From the NCBI GenBank assembly GCA_017476545.1, contig JAFUZP010000011.1, forward strand, positions 1 to 36,473: DNA of 36,473 nt, in the 5' to 3' direction. The position numbers and the translations under genes are program-made. Shown here piece by piece: positions 1 to 36,473 of the stretch; the stretch's first letter is position 1; every line of letters starts with the position of its first letter. The notes under the pieces were generated by a model. That model was not told where the DNA came from and ran no database searches. It saw only the letters and a list, made by a program, of their open reading frames with translations. Source of the stretch: Alloprevotella sp. (GTDB lineage Bacteria > Bacteroidota > Bacteroidia > Bacteroidales > Bacteroidaceae).

Positions 1-104
1 AGCCCCTCCAGCCCCCCTCCCGTCCCCCCGAGAGGGGGAGGCTTGGGGATGGTGTGAGCGGTAATAAACAAATGCTATTATAAATAAACTTAAAGTATTA
101 AGAA
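1..104 (+). repeat. Duplicated GC-rich hairpin leader, copy 1 (5' end cut by window)
   Basis: This stretch is nearly identical to 14393-14494 and the identity runs on into the first codons of the following gene. It holds a GC-rich inverted repeat (AGCCCCCCTC paired with GAGGGGGAGGCT, about positions 9-45) followed by an AT-rich segment with the words AATGCTATTATAAATAAA just before the start codon. In the second copy the same block follows an intrinsic terminator and a small-ORF element, so the window probably begins inside such a cassette. It is likely a 5' UTR; whether the hairpin regulates translation or transcription is unknown. Confidence 0.85.
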
Positions 105-698
105 ATGGACGAAAGAAAAGAACTGAACGCTGCGCTGCCCGGCGACATGCCGGCTGCGGAGCCGGGCGCGGACGCCGCGCCGAAGGGAGCGAAGAAGTAC
201 GTGAAGCCTGCAATGAAGGTCTTCAAGCTGGACTGCGGGCTGCTTGTGGGGAGTGGCACGCCCATTCAGGTCACCATCACTGGCGGGTTTGATTATTATT
301 ATGGCGAAGCGCTGCGCGTCGCACCGATAAGGGATCTCGTGTGTGACGATTTCAAAGCCCCCCTGTTCTTGTCGCGCTATAGTAGGATATGCGGCTGTGG
401 CTATTTATTTGAATGTTCGCAAGTGTACACTTGTTACTCCCCCCGCTTAGCTCCGTCCGTCCAATTCGGTGCAGGCGTTCCGGCTGATTGGGAAGTGGAC
501 GACTTCCTTGCTAACGTGCAGTTTACCGAGGGGTGTGACGGGACCTTGGCGGAGCCTGGTACGGATCCGGAATCATACGGTGCAAGATACGCAACCACCG
601 TCTATCCGGTTACCGGGATATATCGGGGGCGTTCGGTAGCGATTACGCTGAAGCTGATACCTGGCGGCTATGGTACATTTGTGTGCCCCGACTGCTGA
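105..698 (+). CDS. YVKPxM-family protein of unknown function, paralogue 1
   Basis: A 197-aa protein with no family I can name. Residues 1-29 are low-complexity and Ala/Pro/Gly-rich. Residues 30-50 carry the segment KKYVKPAMKVF-x-L-x-CGLL-x-GSG shared with the genes at 14495 and 32757. The middle differs from the paralogues but keeps a DYYY motif and a Cys-rich stretch (ICGCG...FEC...YTC). An ADWEVDDFLANVQF block around residue 130 matches ADWDVQDFFANAEF in paralogue 2. There is no classical signal peptide and no membrane segment. The start is fixed by the duplicated leader, which is identical up to and past this ATG. The central coding part is visibly more AT-rich than the ends. Small Bacteroidota proteins with a K-Y-x-x-P...L...LLAxSG start are common, with no function known to me; a cleaved leader is only a guess. 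Confidence 0.8.
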   Translation: MDERKELNAALPGDMPAAEPGADAAPKGAKKYVKPAMKVFKLDCGLLVGSGTPIQVTITGGFDYYYGEALRVAPIRDLVCDDFKAPLFLSRYSRICGCGYLFECSQVYTCYSPRLAPSVQFGAGVPADWEVDDFLANVQFTEGCDGTLAEPGTDPESYGARYATTVYPVTGIYRGRSVAITLKLIPGGYGTFVCPDC

Positions 699-704
699 GG
701 ATTG

Positions 705-731
705 TGGGGGTTGTTGTACTGGAGTCCCCCA
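705..731 (+). terminator. Possible hairpin after YVKPxM gene 1
   Basis: TGGGGG at 705-710 can pair with CCCCCA at 726-731, seven bases past the stop codon. No T-run follows, so termination is uncertain. The rest of 699-860 shows no gene I can support. Confidence 0.3.
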
Positions 732-861
732 ACGTAAGCCTACGCGCCCGGGGGCGGCGAAGGTACCTGTACAGAGGTGCCGGAACCGGCTCTGCCGGTG
801 CGGTGCGGTGCGCGTCCAGCACGCTTTTTCCCTCTCCCGCGCAAGATATTCCGCCAAAGGC

Positions 862-892
862 TTGCTCATTCCGAAAAGTATTTGCAACTTTG
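862..892 (+). promoter_or_regulatory. Promoter for rplS
   Basis: TTG at 862-864 lies 20 bp before CAACTTTG at 885-892, which matches the Bacteroidota -7 box TAnnTTTG except at the first base. It lies about 100 bp upstream of the rplS start. Confidence 0.5.
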
Positions 893-990
893 CCGCGCTT
901 TTCCCCCGGCCTCTGGCAGCAGACGGAGTGACTGTGAATGCCGGTGCGGGACCGACACAGAAATTGTTCAATAATTAAGAAACCAAGACA

Positions 991-1356
991 ATGGCAGATT
1001 TAATTAAGATTGCTGAGGAAGCATTTGCCACAGGCGTGGAAATGCCCAAGTTCAAGGCGGGCGACACGGTTACGGTGGCATACAAGATTGTCGAGGGTAA
1101 CAAGGAGCGCGTACAGTTGTACCGTGGAGTTGTTATCAAGATTGCGGGTCATCAGAACAAGCGCCGCTTCACGGTGCGCAAGATGTCCGGGACGGTGGGC
1201 GTAGAGCGCATCTTCCCGATGGACTCCCCCGCGATAGAGAGTGTTACCGTGAACAAGGTGGGCCGCGTGCGCCGCGCCAAGCTCTATTACCTGCGCAAGC
1301 TCACGGGTAAGAAGGCGCGCATCCGCGAAAAGCGCACCGCCATCGCTGCCAACTGA
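991..1356 (+). CDS. rplS: 50S ribosomal protein L19
   Basis: This 121-aa protein is ribosomal protein L19, which sits at the 30S-50S interface. Family landmarks are easy to see: [29 protein letters not shown] near residues 21-50, then the [17 protein letters not shown] and [18 protein letters not shown] segments, all in the expected order. Length is normal for bacterial L19. Here it has its own promoter and terminator and stands alone; trmD and rpsP, its companions in many bacteria, are not beside it. Confidence 0.97.
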
Positions 1357-1388
1357 GCGCAGCCACAGTCTCAGACAAGGCCTTACAG

Positions 1389-1422
1389 CGGCGTCTCTCC
1401 TGTACGGGAGAGGCGCTTTTTT
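1389..1422 (+). terminator. Intrinsic terminator of rplS
   Basis: A GC-rich stem (CTCTCC paired with GGAGAG, extended by flanking GCG/CGC) with a short loop is followed directly by six T residues at 1417-1422. Confidence 0.85.
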
Positions 1423-1643
1423 GTGCTTTGAAAATATCCCTTTCACGCCTTGACGGTACCCTTTTCGGGCTTTGGAAATTTTCTGATAGTGATTTAGTAC
1501 ATATTATCAGTACGTTATGTTTCCGCCGCTCTCCTGTTGTCCTGCGTGGGCGGGCGGCTGTGGTGCGCAGTGCGGCGGAGCTGTGGTACGGGGATGGGGG
1601 TGTATTTTTTGTGGGGCAGGGTGTGCGGCTCGCGCGAAATGCG

Positions 1644-1651
1644 TAACTTTG
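1644..1651 (+). promoter_or_regulatory. Putative -7 box for the radical SAM-tilS run
   Basis: TAACTTTG is a full match to TAnnTTTG and lies about 40 bp before the radical SAM gene. The -33 box about 20 bp upstream is poor, so only the -7 element is called. The rest of 1423-1692 shows no gene. Confidence 0.5.
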
Positions 1652-1692
1652 CCGACACGCGCGGGGAACGTCCCCTGCGCCACTAATGCGGA

Positions 1693-2475
1693 ATGCTTAT
1701 GGCTACGGTCCTTTATCCTTCTCCCGTGTTCGGTCCTGTCCGAAGCCGCCGGCTGGGCGTATCGCTGGGTATCAATTTGATGCCTGCCGATGGGAAAGTT
1801 TGCACTTTCGACTGCATCTATTGCGAGTGCGGCTTCAATGCTGACCGCCGTCCCCGGGTCGGCCGGCCTTCGCGCGGCGAGGTGGCGGCTGGACTGGAGG
1901 CGCAGTTGCGCCGTATGGCTGCGGAGGGCGTGCTACCCGATGTGCTGACGTTTGCGGGAAACGGGGAGCCGACGGCGCATCCCGAGTTCGCGGCCATCGT
2001 GGAGGACGTGCTGGGACTGCGGGACCGTTACTGCCCGGCAGCGCGGGTGAGCGTGCTGAGCAACGGGACGCGGGCTCACCTGCCGGAGGTACATGAGGCA
2101 CTGCTGCGCGTGGACTGCAATATCCTGAAGCTGGACACGGTGGACGCGGACTATGTGGAGCGGGTATGCCGCCCTGCGGGGAGGTACGACGTGGAGCGTG
2201 TGGTGGATACGCTCTGCGGCTTCGGCGGGCGCGTCATCGTGCAGACGATGTTCATGTGTGGGGAGTACGGGGGCCGCTCGGTGGACAATACGGGGGCGGA
2301 GTTCGTTGGGCCGTGGCTCGCGGCGTTGCGGCGCATCCGTCCGCAACAGGTAATGGTATATACGATTGACCGGGAGACACCGGCTGCGGGGCTGCGGAAG
2401 GCTTCGCCGGCGCGCTTGGACGGCATCGCGGAGTTGGTGCGGGCGGAAGGTATTCCTGTTTCCGTGTCTTACTGA
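1693..2475 (+). CDS. Radical SAM protein (COG0731-like)
   Basis: A 260-aa radical SAM enzyme. Cys37, Cys41 and Cys44 form the CxxxCxxC motif (CTFDCIYC) that binds the 4Fe-4S cluster used to cleave S-adenosylmethionine. The preceding FGPVRSRRLGVSLGIN segment and the later TFAGNGEPTAHP segment are typical of a small radical SAM group related to COG0731, the wyosine-synthase-like proteins. The substrate cannot be read from the sequence. The ATG at 1693 and another two codons later are both possible starts. tilS begins 14 bp after the stop, so the two are probably co-transcribed; a tRNA-modification role would fit that neighbour but is inference. Confidence 0.85.
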   Translation: MLMATVLYPSPVFGPVRSRRLGVSLGINLMPADGKVCTFDCIYCECGFNADRRPRVGRPSRGEVAAGLEAQLRRMAAEGVLPDVLTFAGNGEPTAHPEFAAIVEDVLGLRDRYCPAARVSVLSNGTRAHLPEVHEALLRVDCNILKLDTVDADYVERVCRPAGRYDVERVVDTLCGFGGRVIVQTMFMCGEYGGRSVDNTGAEFVGPWLAALRRIRPQQVMVYTIDRETPAAGLRKASPARLDGIAELVRAEGIPVSVSY

Positions 2476-2489
2476 ACGGGCGTGCAGCT

Positions 2490-3842
2490 ATGGGTCTCCT
2501 CCAATGTATAGAACGGTATATCCGGCTTCACGGTCTGCTTCGTCCCGGGAGCGGTGTGCTTGTGGGGTTGAGCGGCGGTGCGGACTCGGTATTCCTGCTG
2601 CTGGTGTTGCGCGAGCTGGGCTTCCGTCCCGTTGCGGCGCACTGTAATTTCGGACTGCGCGGAGGGGAGTCCGAGCGTGACGAGGCGTTCGTCCGTGACT
2701 TGTGCGGGCGGGAGGGTGTCCCGCTCTTCGTGGAACGTTTCGATACGACGGGTACTGCGCGGCAGCGGCGGGTGAGTGTCGAGATGGCGGCGCGCGACCT
2801 GCGTTACGCTTGGTTTGCGGAACTGCTGGAGCGGGAGCAGCTGCCGTGCGTGGCTGTTGGGCACCACCGCGATGATAACGCGGAGACGTTCTTCCTCAAC
2901 CTTGTGCGCGGCAGCGGCCTTCGCGGTCTGGCGGGTATGCGGCCGCGCAACGGTCGCGTCGTCCGCCCCCTGTTGGAGGTGACGCGGGCGGAGATAGCGG
3001 AGTGGCTGTCGCGGCGCGGCTGCGGCTACGTGACGGACAGTACGAACGCCGACACGGCCTTCCGCCGCAACAAGGTGAGGCACGACCTCCTCCCCCTGTT
3101 TCGGGAACTAAATCCTTCCTTCGACGATACGCTTGCCGCTACGATGCGGCACCTCGCCGTGGCGGAGCATTACGAACGCCGCGCTGTGGCTGAACTCTAC
3201 GACCGCCACCTCCGCGTCCTACCCGACGGGGTGCAGCTCTGCCACCTCCCCTTTCTCGCGGGTAGTCCGGTGGCCGAGGCGGCTATCCATTCCTTGCTGT
3301 CTGCCTACGGCTTCGCTCCCGCCGTGGCGCGTGATGTCTTCGCGCACCTTGACTGCGGCGCGGGGCGGCTGCATGAGTCGGCTACGCACATCGTTGAGAG
3401 CCGGTCCATGGAACTGGAGGTGCGCCGCAAGCCGGTTCGCTTCGGGTCTGAGCCGCTGTCGGAGGGGCGTTGCACGCTGCCCGACGGCACGCACCTGCTG
3501 CTTACCCGCCCGGAGCAGGTACAGGTGGTGCGGATGCGGGACGTGGCCTGCCTCGATGCCGATGCCGTGCGCGGCCCGCTCATTTGCCGTAGTGTCGTCA
3601 GCGGTGACCGTTTCCGCCCCTTCGGTATGCGGGGCACGAAGCTGGTGAACGACTTCCTCTACGATTTGGGCTACTCGCGCGTGGACCGTCTTGCCGCTAA
3701 GGTAGTCTGCGACGGCCCGGAGATAGTATGGGTCGTCGGCGAACGTCCTGCTGACGGGTACGCCGTGCGGCCCGAGACGCGCCGGATGCTGCGGATAGAA
3801 CTTCTCTCCTGGCATCCCGCTGACATCAGAAATATATTCTAA
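2490..3842 (+). CDS. tilS: tRNA(Ile)-lysidine synthase
   Basis: A 450-aa TilS, which ligates lysine to C34 of tRNA-Ile(CAU) in an ATP-dependent reaction so that it reads AUA as isoleucine. The PP-loop ATPase motif SGGADS is at residues 28-33, followed by HCNFGLRGGES and the GHHRDDNAET segment typical of TilS. The C-terminal third (RSVVSGDRFRPFGMRGTKLVNDFLYD onward) matches the TilS substrate-binding C-domain. Length is normal for Bacteroidota. It lies 14 bp after the radical SAM gene and 21 bp before a lipoprotein start, giving a three-gene run. Confidence 0.95.
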   Translation: MGLLQCIERYIRLHGLLRPGSGVLVGLSGGADSVFLLLVLRELGFRPVAAHCNFGLRGGESERDEAFVRDLCGREGVPLFVERFDTTGTARQRRVSVEMAARDLRYAWFAELLEREQLPCVAVGHHRDDNAETFFLNLVRGSGLRGLAGMRPRNGRVVRPLLEVTRAEIAEWLSRRGCGYVTDSTNADTAFRRNKVRHDLLPLFRELNPSFDDTLAATMRHLAVAEHYERRAVAELYDRHLRVLPDGVQLCHLPFLAGSPVAEAAIHSLLSAYGFAPAVARDVFAHLDCGAGRLHESATHIVESRSMELEVRRKPVRFGSEPLSEGRCTLPDGTHLLLTRPEQVQVVRMRDVACLDADAVRGPLICRSVVSGDRFRPFGMRGTKLVNDFLYDLGYSRVDRLAAKVVCDGPEIVWVVGERPADGYAVRPETRRMLRIELLSWHPADIRNIF

Positions 3843-3863
3843 TTGCGCTTAACTCTTGAACAA

Positions 3864-4238
3864 ATGAAACATTCCGGCCTTCTCCCTGTCGCCCTGCTGG
3901 GCGTCAGTTTCCTGCTCTCCGCCTGCCTGGGCGAAGACCGCAGCGATGAACAGCCATTCCCCCCGACCGTGCAGACGCTCGCACCCCGGGTGGCGGGCGA
4001 CTCCTGCTTCTTCTACGGGCAGGTGCTGGCCTCGCCGAACAGCCGCGTGACGGGGCGTGGCTTCTATTATGGCAACGATACGCTCCGCGTGCAGCTCGTT
4101 TCCTCTGGTGCTGATGTGTCGGATGCGTTCCGCGACACGGTGGCCTCGGTACTTCCCGGCCGCTACTTCGTCTGCGCTTTCGCCGCGAACGGCATGGGCG
4201 TGGCCTACGGCGATACGCTTTACTTCAACGTGGAGTGA
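3864..4238 (+). CDS. Small predicted lipoprotein
   Basis: A 124-aa protein starting MKHSGLLPVALLGVSFLLSAC: a short positive N-terminus, a hydrophobic stretch and the lipobox LSAC, so it should be lipidated on that cysteine after signal peptidase II cleavage. I chose the ATG at 3864 rather than an upstream TTG in the same frame because it places the signal peptide correctly. The body (Gx-GFYYGND...PGRYFVCAFAANGMGVAYGDTLYF) looks like the small fibronectin/Ig-like repeats common in Bacteroidota surface lipoproteins. It follows tilS closely and ends before a strong terminator. Function unknown. Confidence 0.8.
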   Translation: MKHSGLLPVALLGVSFLLSACLGEDRSDEQPFPPTVQTLAPRVAGDSCFFYGQVLASPNSRVTGRGFYYGNDTLRVQLVSSGADVSDAFRDTVASVLPGRYFVCAFAANGMGVAYGDTLYFNVE

Positions 4239-4282
4239 GGCGGCAGGCAGCGCTCTCCCGCTCATACGCTCTTCTTATGATG

Positions 4283-4318
4283 ACGCCCCCGCACCGATAT
4301 TGTCCGGTGCGGGGGCGT
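4283..4318. terminator. Bidirectional terminator between lipoprotein and OMP genes
   Basis: A perfect 14-bp stem, ACGCCCCCGCACCG (4283-4296) with its complement at 4305-4318 and an 8-nt loop. It lies between two convergent genes and can serve both. The plus-strand tail is short (TTGTTG). Confidence 0.75.
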
Positions 4319-4361
4319 TGTTGCAGTAGGGTGGGGCAGGAATATGTTCCGCCGTCGGGGG

Positions 4362-7300
4362 TTACATCATGGGGCCGCCCCCTCCGCCGCCTCCGGGAGG
4401 CGGTCCCATCCTGCCGCCGCCGCCCATGCCGGGGCCGGGGCGGTCGTAGTCGTCATTGTCGCCGCGTCCTTTCTTCGTGTTCGCCGTCCCGCCGAAAATA
4501 CTCAGGCGGTATATGACGTGCACCATGAAGTAAGAGTTGATTGCGTTCGTCCACTGGTCGGAGCGCATCTGCGCGTTGATGGTGCGCGACACGTTGGACT
4601 GTTTGTGGAGGATGTCGTAGAACTGGATGCTGACGGTGAGCGGCTTCCCGCTGAGGAAGCTTTGCGAGATCTGCGCGTTCCAGAGCAGCTCGTTTGTATT
4701 CATGGACTTGGCGGCGTACCCCCTGCGTGACGACATGCGGATGTCGGTGGAGAAGCCCGTACCCCAGGGGAGCGTCGTGTTTGCCGTGAGGCCGTAGGAG
4801 AACATCCACGTGTTCAGACTTCCATCGGTCTGCACGGTGTTGCGCGCATTCTGGTAGTTAAGCGAGCCCGTTGCGCCGATGTCGAAGTAAGTGGCGCGGT
4901 AAGTCAGGGTGAGCCGTTCGCCTACGGTGAGCGTCTTAGCCGTGTTTTTTGTTGAGGCACTGGCGGCGAAGATGTCGTTATAGTAGGCGGCATTGTGCTC
5001 CGAGCGTACCTTGAAGGGGTTGTATATGCCGGCCAGAAGCTGCCTCGTGTAGCTCTCAGTACTTGTCCGGCTTACGTAGCCGACGCTGTGGTTGTAGCCA
5101 ACGTCCGTGTTGGTGGTCAGGGTAAACAGTTTGTCCGGGCCGAAGCCGAAGTTGTACATGAAGCGTCCGTTCAGGTTCCAGTCGCCGTTGATGTTCTCCG
5201 GGCGGGAGTAGCGCACGCCCGTCGCGTCGTCGTACACGATGCGGTTGGCTATGCTGTTGCGCGTGGCGGAGAAGTCAATGCCTCCCATCATGGCCGTTTG
5301 CGTTTCCGTGTCATAGCCCCGGTACATCGCACGGAAGGTATTGCTCCACGAGGGCTTGAGGCCGGGATTACCCATTGAGATGTTGAGCGGGTCGGAGTCG
5401 TCCACCACGTTGAGCAGGTTGGTCATGGAGGGTTGCGAAGCCGAGCCCCGGTAGTTAATGTCGAGGGAGTTCGTCCGCGTGAAGCGGTAGCGGAAGCGCA
5501 CTTCCGGTGAGAGGTTGAAGACGCGGCGCGTGATAAGTGTGTCGATATCCTGCCCCGGGCGTTCGTACTGCATCTTGGTGCGCTGCGGGTTGAAGGACAT
5601 ACCTGCGTTGAAGCGTATGGCGCCGGAGTTGTAGCGCACGCCGAGGTTCACGTTATTGTTGTAGTATTTGTACGTTGCGTACTGGGAGTTGTAGTCGTCG
5701 CGCACGGCCTGCAACACTTCGGCCTCCGTGGGGAGTGTGCCGATGACGGGGTAGTTGAGCGAATCCGCCCACGTCCCTTCGCTCTCTATCTCGTGGAGGT
5801 TATATAGCGAGCGGTTGCTGTCCTGGTAGCGGTAGGAGTATTCGTAGCGCGCCTCCGCGAACCAGTTCTTCCCGAGCGGCTCAACGTATCCTAACCGCAG
5901 GCTGTAGTTCCGGTTCTTGCTGTCCGAGTGCGTAAATTGGTTGAGATAGCTGTTGCGCGCGGTATTCTGGAAGTAAAATATGTCGGATATGGCGTAGGAG
6001 TTGGTGTGCCCTCCTGAGAAACTGGCGTCGCCCCGCAGGCTCACGTTGCGGCCTTGCGTGTTCAGTTTGCGGACTAAGTTGAGGCTGGCGCGGAACGTGT
6101 TGGTCACGCTGCTGCCCAATGAATAACGCGTGTTGCGGTTGACGGCAATGCGCTGGAGGTCGGGGACGCTTGCCCGGTAGAGGCTGTCGAGCGGGTCGGT
6201 GATGCCCGCGATGGCATAGGGGTCTGCGTTGAACGTTGCCGAGTATCGGTCCGCGCTGTTGCGGGAGTGGGAGTGGGTGAACTGCGGCCTGAACGTGATT
6301 GTCGTCATGGAATCGGGACTCCACTGCAGCTTTCCGTTGGCCATGACGCGGGTGGAGTGCGAATCGGAGCGGCTTCGGTTGTTGCCGAAGGAGCTTGATG
6401 CGCCCGCAGTGAGGAATGTTTCGGTTGCGGCCGTAGCGAGCAGGTCGTTTGAGGAATGGAGGTAGGAGGCGCTTCCCCCCAGTTCCAGTTTTCCACCCTC
6501 ATTCTTCTTGCGCCCGTTCTCCCATTGGAAGTCCACTCCGCCTTCCTTCGTGGCCGTCAGCCCCTGCTGTCCGCCGAAACCGCGCGGGCCTCCGAAGCCC
6601 CGGTCGCCCGTGTTGTTGGCCGACCCGAAGAGGGTCACGCGGCTCTTGTCCGTGAAGCGCGTGGCAAAGACGCGCCCGCTATAGCGTTGGTGGTTACCGT
6701 AGGCAAGGTCGGCGTTCACTACCCACGACTCGTTGAGCTCGCGTTTCGTGATGATGTCCAGTACGGTCTCTTCCTCGCCATCGTCGATGCCCGTCTGTTC
6801 GGCGTAGTCGCTTTTTTTGTCGTACGCCTTTATTTTGCTCACTATCTCCGTGGGAAGGTTCTTCATGGCTACCTTCGTGTCGCCTTTGAAGAAGTCCTTG
6901 CCGTTCACAAGGAAAGAGTTGATGGTCTTTCCGTTGTAGGTGATTTTTCCGTCTTCGGACACTTCCGCTCCCGGGAGCTGCTTCACGAGGGCTTCGAGCG
7001 TAGAGCCCTCGGGTACGCGGTAGGCTTCCGCGTTGAACTGTGTGGTGTCCCCGATTTGCTGCACGCGGGCGATAGTGGCCGTCACGGTGGCGGCCTCAAT
7101 GGCCTGGTCGTCGGATACGAGTGCCACGAGCCCCACGTCCACGGTATCCGTCTCTGCGGTGAGGGCGAGCTTGCGCGTTTGTGTTTTGTAGCCGATGTAG
7201 CTTAGGCGCAAAGTATAGTCGCCCCCGTTGGGGACGGCTATCGTGAAGCGGCCGATACTGTCGGTCATGGTGCTGCGAACCACAGCACCGGATTTTTGCA

Positions 7301-7433
7301 GGACGGCGGCCGAGGCATACATAAGCGGGTATTCCATCTGGCTGTCCGCCAATGTGCCCTGCACAATAAAGCCCTGTGCGGCGGCACTTAACGCCGAGGC
7401 GGCCGCAGCAATGAGCAGGAGTAATTTCTTCAT
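4362..7433 (-). CDS. Outer-membrane beta-barrel protein with CarboxypepD_reg-like N-domain
   Basis: A 1023-aa protein of the TonB-receptor-like outer-membrane barrel group. The ATG at 7433 is preferred over the longer frame because it starts a clean signal peptide (MKKLLLLIAAAASALSAAAQ). A carboxypeptidase-regulatory-like beta-sandwich follows (about residues 22-105, ending in YTLRLSYIGYKTQTRKL), then a plug-like domain (TLEALVKQLPGAEVSEDGKITYNGK, about 140-240), then a long barrel rich in aromatic and Asn residues. The barrel is followed by a Gly/Pro/Met-rich tail of about 30 residues instead of ending on the usual terminal aromatic. No SusD partner is adjacent. The substrate cannot be predicted; it could be a transporter or a surface-assembly barrel. 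Confidence 0.88.
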   Translation of the reverse strand: MKKLLLLIAAAASALSAAAQGFIVQGTLADSQMEYPLMYASAAVLQKSGAVVRSTMTDSIGRFTIAVPNGGDYTLRLSYIGYKTQTRKLALTAETDTVDVGLVALVSDDQAIEAATVTATIARVQQIGDTTQFNAEAYRVPEGSTLEALVKQLPGAEVSEDGKITYNGKTINSFLVNGKDFFKGDTKVAMKNLPTEIVSKIKAYDKKSDYAEQTGIDDGEEETVLDIITKRELNESWVVNADLAYGNHQRYSGRVFATRFTDKSRVTLFGSANNTGDRGFGGPRGFGGQQGLTATKEGGVDFQWENGRKKNEGGKLELGGSASYLHSSNDLLATAATETFLTAGASSSFGNNRSRSDSHSTRVMANGKLQWSPDSMTTITFRPQFTHSHSRNSADRYSATFNADPYAIAGITDPLDSLYRASVPDLQRIAVNRNTRYSLGSSVTNTFRASLNLVRKLNTQGRNVSLRGDASFSGGHTNSYAISDIFYFQNTARNSYLNQFTHSDSKNRNYSLRLGYVEPLGKNWFAEARYEYSYRYQDSNRSLYNLHEIESEGTWADSLNYPVIGTLPTEAEVLQAVRDDYNSQYATYKYYNNNVNLGVRYNSGAIRFNAGMSFNPQRTKMQYERPGQDIDTLITRRVFNLSPEVRFRYRFTRTNSLDINYRGSASQPSMTNLLNVVDDSDPLNISMGNPGLKPSWSNTFRAMYRGYDTETQTAMMGGIDFSATRNSIANRIVYDDATGVRYSRPENINGDWNLNGRFMYNFGFGPDKLFTLTTNTDVGYNHSVGYVSRTSTESYTRQLLAGIYNPFKVRSEHNAAYYNDIFAASASTKNTAKTLTVGERLTLTYRATYFDIGATGSLNYQNARNTVQTDGSLNTWMFSYGLTANTTLPWGTGFSTDIRMSSRRGYAAKSMNTNELLWNAQISQSFLSGKPLTVSIQFYDILHKQSNVSRTINAQMRSDQWTNAINSYFMVHVIYRLSIFGGTANTKKGRGDNDDYDRPGPGMGGGGRMGPPPGGGGGGGPMM

Positions 7434-7470
7434 ATAGGGTAGTTTTTGTGTTCGTTGCCTGTATGGGGAT

Positions 7471-7507
7471 GTATGCCCATGCGGGATGTCGCCGCGCATG
7501 GGCGTAC
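7471..7507 (-). promoter_or_regulatory. 13-bp inverted repeat in the OMP gene leader
   Basis: GTATGCCCATGCG (7471-7483) and CGCATGGGCGTAC (7495-7507) pair along 13 bp with one G-T wobble around an 11-bp spacer, 38 bp upstream of the OMP start. It could be an operator for a dimeric regulator or a 5' UTR hairpin. I see no convincing -7 box for this gene. Confidence 0.5.
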
Positions 7508-7627
7508 ATACTATAAGACGTGCGCCGGGGGCGGAAGTTTAATGGGTAGTCGTTCTCTGATGGGGAAGGGGGTAGCGGACCCGTCCCCGGGGAGGCCGGA
7601 GATTGCTTCTGCGGCAGGGCGTTTCTT

Positions 7628-7707
7628 TACCCCTACGGGTAAGGGAAACTAACCGCAGGGTTACGGTGTCCTAACCCTATGGTTACGAAAAACTACCCCT
7701 AAGGTTA
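7628..7707. repeat. 22-bp phased palindrome array 1 (4 units)
   Basis: Four 14-bp imperfect palindromes of the TAACCCTNNGGTTA type begin at 7628, 7650, 7672 and 7694, so the period is exactly 22 bp. The 8-bp spacers (AGGGAAAC, CGGTGTCC, CGAAAAAC) are not conserved. The array lies between the divergent OMP and ATPase genes. The same unit occurs in four other intergenic regions. Confidence 0.9.
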
Positions 7708-7841
7708 CGGTCCGGTCTGCTCCCTCCACGCGCGCGTATGCGCGTACGTGTATAATAATTATGGTGTGTACGGAGGCTCCCCGGTAACCGCCCCGGGGCG
7801 CGGGTGAGGCGGATGCGGCTTACTTTTAGGCGGAAAAAGCA

Positions 7842-7869
7842 AACTGTTTCGGGGAAATTGCTACCTTTG
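7842..7869 (+). promoter_or_regulatory. Promoter for the ATPase-DUF4435 pair
   Basis: TACCTTTG at 7862-7869 matches the -7 box, with a TGTTTCG-like -33 region about 20 bp upstream. Transcription would start near 7875, giving a very short leader before the ATG at 7891. Confidence 0.7.
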
Positions 7870-7890
7870 CCTCAAATAATCTCCATTATC

Positions 7891-8718
7891 ATGACGAACG
7901 CCGAATATATCAGCCAGATTGAGATTTCCAGCCTGTGGAGTGGGCGGAAACACATCCTATGGCGGCTCCGGCCCGACGTGAACATCCTGAGCGGCCGGAA
8001 CGGGGAGGGGAAAAGCACAATCCTTAACCGGCTCATCCGCCACCTGCGCACGGCACCACCCTCGGGCGAGCTGGCGGAGACTTCACCGCTGGGCGTGAAG
8101 ATGCTCTTCCACCCGGCAGAGGCTAAGACAATCCGTTACGACATCATCCGGAGCTTCGATCGGAAGCTCGTGCAGGCCGAGGGACTGGCGGCCATTCCGG
8201 GCGTGCCCATCGTTACGGAGCTGGACTGGCAGCTCTACTTGCAGCAGCGGCGCTATCTGGACTACCAGGTAAATGTGGGCAACCGCATGGTGCAACTCCT
8301 CACGGGAGGCGCGCCGGACGCGCATTCGCAGGCTGTGAGGGCGGCAGGGGCGAAGACGCGCTTCCAGGACATCGTGGACGAACTGTTCAGCGAGACGGGG
8401 AAGAAGATTGACCGGCAGAGCAACGAGCTCCGCTTCCTCCAGTATGGCGAGCCTCTCTCGCCCTATAAGCTTTCCAGCGGCGAGAAGCAGATACTCCTCA
8501 TCCTGCTCACCGCACTCACTGAGGACTGCCAGCACTACGTCCTCTTCATGGATGAGCCGGAAGCAAGCCTGCACTTCGAGTGGCAGAAGCGGCTGGTCGG
8601 ACTTGTCCGGGAACTCAACCCGAACGCGCAGGTCGTACTGACGACGCACTCACCCGCCGTCATCATGGACGGATGGGAGGACTGCGTGACGGAGGTGTCC
8701 GAGATAACGCAAGACTGA
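7891..8718 (+). CDS. ABC/SMC-type AAA ATPase, partner of DUF4435 protein
   Basis: A 275-aa compact ABC-class ATPase of the stand-alone AAA_15/AAA_21 kind. Walker A is GRNGEGKST (residues 35-43), the signature motif is LSSGEKQ, Walker B is YVLFMDEPEASL (from about residue 216) and the H-loop is LTTHSP (His near 253). There is no membrane domain, so it is not a transporter subunit. The ATG at 7891 sits just after a full promoter; in-frame codons upstream overlap that promoter. Its stop overlaps the next gene's ATG by one base, so translation is probably coupled. The pairing resembles PARIS, where AriA is an ABC-type ATPase and AriB is DUF4435. It is shorter than the AriA proteins I recall, and no other defence genes are adjacent. 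Confidence 0.85.
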   Translation: MTNAEYISQIEISSLWSGRKHILWRLRPDVNILSGRNGEGKSTILNRLIRHLRTAPPSGELAETSPLGVKMLFHPAEAKTIRYDIIRSFDRKLVQAEGLAAIPGVPIVTELDWQLYLQQRRYLDYQVNVGNRMVQLLTGGAPDAHSQAVRAAGAKTRFQDIVDELFSETGKKIDRQSNELRFLQYGEPLSPYKLSSGEKQILLILLTALTEDCQHYVLFMDEPEASLHFEWQKRLVGLVRELNPNAQVVLTTHSPAVIMDGWEDCVTEVSEITQD

Positions 8719-9758
8719 TGGCCCGTCGCTTAGCACAGAACCTGGACTCGAACTATATCGAGGCGATGAACCGTCTCGCCGGACGCAACGCCCGGCAGAA
8801 GATAGTCGCCTACGTGGAGAGTTTTGACGATGTGTTCTTTTGGAGCAACTTGCTCCGTCCGTTGGAAACGGAGCGATACTATTTTGAAGTGATGCTCCCC
8901 TCGCGCTCCTCGCTCCAAAAGGGGAAGCGATGCGTGCTCGGCAACCAGCTCGGCCAACGCTGGGGAAAGTACATGATTGCCTGCGTGGATGCCGACTATG
9001 ACTACCTCCTGCAAGGCGCGACACCCACTTCCCGCCTCGTGACGCAGAATCCGTACGTATTCCATACCTATGCGTATTCCATTGAGAGCCTGCAATGTTA
9101 TGCTCCCGCCTTGCAGACCGTCTGTGTCATGGCCTCGCTGAACGACCGGCGCCTCTTTGATTTCGAAGACTTCCTGCGGCAGTTCTCCGTGACCGTATGG
9201 CCGCTTTTCGCTTGGAACGCTTGGGCGTACCGCTACGACCGGCATCAGGCGTTTTCGATGCAGGACTTTTTTCGCACTATCGAGATAACTAAGCTTGATT
9301 ACTATCACCCTGAGAAGACGCTGTCCGCGCTCCGGCACCGCGTGAACGCCAAGATAGCGCGCCTGCACCGGCAGTTCCCGGAAGGTAAGCGGACTTACAA
9401 GCCCTTCTGCCAGCAGTTGCTTTCACTCGGCCTCACGCCGGAAACGACTTACCTGTACATGCGGGGGCACGACCTCTTCGACGGTATCGTGGCACCCATG
9501 CTGCAGGGTGTGGTGGATGCACTCCGCCGTGAGCGTGAGCGGGAGATACGCAACCTCGCCGTACATGCCACGCAGAAGCAGAACGAGCTCTCTTCCTACC
9601 AGCATAGCACGGCGGCTGTCGCCGAGATGCTGCGGAAGCACACGGGGTATGCGCAGTGTGAACTCTTCCTGCGCGTTCAGGCGGATGTGCGCCGTATGTT
9701 GGAGGAAAGCCACAGTCCGCAGAACGTGAGCGCGCCGTTGAGCAAGAGCAGTTCGTAG
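8718..9758 (+). CDS. DUF4435-family protein (TOPRIM-like, AriB-like)
   Basis: A 346-aa protein matching the DUF4435 pattern. The N-terminal YVESFDDVFFW segment gives Glu34, Asp37 and Asp38; IACVDADYDYLL gives Asp91, Asp93 and Asp95; and TYAYSIESLQCY follows. These acidic positions are what a TOPRIM-like metal site would use. DUF4435 proteins commonly pair with an ABC-type ATPase, as here, and in PARIS the DUF4435 subunit is the nuclease effector. Whether this one is a nuclease is inference. I chose the ATG at 8718 because it overlaps the upstream stop (TGATG); a longer frame would overlap the ATPase. The last 27 residues overlap the convergent symporter gene. Confidence 0.8.
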   Translation: MARRLAQNLDSNYIEAMNRLAGRNARQKIVAYVESFDDVFFWSNLLRPLETERYYFEVMLPSRSSLQKGKRCVLGNQLGQRWGKYMIACVDADYDYLLQGATPTSRLVTQNPYVFHTYAYSIESLQCYAPALQTVCVMASLNDRRLFDFEDFLRQFSVTVWPLFAWNAWAYRYDRHQAFSMQDFFRTIEITKLDYYHPEKTLSALRHRVNAKIARLHRQFPEGKRTYKPFCQQLLSLGLTPETTYLYMRGHDLFDGIVAPMLQGVVDALRREREREIRNLAVHATQKQNELSSYQHSTAAVAEMLRKHTGYAQCELFLRVQADVRRMLEESHSPQNVSAPLSKSSS

Positions 9759-11137
9759 CCGAACTTATATTCCCATAGGGCGGGGGAGAGGGCGTCCAGC
9801 AGCGCGCAGACGAGGGGCGCGGCTACCGCAATATAAGGTACGGGGCGGGCGGACACCGTGCGCCGTGTGAATATCCCGAAAGCATACAGGCCGAGTAGCG
9901 GCCCATAGGTGTAGGAGGCCATGACGTATATGGCGTCTATCACGCTGCGGCTATTGGCGGCCCGGAAGAGCAGGATGCAGGCTAGAAATGCGGCGCACAC
10001 GCCGAGGTGTACTCGCTGGCGCTGGCTTTCCGCTTCTTTTTCCGGCAACTGGCGTTCTTCTATGTGGAGGAGGTCTATGCACAGACTGGTCGTCAGCGAG
10101 GTCAGGGCCGAGTCTGCGGAGGAAAAGGCCGCCGCCACAATGCCGATGCTGAACGGGATGACAACGGCGGACCCGAGCGTGCCGCTCGCCACGAGGGAGG
10201 GGAGCAGTTCGTCGCCCCGCGCCGGAGGTACGATACCCTCGCGGGTGCAGAAGGCGTGGAGCAGGACGCCGAGCGACAGTAGCAGCAGATTGACGGGAAC
10301 AAAGGCCAGTCCGTAAACGCACATGTCCTTCTGAGCGTCGCGTAGGCTGCGGCATGTGAGGTTTTTCTGCATCATGTCCTGGTCAAGACCCGTCATGACA
10401 ATAACGATGAACACACCGCTCAGGAATTGCCGCCAGAAGGCTCCGGGGCTTCTCCAGTCCCACTCGAAAACCTGGCTCAGCGGGCTTTCGCGGATGGTAC
10501 GCACCATCCCGCCGGCATCAAGCCCCATCCTGTCCGTCACGGCCCACAGCACACCGCCGATAGCCGCAAGCATACAGCCCGTTTGCAGGGCGTCCGTGCG
10601 TACCAGCGTGCGGATGCCGCCCCAGCGGGTGTATAGGTATATGAGGAGGAGTGCGAGGAAGGCGATGGCTACCTCGCCCCCTGGGAATGTCCAAGGCAGG
10701 AACGCGGCGATGACGACTGCGGCCAGGTAGAGGCGTGCGGCGGCCCCTGTGAGTTTTGAGAGTAAGAAGAAGAAGGCGCCCGTGTGGCGTGCGCGCCCGC
10801 CGAACCGCTGACCCAGGTAGGAGTAGATGCTGGTCAGGCGGAGGCGGTAGTACAGGGGGAGCAGCACGAAGGCAACGGCCAGATAGCCTACCACGAAGCC
10901 AAGGCACATTTGCAGGTAGGTCATCCGTGTCGCACCCACCCAGCCGGGGACGGATACGAGGGAAACGCCGCTCACGCTCGCACCGATCATACCGAAAGCA
11001 ACCATGCCCCACGGCGAATTGCGTGCGGCACGGAAGAAGTCATCATTCCCGCCAGTCCCTCTTGACCGGCGGGAGATGAGTAGGAGGAGTATGAAGTAAG
11101 TGGCCAGCGAGGCCAGCATCAGCAGGCCTGTCCCCAC
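9677..11137 (-). CDS. Sodium:solute symporter family protein
   Basis: A 486-aa integral membrane protein with about 13 hydrophobic segments. The pattern is that of the SSS family: an N-terminal helix, then FRAARNSPWGMVAFGMIGASVSGVSLVSVPGWVG and LTSIYSYLGQRFGGRARHTGAFFFLLSKL, and later FSSADSALTSLTTSLCIDLL. Members import small organic solutes with Na+; the substrate here is not evident. The likely start is a GTG at 11137, three bases after the stop of the upstream GYF_2/CD225 gene, suggesting coupled translation. The C-terminal helix is coded in the 82 bp shared tail-to-tail with the DUF4435 gene. Confidence 0.88.
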   Translation of the reverse strand: MGTGLLMLASLATYFILLLLISRRSRGTGGNDDFFRAARNSPWGMVAFGMIGASVSGVSLVSVPGWVGATRMTYLQMCLGFVVGYLAVAFVLLPLYYRLRLTSIYSYLGQRFGGRARHTGAFFFLLSKLTGAAARLYLAAVVIAAFLPWTFPGGEVAIAFLALLLIYLYTRWGGIRTLVRTDALQTGCMLAAIGGVLWAVTDRMGLDAGGMVRTIRESPLSQVFEWDWRSPGAFWRQFLSGVFIVIVMTGLDQDMMQKNLTCRSLRDAQKDMCVYGLAFVPVNLLLLSLGVLLHAFCTREGIVPPARGDELLPSLVASGTLGSAVVIPFSIGIVAAAFSSADSALTSLTTSLCIDLLHIEERQLPEKEAESQRQRVHLGVCAAFLACILLFRAANSRSVIDAIYVMASYTYGPLLGLYAFGIFTRRTVSARPVPYIAVAAPLVCALLDALSPALWEYKFGYELLLLNGALTFCGLWLSSNIRRTSA

Positions 11138-11140
11138 GTT

Positions 11141-11662
11141 TTACATCCCTTCGAGCAGGCCGGCGAAGCCGGTGCCCATAGCCAAAACGAAAACAAGGTA
11201 AAGCGCCTGGAAGATTAACCCGCATACTGCGCCGATAATCACCCACTTCTTGGCCTCGCCCGCAGCCTGTTGCGCTTGCGCGTAAGCCCCGCTTTCGTAG
11301 TATGGATTTACCTTTGCGGACTTGTAAATGGCCACAATGCCAAAAGGCATACAGCAGCAGAGGGTCACGAGGACGGCCCATACGAGCCAGTTGTCGGGCT
11401 GGGGCTGGTAGCTGCCACCCGTTGCGGCGTTATTTTGCCCGGCCTGCGCGTAAGGATTCTGCTCGGGCAAGGGGTAGTTGGAGGGAGCGGTATGGCTGCC
11501 GAACAGGCTTGCCAGTTCTTCTACCTGCCCGGCCTGCTGCCAGTCGGCCATGCCCTGTTTCCATACAAGCGTGGTGGCAGTCACGCCATACGTGGGGAGC
11601 AGCTCGCCTGCATACGGGCCTTGACGCTGGTTCTGCGCGTCCAGAAAAAAGTATTCCTGCAT
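11141..11662 (-). CDS. GYF_2 (DUF4339) + CD225/dispanin membrane protein
   Basis: A 173-aa two-domain protein. Residues 1-50 (MQEYFFLDAQNQRQGPYAG...WKQGMADWQQAGQVEEL) are a GYF_2 domain, a peptide-binding fold. After a Pro/Gln/Asn-rich linker comes a CD225-like region with two hydrophobic segments (NWLVWAVLVTLCCCMPFG-IVAIYKSAKVN, then WVIIGAVCGLIFQALYL). The ATG at 11662 is chosen over a longer frame because it starts directly at the GYF_2 fold and follows a promoter at a normal distance. It is co-directional with the symporter, three bases apart. The cellular role of these small membrane proteins is not known to me. Confidence 0.8.
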   Translation of the reverse strand: MQEYFFLDAQNQRQGPYAGELLPTYGVTATTLVWKQGMADWQQAGQVEELASLFGSHTAPSNYPLPEQNPYAQAGQNNAATGGSYQPQPDNWLVWAVLVTLCCCMPFGIVAIYKSAKVNPYYESGAYAQAQQAAGEAKKWVIIGAVCGLIFQALYLVFVLAMGTGFAGLLEGM

Positions 11663-11694
11663 AATTGTCTGTTTGTTTAAGTGGTTATTTCCGG

Positions 11695-11725
11695 CAAATA
11701 TACGGCATAATTCCGAGCCCGGCAA
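11695..11725 (-). promoter_or_regulatory. Promoter for GYF_2/CD225-symporter operon
   Basis: On the minus strand TATATTTG (11702 to 11695) fits TAnnTTTG, with TTG at 11725-11723 about 20 bp upstream. The start codon follows about 33 bp downstream. Confidence 0.65.
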
Positions 11726-11797
11726 GGTTTGGAGGGAATTATCTCCGCCTGCCGGATTTCGCAGTGCGCGGTGTGGCGGACTTGGGTGCGGTATAAG

Positions 11798-11839
11798 AAG
11801 ACCCTGCGATGCTGAAACGCTTCAGCATCGCAGGGTCTT
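11798..11839. terminator. 19-bp perfect-stem terminator after tRNA-Gln
   Basis: AAGACCCTGCGATGCTGAA (11798-11816) is the exact complement of 11821-11839 with a 4-nt loop. It lies directly downstream of the minus-strand tRNA and also shields the GYF_2 promoter region. The minus-strand tail is TCTTCTTAT. Confidence 0.8.
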
Positions 11840-11843
11840 TTCG

Positions 11844-11914
11844 TTGGGGTACCCGGATTCGAACCAGGAAAGGCAGGACCAGAATCTGCAGTGTTACCAT
11901 TACACCATACCCCA
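11844..11914 (-). tRNA. tRNA-Gln (anticodon CTG)
   Basis: Read on the minus strand, TGGGGTA pairs with TACCCCA as the acceptor stem. There is a T arm with GGTTCGAATCC and a D arm with GTGTAATGGTAACAC. The anticodon arm is GCAGA-TTCTGGT-CCTGC, which places CTG at positions 34-36, reading CAG (Gln). The U1-A72 pair is typical of tRNA-Gln. The anticodon stem has one A-C mismatch at its loop end. CCA is not encoded. A second isoacceptor (TTG) would have to be elsewhere. Confidence 0.93.
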
Positions 11915-11953
11915 AACACGGGTGCTTTCGGGCTTTCCTCCCGTTAGCGAGCG

Positions 11954-11984
11954 CAAAGGTACGCACTTTTCTGTTTTCGGGCAA
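11954..11984 (-). promoter_or_regulatory. Promoter for tRNA-Gln
   Basis: Minus-strand TACCTTTG (11961 to 11954) matches the -7 box, and TTG at 11984-11982 is the -33 box with about 20 bp between them. Apart from this and the padR promoter, 11985-12249 shows no supported gene. Confidence 0.75.
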
Positions 11985-12164
11985 GGCTTTGGCGTATTTT
12001 TTTCGTCGGTAGCGGAAAAAGCGGCGGGCGGAGGGCGTTCCTTGCTGTACGATTGGGCTGTCCCGCCCCGTGTTTCGGTGCGTTGCGGAGGAGGCTCCCG
12101 GCCGCTTTATGCGCCCTCCGTCCGCTTTTTCTCTACCATAAATTGAAAAAAATACGGTACTTTG

Positions 12165-12195
12165 TATTGCAAGGTATTTGGTTAAGTTGTATCTT
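12165..12195 (+). promoter_or_regulatory. Promoter for padR-pspC
   Basis: TATCTTTG at 12188-12195 matches the -7 box. A TTG lies about 20 bp upstream, within TATTGCAAGG. The padR ATG is 55 bp further on. No obvious PadR operator palindrome was found. Confidence 0.7.
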
Positions 12196-12249
12196 TGCGG
12201 CGGAAACGAGAAAATACGTGCGCATTCCGGCGCACATAACACCAAAGTT

Positions 12250-12618
12250 ATGAACACAGAAAACGCTAAATCGCAAATGCGGAAGGGGATGTTAGACTTT
12301 TGCGTCCTACTCCTGCTGCGCCGTGGCCCGTCCTATGCCGCCGACATTATCCTGCGGCTGAAGGAAGCCGAGCTGATTGTAGTGGAGGGGACCCTCTATC
12401 CCCTGCTGTCCCGCCTGCGCCGCGACGGCCTGCTGTCCTACCAGTGGCAGGAGTCGCTCCAAGGGCCGCCGCGCAAGTATTATTCGCTCACGCCGGACGG
12501 GCTCCGGGTTTTGGACGAACTGGATGCCGCCTGGGAGGAACTGGCCCGGACGGTGGGGCTGCTGAAGTCGGCCCCGCCCGTACTGCCCGCACCGGGGGAT
12601 GTGCCTATCCGCCTCTGA
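12250..12618 (+). CDS. PadR-family transcriptional regulator
   Basis: A 122-aa winged-helix protein of the PadR family. The core MRKGMLDFCVLLLLRRGPSYAADIILRLKEAELIVVEGTLYPLLSRLRRDGLLSYQW is the standard PadR N-terminal wHTH, followed by GPPRKYYSLTPDG (the wing) and a short C-terminal dimerisation helix. The start is the ATG at 12250, 55 bp after a good promoter. It precedes the PspC-domain gene by 61 bp on the same strand. PadR-PspC pairs are common in Bacteroidota, where the regulator is presumed to control the membrane protein and itself. The inducing signal cannot be read here. Confidence 0.93.
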   Translation: MNTENAKSQMRKGMLDFCVLLLLRRGPSYAADIILRLKEAELIVVEGTLYPLLSRLRRDGLLSYQWQESLQGPPRKYYSLTPDGLRVLDELDAAWEELARTVGLLKSAPPVLPAPGDVPIRL

Positions 12619-12679
12619 CGCGGAGGACTTGGGGCGCGGTCGCGTCCCGGAATGTGGAACTAAAAAAAACAGACCTTCT

Positions 12680-13870
12680 ATGAAAAAGAATTTCACCATC
12701 AACCTGTTCGGCGTACTCTATAACATAGACGAGGACGCCTATGAGCTGCTCGACAGTTATCAGCGGAACATGCGCGCCTACTTCTCGCGGCGCGATGGCG
12801 GCGAGGAAGTGTGCGAGGACATTGAGCACCGCGTGGCCGAACTCCTTTCCGATATGAAGGCGGAGGGGGTGGAGGCCGTAAACATTGACCACGTGCGCTC
12901 CATTATCCGGCGCATCGGCAATCCCGAGGACATGACCGGTGCGGACGAGCCTGCCGACACCCCGTCGGATGGCGGCGGTGAGGGGCCTACTACGCCTCCG
13001 CCCCCGCCTGAGCCGGAGCGTCCCCGCCGTCGGCTTTTCCGCGATCCGCAGGACAAGATGCTGGGCGGTGTGCTGTCGGGGCTCTGCAAGTTCTTCGGCG
13101 GCAACGACCCCCTGCCGTGGCGCATCATATTCCTGCTGCTGTGCCTGCTCTCCTGGACGTCGCTGGCCGTGGTATATGTGGTGCTTTGGGCACTCATGCC
13201 CGAGGCCCGCACGGCGGAGGAACGCCTGCAGATGTGCGGCAAGCCCGTGAACCCGCAGACGCTCAACGAGGAAATCATGCGCGGCGTGGACGCAACGCGC
13301 AACTTCGTCAATGCCCCCGCCATGCAGGCCCGTGCACGCGGATGCCTCGGCACGTTTCTGAGTGTCGTTGTGGCCTGCCTGAAGGCTTTCGGCATCTTCT
13401 TCCTCGCCTGCCTGCTGCTCGGCCTGCTCTTTGTTATCACCCTGTTTTGCTTCGCGCTCTTAGCCGGAGGCAAGGCTGTCATGGCAGCCGGCCTGCCCTA
13501 CTGGGGCTGGATGGAGGTGTCCACGCAGGCACCCGCCTTGTCTTGGCTGCTCATCGTGTTCTTCGTGGCGGCCTTTACGAGCGTCGCACTCCCCCTCTAT
13601 GCCCTCATCCGCAGCTTCCTGCGGCGGCCCGATAGCAAGCCCGCCTCGGCAGGGCGGCACATGGTCTTCCTCATCGTGTGGCTGTTGGCCGTGGCACTGG
13701 CCATCATCACCGGTATAGCTACGGGGAGTTTCTTTGACGATGCTATGGACCGGATTGAGCAGGTGCGTCCGGAGGCTTACCAGGAGGCGGATATGCGCAG
13801 CGGCATCTACCTGACGGGCGGCTCCTGGGGCTACCTGAAGCAGGGCGGCTGGGTATTCCGCCCGCTGTAG
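12680..13870 (+). CDS. PspC-domain membrane protein
   Basis: A 396-aa protein. Residues 1-90 (MKKNFTINLFGVLYNIDEDAYELLDSYQ... ending RSIIRRIGNPEDM) form the N-terminal domain found in Bacteroidota PspC proteins. An acidic/Pro-rich linker follows. Next is the PspC domain (RRRLFRDPQDKMLGGVLSGLCKFFGGN, then a membrane segment ending VLWALMPEA), then several more hydrophobic helices to the C-terminus. PspC relates to the phage-shock, envelope-stress response; the role of this architecture is presumed to be envelope stress. The start at 12680 is chosen for the conserved MKKNF opening. It is probably co-transcribed with padR. The T-run AAAAAAAACAG just upstream is noteworthy but unexplained. Confidence 0.88.
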   Translation: MKKNFTINLFGVLYNIDEDAYELLDSYQRNMRAYFSRRDGGEEVCEDIEHRVAELLSDMKAEGVEAVNIDHVRSIIRRIGNPEDMTGADEPADTPSDGGGEGPTTPPPPPEPERPRRRLFRDPQDKMLGGVLSGLCKFFGGNDPLPWRIIFLLLCLLSWTSLAVVYVVLWALMPEARTAEERLQMCGKPVNPQTLNEEIMRGVDATRNFVNAPAMQARARGCLGTFLSVVVACLKAFGIFFLACLLLGLLFVITLFCFALLAGGKAVMAAGLPYWGWMEVSTQAPALSWLLIVFFVAAFTSVALPLYALIRSFLRRPDSKPASAGRHMVFLIVWLLAVALAIITGIATGSFFDDAMDRIEQVRPEAYQEADMRSGIYLTGGSWGYLKQGGWVFRPL

Positions 13871-13891
13871 GGAACTGGGCGAGGCGTTTCT

Positions 13892-14082
13892 TAACCCCAG
13901 GGTCACGACGGAGTGACCCTGGGGTTAGTTTTTACGGAGGCCGGCGGACCGCGCTCCTTACCCCATGGGGTAGCCGTCCCTAACCCTGCGGTTACGGCGC
14001 ACTGACCGTAGGGTTAGTTCTTCGTAACCCTATAGTTACTTCTTCGTAACCCTATAGTTACTTCTTCCTAACCCTATGGTCA
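13892..14082. repeat. 22-bp phased palindrome array 2 (8 units, largest)
   Basis: Units of the 14-bp TAACCCTNNGGTTA-type palindrome start at 13892, 13914, 13959, 13981, 14003, 14025, 14047 and 14069. All steps are 22 bp except one of 45, where a degenerate unit seems to have been lost. The last spacers are nearly identical (GTTCTTCG, CTTCTTCG, CTTCTTCC), and the units at 14025 and 14047 are identical 22-mers. The array separates pspC from the small-ORF element at 14140. Confidence 0.92.
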
Positions 14083-14116
14083 GTTTTCTCCGACAGGTTA
14101 TTTCCTCGCCCCGGAC

Positions 14117-14147
14117 TTGGCCGGAAAGATACATTTCCCTACCTTTG
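14117..14147 (+). promoter_or_regulatory. Promoter of small-ORF element, copy A
   Basis: TTG at 14117-14119 and TACCTTTG at 14140-14147 are separated by 20 bp, a full Bacteroidota promoter. Copy B at 36280-36310 has the same boxes (CTTGGC and CCTACCTTTGC) although the bases between them differ. The shared boxes in diverged sequence support real promoters. Confidence 0.8.
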
Positions 14148-14170
14148 CGGCGGAAATCAGCAACTTGACG

Positions 14171-14296
14171 ATGCCTTACGCGTATATATATAATAACGGT
14201 ATAGCCGCTTCCGCAGTAGCGGAGGGCGGTTCTGCCTGTGTTTACGGGGCGGGAAGTGCCCGAATTACCCCCCCTCGCGCTTTGGTTATCAAGTAG
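14171..14296 (+). CDS. Conserved 41-codon small ORF, copy A
   Basis: It encodes a 41-aa peptide starting MPYAYIYNNG and ending GSARITPPRALVIK, stop TAG. Copy B at 36334 has the same length with no indels, the same start and stop, and identical ends (MPYAYIYN and AGSARITPP-x-AL-x-IK), while the middle differs. It begins about 20 nt after a promoter and is followed by a terminator at 14322. No Shine-Dalgarno is visible, as usual in this phylum. Substitutions between copies are not concentrated at third positions, and the middle contains a hairpin with compensatory changes, so the conserved unit may be an RNA rather than a protein. It could also be a leader peptide for the gene at 14495. Confidence 0.4.
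   Translation: MPYAYIYNNGIAASAVAEGGSACVYGAGSARITPPRALVIK
14205..14229 (+). ncRNA. Covarying hairpin within small-ORF element, copy A
   Basis: TCCGC (14210-14214) pairs with GCGGA (14219-14223) around AGTA, and CCGC (14205-14208) pairs with GCGG (14226-14229). In copy B the inner stem is identical but the outer stem is changed on both sides to GTCGGC/GCCGAC. Paired change with retained pairing suggests selection on structure. Confidence 0.5.
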
Positions 14297-14321
14297 TTAC
14301 GGAAATACGAGTACGCATTGA

Positions 14322-14366
14322 GCGGCGCATCGCGCCCCCTTCGGAGGGGTGTGGTGCGCCGCTTTT
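14322..14366 (+). terminator. Intrinsic terminator between small-ORF element and YVKPxM gene 2
   Basis: GCGGCGCA (14322-14329) pairs with TGCGCCGC (14355-14362). Inside, CCCCT and AGGGG pair around TCGG, and TTTT follows at 14363. Its position, after the small ORF and before the duplicated leader, means the small element can be a separate transcript, or the terminator may act as an attenuator for the gene at 14495. Confidence 0.8.
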
Positions 14367-14392
14367 GCGTGCATACAAGCCCCATGCCCCGA

Positions 14393-14494
14393 AGCCCCTC
14401 CAGCCCCCCTCCCGTCCCCCCGAGAGGGGGAGGCTTGGGGATGGTGTGAGCGTAATAAACAAATGCTATTATAAATAAATTAAAGTATTAAGAA
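14393..14494 (+). repeat. Duplicated GC-rich hairpin leader, copy 2
   Basis: Nearly identical to positions 1-104 of the window, including the CCCC/GGGG-rich inverted repeat and the AT-rich tail up to AAGAA-ATG. The near identity contrasts with strong divergence of the genes that follow, so this part is either recently duplicated or homogenised by gene conversion. It serves as 5' UTR of the gene at 14495. Confidence 0.88.
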
Positions 14495-15181
14495 ATGGAC
14501 GAAAGAATGAACGAGAACGCTGCGCCGTGCGCCGACGAGCGGGCTTTGGAGGCGGCTGTGGCAATGGCGGCGGGTGCTGCGCCGGTGGAGAAGAAGTACG
14601 TGAAGCCTGCGATGCAGGTGTTTCCGTTGGGTTGCGGGCTGCTGGCGGCGAGCGTACCTGCAGGGCCGCCCGTGCGGGTGGCTATAGGGGTGCTTTATGG
14701 GGTAGACTACTATTATGAGCCAGGTGGCGGCTGTTTTATTTATGAGGGGCCTCTTGGTTTCCGTACTCGTACAAATACGACCGGCTGTGGTGCTTTGCTT
14801 GATCCTGGCGTTCGTTATACAGAAGCCGGGGTAGGGAGTAATATTGAAACCGATGGTTGGTACTTTGAGTGTGGCGACGTGGTCGGCGGTTCCTCATTCC
14901 TTACTCAGTATGCAGCCAAGGCCACTGCCATGCGAAGCTATGTGGACGAATGCACCGACTGCGGGAATTTTATTTGGGCTTCCGGCGGCCTTTCCAGCGT
15001 CTGGTGTGGCAGTGGCTTGTATCCGACACCGGGGCTTACGCCCGACGTGGCCTTCAGCGGTGCGGACTGGGACGTGCAGGACTTCTTTGCCAATGCGGAG
15101 TTTGACGCGTGTTCCGGGGACGGCAGCACCTTCAGCGGTACGTATGACGGGCGCAGGTTCGAGGGGCGGATAAATGACTGA
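14495..15181 (+). CDS. YVKPxM-family protein of unknown function, paralogue 2
   Basis: A 228-aa protein. Residues 1-32 are Ala-rich and hydrophilic, then KKYVKPAMQVFPLGCGLLAAS (about 33-53). A variable centre follows with VDYYYEP, FECGDVVGGSSFLTQYA and a TDCGN Cys cluster. The C-terminal block TPGLTPDVAFSGADWDVQDFFANAEF...TFSGTYDGRRFEGRI is nearly the same as in the gene at 32757. No membrane helix or lipobox is seen. The constant-variable-constant layout, Cys content and local drop in GC in the middle point to diversification under selection or recombination. A role in secretion or as a modified peptide precursor would be speculation; no maturase or exporter is adjacent. Confidence 0.82.
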   Translation: MDERMNENAAPCADERALEAAVAMAAGAAPVEKKYVKPAMQVFPLGCGLLAASVPAGPPVRVAIGVLYGVDYYYEPGGGCFIYEGPLGFRTRTNTTGCGALLDPGVRYTEAGVGSNIETDGWYFECGDVVGGSSFLTQYAAKATAMRSYVDECTDCGNFIWASGGLSSVWCGSGLYPTPGLTPDVAFSGADWDVQDFFANAEFDACSGDGSTFSGTYDGRRFEGRIND

Positions 15182-15265
15182 CGCGCTACTGCAGACATAC
15201 TCCCCGGCGGAGGCTCTTTAGGGGGCGGTGGGTCGTGCTCAGAGGCCGAGCAGGTTGCGCAGGGG
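15182..15265. repeat. Duplicated 3' flank, copy 2
   Basis: The sequence after the stop of YVKPxM gene 2 aligns colinearly with 33420-33503 after gene 3: GACATACTCCCCGGCGGAGG then TTAGGGGG, then about 20 bp with two mismatches (GGCCGaGCAgGTTGCGCAGG). Here the last part is the end of the DUF2752 gene. CTCCCC/GGGG pairing could form a weak hairpin. Confidence 0.8.
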
Positions 15266-15613
15266 CCACCAGATAAGGAACAGGGCGAGGTAGGCGTAGA
15301 TGAGGCGTGGGCTGTGCGTGACGCGCTGCCACCGCCGCTTCCGCTCGCCGCGCAGGAGGATGTCGCTGACGAGGAGTGCGGCGAGGTAGGGCAGGGCGGG
15401 GATGAGGAAGAGGTTGAGGCGTGCGGCCTCGCGGAAGTGGCCGTGTAGGGCGGCGTGCAGGGCGCGCTGGAGTCCGCAGCCGGGGCAGCTGTAGCCGGTC
15501 AGTAGCCTTATGGGGCACTTCGGCATCAGGGCGTGCTCCGCCGGGTTGAGGGCGTAGAGCAGGGCAAGGAAGCCCAGGGCAGCGAGCAGCAGGGCTAAGT
15601 GGAGCGGCTTCAT
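15239..15613 (-). CDS. DUF2752 family membrane protein
   Basis: A 124-aa protein with three hydrophobic segments. The DUF2752 hallmark is CPIRLLTGYSCPGCGLQRALHAALHGHFREAARLN, with the two paired cysteines and the GCGxxRA motif, followed by membrane helices. Length is typical. Function of the family is unknown. It converges on YVKPxM gene 2 with 57 bp between stops. A short remnant of its 3' end lies after YVKPxM gene 3, so the two genes seem to have been duplicated together at some time. Confidence 0.88.
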   Translation of the reverse strand: MKPLHLALLLAALGFLALLYALNPAEHALMPKCPIRLLTGYSCPGCGLQRALHAALHGHFREAARLNLFLIPALPYLAALLVSDILLRGERKRRWQRVTHSPRLIYAYLALFLIWWPLRNLLGL

Positions 15614-15707
15614 GGGTGGCGGTTCGGGGTAAGCGTACAGGCTGCGCGGCCGGGGCGGGGGAGTGCCTGTGCCGGCCTGCGCAGCCTGTGGTGTCAGCGT
15701 GCGGGGG

Positions 15708-17168
15708 TTACTTGCGCGGGGCCTGCTTGAGGGTTTCCAGCACGAACTTCCAGTATTTCTCCACGCTGGGGATGTTGCACCGCTCGTTGGGGGTGTGCGG
15801 GCTGCGGAGCGTGGGGCCGAAGCTCACCATGTCCATCTCCGGATACTTGGCACCGATGACACCGCACTCCAGCCCGGCGTGTACGACCTGCACCTGGCTC
15901 TCCTGGTTGAAGAGCTGGCGGTAGATACCGGCCATGAGGGCCACGATCTCGCTCTTCGGATTGGGCTGCCAGGCGGGGTAGGCGTGGTCGTAGGTGACCT
16001 TCATGCCTGCCATGGCGAACGCGCTCTCCGTGGTCTCGGCGCAGCACTGGCGCATGGAGTCGCGGCTGGAGCGTACGAGTACGACGAAGGATGCCTTGCC
16101 TGCGGCGATGGTGACGATGCCGAGATTGGAGCTTGTCTCTACGATGTGGGGCACTTCGGGTATCATGCGCATCACGCCGTTGTGGCAGGCGCAGATGGCG
16201 TTCACGAGGTTGTCGGCGATTTCGGCGGGCACCTGCTTGGCGGGGAGGGGCACGTCCTCGACGTCTATCTCGAGGGCTTTCTCCACGGCGGCGTACTCGT
16301 CCTTGAAGACGCGCGCCCAGTCGGCGACGGCTTCCTCTTTGAAGGCTTCCACGTTCTCCTTGGGGAGCGTCAGCACGACCTCGGCCCGGTTGCAGATGGC
16401 GTTGCGCATGTTTCCGCCTTCCCATGTGCATAGGCAGGCCTCGTAGTTGGCCAGCGCGTCCTGCACGAGGCGGCCCATGAGCTTGTTGGCGTTGGCGCGG
16501 CCTTCGTTAATCTCCAGTCCGCTATGGCCGCCGAGCAGTCCCTTGATGGTTACCTTCAGGGCAGCGTCGGCCTTGTCGGTGTCCGCTTCCTGGTATTCCA
16601 GCTCCGCGTTCTGGTTCACGCCGCCTGCGGAGCCCACGATCATCTGTCCCTCCGTCTCGTCGTCAAGGTTAAGGAGGATTTCCCCCTTCAGCGTGTCGGC
16701 GCTCATGTGCTCTACGCCGTACATAGTCGTCTCCTCGTCGGCCGTGATGAAGCCCTCAAGCGGGCCGTGGGGTATAGTGTCGTCCTCGAAGATGCCCATG
16801 ATGGTGGCGACAGCCATGCCGTCGTCGGAGCCGAGCGTAGTGCCCCGCGCCTTCACCCAGTCGCCGTCAATGTACGTCTGTATGGGGTCGGTTTCGAAGT
16901 TGTGCGTACTCTCTTTCGTCTTCTGCGGCACCATGTCCATATGCCCCTGCAGGGTGATGACCTTACGGTTCTCGTAGCCGGGCGTGGCGGGCTTGTACAT
17001 CAGGATGTTGCCCGCCTGGTCCTGGAACGCCTCTACGTTGTGTTCCTTCGCCCAGTCGAGGAGGAATTTCTGCACCTTCTCCAGGTGGCCGCTCGGGCGC
17101 GGCACTTGCGTCAGCAGGTGGAAGTTTTTCCAGATGGCCTGCGGCTGTAGGTTCTTGATTTCGCTCAT
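15708..17168 (-). CDS. pepD: Aminoacyl-histidine dipeptidase (PepD, M20C)
   Basis: A 486-aa zinc dipeptidase of the M20 family, which hydrolyses Xaa-His dipeptides such as carnosine in the cytosol. The catalytic-site motifs are in order: LQGHMDMVPQ (His76, Asp78), TLGSDDGMAVA (Asp115/116) and ITADEETTMYGV (Glu145/146). Residues around HSGLEINEGRANANKLMGRL mark the lid/dimerisation domain, and a C-terminal AGLECGVIGAKYPEMDMVSFGPT segment completes the metal site. Length is normal for PepD. It follows the flippase-like gene by 12 bp and is probably co-transcribed. No defect seen. Confidence 0.95.
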   Translation of the reverse strand: MSEIKNLQPQAIWKNFHLLTQVPRPSGHLEKVQKFLLDWAKEHNVEAFQDQAGNILMYKPATPGYENRKVITLQGHMDMVPQKTKESTHNFETDPIQTYIDGDWVKARGTTLGSDDGMAVATIMGIFEDDTIPHGPLEGFITADEETTMYGVEHMSADTLKGEILLNLDDETEGQMIVGSAGGVNQNAELEYQEADTDKADAALKVTIKGLLGGHSGLEINEGRANANKLMGRLVQDALANYEACLCTWEGGNMRNAICNRAEVVLTLPKENVEAFKEEAVADWARVFKDEYAAVEKALEIDVEDVPLPAKQVPAEIADNLVNAICACHNGVMRMIPEVPHIVETSSNLGIVTIAAGKASFVVLVRSSRDSMRQCCAETTESAFAMAGMKVTYDHAYPAWQPNPKSEIVALMAGIYRQLFNQESQVQVVHAGLECGVIGAKYPEMDMVSFGPTLRSPHTPNERCNIPSVEKYWKFVLETLKQAPRK

Positions 17169-17180
17169 GTCTTTTTATTT

Positions 17181-18179
17181 TTAGGTTGATGTAGTGAATA
17201 TCTTCCCTGTGTGTTTCGGCACCATAAGCAGGTGCGCCCAGCCCCATGCGCCGAGGAGGACGACGAGTGCGGTCTGGATGGTGTGAACTACGAGTGCGAA
17301 GAGGATGGCCTGCGCCTCGCTGATGGCTGTCGGGTAGAGCAGTACGAGCATCGTCTTCACGGCAAAATGCCACGGACCCGCACCGTTGGGCGTTGGGACG
17401 AGGACGGCGAAGGAGCCGATGCAGAAGACGAGGAAGGCCGAGAGCGGGGATACGCCTGCCGTGAAGCCGAAGGAGAAGAAGGCTACGTAGAAGTGCAGGA
17501 AGTAGCACGCCCAGATGAGCAGGCTGTAGAGCAGGTAGAGCGGCAGGCTCCGCACGTTCTTCAGCGAGAGGATGCCCGCCCGCAGGTCGCGCAATAGGTC
17601 TTTACCGCTCCTCACATACCTGCTGAGGAGGTAGGCACCCGCCGCAACGGCCGTTGCGAGGCAGAGCGCCGTGACGAGGTAGCCCGTAGCCGTGAAGCGT
17701 CCGAGCAGGCTGTAGAGGTCAGTACCCGTCGTCTGGAGGAATTTTACGAAGACGGGGAGTTGCGTGAGGAGGGCCAGCGCCGTGAGCGCGGCAATCATGA
17801 TGGAATCGACGATGCGCTCCGTCACGACCGTCCCGAGGCTTTTGGCGAACGGCACGCCGTCGCTCCGCTGTAATGAACCGCAGCGCATCACCTCGCCGAT
17901 GCGGGGCACTACGAGGCTCGCGGCGTAGCTCAGGAAGATGGCATCCTCCGCCGTGCGGCGGCGCGGGTGTTCGCCCAGCGGTTCCAAGGCCAGCCGCCAG
18001 CGCCATGCCCGTACCTGCTGCGCCAACACACCGAAGACCAGGGAGAAAAGCATCCAGCCCCAGCGCATCTCCCCCGTCACACTGCGGAAGAACTCCCGCC
18101 AGTCCGTGCCCCGGTACATCCACCACAGGATGCCGATGGCGAGGGCGAAGGGGAGCAGTATGCGGAGCGTTTTTTTCAT
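17181..18179 (-). CDS. Flippase-like membrane protein (UPF0104 / LPG synthase TM domain family)
   Basis: A 332-aa protein with about eight hydrophobic segments and the family features: WWMYRGTDW near the N-terminus, YAASLVVPRIGEVMRCGSL and LVPTPNGAGPWHFAVKTML. These mark the lysylphosphatidylglycerol synthase-type transmembrane domain (UPF0104), whose members are thought to flip lipids or lipid-linked molecules. The catalytic aminoacyl-transferase part is absent, so it is not a full MprF. It starts back to back with ksgA, 84 bp apart, and precedes pepD by 12 bp. The substrate is unknown. Confidence 0.88.
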   Translation of the reverse strand: MKKTLRILLPFALAIGILWWMYRGTDWREFFRSVTGEMRWGWMLFSLVFGVLAQQVRAWRWRLALEPLGEHPRRRTAEDAIFLSYAASLVVPRIGEVMRCGSLQRSDGVPFAKSLGTVVTERIVDSIMIAALTALALLTQLPVFVKFLQTTGTDLYSLLGRFTATGYLVTALCLATAVAAGAYLLSRYVRSGKDLLRDLRAGILSLKNVRSLPLYLLYSLLIWACYFLHFYVAFFSFGFTAGVSPLSAFLVFCIGSFAVLVPTPNGAGPWHFAVKTMLVLLYPTAISEAQAILFALVVHTIQTALVVLLGAWGWAHLLMVPKHTGKIFTTST

Positions 18180-18209
18180 TTGGCGGCGTGTTAATTCGCG
18201 GTTTCGTGC

Positions 18210-18248
18210 TATCTTTGCAATGTTTGTGCAGTCTTAGTCGCAAAAGTA
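18210..18248. promoter_or_regulatory. Divergent promoters for ksgA and the flippase-like gene
   Basis: On the plus strand TATCTTTG at 18210-18217 is the -7 box for ksgA. On the minus strand TACTTTTG (18248 to 18241) is the -7 box for the flippase gene. The two transcripts overlap at their 5' ends by about 20-30 nt, so firing of one could interfere with the other. Confidence 0.65.
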
Positions 18249-18263
18249 GCCAAAAGAAATGAT

Positions 18264-19061
18264 ATGAAGTCCGTTCGTCCGAAAAAAAATCTCGGCCAGC
18301 ATTTCCTGACCGACCTCGGTGTGGCGCGTCGCATAGCCGACACGGTGGATGCCGCCCCGGCCCTGCCCGTCCTGGAAGTGGGGCCCGGTATGGGTGTACT
18401 CACGCAGTTCCTGCTGCCGAAGGGGCGTCCCGTGAAAGTGGTGGAGATAGACCGCGAGAGTGTGGCCTACCTCCGTGAGCGGTGGCCCGAGCTCCGGGAG
18501 AACATTCTGGGCGAGGACTTCCTGCGGATGGACTTGTGGCGCGTATTCGGCGGTGAGCCGTTTGTCCTTACCGGCAATTACCCTTACGACATCTCCTCGC
18601 AGATATTCTTCAAGATGCTGGACAACCGCGAGCTCATCCCCTGCTGTACGGGCATGGTGCAGCGCGAGATGGCCGAGCGCATCGCCGCCCGCCCTGGCAC
18701 GAAGGCCTACGGCATCCTCTCCGTCCTGCTGCACCTGTGGTATGACGTGGAGCTGCTCTTCACCGTGCCGCCGGGTGTCTTCAACCCGCCGCCGAAGGTG
18801 CAGAGCGCGGTTGTCCGCCTGACGCGCAATGAGGTGCGGGACTGCGGCTGCGACGAGGCGTTGCTGAAGCGGATCGTGAAGGGTACGTTCCAGCAACGGC
18901 GCAAGATGCTGCGCGTGAGCCTGCGTCCCGTGCTTTCCCAACTGGCGGGCGGGCGCGACTGGAGCGGCTTCCTCGCTTCCGGGGGGCTTACGCGGCGGCC
19001 CGAGCAGCTGGCGGTGGCGGACTTCGTACAGCTGACAAACGATATTGCTGCACACATATAA
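18264..19061 (+). CDS. rsmA: 16S rRNA dimethyladenosine transferase (KsgA/RsmA)
   Basis: A 265-aa SAM-dependent enzyme that dimethylates the two adjacent adenosines in helix 45 of 16S rRNA and checks 30S assembly. Motifs: KKNLGQHFL at residues 7-15, SAM motif I VLEVGPGMGVLTQ (from residue 37), and the catalytic NYPYDISS at residues 105-112 (the canonical N-x-P-Y). A small C-terminal helical domain follows (LLKRIVKGTFQQRRKMLRVSL). Length is normal. It has its own promoter and ends at a strong hairpin. Confidence 0.96.
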   Translation: MKSVRPKKNLGQHFLTDLGVARRIADTVDAAPALPVLEVGPGMGVLTQFLLPKGRPVKVVEIDRESVAYLRERWPELRENILGEDFLRMDLWRVFGGEPFVLTGNYPYDISSQIFFKMLDNRELIPCCTGMVQREMAERIAARPGTKAYGILSVLLHLWYDVELLFTVPPGVFNPPPKVQSAVVRLTRNEVRDCGCDEALLKRIVKGTFQQRRKMLRVSLRPVLSQLAGGRDWSGFLASGGLTRRPEQLAVADFVQLTNDIAAHI

Positions 19062-19069
19062 TATATTAT

Positions 19070-19105
19070 AAGAGGGGGGGCGAACTCCAGTTCACCCCCC
19101 CTCTT
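19070..19105. terminator. Bidirectional terminator after rsmA
   Basis: AAGAGGGGGGG (19070-19080) pairs with CCCCCCCTCTT (19095-19105), with an inner GAAC/GTTC pair. It lies between convergent rsmA and the small gene at 19146. A proper T-run is missing on the plus strand. Confidence 0.7.
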
Positions 19106-19145
19106 GTGCATTCTTGCAGCCCGCTCACGTCCCGCGCGCAGACGC

Positions 19146-19331
19146 TTATTCAATGTCGTCCCACAGCGATGGTTTCCCGTTGCGGGCGGAAGTGCCGTCG
19201 CCGTAGTTCTTCTTTCGCGTCCACTGGTCGTCCGTCTCCTTCCCGTCGCTGCCGATGACGAATCCTGCCAGGCCGTCGCGGGAATATAGCTCTATGATGC
19301 GGAGCCGTGGGGCGGTGTATGTTTTCTTCAT
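19146..19331 (-). CDS. Small YxxP-motif protein (61 aa), distant relative of the YVKPxM start
   Basis: A 61-aa protein starting MKKTYTAPRLRIIELYSRDGLAG, which shares the K-x-Y-x-x-P-x-(5)-L spacing and a small-residue stretch with the N-terminal segment of the three larger YVKPxM proteins. The rest is hydrophilic (GSDGKETDDQW...SLWDDIE) and lacks Cys. Short proteins beginning like this are abundant in Bacteroidota and have no function known to me. A -7-like box lies 22 bp upstream of the start, and a terminator separates the 3' end from rsmA, so it is an independent unit. Confidence 0.7.
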   Translation of the reverse strand: MKKTYTAPRLRIIELYSRDGLAGFVIGSDGKETDDQWTRKKNYGDGTSARNGKPSLWDDIE

Positions 19332-19352
19332 GCTTGCCGTTTGCTTTCGCTG

Positions 19353-19360
19353 CGAAGGTA
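19353..19360 (-). promoter_or_regulatory. -7 box for the 61-aa gene
   Basis: Minus-strand TACCTTCG (19360 to 19353) matches TAnnTTTG at all but one base and lies 22 bp upstream of the start codon. Confidence 0.5.
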
Positions 19361-19476
19361 CGTCTTTCCGCAGAAAAGGTGAAGTGGCGCGCCCGTTTTC
19401 TTTGCTTTGACGGGCTTTTTGTGCAGGTAAGTCGGGACTGTGTATAGGGTCTTACCGACGAAATAGTGCCGCATCA

Positions 19477-19508
19477 TTTGTCCTATTGGCGGATAATGCT
19501 TACTTTTG
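19477..19508 (+). promoter_or_regulatory. Promoter for rfbB
   Basis: TTTG at 19477-19480, a 20-bp spacer and TACTTTTG at 19501-19508: an exact match to the Bacteroidota consensus on both boxes. The start codon follows 70 bp later. Confidence 0.85.
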
Positions 19509-19577
19509 CTTCGTCAATGCGCCGTCCGCAGGCGCGTAACGCAGCGGACAGCCCCTGTTCAACCCAAAAGAATATAG

Positions 19578-20717
19578 ATGAAGACATATCTTGTGACCGG
19601 TGGTGCCGGCTTTATCGGTTCTAATTTCGTCAAATACATGCTGCGGCAGCACGAGAATATCCGCATCGTGGTGCTTGACGCGCTCACCTACGCCGGTTAC
19701 CTCGGGACAATCGACGCGGACATAGACAATGACCGCTGTACGTTTGTGCGTGGCGACATCTGCGACCGGGAACTGGTGGACAGCCTCTTCGCCCAGTACC
19801 GCTTTGACGTGGTAGTGAATTTCGCCGCTGAGAGTCACGTGGACCGCAGTATAGAGAACCCGCAGCTTTTCTTGCAGACAAACATCCTCGGCACGCAGAA
19901 CCTGTTGGACTGCGCCCGCCGTGCGTGGGTGAACGGCAAGGACGCGCAGGGCTACCCGACGTGGCAGGACGGTGTGCGCTACCACCAGGTTTCCACGGAC
20001 GAAGTTTACGGCTCGCTCGGGCCGACCGGCTTCTTCACGGAGGATACCCCCCTGCAGCCCCACAGCCCCTATAGTGCGTCGAAGACCAGCGCCGACCTCG
20101 TCGTCATGGCCTACCGCGACACCTACCACATGCCTGTAAGCATCACGCGATGCTCCAACAACTACGGCCCCTACCACTTCCCCGAGAAGCTCATCCCGCT
20201 GATGATTAACAATGTGCTCGAGGGGAAGAAACTCCCTGTCTATGGGCAGGGGACGAACGTGCGCGACTGGCTCTACGTCGAAGACCACTGCAAGGCCATC
20301 GACCTCGTGGTGAACGAGGCCGCAGACGGCAGTATCTACAACGTGGGCGGGCACAACGAGCGGCAGAACATAGAGATAGTGCGCATCATCATACGCACCA
20401 TCCGTCGTCTGATGGAGGAGCGTCCCGAATTCCGCGCCTTGCTGAAGCGGCAGGACAAGGATGCCGATGGACAGATTGACATCTCATGGATTAATGACGA
20501 CCTCATCACTTATGTGAAAGACCGCCTCGGGCACGACCAACGCTACGGTATTGATCCGTCGCGCATCAAGGCCGACCTGGGCTGGTACCCGGAGACGACC
20601 TTCGAGGTGGGCATAGAGAAGACCATCCTCTGGAACCTCGAGCACCGTGACTGGGTGCAGGCCGTCAGCGGCTCGGACTACCAGACGTATTACGAGCGGA
20701 TGTACGCAGGCAGATGA
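19578..20717 (+). CDS. rfbB: dTDP-glucose 4,6-dehydratase
   Basis: A 379-aa extended short-chain dehydrogenase/reductase that converts dTDP-glucose to dTDP-4-keto-6-deoxyglucose, the second step toward dTDP-L-rhamnose for surface polysaccharide. The NAD-binding TGGAGFIGSNF is at residues 7-17. The catalytic triad region shows TDE (140-142) in QVSTDEVYGSL and YSASK (165-169). NNYGPYHFPEKLIPL follows, as expected. The rest of the pathway (rfbA, rfbC, rfbD) is not in the window, so it appears to stand alone here. The protein is slightly longer than many RfbB because of inserts around residues 118-130 and 275-300, which I believe occur in Bacteroidota versions. Confidence 0.95.
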   Translation: MKTYLVTGGAGFIGSNFVKYMLRQHENIRIVVLDALTYAGYLGTIDADIDNDRCTFVRGDICDRELVDSLFAQYRFDVVVNFAAESHVDRSIENPQLFLQTNILGTQNLLDCARRAWVNGKDAQGYPTWQDGVRYHQVSTDEVYGSLGPTGFFTEDTPLQPHSPYSASKTSADLVVMAYRDTYHMPVSITRCSNNYGPYHFPEKLIPLMINNVLEGKKLPVYGQGTNVRDWLYVEDHCKAIDLVVNEAADGSIYNVGGHNERQNIEIVRIIIRTIRRLMEERPEFRALLKRQDKDADGQIDISWINDDLITYVKDRLGHDQRYGIDPSRIKADLGWYPETTFEVGIEKTILWNLEHRDWVQAVSGSDYQTYYERMYAGR

Positions 20718-20756
20718 ACTCTTGCGGCCCGTTCCGTGGGCAGCGGGAGAATTTGG

Positions 20757-20870
20757 AGGGGAAGTTAAAGAGGAAGTTATGCCCATTCGGGCGGGCAGGA
20801 CAATAGTCTCACGATTGTTTTTAGTACTATTGTCTGGCGCGAAGCGCCTAGCTTCCTTTTTAACTTCCCT
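20757..20870 (+). repeat. Cloverleaf-like nested inverted repeat
   Basis: An outer stem of about 18 bp is formed by 20757-20776 (AGGGGAAGTTAAAGAGGAAG) and 20852-20870 (CTTCCTTTTTAACTTCCCT), with one bulge and one wobble. Within it lie three hairpins: TGCCC/GGGCA (20780-20797), GACAATAGT/ACTATTGTC (20799-20834, 18-nt loop) and GGCGC-GAA-GCGCC (20836-20848). The result is a four-way junction, 40 bp past the rfbB stop. It could be a terminator region, a stable RNA or a small mobile-element remnant. No direct repeat flanks were found by eye. Confidence 0.65.
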
Positions 20871-21015
20871 TCCGTAATGCCCTTTTTGCCTACCTACCTT
20901 TTCCTACCCTGTTGCCTACCAGCCCTTAAAGCCAAGCGTCACCGCCATCCGCAGGGCCGCTTGTTCCGTATCCGAGTCCCGGCTGCGCGTCGCCGCCGGC
21001 AGACAGGGGGGAAAC

Positions 21016-21095
21016 TACCCATAGGGTCACGGCGGACTAACCCTATGGGTAGGAAAAATTAACCCTGCGGTTAGGATAAACTAACCGCAGGGTTA
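21016..21095. repeat. 22-bp phased palindrome array 3 (4 units)
   Basis: Units begin at 21016, 21038, 21060 and 21082, exactly 22 bp apart. The first two are TACCCATAGGGTCA and TAACCCTATGGGTA; the last two are TAACCCTGCGGTTA and its reverse complement. Spacers are CGGCGGAC, GGAAAAAT and GGATAAAC. The array lies between convergent rfbB and purA, so it is not tied to a promoter here. Apart from this array and the cloverleaf, 20871-21172 shows nothing supported. Confidence 0.9.
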
Positions 21096-21172
21096 CGGAA
21101 TACTATCGCTGCCTGCCAGTTTCCTCTGGCGGTTCATGAACCTTTTGCACCCTTTACCTTCCCGTTACTCTC

Positions 21173-22441
21173 CTACCTTAGTATTGTCGCCTCGCGGTCC
21201 GGGCTGACGCTTACTATCTTGATGGGGGTCTGCAACTCGCGCTCCAGATAGTCGATGTATGCCCTGAAAGGCGCGGGGAAGTCCGCCTCGTCGCGCAGGG
21301 CGGTGAGCGGTGTCTGCCAGCCGGGGAGCTCTTCGTAAACGGCCTCCCAGCCCTCTGTGTCGTAGGGCATCGTGTCCGTCACTTCGCCGCCCTTGCGGTA
21401 GGCGGTGCAGACGCGGATGGAGGCGAAGGTGTCCAGCACGTCGCTCTTCATCATCACAAGGTCCGTCACGCCGTTAATCATGATGGCGTACTTCAGGGCT
21501 ACGAGGTCAATCCAGCCGCAGCGGCGGTTGCGCCCCGTCACGGCACCGTACTCGTGGCCGATGTCGCGCAGGCGGTCGCCTGTCTCGTCGAAGAGTTCTA
21601 CGGGAAACGGCCCTGAGCCGACGCGCGTGGAGTAGGCCTTGAAGATGCCGTACACGTGACCGATGCGCTGCGGGGCGACGCCGAGGCCGGTGCATACGCC
21701 GCCGACCGTCGTGGAGGAGGAGGAAACGAAGGGGTAGGTGCCGTGGTCAATGTCGAGCAGCGAGCCCTGCGCGCCTTCGGCCAGCACACTCTTTCCCTCG
21801 GCCAGCAGACGGTTGATCTCAACCTCCGTGTCGGTCAGCGGGAACTGCTTCATGTATTCTACGCCCTGCATCCAGCGAGCCTCTTCCCCGGCGATGTCGT
21901 AGTCCGTGAATCCCAGGTCGCGGAGTATCTGCTCATGGCGCGCCTTGAGACGGGCGTATTTCTCTGGAAAGTTTTCGAGGATGTCTCCCACGCGGAGGCC
22001 TACGCGGGTCGCCTTGTCGCTGTAGGTGGGGCCGATGCCCTTGCCTGTGGTCCCGACCTTGTCCTTCCCCTTGGCGGCTTCGTAGGCGCGGTCGAGGAGG
22101 CGGTGCGTTGGCAGTATGAGGTGGGCGCGGCGGCTTATGTGGAGGCGGTCCGTCAAGGTGTATCCCGCTGCCTCAAGCTCTTGCGCCTCCTGCATGAAGA
22201 GGTCGGGCGCGATGACGCAGCCGTTGCCGATGACGTTCAGTGCGCCATCGTTGAAAATGCCTGAGGGAATGGAGCGGAGGACGAACTTCTTTCCTCCGAA
22301 TATGATGGTGTGTCCCGCATTCGGGCCGCCTGCGAAGCGCGCAACCACGTCGTAGCGCGGCGTGAAGAAGTCCACGACTTTGCCTTTGCCTTCGTCACCG
22401 AAGACGATGCCTAGCAGGGCATCCACTTTTCCTTTTTCCAT
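21173..22441 (-). CDS. purA: Adenylosuccinate synthetase
   Basis: A 422-aa enzyme that joins IMP and aspartate using GTP, the first committed step from IMP to AMP. The GTP-binding P-loop GDEGKGK is at residues 15-21, and the AGHTI segment with its active-site His follows near residue 40. GTTGKGIGPTYSDKATRVGLRVGD and the C-terminal TGRNRRCGWIDLVALKYA are family signatures. Length is normal. It starts 13 bp after the stop of the CotH protein gene on the same strand, so at least part of its transcription may come from that upstream promoter. Confidence 0.97.
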   Translation of the reverse strand: MEKGKVDALLGIVFGDEGKGKVVDFFTPRYDVVARFAGGPNAGHTIIFGGKKFVLRSIPSGIFNDGALNVIGNGCVIAPDLFMQEAQELEAAGYTLTDRLHISRRAHLILPTHRLLDRAYEAAKGKDKVGTTGKGIGPTYSDKATRVGLRVGDILENFPEKYARLKARHEQILRDLGFTDYDIAGEEARWMQGVEYMKQFPLTDTEVEINRLLAEGKSVLAEGAQGSLLDIDHGTYPFVSSSSTTVGGVCTGLGVAPQRIGHVYGIFKAYSTRVGSGPFPVELFDETGDRLRDIGHEYGAVTGRNRRCGWIDLVALKYAIMINGVTDLVMMKSDVLDTFASIRVCTAYRKGGEVTDTMPYDTEGWEAVYEELPGWQTPLTALRDEADFPAPFRAYIDYLERELQTPIKIVSVSPDREATILR

Positions 22442-22454
22442 AATCTGTGTTTGT

Positions 22455-24920
22455 TTATCGTACTAATACTTTCTTCCGCTCTACGATGTAGATACCGGGC
22501 GGTAAGTCGCTGATGGTGTTGGTGCCGGCCTGCAGGGTGACGGTGCGGATGAGCGCGCCCCGGCTGTCATAGAGCTGTACCCGCATGTCGGTGGCCGCAT
22601 TGGCCGTTATGCAGTGGTAACCGCCCAGGAAAGTGGGGGCAGCTTCTGCTGCGGTAAGCGGCGTTTGTATGCCGATGATGTCCTCTGTCACGGCAATGAT
22701 GTGGAGGCTGTCTGCCGGCATCGGGATGGTAAAGGCCGGGGTGTCAATCTGCTCTGTCGTGTCTTCCCCGTCCGCGTCCTTGTACTTGAGTTCCCAGTAC
22801 AGGAATTTACGGCTGGGCACCACGCCGACAGTTAAGGGCGCGTCTTCATAAAATTGTCCGTCAAAGTAGTCGCTCTGCACGGGGATGTCGTCAATGGTGA
22901 GTCCTGTCGCGGTTCTTGCGTCGATGAGGAGCGGGTGGGGGTTACCCAGCCCGAAGTGTTCGGCGATGTGTCCGTAGAGGTAGGGGATGCGTTGCCGTAC
23001 CCACTTTTTCACGAACTCCAGCTGTTCGTCGTGGTCACTTGCGCAGATGCCCCAGCGTTGCGCATGGTGGGGGTATTCGCTGGCTATGCTGCGGGACATG
23101 GTATCGGCCAATGCGTCAAAAAGGTCGGCGCGCAGGAAGTCTCCCATGTGGACCGTGAAGCGCATGATGAAGTAGTCCCGGAACTCGGGAATGCTGATGA
23201 GCCGTCGCCATAGAGCCGTTCCCAATTCATCGTTTCCCCAGTACCAGAATTCAGGCTGCGGGTTTTCCACAGTGCCGTACATCCAGTCAAAGGAAGGGAA
23301 GTGCGGGTCGCTGTTGTCGCGCCCCAGCCCCACGTCCGTGTCGTAGGCAATCCAGCGCCATCGGCCGTCGGGGGCTGTGGGCCGCCACATCCGGGTATTG
23401 TTCGCGGGCCAGTCCGTATTGTTGTAGAACAGCTCCATGATGAAGTAATCGGCGAACTCCTGCACGTCCATGACCCGCTCGTAATCGTGCAGGTCGGCGT
23501 GGGGATCGTGCTTGTAGAGCTTGGAGAAAGCCTCCAGGTCGCCCGCATTCCCCTGCTCCACCTTCCACCAGTATTCCACGAGGTCTATGTCCTTGATGCC
23601 GTGGTGGTTGGTGAAGACGTTGTCCTCCTGCGAGCGTTCGCGCATATTGAGTAGTCCGTGGTACACGCCGTTCACATAGACGATGGCGGGGCGGTAGGCC
23701 TGCCAGTCCAGGTCTACGTTCCGCCCGACGCTGCGCTGGATGATGGCATCGCGGAAGTAGAGCCGGCCGAAGTCGTTGCCGGAGTTACGCAGCATAATGG
23801 ACTTGAAATCCTTTTTTCCAGGCTTGTCTTCGGGGAATAGCTCGTGCTTGAAGTGCTTCGTGCCGAAGCGTTCGTGCGCATATACAATCATGGGACGTAG
23901 CGGGTGGTGCTTGCGTCCGCCGTCGTTACCGGACATGCGTATCTCGCAAAGTTGGTTGATAGCGCTGCCTGCCTGTCCCGGTTCAAAGAGCTCAATATTG
24001 GCCGGTCGCCGCCAGTTGTAGTAGAAATTGGGTTGTTCCTCGGAGTAACTTCCCGTTACGTCGATGCCGATTTTCTCATCGTACAGGTAGGCGCTGTCCG
24101 TTACGATAGAGATGACGGGCAGCATCCGCTCGCGCGGGTGGAAGATATAGGACTGCGTGGCCGTAGCGGAGGGGAAGTGCCCTTCCGCGAAGTATTTGGC
24201 CCGGACGGTTGTAGTGCCCTGTAGGGCGATGGGCCTCCTGTAGAGCGAGTCCCTTTCCGTGGGTTCTTTGCCGTTGAGCGTGTAGCGTATCTCCGCTCCT
24301 TCGGGCGAGTAGGCGGGCGGGATGAGGCTTATCTGGACAGGGTCTCCTTCCCCTATGGCAACGAAGCCGCGTCGGCTGAACATGGGAGGGGGGAGGATGC
24401 GCTCTGCTGCTGCTTCGGCATTGGGCATGCCGGGCGTTGGCTTGATGAGCCACATGGCGTATCCGGGTCCGTCTTGCGGGTAGCCGTAGCTGATGCCGGG
24501 TGCGGGCTGCCTGGGGTAGTCCTTGAGGCTGTCCACGATAGCCCCGCTTCGGAACAGGTAAACACTGCCTCCGCTGGCATTGAGCCTGAAGTCCGTATGC
24601 CATCCTGACGCTTGCATGTCGCACAATACGGTCGTGAAGCCGTAAGGCATGACACGTTTTGCAGGCAAGGGCCATGCCGCTTCCGGGTCGGGTGTGGTGC
24701 CTATGGCGTAGTCCTTAGTTGAGACGATGCGGTTGGTGGGGTTACGGAGTTCCACCCAGGAGTCAGGAAATTCATTGAGGTCGTCCAGCAGCGTGCCGAT
24801 GTTCGATTGCTGGATTTCCGAGAAGCGTAACTGACAACTCGCCCGTTGGGGGACAAGAGCGCAAAGTACGGCAAAAAGAGTTAAGACTATACGTATGGGT
24901 GTGAGCAGGTAGCATTTCAT
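22455..24920 (-). CDS. Secreted CotH-kinase-fold protein with lamin-tail domain and T9SS-like C-terminus
   Basis: An 821-aa protein. Residues 1-30 are a signal peptide (RIVLTLFAVLCALVPQRASC). Residues 30-150 look like a lamin-tail (LTD) domain (NEFPDSWVELRNPTNRIV...TDFRLNASGGSVYLF). A chitobiase-like C-terminal segment (IRYTLNGKEPT...RAKYFAEGHFPS) follows, then the CotH region (RMSGNDGGRKHHPLRPMIVYAHERFG, MLRNSGNDFGRLYFRDA, LLNMRERSQEDNVF, WRWIAYDTDVGLG). The last 45 residues (DMRVQLYDSRGALIRTVTLQAG-TNTISDLPPGIYIVERKKVLV) match a type A T9SS sorting domain, so it is probably exported across the outer membrane and surface-anchored. CotH in Bacillus spores is a protein kinase; the activity here is unknown. 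Confidence 0.85.
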   Translation of the reverse strand: MKCYLLTPIRIVLTLFAVLCALVPQRASCQLRFSEIQQSNIGTLLDDLNEFPDSWVELRNPTNRIVSTKDYAIGTTPDPEAAWPLPAKRVMPYGFTTVLCDMQASGWHTDFRLNASGGSVYLFRSGAIVDSLKDYPRQPAPGISYGYPQDGPGYAMWLIKPTPGMPNAEAAAERILPPPMFSRRGFVAIGEGDPVQISLIPPAYSPEGAEIRYTLNGKEPTERDSLYRRPIALQGTTTVRAKYFAEGHFPSATATQSYIFHPRERMLPVISIVTDSAYLYDEKIGIDVTGSYSEEQPNFYYNWRRPANIELFEPGQAGSAINQLCEIRMSGNDGGRKHHPLRPMIVYAHERFGTKHFKHELFPEDKPGKKDFKSIMLRNSGNDFGRLYFRDAIIQRSVGRNVDLDWQAYRPAIVYVNGVYHGLLNMRERSQEDNVFTNHHGIKDIDLVEYWWKVEQGNAGDLEAFSKLYKHDPHADLHDYERVMDVQEFADYFIMELFYNNTDWPANNTRMWRPTAPDGRWRWIAYDTDVGLGRDNSDPHFPSFDWMYGTVENPQPEFWYWGNDELGTALWRRLISIPEFRDYFIMRFTVHMGDFLRADLFDALADTMSRSIASEYPHHAQRWGICASDHDEQLEFVKKWVRQRIPYLYGHIAEHFGLGNPHPLLIDARTATGLTIDDIPVQSDYFDGQFYEDAPLTVGVVPSRKFLYWELKYKDADGEDTTEQIDTPAFTIPMPADSLHIIAVTEDIIGIQTPLTAAEAAPTFLGGYHCITANAATDMRVQLYDSRGALIRTVTLQAGTNTISDLPPGIYIVERKKVLVR

Positions 24921-24954
24921 CCTGTGGGAGTTGTCTTACTTGTTACACGAGCTA

Positions 24955-24962
24955 TGCAAAGG
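24955..24962 (-). promoter_or_regulatory. -7 box for CotH-purA run
   Basis: Minus-strand TACCTTTG, read from the complement of CAAAGGTA near 24957, fits the consensus and lies about 35 bp upstream of the CotH start codon. The -33 side is weak. Coordinates are accurate to a few bases. Confidence 0.6.
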
Positions 24963-24988
24963 TAGGCTTTTCCGCCTGAACGGCATAG

Positions 24989-25022
24989 TGCCGGAGGCAC
25001 AATTTTGCGTCTCCGGCACTTG
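24989..25022. terminator. Hairpin downstream of the rubrerythrin gene
   Basis: AGTGCCGGAG pairs with CTCCGGCACT over 10 bp around a GCACAATTTTGCGT loop. It lies between the rubrerythrin stop and the CotH promoter and would insulate them. There is no T-run on the minus strand. Confidence 0.55.
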
Positions 25023-25097
25023 TTGCGCCGTTTGTCGGTTCCCAGTCAGGGCTTGGCGGGTAGTTCCGCCTGCCTGCCCGGTGCGTTCAGGGCAACT

Positions 25098-25646
25098 TTA
25101 TTCGCCGAAGAAGCGCTTGTAGAGCCCTGCGAAACCGCGTCCGTGGCGGGCTTCGTCGCGCGCCATCTCGTGTACGGTGTCGTGGATGGCGTCAAGGCCG
25201 AGCTCCTTCGCGCGCTTAGCGATGCGGTTCTTGTCCTCGCAGGCTCCGCTCTCGGCAATCATGCGCTTGTAGAGGTTCGTCTTCGTGTCCCAAACGTTGT
25301 CTCCCAGTAGCTCGCAGAAGCGGCTGGCGTGGTCGGCCTCCTCGTAGGCGTACTGGCGGAAGGCGGCAGCGATTTCGGGGTAGCCCTCGCGGTCGGCCTG
25401 ACGTGCCATGGCGAGGTACTGGCCCACCTCGGAGCATTCGCCGAGCCAATGGGCTTGCAGTCCTTTCTTGACTTCCTCGTCCACGTCCTTGGCGATGCCG
25501 ATCTGGTGTTCTACTACGAAACTGAGTTCGTCCTCAACGACTTCTTTGAATTTGGAGGCGGGCACGTTGCATACGGGGCAGCGTTCGGGAGCCTCGTCCC
25601 CTTCGTGTACGTAGCCGCACACGGTGCATACAAATTTCTTTTTCAT
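25098..25646 (-). CDS. rbr: Reverse rubrerythrin (N-terminal rubredoxin)
   Basis: A 182-aa non-haem iron protein that reduces hydrogen peroxide in anaerobes. The rubredoxin-type centre is at the N-terminus (Cys7, Cys10, Cys23, Cys26: CTVCGY and CPVC), ahead of the four-helix ferritin-like domain. That is the reverse of classical rubrerythrin, where it is C-terminal. Diiron ligands are visible in [28 protein letters not shown] and [12 protein letters not shown]. It stands alone with its own upstream region (minus-strand TACCTTAG near 25690). A cytosolic oxidative-stress role is expected; the electron donor is not encoded nearby. Confidence 0.92.
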
Positions 25647-25789
25647 GCGTTTGTGTGTTTTAATTGTTATTAGTTCCTGAATCGGGGGCTAAGGTACGAA
25701 GTATTTTCCTGCCGTGCAAGCGGCGGGGCGGGAATTTGCGGCGGGAACAGGCCGGGGGGTATCGGCGCGGCGCGGGGCGGCGGTCCGCG

Positions 25790-26947
25790 CTATTCCCACA
25801 CGCGGGCCAGCCAGCGGCGCACGGGGAGGTCGTAGCAGCGCAGGGCAATCCAGCCCAGCAGTATGCAACCGAAGGGCAGGGCGAGGGCGACGGGCCATAC
25901 GTCGTGCACTTTCGCAATGGGAACCAGTTCGCCCGCGAAGCCGATGTGGGCGTAAAAGAGGTACATCAGGGGGTAGTGTACGGCGTAGAGCGGGTAGCTG
26001 AGGTCGCCCAGGAAGCGTATGAGGCGTGTGCCGCGCCGTCCGCTGTCCGCCTGCCTCCCCCCATGCGCGGGGCATAGGCGTGCCGTGCACCATACCACGG
26101 CGGGGAACACAAGGGCGACGCACAGCGCATCGTACAGCCCGCCGCACCATGCCGGCATCTCTCCGAAAAGGAAGGGCGCGACCGCAGCTAGCACCAGCAC
26201 GAGGGACGCACCCGCGAAGACGACTACTTGGGAGGGCCTCTCGTCTTCCCGCGCAGGGTGCCTGCCAATCCGCCTGGCCATCAGCATTCCCAGCGTATAG
26301 GGGAACAACATGCGCACCAGCCCCGTCCAGAAACCGCCGTCCGCCATCGACCAGCCCACGCCAAGGTAGCCGTCCGACAGGGCTACATATCCGAGCAGCC
26401 CGCCCGTCACCACGGCCACGGCGCAGAGCCAGCGCGTGGGCATACGGCGCAGGAGCAGGGCATAAAGCACGTTCCCGATGTACTCAAAGAAGAGTGACCA
26501 GACAGGACCGTTCAGCGGAAACATCTCGCCGTTGCCCCTAATGTCCGCCGCCGCACCGACGGGAAGCGGGAGCATCAGCATATTCAGCAGCAGGGCGAGC
26601 ATCACGAGGCTGGTAGCCACGGGTGTGCCGTCCCACATCCTGCCGCCTTGCAGCAGGAAGCATACGGCACCGACCAAAGCACCCAGCACCACCATCGGGT
26701 GCAGGCGGATAAGGCGGCGACGGAAGAAGCCCCCCGTCTTCAGTCCTCGCCCCCAGCGGTCGTCGTAGGCATAGCCGATGACGAAGCCGGAAAGCACGAA
26801 GAAGAAGTCCACGGCCAGGTAGCCGCGCGGTGCGGGCGACCAGTCAAAACACTCGAAGACGTGGTAAAGAATGACGATAAGGGCCGCCACGCCCCGAAGC
26901 CCGTCCAGAATGTCGTAGTGCGGCTTCTGTTGGAAAGTTTTCTGCAT
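25790..26947 (-). CDS. Acyltransferase 3 family membrane protein
   Basis: A 385-aa polytopic protein of the acyltransferase-3 (OafA/NodX-like) family. The opening YDILDGLRGVAALIVILYHVFE carries the family's conserved region with the catalytic-type His, followed by LAVDFFFVLSGFVIGYAYDDRW (the FFxxSGFxI motif) and about ten hydrophobic segments. Members move acyl groups onto sugars or peptidoglycan at the membrane. I chose the ATG at 26947 over a longer frame because the extra residues would be encoded by a palindromic repeat element upstream. The target is unknown; rfbB is too far away to suggest a pathway. Confidence 0.88.
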   Translation of the reverse strand: MQKTFQQKPHYDILDGLRGVAALIVILYHVFECFDWSPAPRGYLAVDFFFVLSGFVIGYAYDDRWGRGLKTGGFFRRRLIRLHPMVVLGALVGAVCFLLQGGRMWDGTPVATSLVMLALLLNMLMLPLPVGAAADIRGNGEMFPLNGPVWSLFFEYIGNVLYALLLRRMPTRWLCAVAVVTGGLLGYVALSDGYLGVGWSMADGGFWTGLVRMLFPYTLGMLMARRIGRHPAREDERPSQVVVFAGASLVLVLAAVAPFLFGEMPAWCGGLYDALCVALVFPAVVWCTARLCPAHGGRQADSGRRGTRLIRFLGDLSYPLYAVHYPLMYLFYAHIGFAGELVPIAKVHDVWPVALALPFGCILLGWIALRCYDLPVRRWLARVWE

Positions 26948-26956
26948 GATTGTCTC

Positions 26957-26990
26957 GCGCGCGTATATATAATATAGGTATAACGCGCGC
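26957..26990. repeat. GCG-flanked TATATATAATATAGGTATA element
   Basis: GCGCGCGTATATATAATATAGG continuing into TATAACGCGCGC is an imperfect palindrome (CGCGCG...CGCGCG with TATA arms). The same core occurs at 14180 and 36343 inside the small-ORF elements, and a degenerate version lies at 7742. Here it lies in the 5' region of the acyltransferase gene. All four are in the same orientation. Confidence 0.6.
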
Positions 26991-27318
26991 CGCTCTTCCT
27001 TATTGTGTGGCGGCAAATCAAAATGCACGCATCCTTGATGGGGCGCTGTGTGGGCGGGTTTGTTTTATGGTAACGCCAGTGCCCTTCGTGGCGTGCTTGC
27101 GGTGCGGTGGCGCGGGTGCCGGAGTTGTTGCGGCTTTCTACGGGCAGCGCCCCGCGTCCGTGCCGTCTTGTTGGCGATATCCTCCCTTCTTCTTTTCGCT
27201 TGCAGGCGGGTGCTGCAAACCTGCGGCTGCCGCTTCTTTCCTTTTCCCCGCATCGCCGAAACTTCTTGTCCGGGGGTTACGGGCGCGTTGTGGGGCGGTC
27301 GGGAAAAAGCCCTTCTAC

Positions 27319-27335
27319 ACTTTTTTGAAAAAAGT
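27319..27335. promoter_or_regulatory. 17-bp perfect palindrome upstream of ABC operon promoter
   Basis: ACTTTTTTGAAAAAAGT is a perfect palindrome with a central G, 11 bp upstream of the -33 box. It may be a regulator site or simply a homopolymer-rich sequence. No gene is supported in 27029-27345. Confidence 0.4.
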
Positions 27336-27345
27336 CGGCAGAAAA

Positions 27346-27377
27346 TTTGGCGGTATGCTATGGTTGCTTTACTTTTG
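27346..27377 (+). promoter_or_regulatory. Promoter of ABC-GntR operon
   Basis: TTTG at 27346-27349, a 20-bp spacer and TACTTTTG at 27370-27377: an exact consensus match on both boxes. The predicted start site falls inside the operator described next. Confidence 0.88.
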
Positions 27378-27378
27378 C

Positions 27379-27402
27379 GGTGTACTATTTAAGTATTACA
27401 CC
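27379..27402. promoter_or_regulatory. Operator of the GntR/YtrA-type regulator
   Basis: A 24-bp palindrome with arms GGTGTACTA and TATTACACC around TTTAAG, one mismatch per arm. It begins one base after the -7 box, so a bound repressor would cover the transcription start. As I recall, YtrA-subfamily repressors use GTGTA...TACAC half-sites, and a regulator of this kind is the last gene of the operon (29199). Autorepression is therefore likely. Confidence 0.75.
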
Positions 27403-27466
27403 GATGGCGTACGCGGAATGAAGCGCGCAGACGGGTGCGCCGGAGGGGAACTAAAGCTTTGTTACT

Positions 27467-28285
27467 ATGATACAAATTGAGAACTTACGCTTCGGGTACG
27501 GGAGAAGGAACCCCGTATTCAAGGACTTCTCGCTCGCACTGGAGCCGGGTGGGGTCTATGGGTTGCTTGGCAGGAACGGTACGGGCAAGACTACGTTGCT
27601 GTATATGATGTGCGGGCTGCTGCGTCCGCAGGGCGGCACGGTGCGGCTGGGCGGACTGCCGGCTGCGGCGCGCCGGGCAGCGGCGTTGCAGGACGTGTTC
27701 CTCGTGCCGGAGGAGTTCACGCTGCCCAAGATGCCGTTGCGGCGGTTTGTGTCGCTGAACCGAGGCTTCTACCCGCGCTTCAGCGAGGACATCCTGCGGC
27801 AGTGTCTCGCGGACTTCGGCCTTTCGGAGGACCTGCGCCTGGGACAGTTGTCTATGGGGCAGACGAAGAAGGCACTGATGAGCTTCGCCCTTGCCACGCA
27901 GGCGCGTTACTTACTGATGGACGAGCCTACGAACGGGCTGGACATTCCGGCCAAGAGCGAGTTCCGCAAGGTGGTGGCACGCCACATGGGGGAGGAGCAG
28001 ACGCTCGTCGTCTCTACGCACCAAGTGCGGGACATTGACTCACTGCTGGACCACGTCGTCATCATTGACGGTAGCCGCTTGCTGCTCTCCAAGAGCGTGG
28101 CTGAGGTGACGGCGGAGCTCGTCTTTGAGGAGCTTCCGGCGGGTGAGTCCGCAGACGGCGCGCTTTATGCGCAGCCCAGTGTGGGCGGACACAGCATCGT
28201 CCGGCGGAACAAGGGCGGCGAGGACTCGGCGCTGAACCTCGAACTGCTGTTCAACTATGTGGTGCAAGGGGGTCGGGAGGTCTGA
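27467..28285 (+). CDS. ABC transporter ATP-binding protein
   Basis: A 272-aa nucleotide-binding subunit of an ABC-2 type exporter. Walker A is GRNGTGKT (residues 35-42), the signature region reads LSMGQTKK in place of the usual LSGGQ, Walker B is YLLMDEPTNGLD, and the H-loop is VVSTHQ. After about residue 215 comes a C-terminal extension with no catalytic motif. It is followed 46 bp later by its likely permease and then a GntR regulator, the order seen in YtrA-type operons. The substrate (antibiotic, peptide or lipid) cannot be inferred from sequence. Confidence 0.9.
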   Translation: MIQIENLRFGYGRRNPVFKDFSLALEPGGVYGLLGRNGTGKTTLLYMMCGLLRPQGGTVRLGGLPAAARRAAALQDVFLVPEEFTLPKMPLRRFVSLNRGFYPRFSEDILRQCLADFGLSEDLRLGQLSMGQTKKALMSFALATQARYLLMDEPTNGLDIPAKSEFRKVVARHMGEEQTLVVSTHQVRDIDSLLDHVVIIDGSRLLLSKSVAEVTAELVFEELPAGESADGALYAQPSVGGHSIVRRNKGGEDSALNLELLFNYVVQGGREV

Positions 28286-28331
28286 GGATGCCGGAATTAT
28301 GAAAACTTTTAGGAACTAAAAACTCAACGAC

Positions 28332-29183
28332 ATGGAATTCAATCTTACCCGTTTCGGCCTTGTACTGAAGCGCGACCTGCTGACAAACCGGCGTGTCTAT
28401 ATCAACTTCTTCCTTGGCATGTTTGTCTTCTACGTGACGCTGGGATGCCTCTCGCAGATGAACTTCAACAATGCGTTGTCCTATACGGGAGGAAGCTACC
28501 ATATGATGGTCATTACCGACAGAGCGGAGTATACCGCATCATTCCTCGTCCGTACGGCAGGAATGGCTAATGCGATGTTCTTCCTTTTCCTGCTTTTCAG
28601 CGTGGCGCAGTTCGCTTACGACCTCCGCGAGAAGCCCTCGCGCATCAATGCCCTGATGCTTCCCGCCTCGCGCCTGGAGAAGTTCCTGGGCCGCTGGCTG
28701 CTGCTCGTTCCGGGCGCGTGCCTGGTTGCTGTCGCGGCATTCGCCTGCGCTGATGCCGCACGCCTTGCCGTGCAGCCCGTACTCTTCGAGCACACCCTGC
28801 CGAGCCTCGTCCCGGAGTTCTTCAGGCAGTGGAACTTTTTCCTGCCGGAGTTCTACGTGCAGCAGGACGGGCACGTACTTGTGCTGCTGAGTGCGCTGGG
28901 GTCCCGCCTCCTGTTGCTCTTTGTGCACGCTTCCTACCTTCTCGGCGGGCTTTACTTCCGGAAACGCGGCGCGCTCATGACGACCGTCCTCTACTTAGTG
29001 GGTAACTTCGTCTTCGTTTTGCTGGCCTGGCGCATCGCAGACCTGACGGACAGCGCGGAGTTCTGGCAGAACCTCCGGCCCGGCCTCGCGTACTACGCGG
29101 TGCTTGACGCGCTGCTGTTCGCCCTCACTGCAGGGTGCGTGTGGCTCAGCTGGCGGAAGTTCTCACGGATGCAAGTACTCTGA
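28332..29183 (+). CDS. ABC-2 type permease subunit
   Basis: A 283-aa integral membrane protein with about six hydrophobic segments (YINFFLGMFVFYVTLG, NAMFFLFLLFSVAQFAY, WLLLVPGACLVAVAAFA, LGSRLLLLFVHASYLLGG, TTVLYLVGNFVFVLLAW, YAVLDALLFALTAGCVW). The middle contains EKPSRINALMLPASRLEKFLGRW, a segment I associate with Bacteroidota ABC-2 permeases. It has no ATPase motif and pairs with the preceding gene. The next gene starts 15 bp after its stop. Confidence 0.8.
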   Translation: MEFNLTRFGLVLKRDLLTNRRVYINFFLGMFVFYVTLGCLSQMNFNNALSYTGGSYHMMVITDRAEYTASFLVRTAGMANAMFFLFLLFSVAQFAYDLREKPSRINALMLPASRLEKFLGRWLLLVPGACLVAVAAFACADAARLAVQPVLFEHTLPSLVPEFFRQWNFFLPEFYVQQDGHVLVLLSALGSRLLLLFVHASYLLGGLYFRKRGALMTTVLYLVGNFVFVLLAWRIADLTDSAEFWQNLRPGLAYYAVLDALLFALTAGCVWLSWRKFSRMQVL

Positions 29184-29198
29184 ACAAATTCATGCCTT

Positions 29199-29555
29199 AT
29201 GCAGTTCAAAGAAACCAATCCTATATACGTGCAGATAGCCGAGCGGCTCTGCGACGAGATACTCGCGGGGCGGTACGAAGCCGACTCCCGCGTGCCGAGC
29301 GTGCGGGAGTACAGCGCGCTACTGGAAGTGAACGTGAACACGACGGTGAAGAGCTACGACCAGCTCGCCGCGCGTGGCATCCTCTACAACCGCCGCGGCA
29401 TGGGCTACTTCGTCGCACCGGATGCCGCCGACCTCATCCTGGCAGCCCGCCGCCGCGCCTTCCGCGACGACTACCTGCCCGACCTCTTCCGCCGTATGCG
29501 CCAGCTGGGCATCGGTATGGACGAGGTGGCCGAGGCCTATGCCTCCGAGAAATAA
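29199..29555 (+). CDS. GntR-family regulator, YtrA-like
   Basis: A 118-aa protein with a GntR winged helix (NPIYVQIAERLCDEILAGRYEADSRVPSVREYSALLEVNVNTTVKSYDQLAARGILYNRRGMGYFV) and only a short helical tail (about residues 75-118) instead of a large ligand-binding domain. This short form is the YtrA subfamily, usually linked to ABC transporter genes, as here. It is the third gene of the operon, 15 bp after the permease. It probably binds the palindrome at 27379-27402 and represses the operon; the inducer is unknown. Confidence 0.92.
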   Translation: MQFKETNPIYVQIAERLCDEILAGRYEADSRVPSVREYSALLEVNVNTTVKSYDQLAARGILYNRRGMGYFVAPDAADLILAARRRAFRDDYLPDLFRRMRQLGIGMDEVAEAYASEK

Positions 29556-29579
29556 CCATTAGTTAAACATGAATATTTT

Positions 29580-29621
29580 GCGGGCTGCGGGCGAAGTGAT
29601 TTCGGTCGCAGCCCGTGCTTT
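29580..29621 (+). terminator. Terminator of ABC-GntR operon
   Basis: CGGGCTGCG (29581-29589) pairs with CGCAGCCCG (29607-29615), with an inner CGAA/TTCG pair. A short TGCTTTG tail follows. It lies 25 bp after the GntR stop. Confidence 0.7.
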
Positions 29622-29815
29622 GTGGGAGCCTGTACGGAATGAGGCGGGTACCAGTCTTTCGGGCTGCTTGCCAGACGTTTAAGTGTCCTCATTCCGTCGA
29701 TTTGTAGGTTTTTTATTCCGCCAAATGGAGAATAAGGCGGCGGTTATTCGGCGTATAGGCTGTGGCTGGGCGGATAAATACGGGGTGTTCCGAAGCGGGA
29801 ATGGACGGAAATTCG

Positions 29816-29823
29816 TATTTTTG
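29816..29823 (+). promoter_or_regulatory. -7 box for natAB-like operon
   Basis: TATTTTTG fits TAnnTTTG and lies 70 bp upstream of the natA-like start; no clear -33 box. Nothing else was recognised in 29622-29893. Confidence 0.5.
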
Positions 29824-29893
29824 CAGCGATTTTTTCAACAAACGGCGCGCCGGGCGCGTCAAAGACAAGGTAAATCCAAACTAGACAAGCCAT

Positions 29894-30802
29894 ATGGAAA
29901 CATTCCTGGAGGCACGCCACATCGTGAAACGCTTCGCCGGACACACGGCGCTGGACGACGTGACGGTCAGCGTGCCGCGCGGCAGGGTGTTCGGGCTTCT
30001 CGGGCCAAACGGCGCAGGGAAGACGACGCTCATCCGTATCATTAACCGCATCACCGCCCCGGACGAGGGCGAAGTACGCTTCGACGGCCACGCCTTCCGC
30101 GCCGAGGACGTGCAGCAAATCGGCTATCTTCCCGAAGAGCGCGGCCTCTACAAGAAGATGAAGGTGGGCGAGCAGGCCGTTTACCTCGCCCAGCTCAAGG
30201 GGCTCTCGGCCGCCGAGGCCAAGCACCGCTTGCAGGACTGGTTCGAGAAGTTCGGGATAATGCCCTGGTGGAACAAGAAACTGGAAGAGCTCTCAAAGGG
30301 TATGCAGCAGAAGGTGCAGTTCGTCATCACCGTACTGCACGAGCCGCAGCTGCTTATCTTCGACGAACCTTTCAGCGGCTTTGACCCCGTGAACGCCGAA
30401 CTGCTGAAGCGCGAAATCCTTGCGCTGCGTGACAAGGGGCACACCGTAATCTACTCCACGCACAACATGGCGAGCGTTGAGGATGTCTGCGACGAAATCG
30501 CGCTCATCAACAAGTCCAAGGTTGTGCTGACGGGCAATGTGCAGGACGTGAAGCAGCGTTTCCGCACAGGGCTCTACGAGGTGGTCAGCACGGGCGGCGA
30601 ACTGCAGCCCCGTCCCGAGCGGTACGCCGTGCTGAGCTGCGAGACGGACGGTGGCGTGACGCGGCACCTCCTGCAGAAGGAAGCCAGCCTGACGAACAGC
30701 GGCCTCATCGCTCTTGTGGCGCAGGACCTGGAGGTGCGTAGTATTGCCGAGCAGTTGCCGAGTATGAACGATATCTTTTTGAAAGTGGTAGGCCATGAAT
30801 AA
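29894..30802 (+). CDS. natA: ABC transporter ATP-binding protein (NatA-like)
   Basis: A 302-aa ATPase of the ABC-2/NatA group. Walker A is GPNGAGKT (residues 37-44), the signature is LSKGMQQK, Walker B is LLIFDEPFSGFDP, and the H-loop is STHNM. The C-terminal part after about residue 210 (ALINKSKVVLTGNVQDVKQRF...) is a DUF4162-like extension typical of this group. It overlaps the permease gene by 8 bp, so the two are translationally coupled. NatAB in Bacillus extrudes Na+, but in Bacteroidota the substrate of this pair is not established, so the symbol is by similarity only. Confidence 0.85.
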   Translation: METFLEARHIVKRFAGHTALDDVTVSVPRGRVFGLLGPNGAGKTTLIRIINRITAPDEGEVRFDGHAFRAEDVQQIGYLPEERGLYKKMKVGEQAVYLAQLKGLSAAEAKHRLQDWFEKFGIMPWWNKKLEELSKGMQQKVQFVITVLHEPQLLIFDEPFSGFDPVNAELLKREILALRDKGHTVIYSTHNMASVEDVCDEIALINKSKVVLTGNVQDVKQRFRTGLYEVVSTGGELQPRPERYAVLSCETDGGVTRHLLQKEASLTNSGLIALVAQDLEVRSIAEQLPSMNDIFLKVVGHE

Positions 30803-32117
30803 GATTCTCATCATCATCAAGCGGGAGTTCCTTACCCGCATAAAGAAAAAGTCCTTCATCCTGCTCACCGTGCTGATGCCCTTCATCATGGCCGCGCTTG
30901 TGGCCGTTCCGCTTTGGCTGGCGAGCATCAAGGATTCGGATCAGCAGCGCGTAGCCGTCGTGGACAGTACGGGCAAGTATCTCTCCGCGCTGGAGGACAC
31001 GAAGAACTACCACTTCTTCACCGCGCCGGCCTTGCTTCCCGAGTTCCGCAGCGACACTTCCGACGTCCTCGCTGTGGTCTCCATCACGGCCGACCTGGCA
31101 CAGCATCCCAAGGCCATCACCATATACAGCCGCGAGGAAGTGTCGCAGGAGCTCCTGTCCTATGTGCAGAGCTGCATCAACGAGCAGGTGCGCAAGGACA
31201 AGCTTGCTGCCAGCGGCATACGGGACTTGGACCGGATCATTGAGGACGTGCAGGCGGAACTCTCCGTCTCCACCGTGAAATGGAACGAGAAGGGCGAGGA
31301 GACCAGTTCCCATACGGGCATCGCCATCGCGGCGGGCTTCCTCTTCACCTTCCTAATCTATATGTTCGTGATGGCTTACGGCGGCATGGTGATGCAGAGC
31401 GTCACGGAGGAGAAGACCAACCGCATCGTGGAGCTGATGGTGAGCAGTGTGAAGCCTTTCCAGCTGATGATGGGTAAGATTGTCGGCATAGCCCTTGTCG
31501 GCTTTGTGCAGCTCACCATTTGGGGCGTTATGCTCGCCGTAATCCTCGGCGTGGTGGGGAGCGTCTTCGGTGCCGATGCCGCTATGGCCGCCGCAGGCGC
31601 GCAACCCGCCGTGCCTGGTATGGGAGCCGACGCCTCTGCCGTAGCGGTGGGCGAGATGAGCGAGAGCGCGGAGATTGTGCAGGCTCTGGCCAACCTTCCC
31701 TACCTGGAGCTGGGCATCATGTTCGTCCTGATGTTCATCGGCGGCTACCTGCTCTACGCCAGCTTCTTCGCTGCAGTCGGTGCGAGCGTGAACGAGCCCG
31801 AGGACACCTCCCAGTTCATGATGCCGATGATTTTCATTATGATATTCGCGCTTTACGCCGCGATGTACAGCGTGGAGAATACGAACGGGCCGCTTGCCTT
31901 CTGGGCCAGCCTCTTCCCGCTCACGGCCCCCATCGTCATGATGGTGCGCATACCCTTCGGTGTCCCCCTCTGGCAGGAGGCCCTCAGCGTACTGCTGCTC
32001 TTCGGTACGGCACTGTTCTTCGTGTGGTTCGGCGGGAAGATTTACCGCGTCGGCATCCTGATGTACGGCAAGAAGCCTACGCTGAAGGAGATGCTGAAGT
32101 GGGTGCGCTATAAGTAG
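30795..32117 (+). CDS. natB: ABC-2 permease (NatB-like)
   Basis: A 440-aa permease. One N-terminal membrane helix (SFILLTVLMPFIMAALVAVPLWLA) is followed by a large extracytoplasmic domain (about residues 45-180). Then come the C-terminal helices, including GFLFTFLIYMFVMAYGGMVMQSVTEEKTNRIVELMVSSVKPFQLMMGKI, the hallmark of NatB/YhaP-type ABC-2 exporters. An Ala/Gly-rich insertion (about residues 255-300) lies between helices. It starts within the end of the natA-like gene. A strong terminator follows. Confidence 0.88.
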   Translation: MNKILIIIKREFLTRIKKKSFILLTVLMPFIMAALVAVPLWLASIKDSDQQRVAVVDSTGKYLSALEDTKNYHFFTAPALLPEFRSDTSDVLAVVSITADLAQHPKAITIYSREEVSQELLSYVQSCINEQVRKDKLAASGIRDLDRIIEDVQAELSVSTVKWNEKGEETSSHTGIAIAAGFLFTFLIYMFVMAYGGMVMQSVTEEKTNRIVELMVSSVKPFQLMMGKIVGIALVGFVQLTIWGVMLAVILGVVGSVFGADAAMAAAGAQPAVPGMGADASAVAVGEMSESAEIVQALANLPYLELGIMFVLMFIGGYLLYASFFAAVGASVNEPEDTSQFMMPMIFIMIFALYAAMYSVENTNGPLAFWASLFPLTAPIVMMVRIPFGVPLWQEALSVLLLFGTALFFVWFGGKIYRVGILMYGKKPTLKEMLKWVRYK

Positions 32118-32139
32118 CCGTCCGTACAGCCCCCTGTCA

Positions 32140-32185
32140 GCAAGCCCCCCTCCCGCAGCGGCCCGCCGCCGGGAGGGGGGCTTGC
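32140..32185 (+). terminator. Terminator of natAB-like operon
   Basis: A perfect 16-bp stem: GCAAGCCCCCCTCCCG (32140-32155) with its complement at 32170-32185, 14-nt loop. The following tail is TTGCGTTTCC. It precedes the repeat array at 32198. Confidence 0.8.
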
Positions 32186-32197
32186 CTTGCGTTTCCT

Positions 32198-32277
32198 TAC
32201 CCCTAGGGTTAGCCATCCTTACCCCGAGGGACAGTTGGCCGTATCCCTGCGGTTAGTTGGCCGTAGCCCTATGGTTA
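32198..32277. repeat. 22-bp phased palindrome array 4 (4 units)
   Basis: Units begin at 32198, 32220, 32242 and 32264, exactly 22 bp apart: TACCCCTAGGGTTA, TACCCCGAGGGACA, TATCCCTGCGGTTA and TAGCCCTATGGTTA. The last two 8-bp spacers are identical (GTTGGCCG). This is the most degenerate of the arrays, yet the phase is kept perfectly. It lies between the natAB terminator and the structured leader at 32360. Confidence 0.88.
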
Positions 32278-32359
32278 GGACGCCGCCCCGCGCAGGGAGT
32301 TGCGTCCGCTGCCGGCAAGTTTTTTTCCGCTCCTACCCGCCGTATCGGGAAAAACGTTG

Positions 32360-32367
32360 TATCTTTG
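32360..32367 (+). promoter_or_regulatory. -7 box upstream of structured leader
   Basis: TATCTTTG matches the Bacteroidota -7 box, giving a start near 32373; the -33 side is weak. A second weaker candidate, AACTTTG at about 32456-32462, would give a transcript of about 190 nt ending at the terminator. Confidence 0.55.
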
Positions 32368-32369
32368 CG

Positions 32370-32651
32370 CCGTACCAGTCGGCCCCGAGGGTCGGAGGGA
32401 ACACGTTAAAGAAATAGGACGTTTACGAACGTAGTCTTCTACCGTCAGACTTCGCAACTTTGACCAAAGGAATAGAGAAGATACGCGACGTGGCGTCTGC
32501 GTTGGGCGCATTATGCCCGGCCGCCTTGTTATGGGTGGCTGTGGCTTATTTGTGCACGACGTGGGCCGACAGCGTTGCTTGTCCTCTATTCAAGGCAATG
32601 CGAAGGCCGGACGGTGGGACAGGCAGTGAAGATGGATCCCACGTCTTTTTT
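32370..32651 (+). ncRNA. Structured leader or ncRNA ending in an intrinsic terminator
   Basis: No ORF is convincing here, but pairing is dense. Hairpins include ACGTT/AACGT (32419-32432), AGTCT/AGACT (32433-32451), GGCG...CGCC enclosing GGGC/GCCC (32492-32525) and GCGTTGC/GCAATGC (32572-32601). GACGTGGG (32558-32565) pairs with CCCACGTC (32638-32645), followed by six T residues. An alternative pairing, GCTGTGGC (32538-32545) with GCC-G-ACAGC (32565-32573), would exclude that terminator stem. That is attenuator or riboswitch geometry, 105 nt before YVKPxM gene 3. It might instead be a free small RNA such as Bacteroidales 6S; I do not recognise a known consensus. Confidence 0.5.
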
Positions 32652-32756
32652 ATGTCCGCTGCGGCGGCGCGCTGCTCGTTTGTGGCTCCTGCACATAAAC
32701 GAGGCCGCCGAAAATCGTGAAAAGAGTAGGCACGATCAATCAAAAGTCTTGAGATT

Positions 32757-33419
32757 ATGGAAAAAGACATGAAACTGAGCGGCGCGCCGTGCGCCGACGG
32801 GCGTGCTGCGGCTGCGGGGGGTGCGGACGCCGCGCCGGAGAGAGCGAAGAAACCCTATGTGAAGCCCACGATGCAGGTCTTCAAGCTGAACTGCCAGATG
32901 CTGGCGGCGAGCGGGGCATCCGTATTTGTCAGAATCTCTCCTATGCCTGCAGTAGACTATTATTACACGGCAACTACAACAGACGATGAGTGGCTGTATA
33001 CTGGCCCTTGGGATAGCGAGCTATTAGATGGTTCGTTTGGGGAGGGATACCTATGCGGCGGGTGCGGACTTGATATACTTATGTTTGGCTGGAAGTTCGG
33101 CGCTTCCGATGTGGTCGGTGGTTCTTCTTTCCTTTCGGCGTATGCCTCTGAGGCGGCGCGCCGGCGCGACCAGGTGGACGATATTACTGACTGCGTGTAC
33201 CATAAGTACAGGTATAACTTTGACAGGTATCTCCCTTGGCGGCGTTGTGGCCGCGGCATCATCGATACGCCGGGGCTTACGCCAGACGTCTTCTTTGTGG
33301 GTGCGGACTGGGACGTGCAGGATTTCTTCGAAAACGCGCAGTTCGACACGGCCGCTGATGACGGCACCTTCAGCGGGACGTACAACGGGCAGAGGTTCAA
33401 GGGGAGGATAGATGGGTGA
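32757..33419 (+). CDS. YVKPxM-family protein of unknown function, paralogue 3
   Basis: A 220-aa protein. Its Ala-rich N-terminus (GAPCADGRAA...GGADAAP) recalls parts of both paralogues, followed by KKPYVKPTMQVFKLNCQMLAAS at about residues 31-52. The centre has VDYYYTA, a YLCGGCGLDILMFGWKFG Cys segment and ASDVVGGSSFLSAYA. The C-terminal TPGLTPDVFFVGADWDVQDFFENAQF...TFSGTYNGQRFKGRIDG is close to paralogue 2. No signal peptide, helix or catalytic motif is seen. Its 5' region is unlike the leader of genes 1 and 2: it has the structured leader instead. Its 3' flank matches gene 2. Function unknown. Confidence 0.82.
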   Translation: MEKDMKLSGAPCADGRAAAAGGADAAPERAKKPYVKPTMQVFKLNCQMLAASGASVFVRISPMPAVDYYYTATTTDDEWLYTGPWDSELLDGSFGEGYLCGGCGLDILMFGWKFGASDVVGGSSFLSAYASEAARRRDQVDDITDCVYHKYRYNFDRYLPWRRCGRGIIDTPGLTPDVFFVGADWDVQDFFENAQFDTAADDGTFSGTYNGQRFKGRIDG

Positions 33420-33503
33420 CGCGCTACGTCGGACATACTCCCCGGCGGAGGTTCTTAGGGGGAGGGCGGATCCCGCTTACAGTGGCCGCGCAAGTTGCGC
33501 AGG
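33420..33503. repeat. Duplicated 3' flank, copy 3, with DUF2752 remnant
   Basis: Colinear with 15182-15265. The final 20 bp (GGCCGcGCAaGTTGCGCAGG) match the 3' end of the DUF2752 gene with two differences, but no DUF2752 gene continues from here. Read on the minus strand the remnant would encode L-R-N-L-R-G in place of L-R-N-L-L-G-L-stop. Confidence 0.75.
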
Positions 33504-33520
33504 CCTTATGAAGCATAAGA

Positions 33521-33561
33521 AAGGCGCGGGCGTCCCATGAGCAGGGAGCGCCGCGCCTTTT
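33521..33561. terminator. Bidirectional terminator
   Basis: AAGGCGCGG (33521-33529) pairs with CCGCGCCTT (33551-33559), then a 3-nt symmetric internal loop and TCCC/GGGA. TTTT follows on the plus strand and CTTAT on the minus strand. It separates YVKPxM gene 3 from the convergent biotin carrier gene. Confidence 0.85.
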
Positions 33562-33596
33562 CAGCAGAATAGGGGGGCTGTGTCGTGTCCGGCCCT

Positions 33597-34055
33597 TTAT
33601 CCGATGGTCATCAGCACCGCGCCTTCCAGCACGCTGTCGCCCGCTTTCACGCAGATGCCCGTAACCGTTCCGTCCTGTTCGGCAGTGATGTTGTTCTCCA
33701 TCTTCATCGCCTCCAGCACGAGGACCGCCTCGCCTTTCTTCACGGCCTGCCCCATACTGACGTTAATCTTTGTCACAACGCCGGGTAGGGGGGCTTTGAC
33801 GGGTGTGCCGGCACCCTCTCCAGCGGGAGCCTGTTCCGTAGCCGCGGGCTGCGGGGCTTCCTGCGCTACAGGCGTGGCGGGCGCTGCCTCCGTGGGGGCA
33901 GAAGTTGTGGGCAGCTTGTCCTCCGTCAGTTGGGAGCCCTGCATCTCCACTTCGAACGGAATGCCGTTCACTTCCACTTGGGCTTTCTGTCCGTTGATGC
34001 TGTTGATGGTGACGTCGTAAGCAGCCCCATCGATGGTATATCTGTACGTTTTCAT
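33597..34055 (-). CDS. Biotin carboxyl carrier protein of methylmalonyl/propionyl-CoA carboxylase-type complex
   Basis: A 152-aa biotin carrier. Residues 1-45 form an N-terminal domain, then a Pro/Ala/Glu-rich mobile linker (about 46-85), then a biotinyl domain with the EAMKM motif (biotinylated Lys118) and the surrounding KINVSMGQAVKKGEAVLVL and GTVTGICVKAGDSVLEGAVL. It carries carboxybiotin between the partner active sites. It is the last gene of a three-gene minus-strand run, 10 bp after the small subunit gene, and ends at a terminator. It belongs with the carboxyltransferase at 34454. Confidence 0.92.
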   Translation of the reverse strand: MKTYRYTIDGAAYDVTINSINGQKAQVEVNGIPFEVEMQGSQLTEDKLPTTSAPTEAAPATPVAQEAPQPAATEQAPAGEGAGTPVKAPLPGVVTKINVSMGQAVKKGEAVLVLEAMKMENNITAEQDGTVTGICVKAGDSVLEGAVLMTIG

Positions 34056-34065
34056 AATCGCTTTT

Positions 34066-34359
34066 TTACCAACCTAATAGATTTTTAAGTAATGAGCCGC
34101 GCTCGTTCATGGACTCAGCGGGATTTGCCCAGCGCGACGTCTGGTTTCCCACGGTGATGACATCCGGTTCGTCGTCGTGCAGCACGGCCGTGTCGTGCTC
34201 CAGCAGAGCCAGGCTGATGACCGCCGCATACCGAGGCATGTCCTCATCCGTCACGGCCGGACACTTGCCGTCCACCGTGATTTCCGTGACGCGCTCGTTC
34301 CGCTTGTCGAAGCGGATAGCCAGCTCTTGGCCTCCTATATTATATTTATATGTCTTCAT
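34066..34359 (-). CDS. Small accessory protein of the decarboxylase cluster
   Basis: A 97-aa soluble protein (MKTYKYNIGGQELAIRFDKRNERVTEITVDGK... ending RGSLLKNLLGW). Its opening resembles that of the biotin carrier next door (MKTYRYTIDGAAYDV), suggesting a shared fold or an old duplication. Similar small proteins lie between the carboxyltransferase and biotin carrier genes in Bacteroidota, as I recall; their role is not established. It could be an assembly or stabilising subunit, as small subunits are in sodium-pump decarboxylases. No membrane segment is present, which differs from the usual membrane-bound delta subunit. Confidence 0.7.
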   Translation of the reverse strand: MKTYKYNIGGQELAIRFDKRNERVTEITVDGKCPAVTDEDMPRYAAVISLALLEHDTAVLHDDEPDVITVGNQTSRWANPAESMNERGSLLKNLLGW

Positions 34360-34380
34360 AGAATGTTGAAAAAGTAGTTA

Positions 34381-34447
34381 CAAGTGGCGAGTGAAGAGTC
34401 TTTTACGGTGCAGCAAGCCTGTCACTCGTCACTTGTCACTCGTCACT
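34381..34447. repeat. GTCACTC tandem repeat with inverted partner
   Basis: Four 7-bp units (GTCACTC, GTCACTT, GTCACTC, GTCACTC) run through about 34420-34447. CAAGTGGCGAGTG at about 34380-34392 is nearly the complement of CACTCGTCACTTG within them, so a 13-bp stem can form. It lies in the 94-bp gap between the carboxyltransferase gene and the small gene, so it may tune their relative expression. Confidence 0.6.
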
Positions 34448-34453
34448 CCGTTT

Positions 34454-36007
34454 TTACAAAGGAATGTTCCCGTGCTTTTTGGCCGGGCGTGTCTCCTTCT
34501 TGTTCTGTAACTGCGCCAGGGCGCGGCAGATGCGGAAGCGCGTGTTGCGCGGCTCGATGACGTCGTCGATGTAACCCTCCGCCGCAGCCTTGTAGGGATT
34601 CGTGAAGAGTTCGTTGTATTCCCTTTCCTTCTCTGCCAGGAATGCCTTCGGGTCCTCCTGCAGCTTCGCCTCCTTCGCGCTCAGGATGGCCACCGCGCCG
34701 CTCGCGCCCATCACCGCAATCTCAGCACTCGGCCAAGCGTAGTTGAGGTCGGCCTTGAGCTGCTTGCAGCCCATCACGATGTGCGAGCCGCCGTAGCTCT
34801 TGCGCAGCGTGACGGTCACCTTGGGCACGGTGGCCTCGCCGTAAGCGAAGAGCAACTTGGCGCCGTGGTCGATGACGGCATTGTACTCCTGACCCGTACC
34901 CGGCAGGAAGCCCGGCACGTCCACAAGGCTCACGATGGGAATGTTGAACGAGTCGCAGAAGCGCACGAAGCGGGCGCCCTTGCGGCTGGCAGCGGCGTCG
35001 AGCACGCCGGCATAGACGCTGGGCTGGTTGGCCACGATGCCCACGCTCTGGCCGTTGAAACGGGCGAAGCCCACGATGATGTTGCGGGCAAAGTCGCGGT
35101 GCACTTCAAGGAACTCGCCGTTATCCACCACTGCCCCGATGACCTCGTACATGTCGTAGGCCTGGTTCGGATTATCCGGGATGATGTCGTTCAGGCTGTC
35201 CTCCTTGCGGTCAATGGGGTCGGTGCACTCCACGCGCGGGGCGTGCTCCATGTTGTTCTGCGGGATATAAGAGAGCAAACGGCGTATGAGCTGCGCGAAC
35301 TCCTCCTCGGTCTTGGCCGTGAAGTGGGCCACGCCGCTGATGGAGCTGTGCACGCGGGCGCCGCCGAGGTCTTCCTGCGTCACGTCTTCGCCCGTCACGG
35401 TCTTGACCACCTTGGGGCCGGTGAGGAACATGTAGCTGATGCCTTCGAGCATCACGACGAAGTCGGTCAGCGCGGGGCTATAGACGGCACCGCCGGCGCA
35501 GGGGCCGCAGATGCCGCTGATTTGCGGGATGACGCCGCTGGCCTCGATGTTGCGCTGGAAGATTTCGCCGAAGCCGGCCAGCGCGCCGATGCCTTCCTGG
35601 ATGCGGGCGCCGCCCGAGTCGTTCAGGCCGATGCAGGGCGCACCCATCTTCATGGCCAGGTCCATCACCTTGCATATCTTCTCGGCCATCGTCAGGCTCA
35701 GCGAGCCGCCGTTGACGGTGAAGTCCTGCGCGAAGACATAGACCAGCCGGCCGTTGATGGTGCCGCTGCCGGCCACCACGCCGTCGCCCAGGAAGTGCTT
35801 CTTCTCCATGCCGAAGTCGTGGCAGCGGTGCTGTTTGAACATGTCCATCTCCTCGAAGGAGCCTTCGTCCAGCAGCAGCGCGATGCGCTCGCGGGCCGTG
35901 GCTTTCCCCTTCTGGTGCTGTTTCTCTATGGCCGTCTCGCCACCGCCCAGGCGGGCCTGCTGACGCAGTTCCACAAGGCGGTTGATACGTTTCTGTTGTT
36001 CGCTCAT
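34454..36007 (-). CDS. mmdA: Acyl-CoA carboxyltransferase subunit (methylmalonyl-CoA decarboxylase alpha / propionyl-CoA carboxylase beta)
   Basis: A 517-aa carboxyltransferase of the crotonase fold. The N-half has [21 protein letters not shown], then [38 protein letters not shown], where the GG loop forms an oxyanion hole. The C-half has [35 protein letters not shown] and [10 protein letters not shown]. Alpha subunits of sodium-pump methylmalonyl-CoA decarboxylase and beta subunits of propionyl-CoA carboxylase are close relatives. Neither the membrane beta subunit nor a biotin carboxylase is in the window, so sequence alone does not decide the direction. In propionate-producing Bacteroidales the decarboxylase role is likely. 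It heads the operon. Confidence 0.92.
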
Positions 36008-36034
36008 ATCTGTTTCATTAGTTATTTACGCCCG

Positions 36035-36065
36035 CGAAGATACGCGAAAGCGGCGGAACGGCAAA
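36035..36065 (-). promoter_or_regulatory. Promoter of the decarboxylase operon
   Basis: Minus-strand TTTG (36065 to 36062), a 19-bp spacer and TATCTTCG (36042 to 36035), which differs from TAnnTTTG at one base. The start codon is 27 bp further. Confidence 0.65.
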
Positions 36066-36097
36066 AGGGCTGTGCCGCTTATTTTGGGGCGGGGTGC

Positions 36098-36121
36098 GGC
36101 CTGCCGGCCTGCCGGCCTGCC
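36098..36121. repeat. 8-bp tandem repeat, three units
   Basis: GGCCTGCC occurs three times head to tail, between the decarboxylase promoter and array 5. It is short enough to vary by slippage, but it lies upstream of the -33 box, so any effect on expression is uncertain. Confidence 0.6.
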
Positions 36122-36143
36122 GGAATCGCGCCGCGCGCTTCTT

Positions 36144-36245
36144 GCCCCTATGGGGTAGCCATGCTTAACCCTGCGGTCAGTGCGCCGTAACCCCGGGGTT
36201 AGTTCTTCCTAACCCTATGGTTAGTTTTCCTTACCCCTATGGTTA
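36144..36245. repeat. 22-bp phased palindrome array 5 (5 units)
   Basis: Units begin at 36144, 36166, 36188, 36210 and 36232, exactly 22 bp apart. They include the perfect palindrome TAACCCCGGGGTTA and TAACCCTATGGTTA, each with symmetric outer arms. The spacers GTTCTTCC and GTTTTCCT recall those of array 2. As at 13.9 kb, the array ends about 50-60 bp before the promoter of a small-ORF element. Confidence 0.92.
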
Positions 36246-36279
36246 GGATCTTGCCAAAGCAGATTATCCCCTCCCGTCC

Positions 36280-36310
36280 TTGGCGGATTGGGAATGTTTG
36301 CCTACCTTTG
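36280..36310 (+). promoter_or_regulatory. Promoter of small-ORF element, copy B
   Basis: TTGG from 36280 and TACCTTTG at 36303-36310, 19 bp apart, in the same positions relative to the small ORF as in copy A. Confidence 0.8.
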
Positions 36311-36333
36311 CAGCCGTAAACGATAACTTGAAG

Positions 36334-36459
36334 ATGCCTTACGCGTATATATATAATATAGGTATGTCGGCTTCCGCGTGCGCGGATGCCGACTATGCCC
36401 GTATTTACTGGGCGGGAAGTGCCCGAATTACCCCCCCATACGCTCTGGGAATCAAGTAG
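36334..36459 (+). CDS. Conserved 41-codon small ORF, copy B
   Basis: It encodes a 41-aa peptide starting MPYAYIYNIG and ending GSARITPPYALGIK, with stop TAG, aligned without gaps to copy A at 14171. The first eight codons and the GSARITPP segment are identical at DNA level. The middle differs and contains a perfect two-part hairpin (36366-36393). The promoter is 24 nt upstream. The terminator, leader and family gene expected downstream would lie beyond the window. Whether it is translated is undecided, for the reasons given for copy A. Confidence 0.4.
   Translation: MPYAYIYNIGMSASACADADYARIYWAGSARITPPYALGIK
36366..36393 (+). ncRNA. Covarying hairpin within small-ORF element, copy B
   Basis: GTCGGC (36366-36371) pairs with GCCGAC (36388-36393) and TCCGC (36373-36377) with GCGGA (36382-36386), with a T-T mismatch between stems and a 4-nt loop. 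It is longer and more perfect than copy A; the outer stem sequence differs while pairing is kept. Confidence 0.5.
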
Positions 36460-36473
36460 TTACAGATACATAC

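Follow-up and report, generated by a model that had tools for sequence, protein, structure and literature searches.

We found that an Alloprevotella genome carries tandem arrays of a 14-bp imperfect palindrome which are phased at 22 bp, consist preferentially of four units, lie between genes and are over-dispersed at the kilobase scale, with indifference to orientation and transcription context; relatives carry other palindromes in arrays with the same period. Such a design suggests either that bacterial chromosomes can be marked or organised in a manner not yet described, or that a mobile repeat has spread with unusual regularity. The window, i.e. the whole stretch of DNA analysed at the outset (36,473 nucleotides), corresponds to contig C42 of a draft genome of 1.98 Mb (46 contigs, 80% complete), which is called the home genome below.

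Twenty-five units are present in five regions of the window (4, 2 + 6, 4, 4 and 5 units; Table 1), and the 22-bp phase is broken by one 45-bp step that separates arrays 2a and 2b (13914 to 13959). All of them lie where a preliminary description of the window had put them; its likening of the motif to telomeres is a resemblance of letters only. With up to three mismatches on both strands, the window contains 61 matches as compared to a mean of 15.6 and a maximum of 30 in 100 shuffles. An Rfam scan of the window arrays gave no family at gathering score.

Table 1. Position and composition of the palindrome arrays in the window
Array	Position	Strand	14-bp units	Period	Gene context
1	7628..7707	.	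4 (7628, 7650, 7672, 7694)	22 bp	flanking genes divergent
2a	13892..13927	.	2 (13892, 13914)		starts 21 bp past the stop of gene 12599-13870
2b	13959..14082	.	6 (13959 to 14069)	22 bp	
3	21016..21095	.	4	22 bp	flanking genes convergent
4	32198..32277	.	4 (unit 2 degenerate)	22 bp	80 bp past a gene end
5	36144..36245	.	4 from 36166, plus a degenerate unit at 36144	22 bp	

The neighbours of array 3 encode dTDP-glucose 4,6-dehydratase and adenylosuccinate synthase (both above curated cut-offs). Another array neighbour has its best match to methylmalonyl-CoA decarboxylase alpha (792 bits versus a cut-off of 999), and the gene upstream of array 4 shows a weak ABC-permease match. Array 3 is separated from the dTDP-glucose dehydratase gene by an inverted repeat (20755-20782 / 20846-20873, 28-nt arms, 86% complementary), which encloses another (20792-20807 / 20826-20841). 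The Rfam DUF805b RNA is located at 32698-32732 (+) with 44 bits (gathering score 35.6), directly upstream of the gene at 32757. The proteins encoded at 105-698, 14495-15181 and 32757-33419 (+) appear by eye to have similar N-terminal parts (KPAMxVF / KPTMQVF ... C); the latter two showed no match to NCBIfam models. A 41-residue small ORF with the start MPYAYIYN is found at 14171-14296 (+) and 36334-36459 (+) and has 18 matches in the 817-kb sample of the genome used below.

A search of the whole home genome with up to two mismatches gave 563 motif matches on one strand and 549 on the other, where the backward control gave 20 and 25; the pair phased at 22 bp had 311 matches and its control none. 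Of 69 neighbouring pairs no more than 120 bp apart in a 436-kb sample (up to one mismatch), 59 are spaced at 22 bp. The preliminary description had named such a sharp peak in a genome scan as support; chance frequency elsewhere, lack of phasing or a total of only five copies, any of which it would have taken as refutation, were not observed. Arrays were called in 817 kb (41% of the genome) by chaining matches in 22-bp steps to a position matrix that was built from part of the same sample. The scan at the threshold used detected 76 arrays and none in the reversed sequence, which scales to about 185 arrays in 1.98 Mb. Four units are by far the commonest number (48 arrays), followed by five (12), two (7), six (6), three (2) and eight (1). 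In the four-unit arrays the positions just outside average about -22 bits versus 17 to 19 inside, the low outside scores being partly by construction, as a scoring fifth unit would change the class. When these 48 arrays were aligned and oriented by their spacers, conservation spanned about 88 bp with very little beyond. The 8-bp spacers have a polar consensus with G at position two and AAC at the end (the polarity comes partly from the spacer-based orientation), and all three spacers run in the same direction in 29 of the 48 arrays. A CRISPR array, also discounted in the preliminary description, was rejected on the grounds that the units are degenerate and the spacers share a consensus of their own.

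Units are about as similar within an array (10.36 of 14 positions) as between arrays at the same place (10.39) or at different places (10.29). The median best-orientation identity of home array pairs is 0.65, and the three pairs that reach 0.83 to 0.95 belong to small-ORF segments. Fourteen of the 76 arrays adjoin 13 copies of the small ORF, some of them through segmental duplication. These loci are paralogous segments made up of array, promoter-like linker and ORF, with mean identities of 0.71, 0.75 and 0.88, respectively; the array has diverged about as much as the non-coding linker and the ORF is conserved. The home arrays look saturated, which suggests age. This apparent saturation contrasts with the absence of the motif from the sister species searched; either the whole site set moved to a new specificity, or sets were lost and regrown.

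The distance between arrays is also regular. After merging arrays closer than 1 kb, the 65 home gaps have a mean of 10.6 kb and a coefficient of variation (CV) of 0.46, and a single gap is under 3 kb. Random placement of the same numbers in intergenic gaps gave a CV of 0.84 (equal weight) or 0.85 (length-weighted) and about 12 gaps under 3 kb, and the observed CV was reached in 0 of 3000 nulls under either weighting. Without the 14 small-ORF-linked arrays the spacing is less regular (CV 0.60 versus 0.86, reached in 3 of 3000 nulls). A relative with its own palindrome (G099) shows the same avoidance: its 59 arrays leave 44 gaps, the shortest 6.4 kb, so that 0 of 44 are under 6 kb versus a null mean of 12.4 (0 of 5000), and the gap CV is 0.61 versus 0.90 (5 of 5000). 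These G099 values were taken from 100 listed of 110 pattern matches, where unlisted or diverged arrays could conceal short gaps, and the null was uniform along the contig, not limited to intergenic space.

Comparison with related genomes, which the preliminary description had proposed, gave a divided answer: the motif itself is at the chance level of the backward control in 57 other genomes of the genus, occurs in degenerate form in one rumen MAG, and other palindromes are found elsewhere. Of 150 further genomes of the family, 149 lack the home motif pair at up to two mismatches, and the last one has a single match of different sequence. The rumen MAG is RUG12436, recorded as an uncultured Bacteroidales bacterium, and belongs to the same family as the home genome, with a shared sample match at C105:26172. 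It contains 7 phased pairs at up to three mismatches (control 0) and, by eye, degenerate arrays of about four units at five places. At L092 3548-3740 it also has about four tandem copies of a different 22-bp unit (GCAGTATCTCCTATGGG) and then further copies in reverse orientation. At three mismatches, one pair each was found in 8 of 200 genomes of the wider family besides RUG12436 (control 9). The exact pair pattern hit four records in a contig database, from which the home genome's own records were possibly omitted. Searches of two of the genomes concerned gave the 7 pairs stated above for RUG12436 and 1 pair for Ectobacillus (control 2), and each of the remaining two records has one pair, seen at the locus level only. 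Viral contigs gave two isolated pairs.

A motif-free reading of the sister species revealed a self-similarity peak at lag 21 in G099 and G199, which is due partly to coding repeats and also to arrays of TCCAT-N3-ATGGA with a period of 21 bp (13 + 8, as compared to 14 + 8 in the home genome). The TCCAT-N3-ATGGA pair occurs 127 times in G099, 102 times in G199, once in G187 and in none of 55 further genomes. When 18 relatives were scanned for phased palindromes at periods 15 to 33, 40 intergenic arrays were detected; 32 of them have period 21 or 22, and these come from 10 of the 18 relatives. Reversed sequence is unusable as a control here because palindromes survive reversal, and the comparison among periods and one local shuffle were used instead; the shuffled copy of all the relatives' sequence gave 0 arrays at period 21 or 22, a mild null since local shuffling also removes tandem similarity. 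The relatives' samples were 20 to 338 kb and partly picked near motif matches, so that little weight attaches to the missing 21/22 period in 8 relatives. In G114, 60 kb contain at least three different palindromes (TTGTCTTATAAGACAA, TACCTCAGAGGTA and TTTGGTTTATATAAACCAA arrays), and further palindromes, frequently in three or four units, are found in G160, G167, G182 and G043. The TTGTC family is limited to G114 (11 pairs) and G043 (3) among 58 genomes searched. Intergenic TAACTCCC tandem repeats were seen by eye ahead of a gene in G160 (L069 1-260). That 21 to 22 bp is kept in relatives with unrelated palindromes agrees with the selection on a two-turn phase proposed in the preliminary description. 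Kilobase spacing, four-unit preference and the change of motif between species lie beyond what was described for the window. Array positions are shared with a sister species in 1 of 12 testable flanks; the test is weak, since the sample lacked a reciprocal match for 19 of 31 flanks and the base rate was 12 of 62. The neighbours of the purA gene in the sister species are different by eye.

A mobile element with target immunity is the main rival to a chromosomal function and accounts for the spacing too. A non-autonomous REP- or MITE-like element would spread the 88-bp array, target immunity or selection against close copies would give the spacing, and selection against insertion in genes or near promoters would leave the intergenic pattern. 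We regard this origin as a serious possibility, albeit a somewhat doubtful one. It is favoured by the high copy number restricted to single species or species pairs and by large contigs without listed arrays in G099 and G199. The G099 contig C1 (365,711 bp) has 0 matches to its own motif up to three mismatches, with a G+C content of 0.63 in the first 20 kb that is within the range of the other contigs; among the listed matches, C3 (221 kb) has one and C5 none. In G199, contig C1 (689,279 bp) has 0 pairs at 0 or 1 mismatch and one degenerate array in the first 20 kb. Many arrays of these two species lie, by eye, within a longer dispersed repeat with leader and tail (L147-L155, L136-L144), whose CTATATGGC-like ends face one another and whose stem is GCGGACG/CGTCCGC; L153 carries two near-identical copies of the array-bearing repeat. 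A comparable element is the BrickBuilt MITE of Porphyromonas gingivalis, in which a leader and a tail accompany tandem repeats of 23 nt (PMC4596501). The home arrays, in contrast, have no common flank and little trace of recent copying, and the three most alike pairs are all from the small-ORF segments; a search for a conserved flanking motif in the home genome found none, the top k-mers being mostly from these same segments.

Linkage to transposase-type genes was also considered. A single weak Y1 hit was obtained in the home genome (24.2 bits against a cut-off of 23). No own-motif unit is close to a Y1 gene in G000, G199 or G099 (the 3.2 kb around the home hit and the surroundings of one Y1 gene in each of G199 and G099 contain none, all in draft genomes), and the array-bearing G186, G153 and G182 have no Y1 hit, which also speaks against mobility. 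Some phased array is present at 4 of 30 Y1-gene loci. The Mu/TnsB-type domain PF09299 had no match in five genomes, and no control genome matched either. A RAYT/REP origin is not supported, the gene-linkage data consisting of a weak Y1 hit and draft genomes.

The position of the arrays relative to genes was determined with a simple codon-model gene caller written for this analysis. None of the 76 arrays lies within a called gene, and a single one overlaps the end of a called gene, by 25 bp; such intergenic enrichment had been named in the preliminary description as support. The 71 arrays with both neighbours are flanked by convergent (13), divergent (15) and tandem (43) genes, as predicted by the 229 available intergenic gaps of at least 140 bp (37, 46 and 146, respectively; p = 0.87). 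It has to be considered whether each array is the operator of a global transcription regulator that controls the adjoining promoter. Operators are often tandem dyads with two-turn spacing. Thirteen of the 18 sampled small-ORF copies start at a distance of 88 to 91 bp from the end of an array, and the intervening stretch is promoter-like (judged by the Bacteroidota promoter motif). These ORFs are uncalled; called starts are at least 97 bp from the 71 arrays. We nevertheless consider the operator reading unlikely: convergent genes flank 13 of the 71 arrays, just as intergenic space alone predicts, 41 of the 43 arrays in tandem contexts sit nearer to the end of the upstream gene than to the next called start, and a regulon is not expected to be over-dispersed. 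Placement at a putative promoter is seen for the 13 small-ORF copies, and elsewhere the contexts are those of intergenic space.

Pairing between the arms of the palindrome was analysed in 183 units from 45 arrays, three of 48 arrays having been excluded beforehand as probable false ones. Pairs 1-14, 2-13, 4-11 and 5-10 show no pairing excess over shuffles. Pair 3-12 matches above the shuffled level (110 of 183 versus a mean of 93 and a maximum of 107), and the central pair 7-8 is also associated. The inner pair 6-9 pairs below it (51 of 183 versus a mean of 83), a consequence of a core that is mainly CTNN or NNAG. Pair 2-13 is A-C in 28 units, G-T in 28 and G-C in only 2. When arrays between same-direction genes are read as transcripts, the mismatches comprise 50 G-U and 49 A-C; array polarity is unrelated to gene direction (21 of 37). 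Units within an array are not generally complementary, units 1 and 2 giving a weak signal (p 0.026 and, for the core, 0.0025), and the neighbouring units 2-3 and 3-4 have slightly greater direct likeness. Two half-sites contacted by a protein on double-stranded DNA would suit these data better than an RNA hairpin. An RNA-level element, with tandem hairpins as terminator or transcript stabiliser, is highly improbable, for although folding is strong in window arrays 2b and 3 (z -8.0 to -10.8; -1.1 to -2.3 in arrays 1, 4 and 5) and arrays are frequently close to gene ends, the deficit at pair 6-9, the equal G-U and A-C mismatches, the divergent genes at 15 of 71 arrays and the lack of general complementarity between units all oppose it, and neither compensatory pairing (pair 3-12 excepted) nor G-U tolerance nor an Rfam family was found.

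We tentatively favour, with less than even confidence, the reading of the arrays as chromosome-organising nodes bound by rows of dimers; the protein, dimer binding, cooperativity and the architectural role are inferred. Each array would be a tandem site for a dimer-binding protein that recognises a 14-bp dyad with the half-site TAACC and the core CT or AG. Typically four dimers would be packed side by side on one helix face, two turns apart, over 88 bp in total. About 185 such nodes between genes, regardless of the direction of the neighbours and kept kilobases apart, may serve as anchors or barriers between chromosomal segments of about 10 kb. Related species would use other palindromes for the same design, via changed protein specificity or takeover by a paralogue. 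A two-turn period and mostly four units are kept while the sequence changes, so geometry appears to matter, as for a row of dimers on one face; over-dispersion and indifference to transcription context indicate that the functional unit is the chromosome, not the gene. Taken together, geometry and chromosome-level function favour nodes. The cooperative dimer of the preliminary description stands in part: selection on phase and a dimer on one helix face fit the low arm compensation, the fixed phase and the predominance of four units, with the protein itself predicted from the pattern of sites.

Several observations count against the node reading. The lack of arrays on the large G099 and G199 contigs argues against even marking of a whole chromosome and shifts some weight from nodes to the mobile element. 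The excess pairing at 3-12 and the 7-8 association, the 14 of 76 arrays that are tied to small-ORF copies and without which the spacing is less regular, the 1 of 12 flanks common with sister species and the phased arrays at 4 of 30 Y1-gene loci point the same way. The three palindromes of G114 need several proteins or a looser rule, which is also adverse. For the Bacteroidales lineage as a whole, the nodes of about four dimers would be held apart while the recognised sequence turns over and number, phase and exclusion distance are kept, i.e., a fast-evolving boundary or loop-anchor system with several specificities in some genomes; in this broad form the proposal is rather unlikely.

If the arrays are boundary marks, their sites are predictable from sequence, the protein should be obtainable by pull-down with an array probe, and the determinants of bacterial domain borders become directly testable. 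Fast-evolving centromere or boundary systems would offer a parallel, the motif changing and phase and exclusion being retained. If the arrays are mobile elements with immunity, they would exemplify genome colonisation of unusual regularity. To our knowledge, and in the open-licence literature searched, boundary marks that are defined by sequence and kept about 10 kb apart have not been described in bacteria.

Among known repeats, REP/BIME elements have a cognate RAYT gene next to the repeat copies. They are short, high-copy palindromes outside genes, regularly spaced in clusters, for which a role in chromosome organisation has been proposed (PMC2817692). The home arrays are alike in being many short palindromes outside genes with regularly spaced units. 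They differ from REP/BIME with RAYT (IS200/IS605-like) in their 14-bp units, fixed 22-bp phase, mostly four units and kilobase over-dispersion. A GTAG or CGTC tag at one end of the REP/BIME palindrome has been described (PMC3733652), and no such tag is present in the column counts of the 48 aligned home arrays. This, together with own-motif units not being near Y1/RAYT-type genes in the three species with a known motif, supports the earlier statement that the arrays are unlike REP/BIME. Porphyromonas gingivalis is itself a member of the Bacteroidales. Its MITE BrickBuilt is present as 19 elements with 1 to 22.8 repeats of 23 nt without spacers, and is always intergenic and species-restricted, with possible dyad symmetry, leader, tail and small inverted-repeat ends (PMC4596501). 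The likeness is in intergenic, species-restricted tandem repeats near two helix turns, and in the leader and tail seen by eye in G099 and G199. The difference is that the BrickBuilt repeats have no spacers, and neither a four-unit preference nor a spacing rule is described in the sections consulted. Terminal inverted repeats of the MITE type are not found as a flank of the 48 home arrays (leader, tail and facing ends were seen by eye in G099 and G199), and near-identical dispersed copies are not seen in the home genome, in keeping with its median pair identity. Operator arrays of cooperative repressors and partition sites are built from dyads at two-turn spacing that bind dimers side by side, typically at one or a few loci per replicon; here, by contrast, 76 arrays are found in 817 kb.
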